Below, one piece after another: positions 1 through 33,804 of a DNA stretch of 33,804 nucleotides. The translations under genes were made by a program, and so were the position numbers. The stretch is from NCBI GenBank assembly GCA_016874035.1, contig VGVM01000030.1:1-33804 (forward strand), given 5' to 3'. The notes below the pieces were generated by a model. It was not told where the DNA came from. It saw only the letters and a list, made by a program, of their open reading frames with translations, and did not search any database. Position 1 is the stretch's first letter; each line of letters begins with the position of its first letter. The stretch comes from Gemmatimonadota bacterium (lineage in GTDB: Bacteria; Gemmatimonadota; Gemmatimonadetes; Gemmatimonadales; Gemmatimonadaceae).

Positions 1-948
1 CTCGCCCAGTTCACGCAACGTGTTGAAGTCGAGCTTCACGTCCGCGATGGAGCCGTCCGCGAGGACGACGCCGCCGTGCGACGTGCCGCTCTGCACGCTG
101 ATCTTCGAGAGACCTGTCATTCCCGGAGCCTGAGCTGCCAACGTGCGATTGTACCCCGTCATGTACGCCTGAAGTTCCGGCACCGTGGAGTTCTCGGTGC
201 CCACTTCGCCGATCTCGCCGCCCAGCGAGATGGTCACGCCCTTAGGTTCGAGGGCGCGCACATGGCGCGTGATGTCCACGCCGACTTCGTAGTTGAGTCG
301 CTGCTGCTCCTCGAGCGTGGCGTGCTTGAGGTCCACGAGGGTCGAGGTATCAATGTCAATGTTGTAGAACCCGGCGGCGATCGCCTCGGTGGCGAGCGCC
401 TTCACGCCGTCCACTTCGGCCTTCGCACCGGCCGCGTACTTCTTGGCGTTGACCTGGAAGTGGTCGCCCTGGATGAACACCGGGCCGCGAAACCCTTCGC
501 GGAGCGCCGCCGCCAGCATGACGGCGACATACTCGGCCGGCCGCTGGTCGGTGTACACGATCTCGGAGCGGGCGATCTCGAGGATGAATGCGCCGGCGTC
601 CATCTTGATCGCCGTGCGGAAGATCGCGCGCGCCGTGTCGTAGGACATGCCGCGCACGTTGATCGCGGGGACGGTAAACCCGCCGCACTTGCCGTGGCCG
701 CGCGCGATGTAGAGGTCGTGGATCGACGCGGAGCGCACGCCGACCGCCTGACCGATCTCCCAGATCAACCAGCGGGCGGATTCGCGTTCGGCCTCGTTTC
801 CGAAAACCGCGAGGCGGACGAGGCGATCAGTGCCGTCGCCGGCGAGCGCCGCCTGAGCCTTGACCGCGACGGCTGTTCCCGTGACGGACACGGCGGTGCC
901 AAAGCATGCGGTCGCCAATGCGGACGGGGTGGAATTGTCTGGTGCCAT
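1..948 (-). CDS. fba: Class II fructose/tagatose-bisphosphate aldolase-like protein, C-terminus beyond window
   Basis: This reads continuously for 316 codons from the ATG at 948-946 to the window edge, so the C-terminus is missing. It resembles the zinc-dependent class II ketose-bisphosphate aldolases, which split fructose-1,6-bisphosphate or a related sugar bisphosphate into two triose phosphates in the cytoplasm. Visible family landmarks are GGFTVPAINVRG, the GDHFQVN segment, GGEIGEVGTENST, and near the edge SVQSGTSHGGVVL, whose His is a probable metal ligand. It is the last gene seen in a sugar-phosphate operon, 111 bases after pgi, which supports a glycolytic or gluconeogenic role. The exact substrate (fructose or tagatose bisphosphate) cannot be read from the sequence. 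No clear ribosome binding site precedes the ATG. Confidence 0.85.
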   Translation of the reverse strand, partial: MAPDNSTPSALATACFGTAVSVTGTAVAVKAQAALAGDGTDRLVRLAVFGNEAERESARWLIWEIGQAVGVRSASIHDLYIARGHGKCGGFTVPAINVRGMSYDTARAIFRTAIKMDAGAFILEIARSEIVYTDQRPAEYVAVMLAAALREGFRGPVFIQGDHFQVNAKKYAAGAKAEVDGVKALATEAIAAGFYNIDIDTSTLVDLKHATLEEQQRLNYEVGVDITRHVRALEPKGVTISLGGEIGEVGTENSTVPELQAYMTGYNRTLAAQAPGMTGLSKISVQSGTSHGGVVLADGSIADVKLDFNTLRELGE

Positions 949-1059
949 TTATTCGCGAAGTCGTTGGGGCTCAATCGCTTAGGCCAGCGCAGCGCGCATG
1001 GCCGTGGTAGCACTGAAAGATGCCATTTTTTGGCCTTCGGAGCAACGGGCAGCGCCAGC

Positions 1060-2352
1060 TCAGCGAGTGTCCGTCAACGCCTCTTTGGCCAGCCGCTTTC
1101 CGAGCTCGACGCCCGGCTGGTCCAGCGGGTTCACGCGGTACAGCGCGCCGGCGTACACCGTGGCCAGCATGAGGCACATCATGAGTTCGCCGACGGCGCG
1201 AGCGTCGGCGCGATCCACCGTGATCGTCATGGACGGGCGGCCGGCGCTGACAAGGGCGCGTGCAGTCGCATCGGCTTCGGCCCCCAGGAGTTCACCGAGC
1301 GACCGGCCCTTCATGAAACCGGCCGCGGACGGCACGTCGCCGTCGGCGGGCACGGTGAGATCCGCCCCATGGGACGCGACGCGCACGAATGCGACAACCT
1401 TGTCGGTCGGCCCGTCCATCAGCAGCTGGAGCAGCGAGTGCTGATCCGTCGCTCCGCGCGCGCCAACCGGGGTCGGCCCGGTCGGGATGCCATCGGCGTC
1501 GCGCTTGCCCAGACTCTCGCCCCAGAGCTGGACGAACCAGAGCGCGATGGCTTGCAGCGCGTTGGAGTACGGCATGAGCACGTGCGTGCCCTGCCCCGCG
1601 CGCTGATGCGCCCGCCAGAGCAACGACGCAATCAATCCCGCGGGATTGTCTGCCAACGCCACGGCGTTGCAGCGCTCACGCATTGCCTTCGCTCCGGCCA
1701 GCAGCGCATCAACGTCGTACCCGGCGAGGGCCGCCGGAAGCAGGCCAACCGGCGTCAGCACGCTGAACCGCCCGCCGACATTCGGCGGCACGTCAAACGC
1801 CGCGAGGGCGTCTCGCGCGGTGAGTTCACGCAGCGGTCCCGACTTGGGATCGGTCACGATCGCGAAGTGCCACTTGACCGGCAGGCCGGCTTGCTCGACC
1901 CAGCGCCGCGCGATCGCGTACTGCGCCAGCGTCTCCACCGTGCCGCCCGACTTCGACACCACGCACCACAACGTGCGCGCGGGATCCAGCGACGCGAGCA
2001 GCCGCGACATCGGAAGCGGGTCCACGTTGTCGAGCACATGAAGTCGCGGCGCGGGATTGGCGGGAGCAAGCGCGGTCCTTAGCGCGATCGCGCCAAGCGC
2101 CGAGCCGCCGATGCCGAGCACGACGACATCGTCGAAGCGGCCCACGCAGCCGGCGACGTACTCGTGAATGCGCGCGACTTCGGCGGCCTGCGCCTCGAGT
2201 TCGAGGAACCCGTACCGACCGGCCGCGCGATCCCTGGCGACTGCGTGGTGCACCTCGGCGAATCGGAGGTTCAGGTCGTTCCACTCGCTCGGCGTGACTC
2301 CGGAGGGCACGGCGGCAGCGAGCATGCGCGCATCATCAACGGTGAGTGGCAT
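1060..2352 (-). CDS. pgi: Glucose-6-phosphate isomerase
   Basis: The 430-residue protein is a cytoplasmic phosphoglucose isomerase, interconverting glucose-6-phosphate and fructose-6-phosphate. Sugar-phosphate isomerase (SIS) landmarks are clear: VLGIGGSALG near residue 100, the phosphate-binding SKSGGTVETL near 133, GGRFSVLTPVGLLPAA near 193, QLWGESLGK near 276, the PVGARGATDQHSLLQLL block near 296 and NPLDQPGVELGK at the C-terminus. The length fits the shorter bacterial PGI class rather than the roughly 550-residue E. coli form. Its ATG lies two bases after the stop of the metallo-hydrolase gene, so the two are almost certainly co-transcribed and probably translationally coupled. Confidence 0.95.
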   Translation of the reverse strand: MPLTVDDARMLAAAVPSGVTPSEWNDLNLRFAEVHHAVARDRAAGRYGFLELEAQAAEVARIHEYVAGCVGRFDDVVVLGIGGSALGAIALRTALAPANPAPRLHVLDNVDPLPMSRLLASLDPARTLWCVVSKSGGTVETLAQYAIARRWVEQAGLPVKWHFAIVTDPKSGPLRELTARDALAAFDVPPNVGGRFSVLTPVGLLPAALAGYDVDALLAGAKAMRERCNAVALADNPAGLIASLLWRAHQRAGQGTHVLMPYSNALQAIALWFVQLWGESLGKRDADGIPTGPTPVGARGATDQHSLLQLLMDGPTDKVVAFVRVASHGADLTVPADGDVPSAAGFMKGRSLGELLGAEADATARALVSAGRPSMTITVDRADARAVGELMMCLMLATVYAGALYRVNPLDQPGVELGKRLAKEALTDTR

Positions 2353-2354
2353 GG

Positions 2355-3149
2355 TCAGGACACCGTAACGCGGAGGCCGTCGAACGCGGGGCGTATCCCG
2401 TCCGGGAGCTCCGCCTCGAGCTCGGCGTGCGCAATGCGATGCGTGAGGTGCGTGAGGTACGTGCGCGCGGCGCCGACGGTCTTCGCGGTCTCGACGGCCT
2501 CGCTGATGCTGAGGTGTGTGGGGTGTGGCCGCCGAAAGAGCGCGTTCAGCACCAGCACCTTCACGCCGCGCAGGATCGCGAGGGCCGCCGCCGGCAGCTC
2601 CTTGGCGTCGGTCACGTAGCCGACGTCGCCAACGCGATAGGCGAACACGCGCATGTTCCCGTGTGGAACGTCGAACGGCGTGACCGTCTGGCCCGCGATC
2701 GTGACCGGCTCACCGGCGGCCAGCGTGTGCAACTCGGCTTCCGGCTTCGACGTGCCGGGGATCGGCTTCACCGAGTCGAACACGTACGCGAACTTGCGCC
2801 TTACGCTCTCGATCGCTTCGCTGGGCCCGTAGATCCGGAGCGTGCCCGCCTCGGGCGAGGCGAGGCCGCGCACGTCGTCCAGCCCATGCGTGTGGTCCGC
2901 GTGATCGTGCGTGTAGAGCACCGCGTCCACGTGCGCGACCCGGCACGAGATCAGCTGCATGCGGAGTTCCGGCGGCGTGTCGATCAGGATCCGCGCACCG
3001 CGTGACTCGACGACGGCACCGACGCGCGTCCGCTTGTCGCGCGGGTCCTCGGACGCGCACACGGCACACTCACAGCCGACCTGCGGAACGCCGAAGCTGG
3101 TGCCGGTGCCCAGGAACGTGAGCGTCTGCTGGCCGATGCCGACGGTCAC
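2355..3149 (-). CDS. PhnP-like metallo-beta-lactamase-fold hydrolase
   Basis: This 264-residue protein has the MBL-fold metal motif THDHADH (His81, His83, Asp85, His86). Later ligand-like segments are DVPHGN, YVTDAK and YLTHLTH. The early Cys cluster (Cys26, Cys28, Cys31) is typical of PhnP-type cyclic phosphodiesterases, which open phosphoribosyl 1,2-cyclic phosphate. No other phosphonate gene is in view, so the true substrate may be another cyclic phosphate; that is inference. I chose the GTG at 3149-3147 because it overlaps the pyruvate kinase stop in a GTGA arrangement and begins just before the conserved first strand. An upstream in-frame ATG would bury 99 extra residues inside the pyk coding region. 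The stop is two bases from pgi. Confidence 0.85.
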   Translation of the reverse strand: MTVGIGQQTLTFLGTGTSFGVPQVGCECAVCASEDPRDKRTRVGAVVESRGARILIDTPPELRMQLISCRVAHVDAVLYTHDHADHTHGLDDVRGLASPEAGTLRIYGPSEAIESVRRKFAYVFDSVKPIPGTSKPEAELHTLAAGEPVTIAGQTVTPFDVPHGNMRVFAYRVGDVGYVTDAKELPAAALAILRGVKVLVLNALFRRPHPTHLSISEAVETAKTVGAARTYLTHLTHRIAHAELEAELPDGIRPAFDGLRVTVS

Positions 3150-4558
3150 ACGGTCTCGACTTTGAGCGTGTTCGTGGACCCCGGGACATCGAACGGCACG
3201 CCCGCCGTGATGACGACCTTGTCCCCCGCATTCGCAAAGCCCTCGCGCACGACGAGCTCGCGGGCCGTCCGGGCCATCTCGTCGTAGCTGCGGGCGTGCG
3301 GCACGAGGAAAGGCATGACGCCCCAGGACAGCGCGAGCTGCTTCCAGGTGAGTTCCTGGTCCGTGAGCACGACGATCGGCACGCTGGGACGCCGCGAGGA
3401 CACGATCCGCGCGCTGAACCCGCTCTTCGTGAACACGATCACGCACTTGGCGCCGATCAGGCGCACGGCCGTGATCGTGGCCGACGCGATGGTCTCTTCC
3501 GTGGTGGCGGTCCCCGGCTCGAGCCGGTCCAACCCGATCCCGCGCGCCACGGGGTGCGTCTCCGCAGCGCCGGCGATCCGGTGCATCGCCTCGACGGCGA
3601 GCAGCGGGTACTTGCCGGAAGCGGTCTCGGCCGAGAGCATGACGGCGTCCGTGCCGTCGAGGACGGCATTGGCCACGTCGTTCGCTTCCGCGCGCGTGGG
3701 CCGCGGGTGCTCGATCATGGACTCGAGCATCTGCGTCGCCGTGATGACCGGACGGCCGAACCGGTTCGCGAGCCCAATGATGCGTTTCTGCTCGAGCGGC
3801 ACGCGCTCGTACGGCAGTTCCACGCCGAGGTCACCGCGGGCGACCATCACGGCATCGGTGACCTTGAGGATTTCCTCGATGCGGTCGAGCGCACTGTCCT
3901 TCTCGATCTTCGCGACAATCAGCATGCGCTTCGGGAGCAGTGCCCGGAGCGCCACGATATCCTCCGGTCGGCGCACGAAGCTCATCGCGAGGTAAGACAA
4001 CTCCTGTTGGATCGCGAAGGCGATGTCCTCGCGGTCCTTGTCGGTAAGCGAGGGCGCCGAGACTTCCGTGCCCGGAAGGTTCATTCCCTTGTGCGAGGTG
4101 ATCGTGCCGCCGTGCACGGTCGTGGCGACGACTCCGGTGGCATCCACGGCCGTCGCCGCGAACTCGAGAAGCCCATCGTTGACGAGGATGCGCCCGCCCG
4201 GCTTGAGGTCGCGTGCGATGTCGTCGTACGTGACCGGGATGTCCTCGCCCGTGGCGTACGCCTCCGGCACGAACCGGACGGATTCGCCGTCCGTGACCGC
4301 GCGTGGTGTGGCGAGGTCGCCGATCCGGATGCGCGGCCCCTGCAAGTCACCGAGGATGGCGACGGGGCGCCCCAGCTCCGCGGCGGCGTCACGGATCGCC
4401 GCGATGGTCCGCGCGTGCGCCGCGTGCTCGCCGTGGGAAAAGTTCACGCGTGCGACGTTCAGGCCGGCCTCGATCAGCTGGCGCAGGACCGCCGGCGACG
4501 ACGACGCGGGGCCGATCGTGCCGACGATCTTGGTTCGTGAATGTGCGGGCGGGGTCAT
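3146..4558 (-). CDS. pyk: Pyruvate kinase
   Basis: The 470-residue protein is the cytoplasmic enzyme transferring phosphate from phosphoenolpyruvate to ADP. Recognisable landmarks in order are TKIVGTIGPAS at residues 9-19, NVARVNFSHG at 34-43, the ILGDLQGPRIRIG segment, the metal and substrate region MVARGDLGVELP, and the long ITATQMLESMIEHPRPTRAEANDVANAVLDG signature region followed by DAVMLSAETASGKYP. The C-terminal domain (KCVIVFTKSGFSARIVSSRRP onward) is present, and there is no PEP-utiliser extension. The gene lies 20 bases after the transaldolase stop, and its own TGA overlaps the GTG of the next gene, so it sits inside an operon. Confidence 0.96.
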   Translation of the reverse strand: MTPPAHSRTKIVGTIGPASSSPAVLRQLIEAGLNVARVNFSHGEHAAHARTIAAIRDAAAELGRPVAILGDLQGPRIRIGDLATPRAVTDGESVRFVPEAYATGEDIPVTYDDIARDLKPGGRILVNDGLLEFAATAVDATGVVATTVHGGTITSHKGMNLPGTEVSAPSLTDKDREDIAFAIQQELSYLAMSFVRRPEDIVALRALLPKRMLIVAKIEKDSALDRIEEILKVTDAVMVARGDLGVELPYERVPLEQKRIIGLANRFGRPVITATQMLESMIEHPRPTRAEANDVANAVLDGTDAVMLSAETASGKYPLLAVEAMHRIAGAAETHPVARGIGLDRLEPGTATTEETIASATITAVRLIGAKCVIVFTKSGFSARIVSSRRPSVPIVVLTDQELTWKQLALSWGVMPFLVPHARSYDEMARTARELVVREGFANAGDKVVITAGVPFDVPGSTNTLKVETV

Positions 4559-4578
4559 AGCGGCGGCGGGGACGATGC

Positions 4579-5685
4579 TCAGCCGGCGAGCACACCCATC
4601 TTCTTCTCGATCCCGGCCAGCAGCGTGTCGAACGACTTCTGGAACGACGCCAGACCATCGACGAGCAGCGCGTCGGTGACCGCGTCAATCGAGATCCCCA
4701 GCGATTCGATCTCCGCGATCGCGGCGCGCGCGCCGGCGAAGTCCGTATCCACCGTGCGCGCGACCTTCCCGTGGTCGCGGAAGGCGTCGAGCGTGGCGGG
4801 CGGCAGCGTGTTCACCGTGTCCGGCCCCACGAGTGCCTCGACGTACTTCACGTCGGAATACGCGGGGTTCTTGGTGCCGGTGCTGGCCCACAGGGGGCGC
4901 TGTACCATGGCGCCCTTCGCGCGCAGGGCGTCCCAACGGGCGCCCGAGAACTTCTCGAGGAACAACGCATAGGCGAGTTGCGCGTTCGCCACCGCGGCCT
5001 TGCCCCGGAGCGCCAGCGCCTGCGGCGTGCCGATGGCGTCGAGCTTCTTGTCCACGTCGGAGTCCACGCGGCTCACGAAGAAGCTGGCCACCGAGGCCAC
5101 GTGGCCGAGCGCGCCCTTGGCGGCCGCCCGATCCTCCAGCCCGAGCAGGTAATGCTCGATGATCGTCGCATACGCGGACCGTGCGAACAGCAGCGTGACA
5201 TTCACGTTGATGCCGTCGGCGATCAACTGACGGAGCGCCGGAGCGCCCGCGGACGTGCCGGGCACCTTGATCATGACATTCGGGCGTGCAACGACCTTCC
5301 AGAGTCGCCGGGCTTCGGCCACGGTCGCCGCGGCATCGTGCGCCGCGCCCGGGGACACCTCGATGGACACATATCCGTCGGCGCCCTTCGTGGACTCGTA
5401 CGTCTTGCGGAAGCAGTCGCAGGCGGCGCGCACGTCGTCCGTCTCGACGGCCTCGAAGATCGCCCACGGCGTGTGATCGCCGGCGAGCGAGGCGAGCTGC
5501 GCGTCATACGCCGTGCCGGAGGCGAGCGCCTTCTCGAAGATCGTCGGGTTCGACGTCATGCCCGTGAGCGCGTCGGCCGGGATGCGCCGCGCGAGTTCCC
5601 CGCCCTGGACCAGTGTGCGGTCAATGAAGTCGAGCCAGATGGATTGGCCGGCGGCGTGGAGCGCGTGGAGCGGATTCGGAGCCAT
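4579..5685 (-). CDS. tal: Transaldolase
   Basis: The 368-residue protein is a class I transaldolase of the non-oxidative pentose phosphate pathway, moving a dihydroxyacetone unit from sedoheptulose-7-phosphate to glyceraldehyde-3-phosphate. The Schiff-base lysine is Lys140 in NVMIKVPGT. Other family blocks are GMTSNPTIFEKA near residue 42, INVNVTLLFA, and SVASFFVSRVDSDVDK. The length matches the long bacterial Tal form (about 370 residues). I chose the ATG at 5685 because the protein then begins just before the conserved QSIWLDFIDR helix. A longer reading adds 26 basic, non-family residues. Genes downstream on the same strand are pyk, the PhnP-like gene, pgi and the aldolase. This may be the first gene of that operon, since 55 bases separate it from the glycosyltransferase. 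Confidence 0.93.
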   Translation of the reverse strand: MAPNPLHALHAAGQSIWLDFIDRTLVQGGELARRIPADALTGMTSNPTIFEKALASGTAYDAQLASLAGDHTPWAIFEAVETDDVRAACDCFRKTYESTKGADGYVSIEVSPGAAHDAAATVAEARRLWKVVARPNVMIKVPGTSAGAPALRQLIADGINVNVTLLFARSAYATIIEHYLLGLEDRAAAKGALGHVASVASFFVSRVDSDVDKKLDAIGTPQALALRGKAAVANAQLAYALFLEKFSGARWDALRAKGAMVQRPLWASTGTKNPAYSDVKYVEALVGPDTVNTLPPATLDAFRDHGKVARTVDTDFAGARAAIAEIESLGISIDAVTDALLVDGLASFQKSFDTLLAGIEKKMGVLAG

Positions 5686-5721
5686 GTCAGGGCGTCGTCG
5701 AGAGGAAGGCAATCGCCGCGA

Positions 5722-5727
5722 AATATA
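5722..5727 (-). promoter_or_regulatory. Possible -10 box in front of the transaldolase operon
   Basis: On the minus strand this reads TATATT in the 55-base gap between the glycosyltransferase stop and the transaldolase ATG, an AT-rich patch in very GC-rich surroundings. No convincing -35 box lies 16 to 18 bases upstream. If real, it would let the central carbon operon be transcribed separately from the polysaccharide cassette. Confidence 0.25.
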
Positions 5728-5740
5728 GGGCGGCGGCCGC

Positions 5741-7171
5741 TTACTTCGGCTTTGTCGCGGCAAATCCTTCGCGGGTCATCACGCCCCAGCTCTCCACGCC
5801 CCGCACGTACTTCCAAAAGGCCTGCACACGGAACCAGACCGTCATTTGCCGGAACCCGAGGCCTTCGACGGCGGCCAGCGCCAGCATGCGAATGGTGTCG
5901 GCCCGCTGCGGATACCGCCGGAAGGAGAGCTCCTCGAGGAGGACGGCCCACACCGTGAGCAGCGACCCGTAGCCCACCGCGACAATGAAGAACAACGCCG
6001 CGAAGCCCCAGTCAATCTCGCCGATCAGCAGGCCGAGGATCGTAAACAGGTAACCACACACCTCGACCACCGGCGCGAGCAACTCACCGAACGTGAAGAA
6101 CGGCATTGCGACCATGCCCACGGGACCGTAGCGCGGATTGAACAACATCTTCCGGTGGGTGATCATCGTGCCGAGCAGTCCTCGGTGCCACCGCTCGCGC
6201 TGTCGTGCGAGCACCTTCACGTTCGCGGGCACCTCGGTCCACGCCACCGGGTCCGGGATGAACGGCATCTCGGCGCGGATCCCGTTCTCGATCAGGTAGC
6301 GGTGGAGCCGGACGACGAGGTCCATGTCCTCGGTCACGTTGCCGGTCTTGTAGCCGCCGATCGCGAGCATGTACTTGCGCCGGAACATCCCGAACGCACC
6401 GGAGATGATGAGGTTGCCGCCAAGGCGGTTCCACGCGAGGCGTCCGAAGAGGAACGCGCGCAGGTACTCGACCACCTGGCAGCCCGGGAGCCAGCGCGGG
6501 TCCACCCGCGCGTCCACCACGCGCCCCATCTCGACCTTGCAGGCGTTGGCGACGCGGATCGTCCCGCCCACGGCGGCGACCGATGTCCCCAGGATGAACG
6601 GGCGCGCGAGGCGGAGCAGCGCGTCGGGTTCGATCAAGGTGTCCGCGTCCACGGCGAGCACGTAGGGATGGTGCGCGGCGCAGAGCGCCGTATTGAGCGA
6701 ATCGGCCTTCCCGCCATTCTCCTTGTCGATCACCAGGAGCCGTGAGTGATGGCGCGAGCGGTACACGGCCTTGACCCGCTTGGTCTCCAGCGTACGCGGG
6801 TAGGCCGGCGGCACCTGGTAGAGATCGAACTCGCGAATCAGGACGTCCATCGTGTCGTCCTTCGATCCGTCATTGACCAGGATGACCTCGAGTCGCGGAT
6901 ACCGCAGCGTGAGGAACGACAACACGCTCGACTTGATCGTGATGCCTTCATTGTGCGCGGGCACGAGGATGCTCACCGGCGGCAGCGCATCCGACTGGAC
7001 GAGGCGTTGGAGCACCGCGTCCTCGTTGAGTTGCCAGTGCCGCCAGAGTTCCGGGATCGAAAGGATGAGCTGGAACGCGTAGAACGAGTTGAGGACCAGG
7101 AAGTACACGAGCGCCACGCGATCGGCCTGCACCAGCAGGTCCCGCGCGAAGAAGACAATGCCGTCGCTCAT
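5741..7171 (-). CDS. Membrane family 2 glycosyltransferase, PgaC-like
   Basis: The 476-residue protein is an inner-membrane processive-type GT2 synthase. An N-terminal membrane segment (about residues 19-40) precedes the cytoplasmic GT-A domain, which carries SILVPAHNEG, VNDGSKDDT (100-107), the metal-binding DAD at 175-177, the acceptor/base motif TEDMD at 280-284 and QRERW at 324-328. Three or so hydrophobic segments follow from residue 352 to about 420. This order matches poly-beta-1,6-N-acetylglucosamine and related exopolysaccharide synthases; the actual sugar and product are unknown. Its ATG overlaps the stop of the HEAT gene (ATGA), so it is co-translated with it. No deacetylase or outer-membrane exporter is nearby. 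The gene itself reads open throughout, unlike its two upstream partners. Confidence 0.87.
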   Translation of the reverse strand: MSDGIVFFARDLLVQADRVALVYFLVLNSFYAFQLILSIPELWRHWQLNEDAVLQRLVQSDALPPVSILVPAHNEGITIKSSVLSFLTLRYPRLEVILVNDGSKDDTMDVLIREFDLYQVPPAYPRTLETKRVKAVYRSRHHSRLLVIDKENGGKADSLNTALCAAHHPYVLAVDADTLIEPDALLRLARPFILGTSVAAVGGTIRVANACKVEMGRVVDARVDPRWLPGCQVVEYLRAFLFGRLAWNRLGGNLIISGAFGMFRRKYMLAIGGYKTGNVTEDMDLVVRLHRYLIENGIRAEMPFIPDPVAWTEVPANVKVLARQRERWHRGLLGTMITHRKMLFNPRYGPVGMVAMPFFTFGELLAPVVEVCGYLFTILGLLIGEIDWGFAALFFIVAVGYGSLLTVWAVLLEELSFRRYPQRADTIRMLALAAVEGLGFRQMTVWFRVQAFWKYVRGVESWGVMTREGFAATKPK

Positions 7172-8259
7172 TCGGACACCAGCTCCGTCAGGGCGCCATC
7201 GGTCAATCCGCTGATCACCGTCGCCATATCGGCGACGAAGCGATCGGCGTCGCCCTGCAGCTCCTGCAGGGCGGAGCGCCCGTCCTCGCCGAGCTGTGCC
7301 AGCGCGAGGCAGGAGTTGTAGCGCACCGCATAGGCCCGGTCATGCACCGCGCGCCGAAGGTCGGCGACCACACCGGGCGCGGCGAGGTGGCCGAGCGAAC
7401 GGGCCGCCGCCGCACGCACATCGGGATCGGAATCGGCAAGCAGGACGCGGAGCGAGGCGACGGTGCGCGCCGCCGGCCGCTCCGCAAGGGCGCGCGCGAC
7501 GGCGCGGCGTACGCGAGCGTCGTCGTGCGCCATGAGGGCGTCCACGTGCGCCAGCGCACCGGGAAGCCGCAGCGTCGCCGCCAGCGCGACCCAGTGCGCA
7601 AGCGCGCGGGAGTGCGCCGGTTCGGTGAGTCGCGAAATCAACGCGGGTTCCGCGAGCGCCCGCGTCTGCTGCAGCGCATCCTGGGTGAACCGGCGCACCA
7701 CCGGAGGCAGATGCGGAAAGCGGTCGAGTACACCCCCGATCAGCGCGGCGTCGGCGACGCGCGGGAGTGCGCCAACGGCCATGATGGCGACCGCCAGCTG
7801 GTCATCGGCCAGCAGGCGCGCCAGGGCGGGCCGGTCCTCCGGCGTCCCGACAAGCGCGATCGCGCGCGCGGCTTGCCGGCGTTTCCACCACTAGCGCGCA
7901 TCGGCCTGCGCGATGAAGGCGAGCATCCACGCGTCGTGTCGCAGGGCACTCGCGAGTTCGTCGCGGGACTCGGGCGGCAGCATCGCGCCGGCGGAGTCGC
8001 AGGCGAACTCGAGCGCGTCGTGCCGCGGCAGGCCGCGGAGCGCCTGGACGAGCGGACCGACCGACGCGCCGCCGGCGACCCAGTCCCGGAGCGCGTCGCG
8101 GGCAGTTTGCGTGAGGCCGGCGACCATGACCTGCTGCGCGCGATTCCGCCTGCGCTGCACGACCACGAATGCCACCAGCGCCGCTAGGAACATCACCTGT
8201 GCGATCGCGATCACCGCCAACGCCAGCGCGCCGCTGGAGACTTCGGCGGCCCCGTTCAC
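7168..8259 (-). pseudogene. Membrane-anchored HEAT-repeat protein interrupted by an in-frame TAG
   Basis: I read this as one gene of 364 codons that carries TAG at codon 123 (7893-7891). It starts at the GTG at 8259, which overlaps the regulator stop as GTGA. The first part has one membrane segment (about residues 11-37), then a basic stretch and a helical cytoplasmic region. After the TAG the same frame continues without a gap into WWKRRQAARAIALVG, the first of several HEAT-like repeats (for example DDARVRRAVARALAE, SDPDVRAAAARSLGHLA), to a TGA that overlaps the glycosyltransferase ATG. The first repeat straddles the region just after the stop, and the next ATG (7782) lies mid-repeat, so two separate genes are unlikely. 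HEAT arrays usually bind other proteins; here the partner may be the GT2 enzyme or the regulator. A sequencing error or readthrough could also explain the stop. Confidence 0.75.
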
Positions 8260-10184
8260 GCGGAAGCGTTCCTCGCTTTCCACGCGGTGAGCTTCGCCGT
8301 GAGCACCCGAAGGCTGACCGGCTTGAGCAGGTAGTCGAGGGCGCCGGACTGCAAGCCGCGGAGTTGTTCCGCCTCGGTCCCGTGCACGGTGAGGTACACG
8401 ACCTCGAACTGCCCGGGCCGCTCCACGCGCAGCTTTTCGTGCAGCGAATGACCATCGAGGCCGGGAAGGTCCACGTCGAGCAGCACGATCGGGCGCGTCT
8501 CGCGCACGCGCATCTGGCGGAGCGCTTCGAGCGCGCTCAGGCCGTCGGGTTAGTGGCGATGACTGAAGCCACGTGTCTCGAGCGCGAAGGTGATCAGGTC
8601 CGCCAGCGCCGCGTCGTCCTCGACGATCACCACGTCCGGCGCCATGTCGGCGTCGCCCGGATCCCACTCGCGCGCCGGCACCGCCGATTCGCGCGCGGCC
8701 TGTCGCGCCTCCCGCGCGCCGGCGAGCAACGCGAGCAGCGTGGCGTCACGTCCCTTGTCGAGGGTGCCCACCACCCCCGCGGTCCACGGAGGCGACCCTT
8801 CCGGGGCAAGCGCGAGGGTTGCCGCCATCGCCTCGACCGCCTCCCGGGGTGGCTGCGGGACGTACAACGCCAGCGCGTAGTCGTCCGCGAGTCCGCCGAC
8901 GCCACCGGCGGCCGTCACGGCGCCGACCAGCCGCCCACACTCGCGGTGCCAGGCCGCGGCAGACTCCGGCGTCTCCGGCAGGTCGTTCGGCGCGAGCACG
9001 ACGATGGACGCCGTATCGGCCCGGCGTGCGCTGAGCTCGGCGTCCAGGTCCCGCATGGTGCGCGATGGCAGCGTCACGCCGCTCTCGGCATGGACCCCTT
9101 CGCTCGCGAGCCGGCGCCGTTTCGCATCAAAAAGCGCGCCGACGCGCCGCTGAAACTCCGCCGGCGCGAACGGCTTCAGCATGTAGTCGTCCGCCCCCGC
9201 GCTGACCGCGGCGTCGCGGGTCTTGGCGTCCGCGTGCCCGCTGAGCACGAGGATAGGCGTGCGCCGGTGCGCCGGGAGCGCCCGGACCGCCCGGACCGCC
9301 CGGACCAGGTCGAGGCCGTTCGCCGTGCCCAGCTCGATGTCAATCACCAGGAGCGCCGCTTCACCACCGGAAACGGCGGCCATGAACGCTTCCGGCGTCG
9401 CCAATGCGTTCACGCCGAGGTTCAGGTGCTCACAGGCCAGCTGGACCAGCGTGCGCATGACGGGATCGTCGTCCACCGCGATGGCGCCCGCGGAGGCAAC
9501 CCGCGCCTTGGTGGCGAGCTGCGCGAGCGCGTCGAGCACTTCCGACGGCTCGGTGCGGACGTCGAGGACCCGCGCGCCGGCCGGTGGAGGCGACGCATCC
9601 GCCGCACTGCGCTGGCGGAGCATGAGCCGCGCGACGCCGGCCAGCTCGTCGAGGCCCGGTGTGCCGATCGCGGCGATCACGGCATGGGGAACACCGTCTT
9701 CGAGGGCCTCGTCCAGCTCATCGGCACGCACCCGCTCGACCTGGTACCCGCGCGCGCTGGCTTCGGTGGTGAGTGGGACCGCCGCCACGTCGCGCAAGCC
9801 GACGATCAGCAGGCGGCGCATGGGCATGGCGGGCGCTTCGCCATCGGTCGCGACCTCGGCCTCGAGCGCCTTGGTAAAGCGCGTGACGATGGGCGCGCGC
9901 CGGTCGCGATCCAGCTGCGGGTCAGCGGCCCATTTCTTCACCGCACTTTCGAGCGCCGCGGCCATCCGCCCGAGGCGGGGAAAGCCGAAGGTCGCCGCGC
10001 TGCCGTTCAGCCGGTGCAGCTCGCGACGCAGCGGCGTGAGCAACTCGGCCGCGTCCGGGCGCGCAGCGAGCTGCTCGCCGAGCTGCGCGAACGCATCCAC
10101 CGTGCCGCGGGCAACGGCCAGGAACTGGCGGCGCGCCTGCTCGAGGACTTCGGATTCGCCCGACGAATGAGGCTTGGTGGTCAC
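8256..10184 (-). pseudogene. HPt / receiver / degenerate GGDEF / receiver regulator interrupted by an in-frame TAA
   Basis: The frame spans 643 codons from a GTG at 10184, with TAA at codon 545 (8552-8550). Order of domains: an HPt with phosphoacceptor His57 in HRLNGSAATFG; an unclear stretch at 120-230; receiver 1 with acidic Asp238-240, phosphoacceptor Asp282 and Lys337; a degenerate GGDEF-like domain (GGLADDYALALYV in place of GGDEF), so probably without cyclase activity; then receiver 2 starting VVIVEDD near 518. The stop falls early in receiver 2. The same frame resumes with PDGLSALEAL and the phosphoacceptor Asp570 (LLDVDLPGLDG), TVHG and LLKP. A truncated product would lose the receiver 2 active site. 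No DNA-binding domain is seen, so output is likely by protein contact. The gene is coupled to the HEAT gene by a GTGA overlap. Confidence 0.78.
9279..9305. repeat. Three exact copies of a 9-bp unit inside receiver 1
   Basis: The unit CGCCCGGAC occurs three times in tandem without a mismatch. On the coding strand it specifies Val-Arg-Ala three times, codons 294-302 of the regulator. It lies just after the phosphoacceptor Asp282, where receiver domains normally have a shorter helix-to-strand link. Confidence 0.95.
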
Positions 10185-10211
10185 GCGAGAATGGGTGGGT
10201 GCAACGCGCGG

Positions 10212-11627
10212 TCAGTCCGGTCGGGGTGCGCTGCGCGCCGGACCGTCGAGCTCCTCGATCGTCTTCGTGCTGGGCCCGCGCTCCTTCTTGATCCGGGCAG
10301 CCACGCGTTCGGCCGTCTCGAGCGCGCGCAGCACGTTTTCGCCGGCGAGCTTCCTCAGCTCGGCATCCGTCCAGCCACGCAGCATCAGTTCGGCGAACAG
10401 GTCCGGGAACTTCGAGATGTCCTCGAGCCCGACCGGCAGGTCGTCGTCCACGCCATCGAAGTCGCTGCCGATCCCCACGTGGTCGGCGCCGGCCGTGGCC
10501 TTGATGTGGTCCAGGTGGTTCGCGACATCGGCGAGCGTGGCCTTGGGCGCCGGACGCGAGGCATCCCAGCTGCGGCGCTCACGCGTGACCGCCGCCGTGT
10601 CGGCCCCAAACCGTTGACGAAGCGAGGCCTGGTACGCGTTCCGCTCGAGTCCGTGCGCCCGCACCGCCGGCGAGTCGAACCCGGGGACGAACGTCACCAT
10701 CACCACGCCGCCGTTGCGCGGAAGGCGCCGCAGGATCGAATCGGGCACATTGCGCGGGTGATCCACGATCGCCCGTGCTGACGAGTGCGAGAAGATCACC
10801 GGCGCCTCCGTGACGTCGAGCGCGTGGCTCATGACGCCGGGCGACACGTGCGAAAGGTCCACCAGCATGCCGAGCCGGTTCATTTCGCGCACGACCTCGC
10901 GCCCGAACGCCGTGAGTCCGCGATGGCGCGCGACATCGTTCGCCGCGTCCGCCCAGTCGAGCGTCACGTTGTGCGTGAGCGTCATGTAGCGCACGCCGAG
11001 ATCGTAGTAGGCCCGGAGCGCGCCCAGCGAGTTCTCGATCGCATGGCCGCCTTCCATGCCGAGCAAGGAGCCGACGCGCTTCGCGGCAAATGCCTTGCGG
11101 ACGTCCGCCACCGTCAGCGCCGTCGTGAAGACTTCCGGGTACTTCGCGATCACCCGGCGCGCGATGTCAATCTGTTCCAGCTGGGCGCGTGCGTACCCGT
11201 ACTCCTTGATGTCCCCCGGGATGTACACCGACCAGAACTGCGCGCCCAGCTTCCCTGCGCGAATGCGTGCGAGATCCGTCTGGTGGGGCGTGCGCTTACG
11301 GAGGTCGTACGCGTCCACATCGCGCTGCATGCCCGGTTCCTCGCGGATCGCCCAGGGCAGGTCGTTGTGCCCATCCACCAGCGGCGTCGCGGACAGCAGT
11401 GCGACCGCCCGCGCACGGGCTGCCTCGCGCGTGAGCGGAGCCCGCTGCGCGCGCGGGGCTGCGGATGCCCCCGCGCCGGACCCGCGCGCCTGCGCACCTG
11501 CGTGCGTGGCCGATGCCGCCGTGGCGATCAGCGCGAGTCCGAGCATAGCGGCGACACCGATGCCGACTGCGGCGGCACGGCGCCGAGTTGGCGCGGCCGG
11601 ACGGGCAAGATGGCGGGAAGCGGACAT
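10212..11627 (-). CDS. Exported membrane dipeptidase (peptidase M19, renal dipeptidase family)
   Basis: The 471-residue protein hydrolyses dipeptides by a binuclear zinc site, by family analogy; the substrate may include D-amino-acid or peptidoglycan dipeptides. Metal ligands are visible: His87 and Asp89 in DGHNDLPW, the bridging Glu in GMEGGHAI, His in VDLSHVS and in FSHSSAR, and Asp in GIGSDFDG. An N-terminal basic stretch with three arginines followed by a long Ala/Gly/Leu core ending AGAQA is an export signal, so it acts outside the cytoplasm. I chose the ATG at 11627 because a GAGGAG lies about ten bases upstream and the signal peptide starts there; a longer reading runs into the divergent gene. 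The regulator starts 27 bases downstream on the same strand, so read-through transcription is possible. Confidence 0.9.
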   Translation of the reverse strand: MSASRHLARPAAPTRRRAAAVGIGVAAMLGLALIATAASATHAGAQARGSGAGASAAPRAQRAPLTREAARARAVALLSATPLVDGHNDLPWAIREEPGMQRDVDAYDLRKRTPHQTDLARIRAGKLGAQFWSVYIPGDIKEYGYARAQLEQIDIARRVIAKYPEVFTTALTVADVRKAFAAKRVGSLLGMEGGHAIENSLGALRAYYDLGVRYMTLTHNVTLDWADAANDVARHRGLTAFGREVVREMNRLGMLVDLSHVSPGVMSHALDVTEAPVIFSHSSARAIVDHPRNVPDSILRRLPRNGGVVMVTFVPGFDSPAVRAHGLERNAYQASLRQRFGADTAAVTRERRSWDASRPAPKATLADVANHLDHIKATAGADHVGIGSDFDGVDDDLPVGLEDISKFPDLFAELMLRGWTDAELRKLAGENVLRALETAERVAARIKKERGPSTKTIEELDGPARSAPRPD

Positions 11628-11768
11628 CGGAGCGGTCTCCTCGATTCCGGTGAATGGGTGGATTCTCGCACACCGCGCATGAGGGCGAAAGTCGCGGGAC
11701 CGCGAAATCGTCGGTCGGGCGCTCGGCGTGCCCGCGGCGAACCGCGCGTTTGCGGGGTATTCTCCAGC

Positions 11769-12824
11769 ATGAACCGACTTTGTGTCCGCGGCAGCGCGTG
11801 CGCTGCCTGGCTCGTCCTGCTCAGCGGTATGCTCCTGACCGGCCGGCCGGCCGCCGCGCAGGACCCCACGCCGAACATCACCGGCCGCGTCATCGTGCTC
11901 GGCGACATCCCGGTCTCCGACGTCGAGGTGCGCCTGGAGGGCACCCAGCGGACCGTGCGCACGGACCAACGCGGGTATTTCGCGTTCACTGGTGTCGGCG
12001 AGGGCGCCCAAGAGCTGAGCGTGCGCGGGATCGGGTACATGCCCGGGCGCCTGGCGATCCGCGTCCCCGACCGTTCGCTCAATGTCAGCATCACGATCGT
12101 CCCGTCGCGCGCGATGCTCGACACCGTGCAGATCCGCGAGCGCATCAACGTGCTGTCCGGCATCGTGGTGGACGAGGAGAACAAACCGGTGGCGGGCGCG
12201 ACGATCCAGGTGATCACTGGCGAGAAGCGCACGGTGACGTCCGGCGAGGACGGATGGTTCACGCTGACCTCGGTGCGCGAGGGCGTCGTGGTGTTCCAGA
12301 CGCGCAAGGAGGGCTATTTCGCGACGAACACGGCCGTCCGCATGGACGAGTGGCGTGGTGTGGTCGTGCACATGGAGCTCCTGGATCCCAAGTACGGCGC
12401 GACGCGGGCTGCGGAGGCCGCCGGGACGAGCAACAACGCGCTCGCGGCGCTTCGCGACGCCTCCATGCGGATGAGCACGCGCGGGAGCCGCGCGGTGGTC
12501 GTTTCCGCCGAGGAGCTGGCGCCGTTCGCCGACATGTCGCTCGGAGAGGCCGTCCGCCGCACCAGGCCAGGCGCATCCATCGCGTTCGAGTTGCAGAGCG
12601 CGCGCGGCGCGTTCTGTGTGCTGCTGGACGGCCGCCGGGCCGTGGGCAGCACGACGATCGATTCGTGGCGCGCGACCGATGTCGAGATGGTGGAACTCTA
12701 CCCACCAGGGACGGAGTCGTCGGGTACCGTCGCGCGCTACCTGCGCGCCGCGGGCTGCCGGACGATCGCCCCGTCGTCCGGTCGCACCCGCGGCCCGTTC
12801 TACGCCGTGCTCTGGATGCGCTAG
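11769..12824 (+). CDS. Secreted carboxypeptidase-regulatory-like protein with a C-terminal plug-like domain
   Basis: The 351-residue protein begins with a Sec signal peptide (hydrophobic core [10 protein letters not shown], cleavage near AAAQ). Two carboxypeptidase-D regulatory-like beta-sandwich modules follow, about residues 38-118 ([23 protein letters not shown]) and 128-205 ([20 protein letters not shown]). The C-terminal 100 residues resemble a TonB-dependent receptor plug: a [12 protein letters not shown] helix, a FCVLLDGRR strand, and [11 protein letters not shown]. There is no beta-barrel. Such solitary proteins are usually periplasmic or surface-attached; the function is unknown. The ATG at 11769 is the first that includes the signal peptide. 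It is transcribed away from the dipeptidase gene across a 141-base gap and its TAG overlaps the ahcY stop tail to tail. Confidence 0.8.
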
Positions 12825-14335
12825 TAGCGGTAGTGCTCGGCCTTGTACGGCCCCTCGACCGGAACGCCGATGTACGAGGCCTGGTCGGCAGTGAGCTTCG
12901 TCAGCCGGACGCCGAGCTTGTCGAGGTGGAGCCGCGCCACTTTTTCGTCGAGCTTCTTCGGGAGCGTGTACACCGCCTTCGCGTCGTAATGCGTGCCTGA
13001 GACGGTCGGCTTGCCCTGCGCCGCGAGGTGCAGGTCAATCTGCGCGACGACCTGGTTGGTGAACGAGCAGCTCATCACGAAACTGGGGTGGCCGGTCGCG
13101 CAGCCGAGGTTGAGCAGCCGGCCCTCGGCGAGCACCATCACGCTGTGGCCGTCCGGGAACACCCACTCGTCGTACTGCGGCTTGATGTTGATGCGCTCGA
13201 TCCCGTCGTAGGACTTGAGGCCGGCCATGTCGATCTCGTTATCGAAGTGGCCGATGTTCCCGACGATCGCCTTGTCCTTCATCCGCGCCATGTGCTCGGC
13301 GGTGATGATGTCGCGATTGCCCGTGGCGGTCACGAAGATGTCGGCCGTGGCCACGACATCCTCGAGCGTCGCGACCTGGTAGCCCTCCATCGCGGCCTGC
13401 AACGCGCAGATCGGGTCGATCTCGGCGATCACGACGCGCGCACCCTGGCCCTTGAGCGCCTGGGCACAGCCCTTGCCGACGTCGCCGTAGCCGAGCACGA
13501 CCGCCACCTTGCCGGCCAGCATCACGTCACTGGCGCGCAGGATGCCGTCCGTCAGCGAGTGCCGGCAACCGTAGAGGTTGTCGAACTTCGACTTCGTCAC
13601 GGAGTCGTTGACGTTGATCGCCGGGAACAGGAGCGTACCGGCCTTCATCATCTCGTAGAGCCGATGGACGCCCGTCGTGGTTTCCTCGGAGACTCCCTTC
13701 AACGCCTTTGCGAGGCTCGTCCAGCGCGAACCGTCCTTCTTCAGTTCCGTGCGCAGGAGATCGAGGATGATGCCGTATTCCTCGCTCTCGGTCGCGGGGT
13801 TGTGCTGTGGCACGCGCCCGGCGGCCTCGAACTCCACGCCCTTGTGCACGAGCAGCGTCGCGTCGCCGCCGTCATCCAGCAGCAGCGTCGGTCCGCCGCC
13901 GTCGGGCCACATCAGCGCCTGCTCCGTGCACCACCAGTATTCGACCAGCGTTTCGCCCTTCCATGCGAAGACCGGAACGCCCGCGGGTTCGCTCACCGAC
14001 CCCGCCGGACCGACCACCACGGCGGCCGCCGCGTGGTCCTGCGTGGAGAAGATGTTGCAGCTCACCCAACGCACGTCGGCGCCCAGATGCGTGAGCGTCT
14101 CGATGAGCACGGCGGTCTGAACGGTCATGTGCAGCGACCCCATGATGCGCGCGCCCGTGAGCGGCTTCGATGCGCCGTACTCGGCGCGCAGGGCCATGAG
14201 GCCCGGCATCTCGTACTCGGCGAGGCGGATTTCCTTACGGCCGAACTCGGCGAGTTCGAGATCCTTGACCTTGAACGGCGCGCGGCCGGCGGCGCTGGAG
14301 GTGGCGAAGGGATGCGGTGCGAGTGCGGACGTCAT
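12821..14335 (-). CDS. ahcY: Adenosylhomocysteinase (S-adenosylhomocysteine hydrolase)
   Basis: The 504-residue cytoplasmic enzyme splits S-adenosylhomocysteine into adenosine and homocysteine, keeping methylation reactions running. Landmarks: [30 protein letters not shown], the substrate lysine and aspartate region [23 protein letters not shown], the NAD-binding [29 protein letters not shown], and the C-terminal KAEHYRY that closes over NAD of the partner subunit. It has the extra segment of about 40 residues (around [20 protein letters not shown]) known from many bacterial and plant enzymes. The ATG at 14335 is chosen because the family N-terminus ([17 protein letters not shown]) follows shortly; a longer frame enters the regulator gene. 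The start lies 17 bases after the SahR-like stop, so the two form an operon. Confidence 0.96.
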
Positions 14336-14352
14336 TGGAGGCTCTTCGGTGG

Positions 14353-15288
14353 TTAGAGGGCGAGAGTGGCGACAAACAGTGCAGGGCCGGTGGCTTCGGG
14401 GGCCCCGGGTGAGGCGCGGACGGTGCACGACGTGAAGCCGACGGCCTGTGCCCAGGCCCGCAGGTCCGCATCGGCGAACCCGGCCCACACGTGGCCGAGT
14501 CGGTCGCGGAGATCGGCACGCTCGTGCGGCCGAAGGTCAACGATGATGCAGCGCCCGCCTGGCCGGAGCGTGCGACGAACGCCCGCAAGCACGGCCGCGG
14601 GGTCGCTGACGTAGTGCAACACCAGTGACAGCACGGCAACGTCCACTTCGGCGTCCGCGAGGGGCAGGGCTTCGAGCGAGCCCTGCCTGACCTCGACGTT
14701 CGGTGCGTCGCCGAGTCGTGCCTTGGCGACTCGTATCATCGCGGCGGACTCATCTATGGCGATCACGCGGCGCACCGCGGGCGCGACCGCGGCGGCGAAG
14801 TGGCCGGCGCCGCATCCGAGATCGGCGACGACCGCCACGGGATCGAGGAGCCCGATGAACGGCAGCAGTTCGCTGCGCGCGCCGAAGAGTTCGGATCGAA
14901 TCCGTTCCCACTGGCCCGCGCTGCCCGCGAAGAAGCGCTGCGAAGTCGTGTGCCGTGCCGCGAGGACGTGCTGGATGCGCGTGGCATCGCGCTGCACGGC
15001 CGGCATCGCGAGCACTTCGTCGCGTACGGCCATCCAGAGTTTCCGGCCGGCGCCATCGCGTTCTCCGGCTCCGAGCCGGTACAGGTTGCTCGTGCCGTCT
15101 TCGCGGCCGCTGATCAGGCCGGCGTCGGCAAGTGCGCGGAGGTGCCGGCTGACCGTGGACTGCGGCAGTTGGAGCACGGCGCGCAACTCACCGACAGTCA
15201 GTTCCTGTCGTTCGAGTGCGGCGACCAGCCGCGCCCGGATGGGGTCGGCGAGCGCGGCAAGGCGGCTGAGGGCGAGCGAGCGTTTCAT
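14353..15288 (-). CDS. SahR-like regulator: ArsR helix-turn-helix fused to a SAM-dependent methyltransferase-type domain
   Basis: The 311-residue protein joins an ArsR-type winged helix (residues 1-72, recognition helix around [16 protein letters not shown]) to a class I methyltransferase fold (about 110-311) with the SAM/SAH-binding motif [10 protein letters not shown] at 155-164. It has none of the cysteines that metal-sensing ArsR proteins carry near the DNA-binding helix; its cysteines lie only in the second domain. SahR of Proteobacteria, an ArsR-family regulator of the methionine cycle, often lies beside ahcY. The direct position upstream of ahcY here suggests the same role: sensing SAH through the methyltransferase fold. 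Whether the domain still methylates something is unknown. The start is ATG at 15288 and a perfect inverted repeat covers it, consistent with autoregulation. Confidence 0.85.
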
Positions 15289-15306
15289 CCGTATATCCGG
15301 ATGAAA
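15283..15306. promoter_or_regulatory. Candidate SahR operator (9-bp inverted repeat)
   Basis: Arms TTTCATCCG and CGGATGAAA match perfectly around a six-base centre, TATATC. The repeat covers the start codon of the SahR-like gene and the bases just upstream, including a GATATA that could serve as a -10 box of a nearly leaderless transcript. Dyad symmetry at an ArsR-type gene start is the usual position of an autoregulatory operator. The link to SAH is inference from the neighbouring ahcY. Confidence 0.7.
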
Positions 15307-15323
15307 GGTTAAAACGTTTTCCT

Positions 15324-15342
15324 CGCCCGGTCAACTCGGGCG
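15324..15342 (-). terminator. Possible hairpin after the methyltransferase gene
   Basis: Arms CGCCCG and CGGGCG pair around a seven-base loop, 13 bases past the TAG of the methyltransferase. On the minus strand AGGAAAACGTTTT follows, so the T-run is late and short. It may separate the upstream genes from the SahR-ahcY operon. Confidence 0.4.
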
Positions 15343-15355
15343 GGCCCTGCCCCGC

Positions 15356-16006
15356 CTACGCCCGTTCGAGCGCGGCTGTGGACCCGCGCAGGGCGTCGCC
15401 CACCCAGCAGTGCATCCCGACGCTGACCAATCCGACGCGGCGAAACGCGCGGCGGTAGTGCGCCGGCGTACGGTCCACCCAGCCCCGCCGATCGCCGGTG
15501 ACCTCGTCGGCCGTGGTGTACGCCTCGAGGAACGCCACGCCGCCGAGCAGGCCGGCGATTGCCTCGAGTCCGCAGGAGAGCTCGGCGGTCGGGATGTACT
15601 GCAGCATGTCGCAGCAAATCACGAGATCGAATGGCCCGCCCACGTCCACAGACGCGAGCGTACCGAACGTGCCGTACGTGATGTCGCGCGCGCGCCCGTA
15701 CCGCGAAATCACGTAGGCGCTCGAGTCCACGCCGACGTAGTCGAGCCCGGGACGGATCGCCTTCAGCGCGGCGCGCCAGTTGCCTTCGCCGCAGCCGACG
15801 TCCAGCGCCGAACGGACCTGCCTCTGGAGCAGCGACTCGGCGACCCCGACCACCAGCCGCGCCTTGCGCTGGATGTCGGTTGATGTGGCCACGCGTCGGC
15901 GCGGGTCGCGATACCACCGGTCGAAATGCGCCCGGTCGTATGCCTTGCCGCGTCCGCCCCGCCGTGCCGCGAGGGCGCCGGCCGCCCTGCGCCGTTGTCC
16001 AGCCAT
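15356..16006 (-). CDS. Class I SAM-dependent methyltransferase, unknown substrate
   Basis: The 216-residue protein has the SAM-binding motif I LDVGCGEGNW near residue 68, an acidic VGVDSS strand end near 90 that would bind the ribose hydroxyls, and motif IV FDLVICCDMLQYIP near 125. The N-terminal 20 residues are very basic, followed by YDRAHFDRWYRDPRRRV, a stretch seen in other small methyltransferases of this fold. Nothing in the sequence names the acceptor. It lies 36 bases after the DsrE-like gene and 67 bases before the SahR-like gene on the same strand. A functional link to ahcY through SAH production is general and not specific. Confidence 0.75.
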   Translation of the reverse strand: MAGQRRRAAGALAARRGGRGKAYDRAHFDRWYRDPRRRVATSTDIQRKARLVVGVAESLLQRQVRSALDVGCGEGNWRAALKAIRPGLDYVGVDSSAYVISRYGRARDITYGTFGTLASVDVGGPFDLVICCDMLQYIPTAELSCGLEAIAGLLGGVAFLEAYTTADEVTGDRRGWVDRTPAHYRRAFRRVGLVSVGMHCWVGDALRGSTAALERA

Positions 16007-16042
16007 CAGTCCGTCAGTGGTGGGTGAGCGGTGAGCGGCGGC

Positions 16043-16741
16043 TTACGCGGACTTGAGCAGCGTGGCGCCGGCCGCCTGCGCGCGCGTAATGGCGAAGATG
16101 CCGTTCGTCTGCCGCACCACGCCGGGAACGAGCGATTCGATGAACAGCTTGCGCGCGTCCTCGAGCGGCATCTGCATCTCACGCGCGAACTCCCCGGCGT
16201 TTCGCATCAGGGCCAGGTTGCAGCACAGGAACGTCACGCCGCGAGCGATGAGCGCGTCAATCGTCCCGCCGGCCGGCGATCCCGCGGCGGCGTTCGCGGC
16301 GGCACCCCACGGATTCGTGGTCCGCGCGTTGCCCGCCCGGTCCTTCATGTCGTTCTTCTCGCCCAACTTCCAGCGCGCCCAGATGTCGTCATTGAACACG
16401 ATCGCCATCGCGCGGTGCCGGATGACGACCACCACGCCCATCTCGGCGTCCGTCGCGTTGTACACGTCCTTGTAGCCCGCGAGGAACGTCTGCGCGTTCG
16501 TGAGCGCGATGCCGCCGTCAATCGTGGCGGAGTCGAACACCGCGCGGTACTTGGCCTTCTGCATGCGCTCGACCCACGACACGTCCCAGCCGCCCTGCGG
16601 GGCCGGGTACACCGGGAACGGGTTGTTTTGCGCGAACAGTTCGCTGGGCGCGGCGCCTGCCGTGGCCGCAAGGGCGGCTGCGCTGCCTGCCAAACCGGTA
16701 ATAAACCGCCGGCGATCTACTCCAGGGCCATGCTCGCTCAC
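16043..16741 (-). CDS. Tat-exported DsrE-like protein, unknown function
   Basis: The 232-residue protein begins with a twin-arginine signal (VDRRRFITGLAG followed by an Ala-rich core), so it is exported folded. The mature part contains WVERMQKAKYRAVFDS, VVVVIRHRAMAIVFNDDIW and a later VTFLCCNLALMRNAGEFA segment. These resemble DsrE/DsrF-like small proteins, in which a cysteine often handles sulfur; two adjacent cysteines are present here. No enzymatic role is established. I chose the GTG at 16741 because AGGAGG lies five bases upstream of it; an ATG at 16777 would add 12 residues and lies too early for that site. The gene follows lspA on the same strand. Confidence 0.7.
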   Translation of the reverse strand: MSEHGPGVDRRRFITGLAGSAAALAATAGAAPSELFAQNNPFPVYPAPQGGWDVSWVERMQKAKYRAVFDSATIDGGIALTNAQTFLAGYKDVYNATDAEMGVVVVIRHRAMAIVFNDDIWARWKLGEKNDMKDRAGNARTTNPWGAAANAAAGSPAGGTIDALIARGVTFLCCNLALMRNAGEFAREMQMPLEDARKLFIESLVPGVVRQTNGIFAITRAQAAGATLLKSA

Positions 16742-16746
16742 CCCGC

Positions 16747-16752
16747 CCTCCT
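16747..16752 (-). promoter_or_regulatory. Shine-Dalgarno site that decides the GTG start of the DsrE-like gene
   Basis: On the minus strand this reads AGGAGG, a full match to the ribosomal anti-SD sequence, five bases before the GTG at 16741. Most genes in this window lack such a site, so it is a good guide to the start. Confidence 0.8.
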
Positions 16753-16786
16753 GATTGTCTGAGCTTCCGGGCTCCACGCCTCGAAT

Positions 16787-17299
16787 CTACGCCTCGCCCT
16801 TGTGGTCCGCACGGCTGGTCAGCGTGAGCCATGCGAGCAGGACGGCGCCGACCGTGACGCCGGCGTCGGCGACGTTAAACGTCCAGAAGCGCCACCCGGC
16901 GGTTCCGACATCAATGAAGTCCACGACGCCGCGCGCCGAGCGGACGCGGTCAATCAGGTTGCCCAGGGCGCCCCCGGTGACGAAACCGAGCGCCACCGCC
17001 TGCCACGCGTCGTGCGCCGGCGCCTCGCGGTACATGCGGTAGAGCAACACGATCATGCCGATCGCGATCGCGGACAGCCCGACCCGTGAGAAGTCGCCCA
17101 GCGAGAGGTTCATCGCGGCGCCAGGGTTGTAGGTCAGGGTCATGCGGAACCAGTGCCCGACAACCGAGTTCGGGATGTGCAAGGACAGGGCCGACTCGGC
17201 GAAGCGCTTCGTGACGAAGTCGCCCAGTACGATGATCAGCGCGCCCATCCAGAAGGCCGTGGTCTTGGCCGGAATTCGCTTGCGGGGTGTGTCAGTCAC
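16787..17299 (-). CDS. lspA: Lipoprotein signal peptidase (signal peptidase II)
   Basis: The 170-residue inner-membrane aspartyl protease removes signal peptides from prolipoproteins after diacylglycerol has been attached to the lipobox cysteine. Four hydrophobic segments are visible. The conserved blocks are TYNPGAAMN (57-64), GGALGNLIDR (109-118), VVDFID with catalytic Asp127, and FNVADAGVTVG with catalytic Asp145. The length is usual for LspA. The start is GTG at 17299, as the first membrane helix follows shortly after a short basic N-terminus. The next gene on the strand is the Tat-exported DsrE-like gene; hrpB is divergent across an 87-base gap. Confidence 0.95.
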   Translation of the reverse strand: MTDTPRKRIPAKTTAFWMGALIIVLGDFVTKRFAESALSLHIPNSVVGHWFRMTLTYNPGAAMNLSLGDFSRVGLSAIAIGMIVLLYRMYREAPAHDAWQAVALGFVTGGALGNLIDRVRSARGVVDFIDVGTAGWRFWTFNVADAGVTVGAVLLAWLTLTSRADHKGEA

Positions 17300-17386
17300 G
17301 GAGCGGAAAGTAACGGTCGCACGCGAAGCGGCGGCGCAATCGTGTAGGCGGGCACTACGCCATGCGAGCCCCCGTAGGTTTCAGCC

Positions 17387-19933
17387 GTGAATCGCGCGCC
17401 CCAACCCATCGCCGACGCGCTGCCGACGCTGATGCGGACGCTGGCGGACTCGCCGCGCGTGGTGCTGGTCGCTCCAACGGGAGCGGGCAAGACCACGGTG
17501 GTTCCGCCGGCGCTGGTTGGCGAACGGTGGTGCACGGGGCGCGTGATCGTGCTCGAGCCGCGTCGGCTGGCGGCGCGGGCGGCCGCTCGCTTCATGGCGC
17601 GGGAACGCGGCGAGCGCGTCGGCGAGACGATCGGATTTCGCGTGCGGGGCGAAGCCGCCGTTTCGAGCCGCACTCGCGTGGAGGTCGTGACCGAAGGCGT
17701 GCTCACCCGCATGATCGCTTCGGATCCCACGCTCGACGGTGTGTCCGCCGTGCTGTTCGACGAGTTTCACGAGCGCAGCCTGATTGCCGATACAGGCCTG
17801 GCGCTGACGATCCAGAGTGCCGAGCTGGTGCGCCCCGACCTAAGGATCATCGTGATGTCGGCGACGCTCGACGCGGGCAGCGTGGCCACGCTGCTCGGTG
17901 GCGCGCCGGTCGTGGAATCGCGCGGACGCCAGTTCCCGGTCACGACCGAATACGTGGTGCCGCGTGACCCGCGTGACCCGGTCGCCGACGTGGCGAACGC
18001 CGTGCTCCGCGGGCTCGGCGCGGCCGACGGTGACGTGCTCGTCTTCCTGCCCGGCGCGGCGGAGATTCACCGCGCGGCGCAGCAGCTGACCGCCCGAGAC
18101 CTCCCGCCGCGAACCGTGGTGCACGAACTCGCCGGCCACCTGACGGCCGACGCGCAGGACGCGGCGGTCGCGCCCGCCGAGCCGGGCACGCGAAAGGTCG
18201 TGCTGGCGACCGCCATCGCCGAGACCAGCCTCACGATCGAAGGCGTCCGCTGCGTGATTGACGCCGGACTGGCCCGCGGACCGCGCTATGACCCGGGCTC
18301 GGGGATGACCCGGCTCGTCACGACCCGCGTGACGGCGGACGCCGCGGACCAGCGCCGCGGGCGCGCGGGCAGGACAGCGCCGGGGCATTGCATTCGACTC
18401 TGGCACGAGGCGGAGACGGCCACGTTGCGCCCGGCACGAACGCCCGAGATTCGCCAGGCCGACCTGGCCCCGCTTGCGCTCGACCTTGCACTGGCCGGCG
18501 AACGCGATCCGAGCGACCTGCACTGGCTCGATCCCCCTCCGGCCGCCGCGTATGCGACCGCTTGCACGCTCCTGCAGACGCTCGACATCCTCGATGACGC
18601 GCGCCGACCAACCGCGCATGCCGAGCAGGTCGCCCGGCTGGGGTTACACCCTCGGCTTGGGCACATGGTGGCGCGGTCAACCGAGATGGGCCCGGGAGCC
18701 ACCGCCGCCGCGGCGGCGCTCGCCGCGATCGTCAGCGAGCGGGACATCGTACAACGCGACGGCCCCGCACTCGAATGCGATGTCGCGCCGCGGCTCGATG
18801 CGGTGCTGCACGGGCCGTCGGACTCCGCGCTGCGGCTGGACCGCGGCCGCCTGCACCGGGTCCGCGACGAGGCACGGCGGATTCGTGAGCGTGCGCCGGA
18901 GCTGCGCGCGCCGAGCGGTTCGACGCGCCCAATGGTCGAAGACGCCGTCGAACTGCTCGCCCTCGCCTACCCCGACCGCGTCGCGCTGCGGCGGCCGGGC
19001 GCGCGCGGCCGGTTCGTCATGGCCACAGGCGCCGGCGTTCGGGTGGACGAACGCTCGGCGATCGCCGGGGCCGACGCGATCATCGTGGCCGTGACCGACG
19101 GTGCCGCGGATGACGCGCTCGTTGTGCTGGCGGCCGCCACCAGTCGCGTCTCCCTCGAGCGCCTGTTCGGCCACCAGATGCGCACGGAGGTGACGCGGGC
19201 GTTCGATCTCGAGACCGGCCGAGTCGTCGAGACGACCGAGCGACGGCTCGGTGCGCTGGTCTTTGGATCCTGCACGCGTTCCACCGCGGACCCGGATGCG
19301 GTCGCCGATGCGATCGTCGCGCGTGTTCGCGCAAGCGGCGTCGGGGCCATTCCATGGTCCGAGGCCGCGGTGCGGCTTCGCGAACGGCTCACGTTCCTCC
19401 ATCGGCATTCGCCCGCGCAATGGCCCGCTGTTGATGACGCGGCCCTGCTCGAACGACTCGAGCAGTGGCTGCCCGCGGTGGCGAGCCGGTGCGCGCGCTG
19501 GACCGACCTCGAGCGCGCTGACCTGGTCGGCGCGCTGCTTTCGCTGGTGCCGTCCGCCGTCCGGGGCTCGCTCGACCGGTTGGCGCCGACACATTTCGTT
19601 GCCCCGACGGGGTCGCGGGTCCCGGTGGACTACCGCGACGCCGCGCGACCCATGGTCGCGGTGCGCGTGCAGGAGCTCTTCGGGCTCCGCGAAACCCCGA
19701 CGATCCTAAGTGGCGCGGTTCCGCTCACCCTCTCGCTGCTGTCACCTGCATCGCGGCCGATCCAGGTCACGCGCGACCTTCCGGGGTTCTGGGCCGGGTC
19801 CTGGACCGCCGTGCGCAAGTCGATGCGGGGCGAATACCCGCGCCACGAATGGCCGGAAGACCCGGCGTCGGCCTCGCCGACACGCCGCGCGAAACCACGC
19901 AGTTCGCCCGGACCGCGAACGCCGGACCGATAG
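17387..19933 (+). CDS. hrpB: ATP-dependent DEAH-type helicase HrpB
   Basis: The 848-residue protein is a DExH-box RNA helicase of the HrpB group. Walker A is APTGAGKTT (29-37), motif II is DEFHER, motif III is MSATL, and the C-terminal RecA-like domain has TAIAETSLTI and QRRGRAGRTAPGHC (motif VI). The typical HrpB C-terminal domain is present (THFVAPTGSRVPVDY, then VQELFGLRETP and RDLPGFWAGSW). Its cellular role is poorly defined in most bacteria. The length is close to that of E. coli HrpB. The start is a GTG at 17387, giving the usual short run to motif I. It is the first of three plus-strand genes; the TamA-like gene starts nine bases after its TAG. Confidence 0.95.
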   Translation: MNRAPQPIADALPTLMRTLADSPRVVLVAPTGAGKTTVVPPALVGERWCTGRVIVLEPRRLAARAAARFMARERGERVGETIGFRVRGEAAVSSRTRVEVVTEGVLTRMIASDPTLDGVSAVLFDEFHERSLIADTGLALTIQSAELVRPDLRIIVMSATLDAGSVATLLGGAPVVESRGRQFPVTTEYVVPRDPRDPVADVANAVLRGLGAADGDVLVFLPGAAEIHRAAQQLTARDLPPRTVVHELAGHLTADAQDAAVAPAEPGTRKVVLATAIAETSLTIEGVRCVIDAGLARGPRYDPGSGMTRLVTTRVTADAADQRRGRAGRTAPGHCIRLWHEAETATLRPARTPEIRQADLAPLALDLALAGERDPSDLHWLDPPPAAAYATACTLLQTLDILDDARRPTAHAEQVARLGLHPRLGHMVARSTEMGPGATAAAAALAAIVSERDIVQRDGPALECDVAPRLDAVLHGPSDSALRLDRGRLHRVRDEARRIRERAPELRAPSGSTRPMVEDAVELLALAYPDRVALRRPGARGRFVMATGAGVRVDERSAIAGADAIIVAVTDGAADDALVVLAAATSRVSLERLFGHQMRTEVTRAFDLETGRVVETTERRLGALVFGSCTRSTADPDAVADAIVARVRASGVGAIPWSEAAVRLRERLTFLHRHSPAQWPAVDDAALLERLEQWLPAVASRCARWTDLERADLVGALLSLVPSAVRGSLDRLAPTHFVAPTGSRVPVDYRDAARPMVAVRVQELFGLRETPTILSGAVPLTLSLLSPASRPIQVTRDLPGFWAGSWTAVRKSMRGEYPRHEWPEDPASASPTRRAKPRSSPGPRTPDR

Positions 19934-19942
19934 TTTTCGGGC

Positions 19943-22159
19943 ATGCTTGCCCGGGTGGTGGTCGCGGCGTGTGTCGTGTCGGTTCCCGCGGTGATGGCGG
20001 CGCAGCGTAATCCCTGCACCGCGCGGCATCCTCGTGTGGACGACGTGCGGATCGAAGGCAGCCGCGCGGTTTCGTCGGCCGCGCTGTTCCCGCTCCTCGC
20101 GACCGAACGCACGAGCTTCTGGCGCCGCACCTTCGGCTGGCGGCGCGCCACCTTGACGTGCCTCGACTCGGCGGACGTCGTGCGCGACGCCGCGCTGATC
20201 GCGGACGAACACCGCGACCGCGGATTCCTGGAAGCCACGGTGGAGGGCCGGGTCGAGCGGTACGGGGACCGCAGGGCCCGCATACGGTTTCGCGTGAGCG
20301 CCGGCGAGCCGCTCGCGGTCTCGCGCGTGGCCGCGGGCGGCGTGCCACCGCGCGTGCTCGACAGTGCCGCGCTGACGCGACGGCTCCGGGGCCAGGCGCT
20401 GGATGATTCCGTCGTGTACGCGGTGGCGGAATCGTTGCACGCCGTGGTGCGCGACGCCGGGTACGCGCGTGCGCAGCCGCCCACTGTCCAGATTCGCCCG
20501 GACAGCGGTGCGCGCCGCGCGTATGTCGAGATGACGTTCCGCACCGGCAGTGTCACCGCGGTCTCAGATATCAATGTTGCGTTCGTGCCGACCGGGCGCG
20601 CGCCGACGCTCTCCGCGGAGGCCGCGCGTTCCGCGTTTGGCATCCGGCCGGGCGACCGGTTCAGCGGCGAGCGCATCGGGCTGGGGCAACGCGACCTCAA
20701 CGCGCTCGACCTTTACCGCCAGATTCGCGTGGACACGGCTCCCGCCGCTTCCGCCTCGCCCGATTCGATCCGCCTCGTGCTGACCCTCGGCGAAGGCGAC
20801 CGGCGCCGCGCGCGCACGACGGCCGGATGGGGAACCCTGGACTGCTTCCGCACCCAGACGCGCGCGGTCGAGCAGGACTTCCTCGGTTCCGGACACCGGC
20901 TCGAACTGAGCGCGCGGCTGTCGAAGATCGGGCTGGGCGAACCGTTTGACGCGCTGCGCTCTTTCTGTTCCCCGCGAGTGCGGGACGACGCGTTCAGCCA
21001 GAACATGAACTACTACGTCGGCGCGTCACTGCGGCTCAGGGGCTGGGCGACGTGGCGTGGCCTGCGCCTGCAACCGGAGCTCACGCTGTTCAGTGAGCGG
21101 CGATCGCAGGTCAACGCATACGAGCAAACAACGGAGTTCGGCGCGCTCGCGACATCCACGCAGTCCCTGCGGAATCGCAAGACGTTCGGCCTGCAGTACG
21201 CCTATACGGACAGCCGAACGCGCGCGGATCAGGCGGTGTCGTGTACGCAGTTCGGCTTCTGCCGCCTAGAGGACCTCGCCAGCTTCGTCCTGCGGTCGCC
21301 GTTACACGCCGTATCCGCGTCGCTGGCGAAGAACCCGCTGCTGCCGACCGACGATCCGCGGTCCGGGTATCGCTGGAGCATCGAAACCAAGTTCGGCCAT
21401 GCGTCGGTCGGCCAGGTGCTGCCGATCGACTACGGACGACTGCTGGCCGAGGGCGCGTGGTACCACGCGCTGACGCCCTGGCTGACGCTGGCGACGCGGT
21501 TGCAGGTCGGTGGGATCGTCGCGCCGGCCGACGAGAGCTTCCTGCTGCCGCCCTCCGAGCGGTTTTACGGCGGCGGTCAGAACACCGTGCGCGGATTCGG
21601 CCAGAACCTGCTCGGACCCGGCAGCTACATCGTTTCGCGCATTGACACGGTCAGCGGCCCCGGCGGCGCGCCCGTTGGCGCGGCGCGACCCCAGGACGAA
21701 TACGATCGCATCGCGCCGAGCGGCGGAAACGCGATGTGGATCGGGAACATCGAACTGCGTTCGACGCGCGGATGGCCCAGCGACCTGCTCCGGTGGGTGC
21801 TATTCGTGGACATGGGCCGCGTCTGGAACACGCAGAACGTGTTCAGCGTGACGAACGCCGACACTCGTGCGACACCGGGCATCGGCGCGCGCGTAATCAC
21901 GCCGCTCGGACCGTTTCGTGTGGACATCGGTTACGACCCGACCAGCCCGGAGCCCGGCCCCGCGTTCTACGTGATCCCGGCGTCGAACGGCGCGGTCGGT
22001 CGCGCCGTGTGCGTGAGCCCAGGGTCGGAGGACCCGATCACGCTCCGGGCCGGCGACACGCCGTTTGGCGGGCGCTGCCCCGCCAGCTACCTCCCCACCC
22101 GTCCGCGGTCGCTGCTGTCGCGACTCACGTTCCACTTCAGCCTGGGGAACGCGTTCTGA
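19943..22159 (+). CDS. tamA: Omp85/BamA-family outer-membrane protein, probably TamA-like
   Basis: The 738-residue protein has a Sec signal (cleavage near VMAAQ). POTRA-like repeats follow to about residue 290 (VDDVRIEGSRAVSSAALFPLL, then VSRVAAGG and DINVAFVPTG). The rest is a predicted 16-stranded outer-membrane barrel starting near GWGTLDCFRTQTRAVEQDFLGSG. The Omp85 lid-loop motif VRGFG lies in GGGQNTVRGFGQN, and the protein ends in Phe, the usual outer-membrane C-terminal signal. BamA itself is normally encoded near lpxD and skp, not here. The overlapping tamB gene argues for a TamA role in outer-membrane protein insertion or lipid transport. Extra cysteines in the barrel (for example CTQFGFCRLED) are unusual. 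Confidence 0.85.
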   Translation: MLARVVVAACVVSVPAVMAAQRNPCTARHPRVDDVRIEGSRAVSSAALFPLLATERTSFWRRTFGWRRATLTCLDSADVVRDAALIADEHRDRGFLEATVEGRVERYGDRRARIRFRVSAGEPLAVSRVAAGGVPPRVLDSAALTRRLRGQALDDSVVYAVAESLHAVVRDAGYARAQPPTVQIRPDSGARRAYVEMTFRTGSVTAVSDINVAFVPTGRAPTLSAEAARSAFGIRPGDRFSGERIGLGQRDLNALDLYRQIRVDTAPAASASPDSIRLVLTLGEGDRRRARTTAGWGTLDCFRTQTRAVEQDFLGSGHRLELSARLSKIGLGEPFDALRSFCSPRVRDDAFSQNMNYYVGASLRLRGWATWRGLRLQPELTLFSERRSQVNAYEQTTEFGALATSTQSLRNRKTFGLQYAYTDSRTRADQAVSCTQFGFCRLEDLASFVLRSPLHAVSASLAKNPLLPTDDPRSGYRWSIETKFGHASVGQVLPIDYGRLLAEGAWYHALTPWLTLATRLQVGGIVAPADESFLLPPSERFYGGGQNTVRGFGQNLLGPGSYIVSRIDTVSGPGGAPVGAARPQDEYDRIAPSGGNAMWIGNIELRSTRGWPSDLLRWVLFVDMGRVWNTQNVFSVTNADTRATPGIGARVITPLGPFRVDIGYDPTSPEPGPAFYVIPASNGAVGRAVCVSPGSEDPITLRAGDTPFGGRCPASYLPTRPRSLLSRLTFHFSLGNAF

Positions 22160-25100
22160 GCGCGCGTCGACGGCGATGGTTGATCGCCGGTGCCGCGGCA
22201 GGGCTTGCCGTGGGCGCGCTCGCCGCCGCCGGCGCTTGGCTGCTGCGTACCGACGGTGGGATTGGCACCTTGCGCCGCTCGCTGGAGTCGCGCCTGTCCG
22301 CGCGCCTGACCGACGGCGCGGCGTTGCGGATCGGGTCGCTGAGTCGCGCCGACGACGGCGCGTGGGTCGTCGGGAACCTCGCGGTCGCCGACGCGAAGGG
22401 TCGGTCGCTCCTCGCGATCGGCGAGGCACGCTTTGCGCTGTCGGTCGGCGATGCGCTGCGCCGCCGCGTGCACTTGGGCGTCGTCTCGCTCCGGGGAGTG
22501 CGCGTTTCGCTGATCCAATCGCGAGACGGCGCGTGGAACACGGACGGCCTCGTGCGCCCGTCGGGCGGCGGGTCCGGCGGGCCCGCACCGCTCGTGACGG
22601 CCGACAGCATCGCGCTCGAGGATGCGGCAATCATGATTTCGGCGCGCGACACCAGCGCCGCCCTGCCGAATGTCGAACGATCGTTGCGCGAGCTGGCGCT
22701 CGCACTCGGCCCGACGACGCTCAGCAGCCCGGATTCGTCGGGCGGCTGGACCGTACTGCGGCAGCTCGGCGCACAGGTTTCGCTGCCGCCCGTGCACGTC
22801 ACGGGGGCGAGTGGCCCGATCCGCTGGTGGCCCGATTCGTTGTCCCTCACGCTCGACCAGTTCACGCTCCCGGCGACGCATGCATCGGCGCGCGGCCGTG
22901 TGTCGTGGCCGCGCGGCCAACCCGTGCAGATGGACATTGCGATTCGCGCCGACAGCGCAGCCGTCGCGGACATCCGGTGGGCCTCGGCGCTGATTCCGCC
23001 GCGCGGTACGGCGAGCGCGGACCTGCGCATCCGCGGTACGGGAAGCGAGTTCGTGTACGACGTGGAACGATTCTCCCTCGCGTCGGCCACGTCGCGGGTG
23101 CGTGGTTCGTTCCGGGTCAGGGCCGGGCGCAGTGTCGCAGCCGAATCGCTCCGACTCTCGTTCGATCCGCTTGGCATGGATGTGCTGCGCGACATCCTTG
23201 GCGATTCGGTGATCGCCCCGCCGTGGGCCGGCGCGTTGACCGGGACGGTGAGCGGGCGGGGCGGCCCGTTGGACGCCATCGCGATTGACAGCGTGGCGCT
23301 CGAGTATGCCGACGCGAGGATCGGCGGGGCACGATCGCAGCTCAGCGCCCACGGCGTCGTTGACGCCAGCGGGCCGAAGTCCCGGTTGACGCCGTTCAAC
23401 GTGCGGTTCTCGCCGCTCGATATCCGCACGCTCGGCGTGATCGTTGCGGCGGCGGATTCGATGCGTGGCACCCTGGGCGGCGAGGTGACACTCGAGGGCC
23501 CGACCGACAACCTGCTGTTCCGTGAACTTGTCGCCGTGCACCGGGACGGCGCGCTGGCCCGGTCGCAGGTTCGCGGCAGCGGACGCCTCGCCGCCGACCT
23601 CGCGTCACAGTGGCTTGAGGCCGACCTCACGATTGACACGCTGGCGATCGGCACGGTCGCGGCGCCGTTTACCACCGCACCGCTTCGCGGCTTTCTGCGC
23701 GGTGCCCTCGCCCTCCGCGCAACGGGCGATACGCTGTCGCTCGACGCTCGACTGGCCGGCGAAGGCATGCGCGTTCGACTCGCGGGCAACACGTTGCTGG
23801 ATTCGACTCGCACCACGATGCAGTTGGCGGGGCGGCTCGACTCGCTCGACCTCTCGCGGTTCGTGGCGCGCGCGGACATACCGGGCATGCAGCTCAGTGG
23901 GGCCCTGTCCGTCGCGATCGACGACGCCGCGGCCGGCTCGGACCGCCACATCCAGGTCGCGCTCGACTCGACAAGCCGGTTGGGTGGTTCCGCGATTCGG
24001 GGTGGCGCCCTCCGGCTGGGACTGGACTCGACCGGGATCCATCTGGACACGCTGGACCTGACGGCCGACACGTGGCAGGTGGAAGCGCGTGGCCGCCTCC
24101 CCCGCGCCGTTGGCGCCGCGGGCAATCCGGACTCGATCCTGTTTGCGCTGCGCGTGGATTCACTGGATGCGCTTCGTACCATCGTGCTCGATTCGACCGG
24201 TGCGCCGCTGATCACGGGACTCGCCGGACGGGCTCGCGTGGCCGCCGGGACGATCACGGGTTCGTTCGAGTCGGCAACGGTTGTCGCGGACGTCGGCATC
24301 GAGGATCTTGCCGCCGACGGCGTGCGTGTACGTCGTGCGATCGGCACGGTTCGCGTTGCGGACCTGCCGGACAGTGCGACCGGAATCATCCGGGCGACGC
24401 TCGATTCGCTCATGTCGGGGTCGGCGCGCCTCGACCGCGCGGCCATCCAGGCCGACCTGCGACGCGGTCACTCGGCGCGCGTCACGCTGCGAGGCACGAC
24501 GGCCGATTCGATCGCGCTCAGCGGATCGGCGGACGTGACATGGCCGGATCAGGGGTATCGGATCGCGGTGGACTCGTTCGCCGCGACCGTGGGGCCGCAC
24601 GCGTGGACGCTCGAGCGCGCCGCGAACCTGTCGGTGGCCACCGGGGTGGTGACGGCGGATACGATCCGGCTGACCAGCAACGCCGGGGCGTCCGTGCAGG
24701 TCGGTGGGCGATTCGATGATGCGGGCCCCGTCTCCGGATTCCTGCGTGCGAATCGGGTCAGCGTGGCCGAGTTCGCGTTCACCGGTGCCCTGCCCCCGGG
24801 CCTGAGCGGCACCCTCGCAGCGGAGGCCTCGCTCGGCGGGACGCGAGCCGCACCGAAGTTCAATGCCCGCCTGGAGATCGACTCCGTCGCCACGAACAAC
24901 CCGGATGCCCAATCGCGCCGGGCGATCCAGGGCAACGGCCGCGAGGCAGCGGCGGGGGCGGCCAGCCGATCGCGCGCGCGCCTCGTGCTCGACGCCGCCT
25001 ACGAAGACCGACGGTTGGCGATTACGTCGGCCGGCGATGTCAGTGGGCGGCGCGTGCTGGATCTCGGCGCGCGGCTGCCGCTGAACCTTTCGCTGGATTC

Positions 25101-26568
25101 CGTGCCCGATCGGATCGTGGATGAGCCCATGACGCTGCGGCTCCGGCTCGACCGCCTGCTCCTCGCCGATTTCGACGGTCTCGCCGACGGCATCAGCGCC
25201 CTTGGCGGTCGCCTCGATGCGGACCTGGATGTCGGCGGCACCATACGGCGCCCGCGTGGCCGTGGCACGCTGACCATGAGTGATGGCGCCATGGTGCACG
25301 ACAACCTCGGGCTCGACCTGCGCGATGCCACGGCGCTGCTGACCCTGAGCGGCGACTCCGTCATCGTGAATCGCATGCGCGTGACGGACAGCCAATCGCA
25401 AACGGACACGGCTTCGCTGCAGGGCGTGGTGCGCTTGAGCGGCACGAAATGGACCGAGTGGACCGCCAACCTGCGGAGCGCGGCGAGCCAGTTCCGTGCC
25501 ATTGACGACCCGCGCCTGGCGACCGCCGAGGCGTCCTGGGACCTGTCGATCGCCGGGCCGCTCGCCGCGCCGACGGTGACCGGCGCCGTGACGCTGCCGT
25601 ACGCGGTATTCACGATCGGCCCCCAACGGCGGGCTCGCGGCCTCCGCGGTCCGCGCACGGAGCGCAGTTCGCCGCTGGGAACACCACAGGCCAATGGCGT
25701 CCTCGTGACGCTCGGCAACGACGTGCGGCTCAAGTCCCGTGAAGCAAACGTGCAGCTCACCGGCGCCGTCGAACTCTTCGGCCCGCTCGACTTCCCCTGG
25801 GTCAGCGGATCCGTGTCGGCGGCGCGCGGCACGTACCGCGTTGACCTCGGCGTGATCAAGCGCACGTTCGTGGTGGACAGCGGGTCCGTGATCCTCGAGG
25901 GAACGCCGGACATCCCTGCGGCGCTGGACATCCACACGTCCTACACCGTGCGCCGCCCGGACAACGACGTCAAGGTGGGCGCCCGCGTGTATGGCACCAC
26001 GCTCCGTCCGCGACTCAACCTCACCAGCGATCTCGGCTCCGCCGTGCCCCAGAGCGAGATCATCAGCTACCTCGTGTTCGGCCGGCCGAGCTTTGGCGTC
26101 AACGACTCACGGCAGTCAGCGGCGCAATCGGTCACGCAGTCGGCGACCGCCGCGGTGGTGCCGTCGCTCGGGGGGCTCCTGGAGTCCACGCTTGGGACCC
26201 TGCTGCCGTTCTTCAGCACGATGCAGGTCTCGACCGTCGCGGGCGAAGGGCCTGAGAACATCATGGCGAACCCGCTGGACGGCCTGCTGAACAGCGTGGC
26301 CGTTACGGGAGGCCGTCAGGTCGGGACGGACACGTTCTTCAGCGTGAGTGGGGGCGTCTGCCGGGCGGGTCGCACCTCGTCGAGCTCGAACGTGCCGTTC
26401 TGGCTCGGGACGCTGATCGAATACCGGCCGAAGCGCACGCTGGGCGCGAGTATCGCGATCGACCCCGGCGTCGCACCCTGCTCACGCGCGGGGTCGTTCG
26501 GCGACACGTACCAGTTCGGCCTGGACCTGTCCTACGACTGGAAGTTCGGCGGGCCGCGAAAACCGTAA
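22156..26568 (+). CDS. tamB: TamB-like translocation/assembly module protein (DUF490), probable CTG start
   Basis: The 1470-residue protein begins with a basic N-terminus and one membrane anchor (AGAAAGLAVGALAAAGAWLL), then a very long periplasmic part of repeating beta-strands bridging to the outer membrane. The C-terminal DUF490 domain is clear: SVSAARGTYRVDLG, RTFVVDSGSVILEGTPDIPAALDI, PRLNLTSDLGSAVPQSEIISYLVFG. TamB-like (AsmA/VPS13-like) proteins help outer-membrane assembly and phospholipid transport. No ATG, GTG or TTG lies in frame between the tamA stop region and the anchor. A CTG at 22156 overlaps the tamA TGA (CTGA) and would keep the four arginines before the anchor. The first TTG, at 22180, would remove them. 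I prefer the CTG, but the start is uncertain. Confidence 0.85.
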   Translation: MSARRRRWLIAGAAAGLAVGALAAAGAWLLRTDGGIGTLRRSLESRLSARLTDGAALRIGSLSRADDGAWVVGNLAVADAKGRSLLAIGEARFALSVGDALRRRVHLGVVSLRGVRVSLIQSRDGAWNTDGLVRPSGGGSGGPAPLVTADSIALEDAAIMISARDTSAALPNVERSLRELALALGPTTLSSPDSSGGWTVLRQLGAQVSLPPVHVTGASGPIRWWPDSLSLTLDQFTLPATHASARGRVSWPRGQPVQMDIAIRADSAAVADIRWASALIPPRGTASADLRIRGTGSEFVYDVERFSLASATSRVRGSFRVRAGRSVAAESLRLSFDPLGMDVLRDILGDSVIAPPWAGALTGTVSGRGGPLDAIAIDSVALEYADARIGGARSQLSAHGVVDASGPKSRLTPFNVRFSPLDIRTLGVIVAAADSMRGTLGGEVTLEGPTDNLLFRELVAVHRDGALARSQVRGSGRLAADLASQWLEADLTIDTLAIGTVAAPFTTAPLRGFLRGALALRATGDTLSLDARLAGEGMRVRLAGNTLLDSTRTTMQLAGRLDSLDLSRFVARADIPGMQLSGALSVAIDDAAAGSDRHIQVALDSTSRLGGSAIRGGALRLGLDSTGIHLDTLDLTADTWQVEARGRLPRAVGAAGNPDSILFALRVDSLDALRTIVLDSTGAPLITGLAGRARVAAGTITGSFESATVVADVGIEDLAADGVRVRRAIGTVRVADLPDSATGIIRATLDSLMSGSARLDRAAIQADLRRGHSARVTLRGTTADSIALSGSADVTWPDQGYRIAVDSFAATVGPHAWTLERAANLSVATGVVTADTIRLTSNAGASVQVGGRFDDAGPVSGFLRANRVSVAEFAFTGALPPGLSGTLAAEASLGGTRAAPKFNARLEIDSVATNNPDAQSRRAIQGNGREAAAGAASRSRARLVLDAAYEDRRLAITSAGDVSGRRVLDLGARLPLNLSLDSVPDRIVDEPMTLRLRLDRLLLADFDGLADGISALGGRLDADLDVGGTIRRPRGRGTLTMSDGAMVHDNLGLDLRDATALLTLSGDSVIVNRMRVTDSQSQTDTASLQGVVRLSGTKWTEWTANLRSAASQFRAIDDPRLATAEASWDLSIAGPLAAPTVTGAVTLPYAVFTIGPQRRARGLRGPRTERSSPLGTPQANGVLVTLGNDVRLKSREANVQLTGAVELFGPLDFPWVSGSVSAARGTYRVDLGVIKRTFVVDSGSVILEGTPDIPAALDIHTSYTVRRPDNDVKVGARVYGTTLRPRLNLTSDLGSAVPQSEIISYLVFGRPSFGVNDSRQSAAQSVTQSATAAVVPSLGGLLESTLGTLLPFFSTMQVSTVAGEGPENIMANPLDGLLNSVAVTGGRQVGTDTFFSVSGGVCRAGRTSSSSNVPFWLGTLIEYRPKRTLGASIAIDPGVAPCSRAGSFGDTYQFGLDLSYDWKFGGPRKP

Positions 26569-26584
26569 CGGCCGCGCTGCGAGC

Positions 26585-26884
26585 CTAGCGCTTCGCGACC
26601 GTTTCCTCCTTCAGGATCTTCTTCGCGACCAGGAACACCAGCGCGGCCACGATGACAAAGTCCACCGTCGCGCCGATCACCGGTCCATAGAGGAACTTCA
26701 CGTTGCCGACGTCGAGGCTGGCGTCGCGCCAGTTGCCCGACGGTGTAAGGAACCCGACGATCGGCATGAGCAAGCCGTCCACGACCGTCTTCAACAGCTC
26801 GTTAACCTTCCCGCCGATGATCACGGCGATGGCGAGCCCGATCACGCCGTACTGCTTGAGGAACGTGATGAATTCGTTGATCAT
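26585..26884 (-). CDS. mscL: Short MscL-type large-conductance mechanosensitive channel
   Basis: The 99-residue inner-membrane protein matches MscL, which opens under membrane tension and releases solutes in hypo-osmotic shock. The N-terminal helix (INEFITFLKQYG) leads into the pore helix GLAIAVIIGGKVNELLKTVVDGLLMPIVG. A short periplasmic loop and TM2 (ATVDFVIVAALVFLVAKKIL) follow. Usual MscL proteins have 130 to 150 residues, so the periplasmic loop and the C-terminal helical bundle are shorter here. The ATG at 26884 is chosen because the family N-terminus begins there; a reading from 26956 adds 24 atypical residues. Its stop is 16 bases from the tamB stop (convergent), and the aquaporin is divergent across 108 bases. 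Confidence 0.85.
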   Translation of the reverse strand: MINEFITFLKQYGVIGLAIAVIIGGKVNELLKTVVDGLLMPIVGFLTPSGNWRDASLDVGNVKFLYGPVIGATVDFVIVAALVFLVAKKILKEETVAKR

Positions 26885-26933
26885 GCCAGTGCGCCTTGAG
26901 ATGAAGTCAGTCCCCGGCATGTACGCCGGATTG

Positions 26934-26954
26934 GCCGCAATCTTACATTGCGGC
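26934..26954. promoter_or_regulatory. Inverted repeat in the mscL/aquaporin divergent region
   Basis: Arms GCCGCAAT and ATTGCGGC match perfectly around a five-base centre, CTTAC. The arms extend to TTG and CAA if one extra G is allowed on the left. A weak -10-like TACATT lies over the centre and right arm on the plus strand. The place between two osmotic-stress genes makes a regulator site plausible; no regulator is encoded nearby. Confidence 0.5.
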
Positions 26955-26981
26955 AACCGACACTACCACCGACCCCACCCC

Positions 26982-26986
26982 GGAGG
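26982..26986 (+). promoter_or_regulatory. Shine-Dalgarno site of the aquaporin gene
   Basis: GGAGG lies six bases before the ATG at 26993. It decides for this start over an upstream in-frame TTG at 26948 that would add 15 non-family residues. Confidence 0.8.
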
Positions 26987-26992
26987 CGCGCG

Positions 26993-27622
26993 ATGAAGGC
27001 CCTGCTCACCGAAGCGATCGGAGCATTCTTTCTCGTCCTGGCGATCGGCCTGTCCGTCAACGTGGGCGCGCCGCTCGCGGCGTTGGCGATCGGCCTCACG
27101 CTGATGGTGATGGTCTATGCCGGCGGCCGTATCTCCGGCGCCCACTACAATCCGGCAGTGTCCATCGGGCTGGTCGTTCGCGGGGCGCTGCCGGCCGGCA
27201 AGCTGGCCGGGTACCTCGGCGCGCAGTTTGCGGGCGCCATCGCGGCGGGCCTGCTGGTTTGGAAGTTCACGGGCCAGCCGATGCATGTGGCGCCGGCCGA
27301 GATGACGACGGCGCTGAAGGCGATCGCCGGCGAAGCCGTGTGGACGTTTGCCCTCGCGTACGTCGTGATGCACGTCGCCACGAGCAAGGCCACGGAAGGC
27401 AACAGCTACTTCGGGCTGGCGATCGGCATGACGGTTGCGGCGGGCGCGATCGCGATGGGCCCGATCACGGGCGGCGCGTTCAATCCAGCCGTCGGCGTGG
27501 GTGCTGCGATCGTCGAGATGGTCCTGGGCCGCGAGCCAGCTCCGCTCTGGTGGGTGTACGCGGTGGCCCCGGTTCTTGGCGCGGCGACCGCCGGCGTGGT
27601 GTTCAAGTTCCAGGAGTCGTAG
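26993..27622 (+). CDS. MIP-family aquaporin with NPAV in the second motif
   Basis: The 209-residue inner-membrane protein belongs to the major intrinsic protein family, which conducts water or small neutral solutes. Six membrane segments and the two half-helix motifs are seen: GAHYNPAVS (NPA at 53-55) and GGAFNPAVG (NPA at 164-166). Canonical aquaporins have an arginine directly after the second NPA that lines the selectivity filter; here Val167 stands there. The short length and compact loops fit small bacterial channels. The substrate cannot be assigned as water with confidence. It is divergent from mscL, and converges on the VOC gene with 26 bases between the stops. Confidence 0.88.
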   Translation: MKALLTEAIGAFFLVLAIGLSVNVGAPLAALAIGLTLMVMVYAGGRISGAHYNPAVSIGLVVRGALPAGKLAGYLGAQFAGAIAAGLLVWKFTGQPMHVAPAEMTTALKAIAGEAVWTFALAYVVMHVATSKATEGNSYFGLAIGMTVAAGAIAMGPITGGAFNPAVGVGAAIVEMVLGREPAPLWWVYAVAPVLGAATAGVVFKFQES

Positions 27623-27648
27623 CGGGGGCGCGCGGGTGCGCGTCGCTG

Positions 27649-28029
27649 CTACGATCCCAGGCCGAACACTTCCACGAACGTCAGGGCGTTGCCGTCGGGA
27701 TCCCGGACGGTGAACTCCGTCGTGCCCCACGGCTTCGGCCCGATATCGCCGTCCGCCGCGATCACGCCACGGTCGCGGAAATCGCTGTAGAGACGCCGGA
27801 TATCGGTGACCTCGACGCGACAGCCGGAGCGTTCAACCGGCGCGCTGCCGGGTTCACCGGCGTCGCCGCGGGTGAAGTGGATCTCGATCGCGTCGCGTCG
27901 CACGCCACCGTACGTCCCGGCATTGAATCCAAGGCGGAAGCCAAGGACATCCACGTAGAACTCGATGGCCCGCCGCACGTCGGCAACCGGGAGCATGGGG
28001 ATACCGCGTGTGAAGTAGGGCGAGCCCAT
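27649..28029 (-). CDS. VOC-superfamily protein (glyoxalase/bleomycin-resistance fold)
   Basis: The 126-residue protein has the paired beta-alpha-beta-beta-beta modules of the vicinal oxygen chelate fold. Module one starts at GIPMLPVADVRRAIEFYVDVLGF and contains IEIHFTRG with a possible metal-binding His. Module two has CRVEVTDIRRLYSDFRDRG and ends TEFTVRDPDGNALTFVEV, whose final Glu is the usual second-module ligand. Members include glyoxalases, dioxygenases and antibiotic-binding proteins; this sequence looks like the generic bleomycin-resistance group with no defined substrate. I chose the ATG at 28029, since the fold starts ten residues later; a TTG at 28071 would add 14 residues without support. 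It is divergent from the DUF1080 gene. Confidence 0.8.
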   Translation of the reverse strand: MGSPYFTRGIPMLPVADVRRAIEFYVDVLGFRLGFNAGTYGGVRRDAIEIHFTRGDAGEPGSAPVERSGCRVEVTDIRRLYSDFRDRGVIAADGDIGPKPWGTTEFTVRDPDGNALTFVEVFGLGS

Positions 28030-28111
28030 GTGGGGAACGATTGGGGCGCCGACGGTCGGCGGCAAGGGCAAACGGTCGTCGGGCGGCGCTGGGGCGGGTA
28101 GATTTGGCCGG

Positions 28112-28858
28112 ATGCAAATCCCTTACGAGCCGGCCCGGCGAGGTTCGCCGGTGACCCCGGCGACATGGCGCACCGGGCGCGCGGCGATCGCCGCGGCCCT
28201 GGCGTTCCAGATGGCCGCAACCGCGACCGCGCCAGCGGCCCGCGCGCAGCCCGGGCCGGGTCCGTGGAGGTCGTTGATCGAGTCGAACGGAATGCCGGCG
28301 TGGAAGGCCTACCGCGCTGACACCATCCCCTCGGGGTGGACCGTGCAGGCGGGCGTGCTGTCCAAGTCGCGGCCGGTCGGCGACATCGTCTCGCGCGAGG
28401 AGTTTGGCGATTTCGAGCTCGAACTCGAGTGGCGGATCGGCAAGGGCGGCAACTCCGGGATTTTCTACCGCGGTACCGAGGAGTACTCGCATGTGTACTG
28501 GAGTGCCCCGGAGTATCAGCTCCTCGACGACGCGAATGCGGCCGACGGGAAACTGCGGCTGACCAGCGCGGCCTCGAACTTTGCGCTCGACTCCTCGCCA
28601 CCGGGCCACCTCCGACCGATCGGCGAATGGAACCGGACGCGGATCGTGGTCCGGGGCGCGCATGTGGAGCACTGGCTGAACGGCGCGAAGCTGGTTGAGT
28701 ACGAACTCTGGACGCCCGCGTGGAAGGCCAAGGTGGCGGCGAGCAAGTTCAACGCGTTCCCGAACTTCGGCCTCGCTAAGCGCGGGCGGCTCGCGATCCA
28801 AGGTGACCACGAAGGCGAACTCGCCTTCCGCAATATCCGGATCCGGGAATGGAAGTGA
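28112..28858 (+). CDS. Secreted DUF1080 protein (3-keto-disaccharide hydrolase-like)
   Basis: The 248-residue protein has an N-terminal export signal ([17 protein letters not shown], cleavage near ARAQP). A concanavalin-like DUF1080 domain follows, about residues 50-248. Its landmarks are [60 protein letters not shown] and the final [13 protein letters not shown]. Some family members hydrolyse 3-keto-glycosides outside the cytoplasm; this activity is inferred here. The ATG at 28112 is used; a GTG at 28151 would also keep the signal peptide. Its stop overlaps the start of the MFS gene, so the hydrolase and a transporter are made together, as expected for uptake of a released sugar. Confidence 0.85.
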
Positions 28859-30105
28859 GCGGGACGGGCGCAGCCGCGGCGCCGGCGGCTCCGTCGGCGC
28901 GGATCAAGGCGCAGCTCTCCGTCATGATGTTCCTCCAGTACTTCATCTGGGGGAGCTGGTTCGTGACGATGGGCACGTATCTGGGCCAGACGCGCAAGTT
29001 CGCGGACACGCAGATCGGCGATGCGTACGGCGCGATGGCGATCGCCGCGATCGTGTCGCCGCTGTTTATGGGCGTCGTCGCGGACCGATTCTTCGCCAGC
29101 GAGAAGCTCCTGGGCATCCTGCACCTGCTCGGCGCAGTCCTGATGTGGTCTGTATCACGGCAGGCCGATTGGAACGCGTTTTATCCATTGCTGATCGCGT
29201 ACGCCCTCTGCTACATGCCCACGCTCTCGCTGACCAACTCGATCTCGTTCCACCAGGTAAGCAACTCCGCCCGTGATTTCCCGCTCATCCGCGTGCTCGG
29301 CACGATCGGGTGGATCGCCGCGGGGGTGTTGGTGGGCAAGGTGTTCGCGGCCGATGCGTTGGCACTCCCGATGCAACTCGCGGCCGGCGCTTCGGCCATC
29401 ATGGGCGTGTTTGCGTTCACGCTCCCGCACACCCCGCCCAAGGCCGCCGGCGCGCCGTTCAGCCTGCGCGACGCACTGGGACTCGACGCCCTGCAGCTCA
29501 TGCGCGCCCGCGACTTTCGCGTGTTCGTGATCGGCTCGTTCCTGCTCTGCATTCCCCTGCAGTTCTACTATGCGTTCGCAAACCCGTTCCTGAACGAGAT
29601 CGGCGCGCCGAACCCCGCCTTCATCCAGACGTTCGGCCAGGTGAGCGAAATCGGGTTCATGCTGATCCTGCCGTTTGCGCTTCGCAAGTACGGCATCAAG
29701 GGCATCATGCTCGGCGGCATGCTCGCGTGGTCGCTGCGGTACTTCGCCTTCCTGCACGCCTCCGCGCCCGGCACGCTGATGATGTTCTATGTGTACGCGG
29801 GTATCCTGCTCCATGGGATCTGCTACGACTTCTTCTTTGTCGCGGGGCAGATCTACACCGATGAGCGCGCGGGCCCGCGGGTGCGCGCGGCGGCGCAGGG
29901 GTTCATCAATCTCGTCACGAATGGGCTGGGGTATTTCGTCGGCGCGGGAGTGTCAGGCGCCATCGTGAATCGCTACGCCGGGACGGACGCCACCGGCGCC
30001 GTCACCCATGAGTGGTACCACATCTGGCTTGTCCCGGCGGTTGGCGCCTTCGCCGTGTTCCTGCTGTTCCTCGTCCTCTTCCGGCCGGCGCCGGCTCGCG
30101 CATGA
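28849..30105 (+). CDS. MFS transporter of the nucleoside:H+ symporter (NupG/XapB) type
   Basis: The 418-residue inner-membrane protein has about twelve membrane segments. Family signs are the N-terminal [44 protein letters not shown] after TM2, [13 protein letters not shown], and [16 protein letters not shown]. Characterised relatives import nucleosides with protons; many environmental relatives sit with sugar-catabolic genes instead. The coupling to a DUF1080 protein upstream suggests a sugar or keto-sugar substrate here (inference). The ATG at 28849 overlaps the DUF1080 gene by ten bases. A GTG six bases later would give a GTGA overlap and is an equally possible start. Its own TGA overlaps the cutC ATG. 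Confidence 0.88.
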
Positions 30106-30788
30106 CCACGCCGACCCCGGCCGCGCGCCGCGTTTCGGTGAACACGCCCGGCGACGGGGTCCTCGTCGAGGCCGCCGTTGACACCTTCGCAGGCGCGCTC
30201 GCCGCGCAGGACGCGAAGGTGCAGCGGATCGAGCTCTGCGGGCCGCTGCTCGACGGCGGGACGACGCCGAGCGCGGGCGTGATCGCCCGGTGCTGCGAAA
30301 AACTGCTCGTAAGCGTCAACGTGCTTGTCCGTCCGCGCGCGGGGGACTTCGTGTACACGGACGACGAGATCGAGATCATGAAGAAGGACATGGTCGTCGC
30401 CAAGGAACTGGGCGTGGACGGCTTCGCCGTCGGCGCACTGACCAAGGACGGCGACGTGGACGCCGCGCATATGGCGGAGCTGATCGCCGTGGCGACCCCG
30501 CTCCGCGTGGTGTTTCACCGGGCCTTCGACCAGGTCGTGGACCAGGACGAGGCGCTGGAACTGCTGGTCTCCCTGCAGGTGAACGGCATCCTGACCAGCG
30601 GCGGTGCCAGGACGGCGGCCGAGGGCGTGGCGCGGATCAAGGCGCTGGTGGACCGCGCGGACCGGCGTATCCGCGTGATCGCCGCCGGGAGCATCACGCG
30701 CGCCAACGCGCGCCAGATTGTCGCGGCGACGGGCGTGACCGCGATCCACGGCAGGGCGTTCGAGGGGTTGGCCGAAGCCGTCGCCTAG
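30102..30788 (+). CDS. cutC: CutC-family TIM-barrel protein
   Basis: The 228-residue cytoplasmic protein has the CutC landmarks: [69 protein letters not shown], and GILTSGGA. CutC was first named for copper tolerance in E. coli, but that role is disputed and its TIM-barrel fold suggests an enzyme. Its ATG overlaps the MFS stop (ATGA), so it is translated with a transporter and an exported sugar-hydrolase-like protein. This points to sugar or metabolite handling rather than copper; no copper gene is in view. The ATG at 30102 is chosen over an upstream in-frame start inside the MFS gene. Its TAG overlaps the stop of the convergent oxidoreductase gene. Confidence 0.88.
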
Positions 30789-31828
30789 TCCCCGCTCGCC
30801 AGCAGTTCCCGCACCCGCGGAATCACCTCGCGCCCATACAGCCCGATGCTCCGCATCATCGCCTCGTGCGAGAGCGAGCCCGCGCTGTATTTCATGTCGA
30901 AGCGCCGGACTCCGAGGTCTCGCAACGTCGCGGCGATCTTCCGCGCGACCGTGTCCGGCGAGCCAACGCAGAGCGAGCCTTCAGCGATCTCTCCCTCGAA
31001 CTCGCCGCGCTGCATGGGCGGCCAGCCGCGCTCCGAGCCGATCCGGTCCCGCATCTCGCGATACGGCTTCCAGTACTCTTCGCGCGCCTGCGCGTCGGTT
31101 TCAGCCACATGCCCCGGCGAGTGGATCCCTACCGGGAGGCGCGGCTTCCCCGCCTGATCCAGCGCACGGTGGTACAGCGCGATGAACGGCGCGAACCGCC
31201 GAGGATTGCCGCCGATGATCGCGATCGTGAGCGGGAATCCGTAACGAGCGGCACGCACGACCGACTCGGGACTCCCGCCCACCCCGATCCATGTGGAGAG
31301 CCGATGGTGTTCCGTCGCGGGATGCACGCGCGCGACGGACAGCGGCGCGCGCATCCGGCCCGTCCATTCAATCGCCTTTCCTGTGCGGTCTGCATCGAGG
31401 ATCGCGGCGAAGAGGTTCACCTTCTCCTCGAAGAGCGCCTCGTAGTCGTTCATGGAATAACCGAACAACGGGAACGACTCGGTGAACGAACCGCGGCCTA
31501 GGATCACCTCAGCGCGCCCGTTCGACAGGGCGTTGACGGTGGAGAAGCGCTGAAAGACCCGGATCGGGTCATCCGAACTGAGGACGGTGACGGCCGACCC
31601 CAGCTTGATCCGGCTCGTCCGCGTCGCGATGCCCGCCAACAGCGTTTCCGGCGCCGAGATGGCAAAGTCGGGACGGTGATGCTCGCCCACCCCAATGAAA
31701 TCGGCGCCGACCTCATCGGCGAGCACGGCTTCGGCCACGACGTCACGCAGCACCTCGGCGTGCGAAAGCGTCGTGCCGTCGCTCCGGGTAGTGATATCGC
31801 CGAAGGTGTCGAGTCCGAGTTCAATCAT
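30785..31828 (-). CDS. Luciferase-like (LLM class) flavin-dependent oxidoreductase
   Basis: The 347-residue protein matches the bacterial luciferase-like monooxygenase family, a flavin-binding TIM barrel. Visible blocks are ELGLDTFGD, GADFIGVGEHHRPDFAISAPETLLAGIATRTSRI, GSAVTVLSSDDPIRVFQRF, ILGRGSF, WIGVGGSPESVVRAARYGFP and CVGSPDTVARKI near the C-terminus. Members use FMN or coenzyme F420 to oxidise aldehydes, alkanes, sulfonates and others; neither cofactor nor substrate can be read here. The gene is alone on the minus strand between cutC (convergent, stops overlapping) and the LVIVD gene, whose terminator-like hairpin lies upstream of it, so it probably has its own promoter in positions 31829-31879. 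Confidence 0.88.
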   Translation of the reverse strand: MIELGLDTFGDITTRSDGTTLSHAEVLRDVVAEAVLADEVGADFIGVGEHHRPDFAISAPETLLAGIATRTSRIKLGSAVTVLSSDDPIRVFQRFSTVNALSNGRAEVILGRGSFTESFPLFGYSMNDYEALFEEKVNLFAAILDADRTGKAIEWTGRMRAPLSVARVHPATEHHRLSTWIGVGGSPESVVRAARYGFPLTIAIIGGNPRRFAPFIALYHRALDQAGKPRLPVGIHSPGHVAETDAQAREEYWKPYREMRDRIGSERGWPPMQRGEFEGEIAEGSLCVGSPDTVARKIAATLRDLGVRRFDMKYSAGSLSHEAMMRSIGLYGREVIPRVRELLASGD

Positions 31829-31879
31829 GGGGTGGCAACCTAAGCAGGTGGCACAGGTCGCGGGCCTGCATGAAACAGC

Positions 31880-31912
31880 AGGGCGCCCGGCCGCATGACG
31901 ACCGGGCGCCCT
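31880..31912 (-). terminator. Strong hairpin terminator after the LVIVD gene
   Basis: Arms AGGGCGCCCGG and CCGGGCGCCCT pair perfectly over 11 bases around an 11-base loop, 16 bases past the TAG of the LVIVD gene. On the minus strand GCTGTTTC follows, so the T-run is short. It separates this gene from the oxidoreductase downstream. Confidence 0.7.
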
Positions 31913-31928
31913 CAGTCAACCGATACGA

Positions 31929-33746
31929 CTACTTCGTTGCTTTCGCGAGCCGCTTGATCTCGGACGCGAGTGACTTCACGCGCGCCTGGTCGGTCGCACC
32001 GGACACGTCCTTCTCAACTTCCTTTGCCAGGGCGTTGAGTGCGTCGCGACGCGCCTTGCCGCTCGCCTGCTCGGCCGCGGTCAATGCGCGATCGATGGCC
32101 GAAGTACGCTCACGAGCCAGGCCATTGTTGCGCACGAGTTGGTCGAGGTACGAACGCACCACCGGGAAGGCCGCCGGGAACGTGTAGCTCGGCTGGGCCT
32201 GCGGATTGTATTCACTGAACTGCACGAGCTTGGCCGCGGCGATCTCGTTCGCGGAAAGCTGCGCGGTCGGCGTCAGGTCGTACACGTCGAAGCCGCGATC
32301 AATCTCGGACGAATACACGCGACCATTGTAGTAGTACGCGCCCCACGACCCACCCGTGGTGGCGCGCGGCGCTCCGCCGCGCCCACCGGCGCCGCCGGCC
32401 GCCATCGGAATGTCAGCGCCCGGGGGCGGATCGAGCGGACCACGATCGTAATACGCGAGTTCGAGCGGCTTGCCCGGATTCGAGAAGTCCATGACGCTCA
32501 CGCCGCCCTGATACCAGCCCTGCACCATGACGTCACGCCCGGGCACGGGTATGAGGCCACCGTTGTGCGACACGCAGTTCTCCTGCGCCGTCTGCGCGGT
32601 CGGGATCTTGAAGTAGGCGTGCTGCTTGTACTGCTTGCTCTTCGGATCGATCGAGAGCACCGTGTTGCCGCCCATTTCCATCATGGAGTTGGCCTGGCAC
32701 ATCGGGCCGGTCCCGCCGCCCCACTCGTCCGAGAAGACCACCTTGCCGGCGTCGTTGCTGAACACGGCCGTGTGCCAGAGCGAGAAGTTCGTGTCCGCCT
32801 GCGCGGCGAGCCGCTTCGGCTTCTCGCGGTTCGAGATGTCCACGAGCAGTCCGTAGCTGCCGCAGGCGCCGGCGAGCAGGTTCTTCTCGGGGTATGCGGT
32901 CACATCGTGGCAGTTGCGCGGGCCGGTGGGACGCGGCGCCGGCCCCGCCGGGTTTGCCGCGCCACGCCCGCCACGACCTGCCGCACCGGCCCGGCGCGGC
33001 GCCGGGTCGAGGCCGGTGAAGATGCGGGCGCCACCGACGACGAACGCGTCTTCAGGCTTCCGCAGGTCCACCTTGATGATGTCGAGCCGGAAGAGCGAGT
33101 TCGTCTCGTCCGCCGGGTCGTCGCCGTTCTTGCAGCCCGGCAACAGCGAGTCCGGGCGGGCCCCGCCGCTGCCGGACACATAGATGTAGAGGATGTTCTT
33201 GTCCTTCGCGTGCGGCGCCAGCGTGTGCGTGTGCGAACCCTTGCAGGTCTGCACGTTCTTCACGAGCTTCGGCGCGCGCGGATTGCGCACGTCAAAGATG
33301 CGGACGCCCGCCATGTGCTCCCGGGGATTCTCGACGCCCTGCATGCCACAATCGTTTCGGTTTCCGCCGCCTTCGGCCGACACAAAGAGCAGGCCGGCGT
33401 AGATGGACGGGTCACCTTGCGAGGTCGCGCACGTGATAACCGACGCGATCACCGGCTTCTTCACGTCAGTCACATCCCAGATCGTGAACCCTGCGAAGTT
33501 TCCCTGATACACATAGTTGCCGGCGAACGCGAGGTCCGAGTTGGCGAAACGCAGGCCCTGTACTGAGTCGAACTGCACCGGCTTCCTGGTCAGCGAGAGA
33601 AGCTCCATGCCCTTGGCCGCGACGCCCGCGCTGTCACCCTTGCCGAACTTCAGGCCGGTGCGCGGATCGGAAGTCGAGGGGTACGTCTGTGCCGAGAGGG
33701 CCGAGCCCGCGGCCGTGAGGAGGAGGAGGGCAAGAAACTTGCACAT
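31929..33746 (-). CDS. Secreted LVIVD-repeat beta-propeller-like protein
   Basis: The 605-residue protein has a Sec signal (KFLALLLLTAAGSALSA, cleavage near SAQT). Repeated blades of LVIVD type follow, each with a Phe/Ile-Trp-Asp-Val or similar core: FTIWDVTDVKKPV, VRIFDVRNPRAPKLV, GLLVDISNREKPKRL, VSVMDFSNPGKPLEL and FDVYDLTPTAQ. Two Gly/Arg/Ala/Pro-rich low-complexity inserts interrupt the propeller (around residues 258-283 and 454-468). The last 100 residues are helical and charged. The fold is probably surface or periplasmic; no enzyme activity is known for these repeats. I chose the ATG at 33746, because GGAG lies nine bases upstream; a TTG at 33755 sits directly on that site. The hairpin downstream suggests a single-gene unit. 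Confidence 0.85.
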   Translation of the reverse strand: MCKFLALLLLTAAGSALSAQTYPSTSDPRTGLKFGKGDSAGVAAKGMELLSLTRKPVQFDSVQGLRFANSDLAFAGNYVYQGNFAGFTIWDVTDVKKPVIASVITCATSQGDPSIYAGLLFVSAEGGGNRNDCGMQGVENPREHMAGVRIFDVRNPRAPKLVKNVQTCKGSHTHTLAPHAKDKNILYIYVSGSGGARPDSLLPGCKNGDDPADETNSLFRLDIIKVDLRKPEDAFVVGGARIFTGLDPAPRRAGAAGRGGRGAANPAGPAPRPTGPRNCHDVTAYPEKNLLAGACGSYGLLVDISNREKPKRLAAQADTNFSLWHTAVFSNDAGKVVFSDEWGGGTGPMCQANSMMEMGGNTVLSIDPKSKQYKQHAYFKIPTAQTAQENCVSHNGGLIPVPGRDVMVQGWYQGGVSVMDFSNPGKPLELAYYDRGPLDPPPGADIPMAAGGAGGRGGAPRATTGGSWGAYYYNGRVYSSEIDRGFDVYDLTPTAQLSANEIAAAKLVQFSEYNPQAQPSYTFPAAFPVVRSYLDQLVRNNGLARERTSAIDRALTAAEQASGKARRDALNALAKEVEKDVSGATDQARVKSLASEIKRLAKATK

Positions 33747-33804
33747 TACGGACAACTCCGGGGTTGGGAGACGGGAGGCTATGGCTTGACGGGCAATTGC
33801 GCGA

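Follow-up and report, generated by a model that had tools for sequence, protein, structure and literature searches.

The window, the whole stretch of 33,804 nucleotides (33.8 kb) that was analysed, belongs to a Gemmatimonadota assembly of 3.08 Mb in 191 contigs, in which one GT2 of the type described here was found. Positions 5741-10184 of its minus strand carry three co-directional genes in the order regulator, HEAT-repeat protein and GT2 synthase (Table 1). Overlaps of 4 bases each join the regulator to the HEAT gene (GTGA) and the HEAT gene to the GT2 gene (ATGA). This trio and its overlaps had been pointed out in a preliminary description of the DNA, and both the coordinates and the Pfam domains, including a HEAT_2 match of 4e-15 in the HEAT gene, bear them out. 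The composition given there for the regulator, with its own HPt, two receivers and a degenerate GGDEF domain, also holds: the HPt and the receivers were recognised by Pfam, and the GGDEF by alignment and Foldseek. Although the gene order in that description is real, it did not mention that two of the three genes contain premature stops.

Table 1. Coordinates of the cassette genes, their domains and the premature stops in the window.
Feature	Position	Strand	Remarks
Regulator gene	8256..10184	(-)	642 codons if one in-frame stop is read through
Regulator architecture		(-)	HPt - putative degenerate receiver-like segment - REC1 - degenerate GGDEF - REC2
HPt domain	9921..10091	(-)	Pfam Hpt 3e-10; candidate phospho-acceptor His57, motif LRRELHRLNG
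REC1, receiver with phospho-acceptor Asp	9144..9479	(-)	Pfam Response_reg 2e-19
Degenerate GGDEF domain without GGDEF signature or RxxD	8670..9122	(-)	Alignment to Bacillaceae GGEEF; Foldseek
REC2, C-terminal receiver	8295..8636	(-)	Pfam 6e-13 on the piece downstream of the stop
In-frame TAA within REC2 of the regulator	8550..8552	(-)	Codon 545; sense codon in homologues
HEAT-repeat protein gene, membrane-anchored	7168..8259	(-)	363 codons if one in-frame stop is read through
In-frame TAG inside the HEAT gene	7891..7893	(-)	Codon 123
GT2 processive polysaccharide synthase, intact	5741..7171	(-)	476 aa; Pfam GT2 8e-24

Several neighboring genes were named by eye. A transaldolase-like gene (4579-5763, minus strand) and a pyruvate kinase-like gene (3146-4558, minus strand) lie downstream of the GT2 gene in the same direction, and the same two genes follow the GT2 in the relative L031. 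A glucose-6-phosphate isomerase-like gene, named from the sequence reading, is located at 1060-2352. In the region 12821-15288 (minus strand), an S-adenosylhomocysteinase-like gene is preceded by a gene in which an ArsR-type regulator is joined to a methyltransferase-like domain. On the plus strand, an outer-membrane-barrel-like ORF (19943-22159) precedes a second, very large one (21736-26568), and the two resemble a TamA/TamB pair.

The regulator and HEAT genes are each broken by one in-frame stop, and the GT2 gene is the only intact gene of the cassette here. A frameshift behind the short ORFs was ruled out, as each gene is interrupted by just one stop codon that lies in frame and homology resumes in the same frame behind it. 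All three genes are intact in relatives such as L031, in which the gene order and the downstream transaldolase are the same and the upstream dipeptidase apparently is too. In comparison with L031, the corrected dN of the regulator was 0.31 before and 0.25 after the stop, while dS was 1.34 and 0.77, respectively. The contrast was weaker for the HEAT gene, with a dN of 0.65 and a dS of 1.25 before the stop and 0.36 and 0.96 behind it, and the front part of this gene exhibited no excess of synonymous change against the more distant relative L032. Since dN is below dS on both sides of the stops, clearly so for the regulator and more weakly for the HEAT gene, the stops are either recent or assembly errors. 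With stops in two of its genes, the window's copy of the unit is probably either inactive or wrongly sequenced.

The GT2 protein contains the D, DxD, ED/TED and QxxRW motifs of a processive synthase, with the catalytic residues D101, D175/D177, E281-D282 and Q324-R325-x-R327-W328. In an alignment of 64 homologues these residues were found in all 64, except for D282 (63/64). The best named family was PgaC/IcaA (TIGR03937) with a score of 129.5 bits. This is far below the cut-off of 422.3, and membership in PgaC was rejected; hence the label of PgaC-like synthase given previously is right as to the nearest named family but does not extend to the family itself. Pfam searches of the GT2 returned only GT2-type families and one weak unrelated DUF match, with no PilZ or MshEN domain, and comparison of the sequence with the PDB returned weak GT2-domain matches only.

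The HEAT protein has a single N-terminal transmembrane helix, and its solenoid is predicted to be cytosolic. A hydrophobic N-terminal helix was present in 62 of 63 HEAT homologues and a positive flank C-terminal to the helix in 52 of the 63, the latter fitting a solenoid that would face the cytosol. The AlphaFold2 model of the intact HEAT protein of L031 (pLDDT 95.8) showed one long N-terminal helix followed by an alpha-solenoid, in agreement with the Pfam HEAT_2 assignment. The closest PDB structures to this model were designed alphaReps and armadillo/HEAT solenoids, i.e., protein-binding scaffolds.

In the regulator, the phospho-acceptor His of the HPt domain was kept in 25 of 30 aligned homologues and the phospho-acceptor Asp in 28 (REC1) and 29 (REC2) of the 30. 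This conservation is that of a phosphorelay protein, and phosphotransfer is predicted from it. A receiver was matched in 30/30 of these regulators and an Hpt domain in 26, and a DNA-binding domain (MarR type) in a single one. REC2 is the part of the regulator most widely conserved across phyla. Some Gemmatimonadota regulators align only over the HPt and the terminal receiver, and therefore these two parts seem sufficient; the gene adjoining the unit in Bacteroidota, Mesorhizobium and Haloarcula encodes a single receiver. A third, degenerate receiver-like segment may lie between the HPt and REC1 (approximately residues 122-215), as judged from the sequence and the predicted secondary structure.

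Pfam recognised no GGDEF in the middle of the regulator, but this part aligned with the GGDEF of Bacillaceae homologues, which is intact. For the L031 regulator, whose AlphaFold2 model had a mean pLDDT of 86.7, the best PDB matches in Foldseek were PleD chains (REC-REC-GGDEF; E 1.6e-15, about 18% identity). The VIA alignment of the regulator was dominated by receiver matches and carried little information on the GGDEF part. The GG(D/E)EF signature of an active diguanylate cyclase and the RxxD I-site of a YdaK-type receptor are lost in the window's regulator and in all closely related Gemmatimonadota regulators. Among the aligned regulators, only the Bacillaceae copies retain GGEEF and the RxxD I-site, and in these bacteria the unit may also make c-di-GMP. 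In two Bacillus loci (L060:5231-6907 and L062:5316-6899) the regulator upstream of the HEAT gene has complete GGEEF and RxxD sequences between two receivers. Considering the GGDEF loss in Gemmatimonadota and the single-receiver neighbors elsewhere, the last receiver, and not c-di-GMP, is the shared element. The earlier suggestion that the regulator senses nucleotide binding therefore does not describe a shared feature, and c-di-GMP as the common input was rejected as a general rule, the GGDEF being degenerate in Gemmatimonadota regulators and missing in some.

Recurrence of the trio in other genomes had been proposed as a test of the preliminary description, and the trio recurs across phyla. 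With the GT2 alone as the query, a search of 84,980 species genomes (GTDB) returned 59 loci, 51 of which (L031-L081) share at least 37% identity with the GT2 and 49 of which have usable upstream sequence. The HEAT gene was directly upstream of the GT2 gene in all 49, and a receiver gene was located within 3 kb of the HEAT gene in 44; a 45th locus (Paludibacter) has one further upstream. No receiver match was found near the unit in the remaining 4 of 49 (Clostridia, Campylobacteraceae and one unassigned), and therefore HEAT and GT2 can exist without a receiver. The HEAT-GT2 pair was found in Gemmatimonadota, Bacillota, Bacteroidota, Actinomycetota, Pseudomonadota and Campylobacterota, as well as in metagenome-assembled genomes labelled Acidobacteria or Bryobacteraceae. 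The closest named relatives are Gemmatimonadota metagenome-assembled genomes.

A plasmid collection gave 14 GT2 matches, and in all seven that were opened (Mesorhizobium, Deinococcus, Erythrobacter, Emticicia, Legionella, Paenibacillus and the archaeon Haloarcula) the HEAT gene was again directly upstream of the GT2 gene. No receiver was found within 6 kb at the Deinococcus and Legionella loci. On the Haloarcula halophila plasmid (L108, 2232-7320), a kinase, a single receiver, HEAT and GT2 are co-directional, in an organism with no outer membrane to cross. As a control, neither HEAT nor a receiver was found at 11 loci of other GT2s, a weak control with flanks of only about 1.5 kb. Over 53 loci the pairwise-distance correlations were 0.96 (GT2-HEAT), 0.95 (GT2-REC) and 0.93 (HEAT-REC); inside the main clade they were 0.92 to 0.93, and shared vertical descent also contributes to such values. 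One genome (G029) has a second regulator-GT2 locus on its contig C3 (L103:654-8595), with a hybrid kinase upstream, a partial GT2 and no HEAT match at the locus, which is possibly a degraded copy.

The previous statement that no kinase, exporter or deacetylase is present is correct for the window's cassette, whereas relatives encode a kinase, an HPt, a barrel and, rarely, a deacetylase alongside. Zunongwangia, Paludibacter, Sediminicola and Citromicrobium have a hybrid histidine kinase with an HPt domain next to the unit; in Bacillus, kinases lie downstream of it. The order on the Mesorhizobium plasmid is histidine kinase, response regulator, response regulator, YaiO, HEAT, GT2, and an Hpt gene adjoins them on the opposite strand. 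The YaiO outer-membrane barrel and sulfatase/LTA-synthase-like enzymes accompany the unit in many relatives, and a polysaccharide deacetylase rarely does so. YaiO was matched in 11 of 60 relatives, in some of them directly beside the GT2 gene. In the window's cassette no outer-membrane porin was found, and its genome had no match to YaiO, the porin family that was searched. The YaiO, sulfatase-type and deacetylase neighbors agree with exopolysaccharide synthesis.

On this basis we consider it fairly probable that the cassette forms the central part of a synthase-dependent exopolysaccharide system under post-translational phosphorelay control through the HEAT protein. In the proposed mechanism, a hybrid histidine kinase, encoded beside the cassette in several relatives and not here, would start the phosphate transfer. 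Phosphate would move through receiver and HPt domains to the terminal receiver, which usually has no DNA-binding output domain. This receiver would then alter its own interaction with the HEAT solenoid, which a single helix tethers to the inner membrane. Through this the HEAT protein would gate the GT2 synthase, which would polymerise and extrude a sugar polymer. In diderm relatives the polymer would exit via the YaiO-type barrel. A polymer of the amino-sugar type is a guess by analogy, from the resemblance to PgaC. The observations comprise the gene order with its overlaps, the domains and their predicted folds, the conserved catalytic and (for the most part) phospho-acceptor residues, and co-inheritance. 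From them we infer the direction of phosphotransfer, the REC-HEAT and HEAT-GT2 contacts, the identity of the polymer and its export route. The protein-level control suggested previously fits the pattern of a recurring trio, receivers mostly without a DNA-binding domain, a HEAT protein with a predicted membrane anchor and cytosolic solenoid, and a processive synthase, and the contacts that it presupposes are putative.

We give a little less than even weight to the reading that the cassette is a decaying remnant in this organism, silenced by the two stops with the GT2 alone left. Both in-frame stops of the 33.8 kb window fall within the cassette, and the unit is patchy in the genus, where a close GT2 occurs in five of the 18 genomes, the window's own being one of the five; however, the low dN of the regulator relative to dS on either side of the stop, and more weakly that of the HEAT gene, argues against decay. 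Such decay is compatible with phosphorelay control through the HEAT protein, which concerns intact copies. For those copies, the synthase could instead depend constitutively on the HEAT protein for its assembly or as a scaffold, while the receiver acts on another component of the same envelope process. The greater constancy of HEAT (49/49, compared with 44/49 for the receiver, which is absent from some loci) is in line with this, but HEAT and GT2 are inherited together with the terminal receiver (r about 0.93-0.95), which in most cases has no other output domain, and we regard a purely scaffolding role as unlikely.

Somewhat less probable still is that c-di-GMP is the real input, with a degenerate-GGDEF receptor like B. 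subtilis YdaK activating the synthase and the receivers only modulating it. YdaK, whose GGDEF is degenerate, uses its I-site to control an operon for exopolysaccharide that includes putative glycosyltransferases (PMC5422440), and the GGEEF and RxxD sequences of the Bacillaceae homologues are complete. However, neither element survives in the Gemmatimonadota regulators near the window's. No GGDEF was matched in several regulators or in the single-receiver genes found in Bacteroidota, Mesorhizobium and Haloarcula, and the GT2 lacks a PilZ or MshEN match. GT2 families are broad, and the enzyme might make a glycolipid or modify a surface protein with no polymer formed. This we consider very improbable, as the processive-synthase residues are kept across the 64 homologues, the best named family is PgaC/IcaA, and the neighbors include the YaiO barrel, polysaccharide deacetylase and LTA-synthase-like enzymes.

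No published description of the trio or of a YaiO-HEAT-GT2 set was found in the open-access full-text literature, in accordance with the preliminary remark that no described system of exactly this composition was known to its author. The EmbRS system was considered as a match and rejected, being a different, multi-gene polysaccharide cluster, and a mention of YaiO in a Methylobacterium paper proved to be a strain name and not the barrel. At the protein level, c-di-GMP is the main switch of the known synthase-dependent exopolysaccharide systems (cellulose, PNAG and Nfr; PMC8669469 for Nfr). The presence of the HEAT-synthase pair in many bacterial phyla and an archaeon, in most cases accompanied by a receiver, points to an additional switch that works by phosphorylation. 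The arrangement of the cassette suggests that signals may turn on slime production at the protein level rather than via genes. We find it quite possible, though just short of probable, that this is an undescribed synthase class common to bacteria and archaea, gated by a phosphorelay via a membrane HEAT adaptor and not by c-di-GMP or transcription. If so, a function would be provided for a HEAT family so far annotated by its repeats alone, and the defined gene set and culturable relatives (Sutcliffiella, Zunongwangia, Mesorhizobium and Haloarcula) are suited to testing it.

Compared with PgaC/IcaA (TIGR03937), the cassette GT2 has the same catalytic motifs, but its partner is a HEAT protein instead of PgaD, and PgaA and PgaB are absent nearby. 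The regulator resembles PleD, the top structural match of the L031 model, and differs from it in the additional HPt and C-terminal receiver and in the loss of the cyclase site. The nearest described analogues are YdaK and NfrB, both of which use c-di-GMP (PMC5422440, PMC8669469). In the B. subtilis YdaJ-N/YdaK system, a degenerate GGDEF regulator is likewise encoded with a putative exopolysaccharide synthase, and post-translational activation of the synthase was proposed; YdaK, however, is a membrane protein that needs its RxxD I-site, and the available part of the source describes no receiver, HPt or HEAT protein (PMC5422440). The E. coli NfrB-NfrA system is similar in having a GT2 synthase together with a TPR outer-membrane barrel; a local signalling protein makes contact with the synthase, and the system is switched at the protein level. 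Its input, however, is c-di-GMP on the MshEN domain of the synthase, with no HEAT protein or phosphorelay described (PMC8669469), whereas in the cassette the corresponding switch would be a phosphorylated receiver acting through the HEAT protein.
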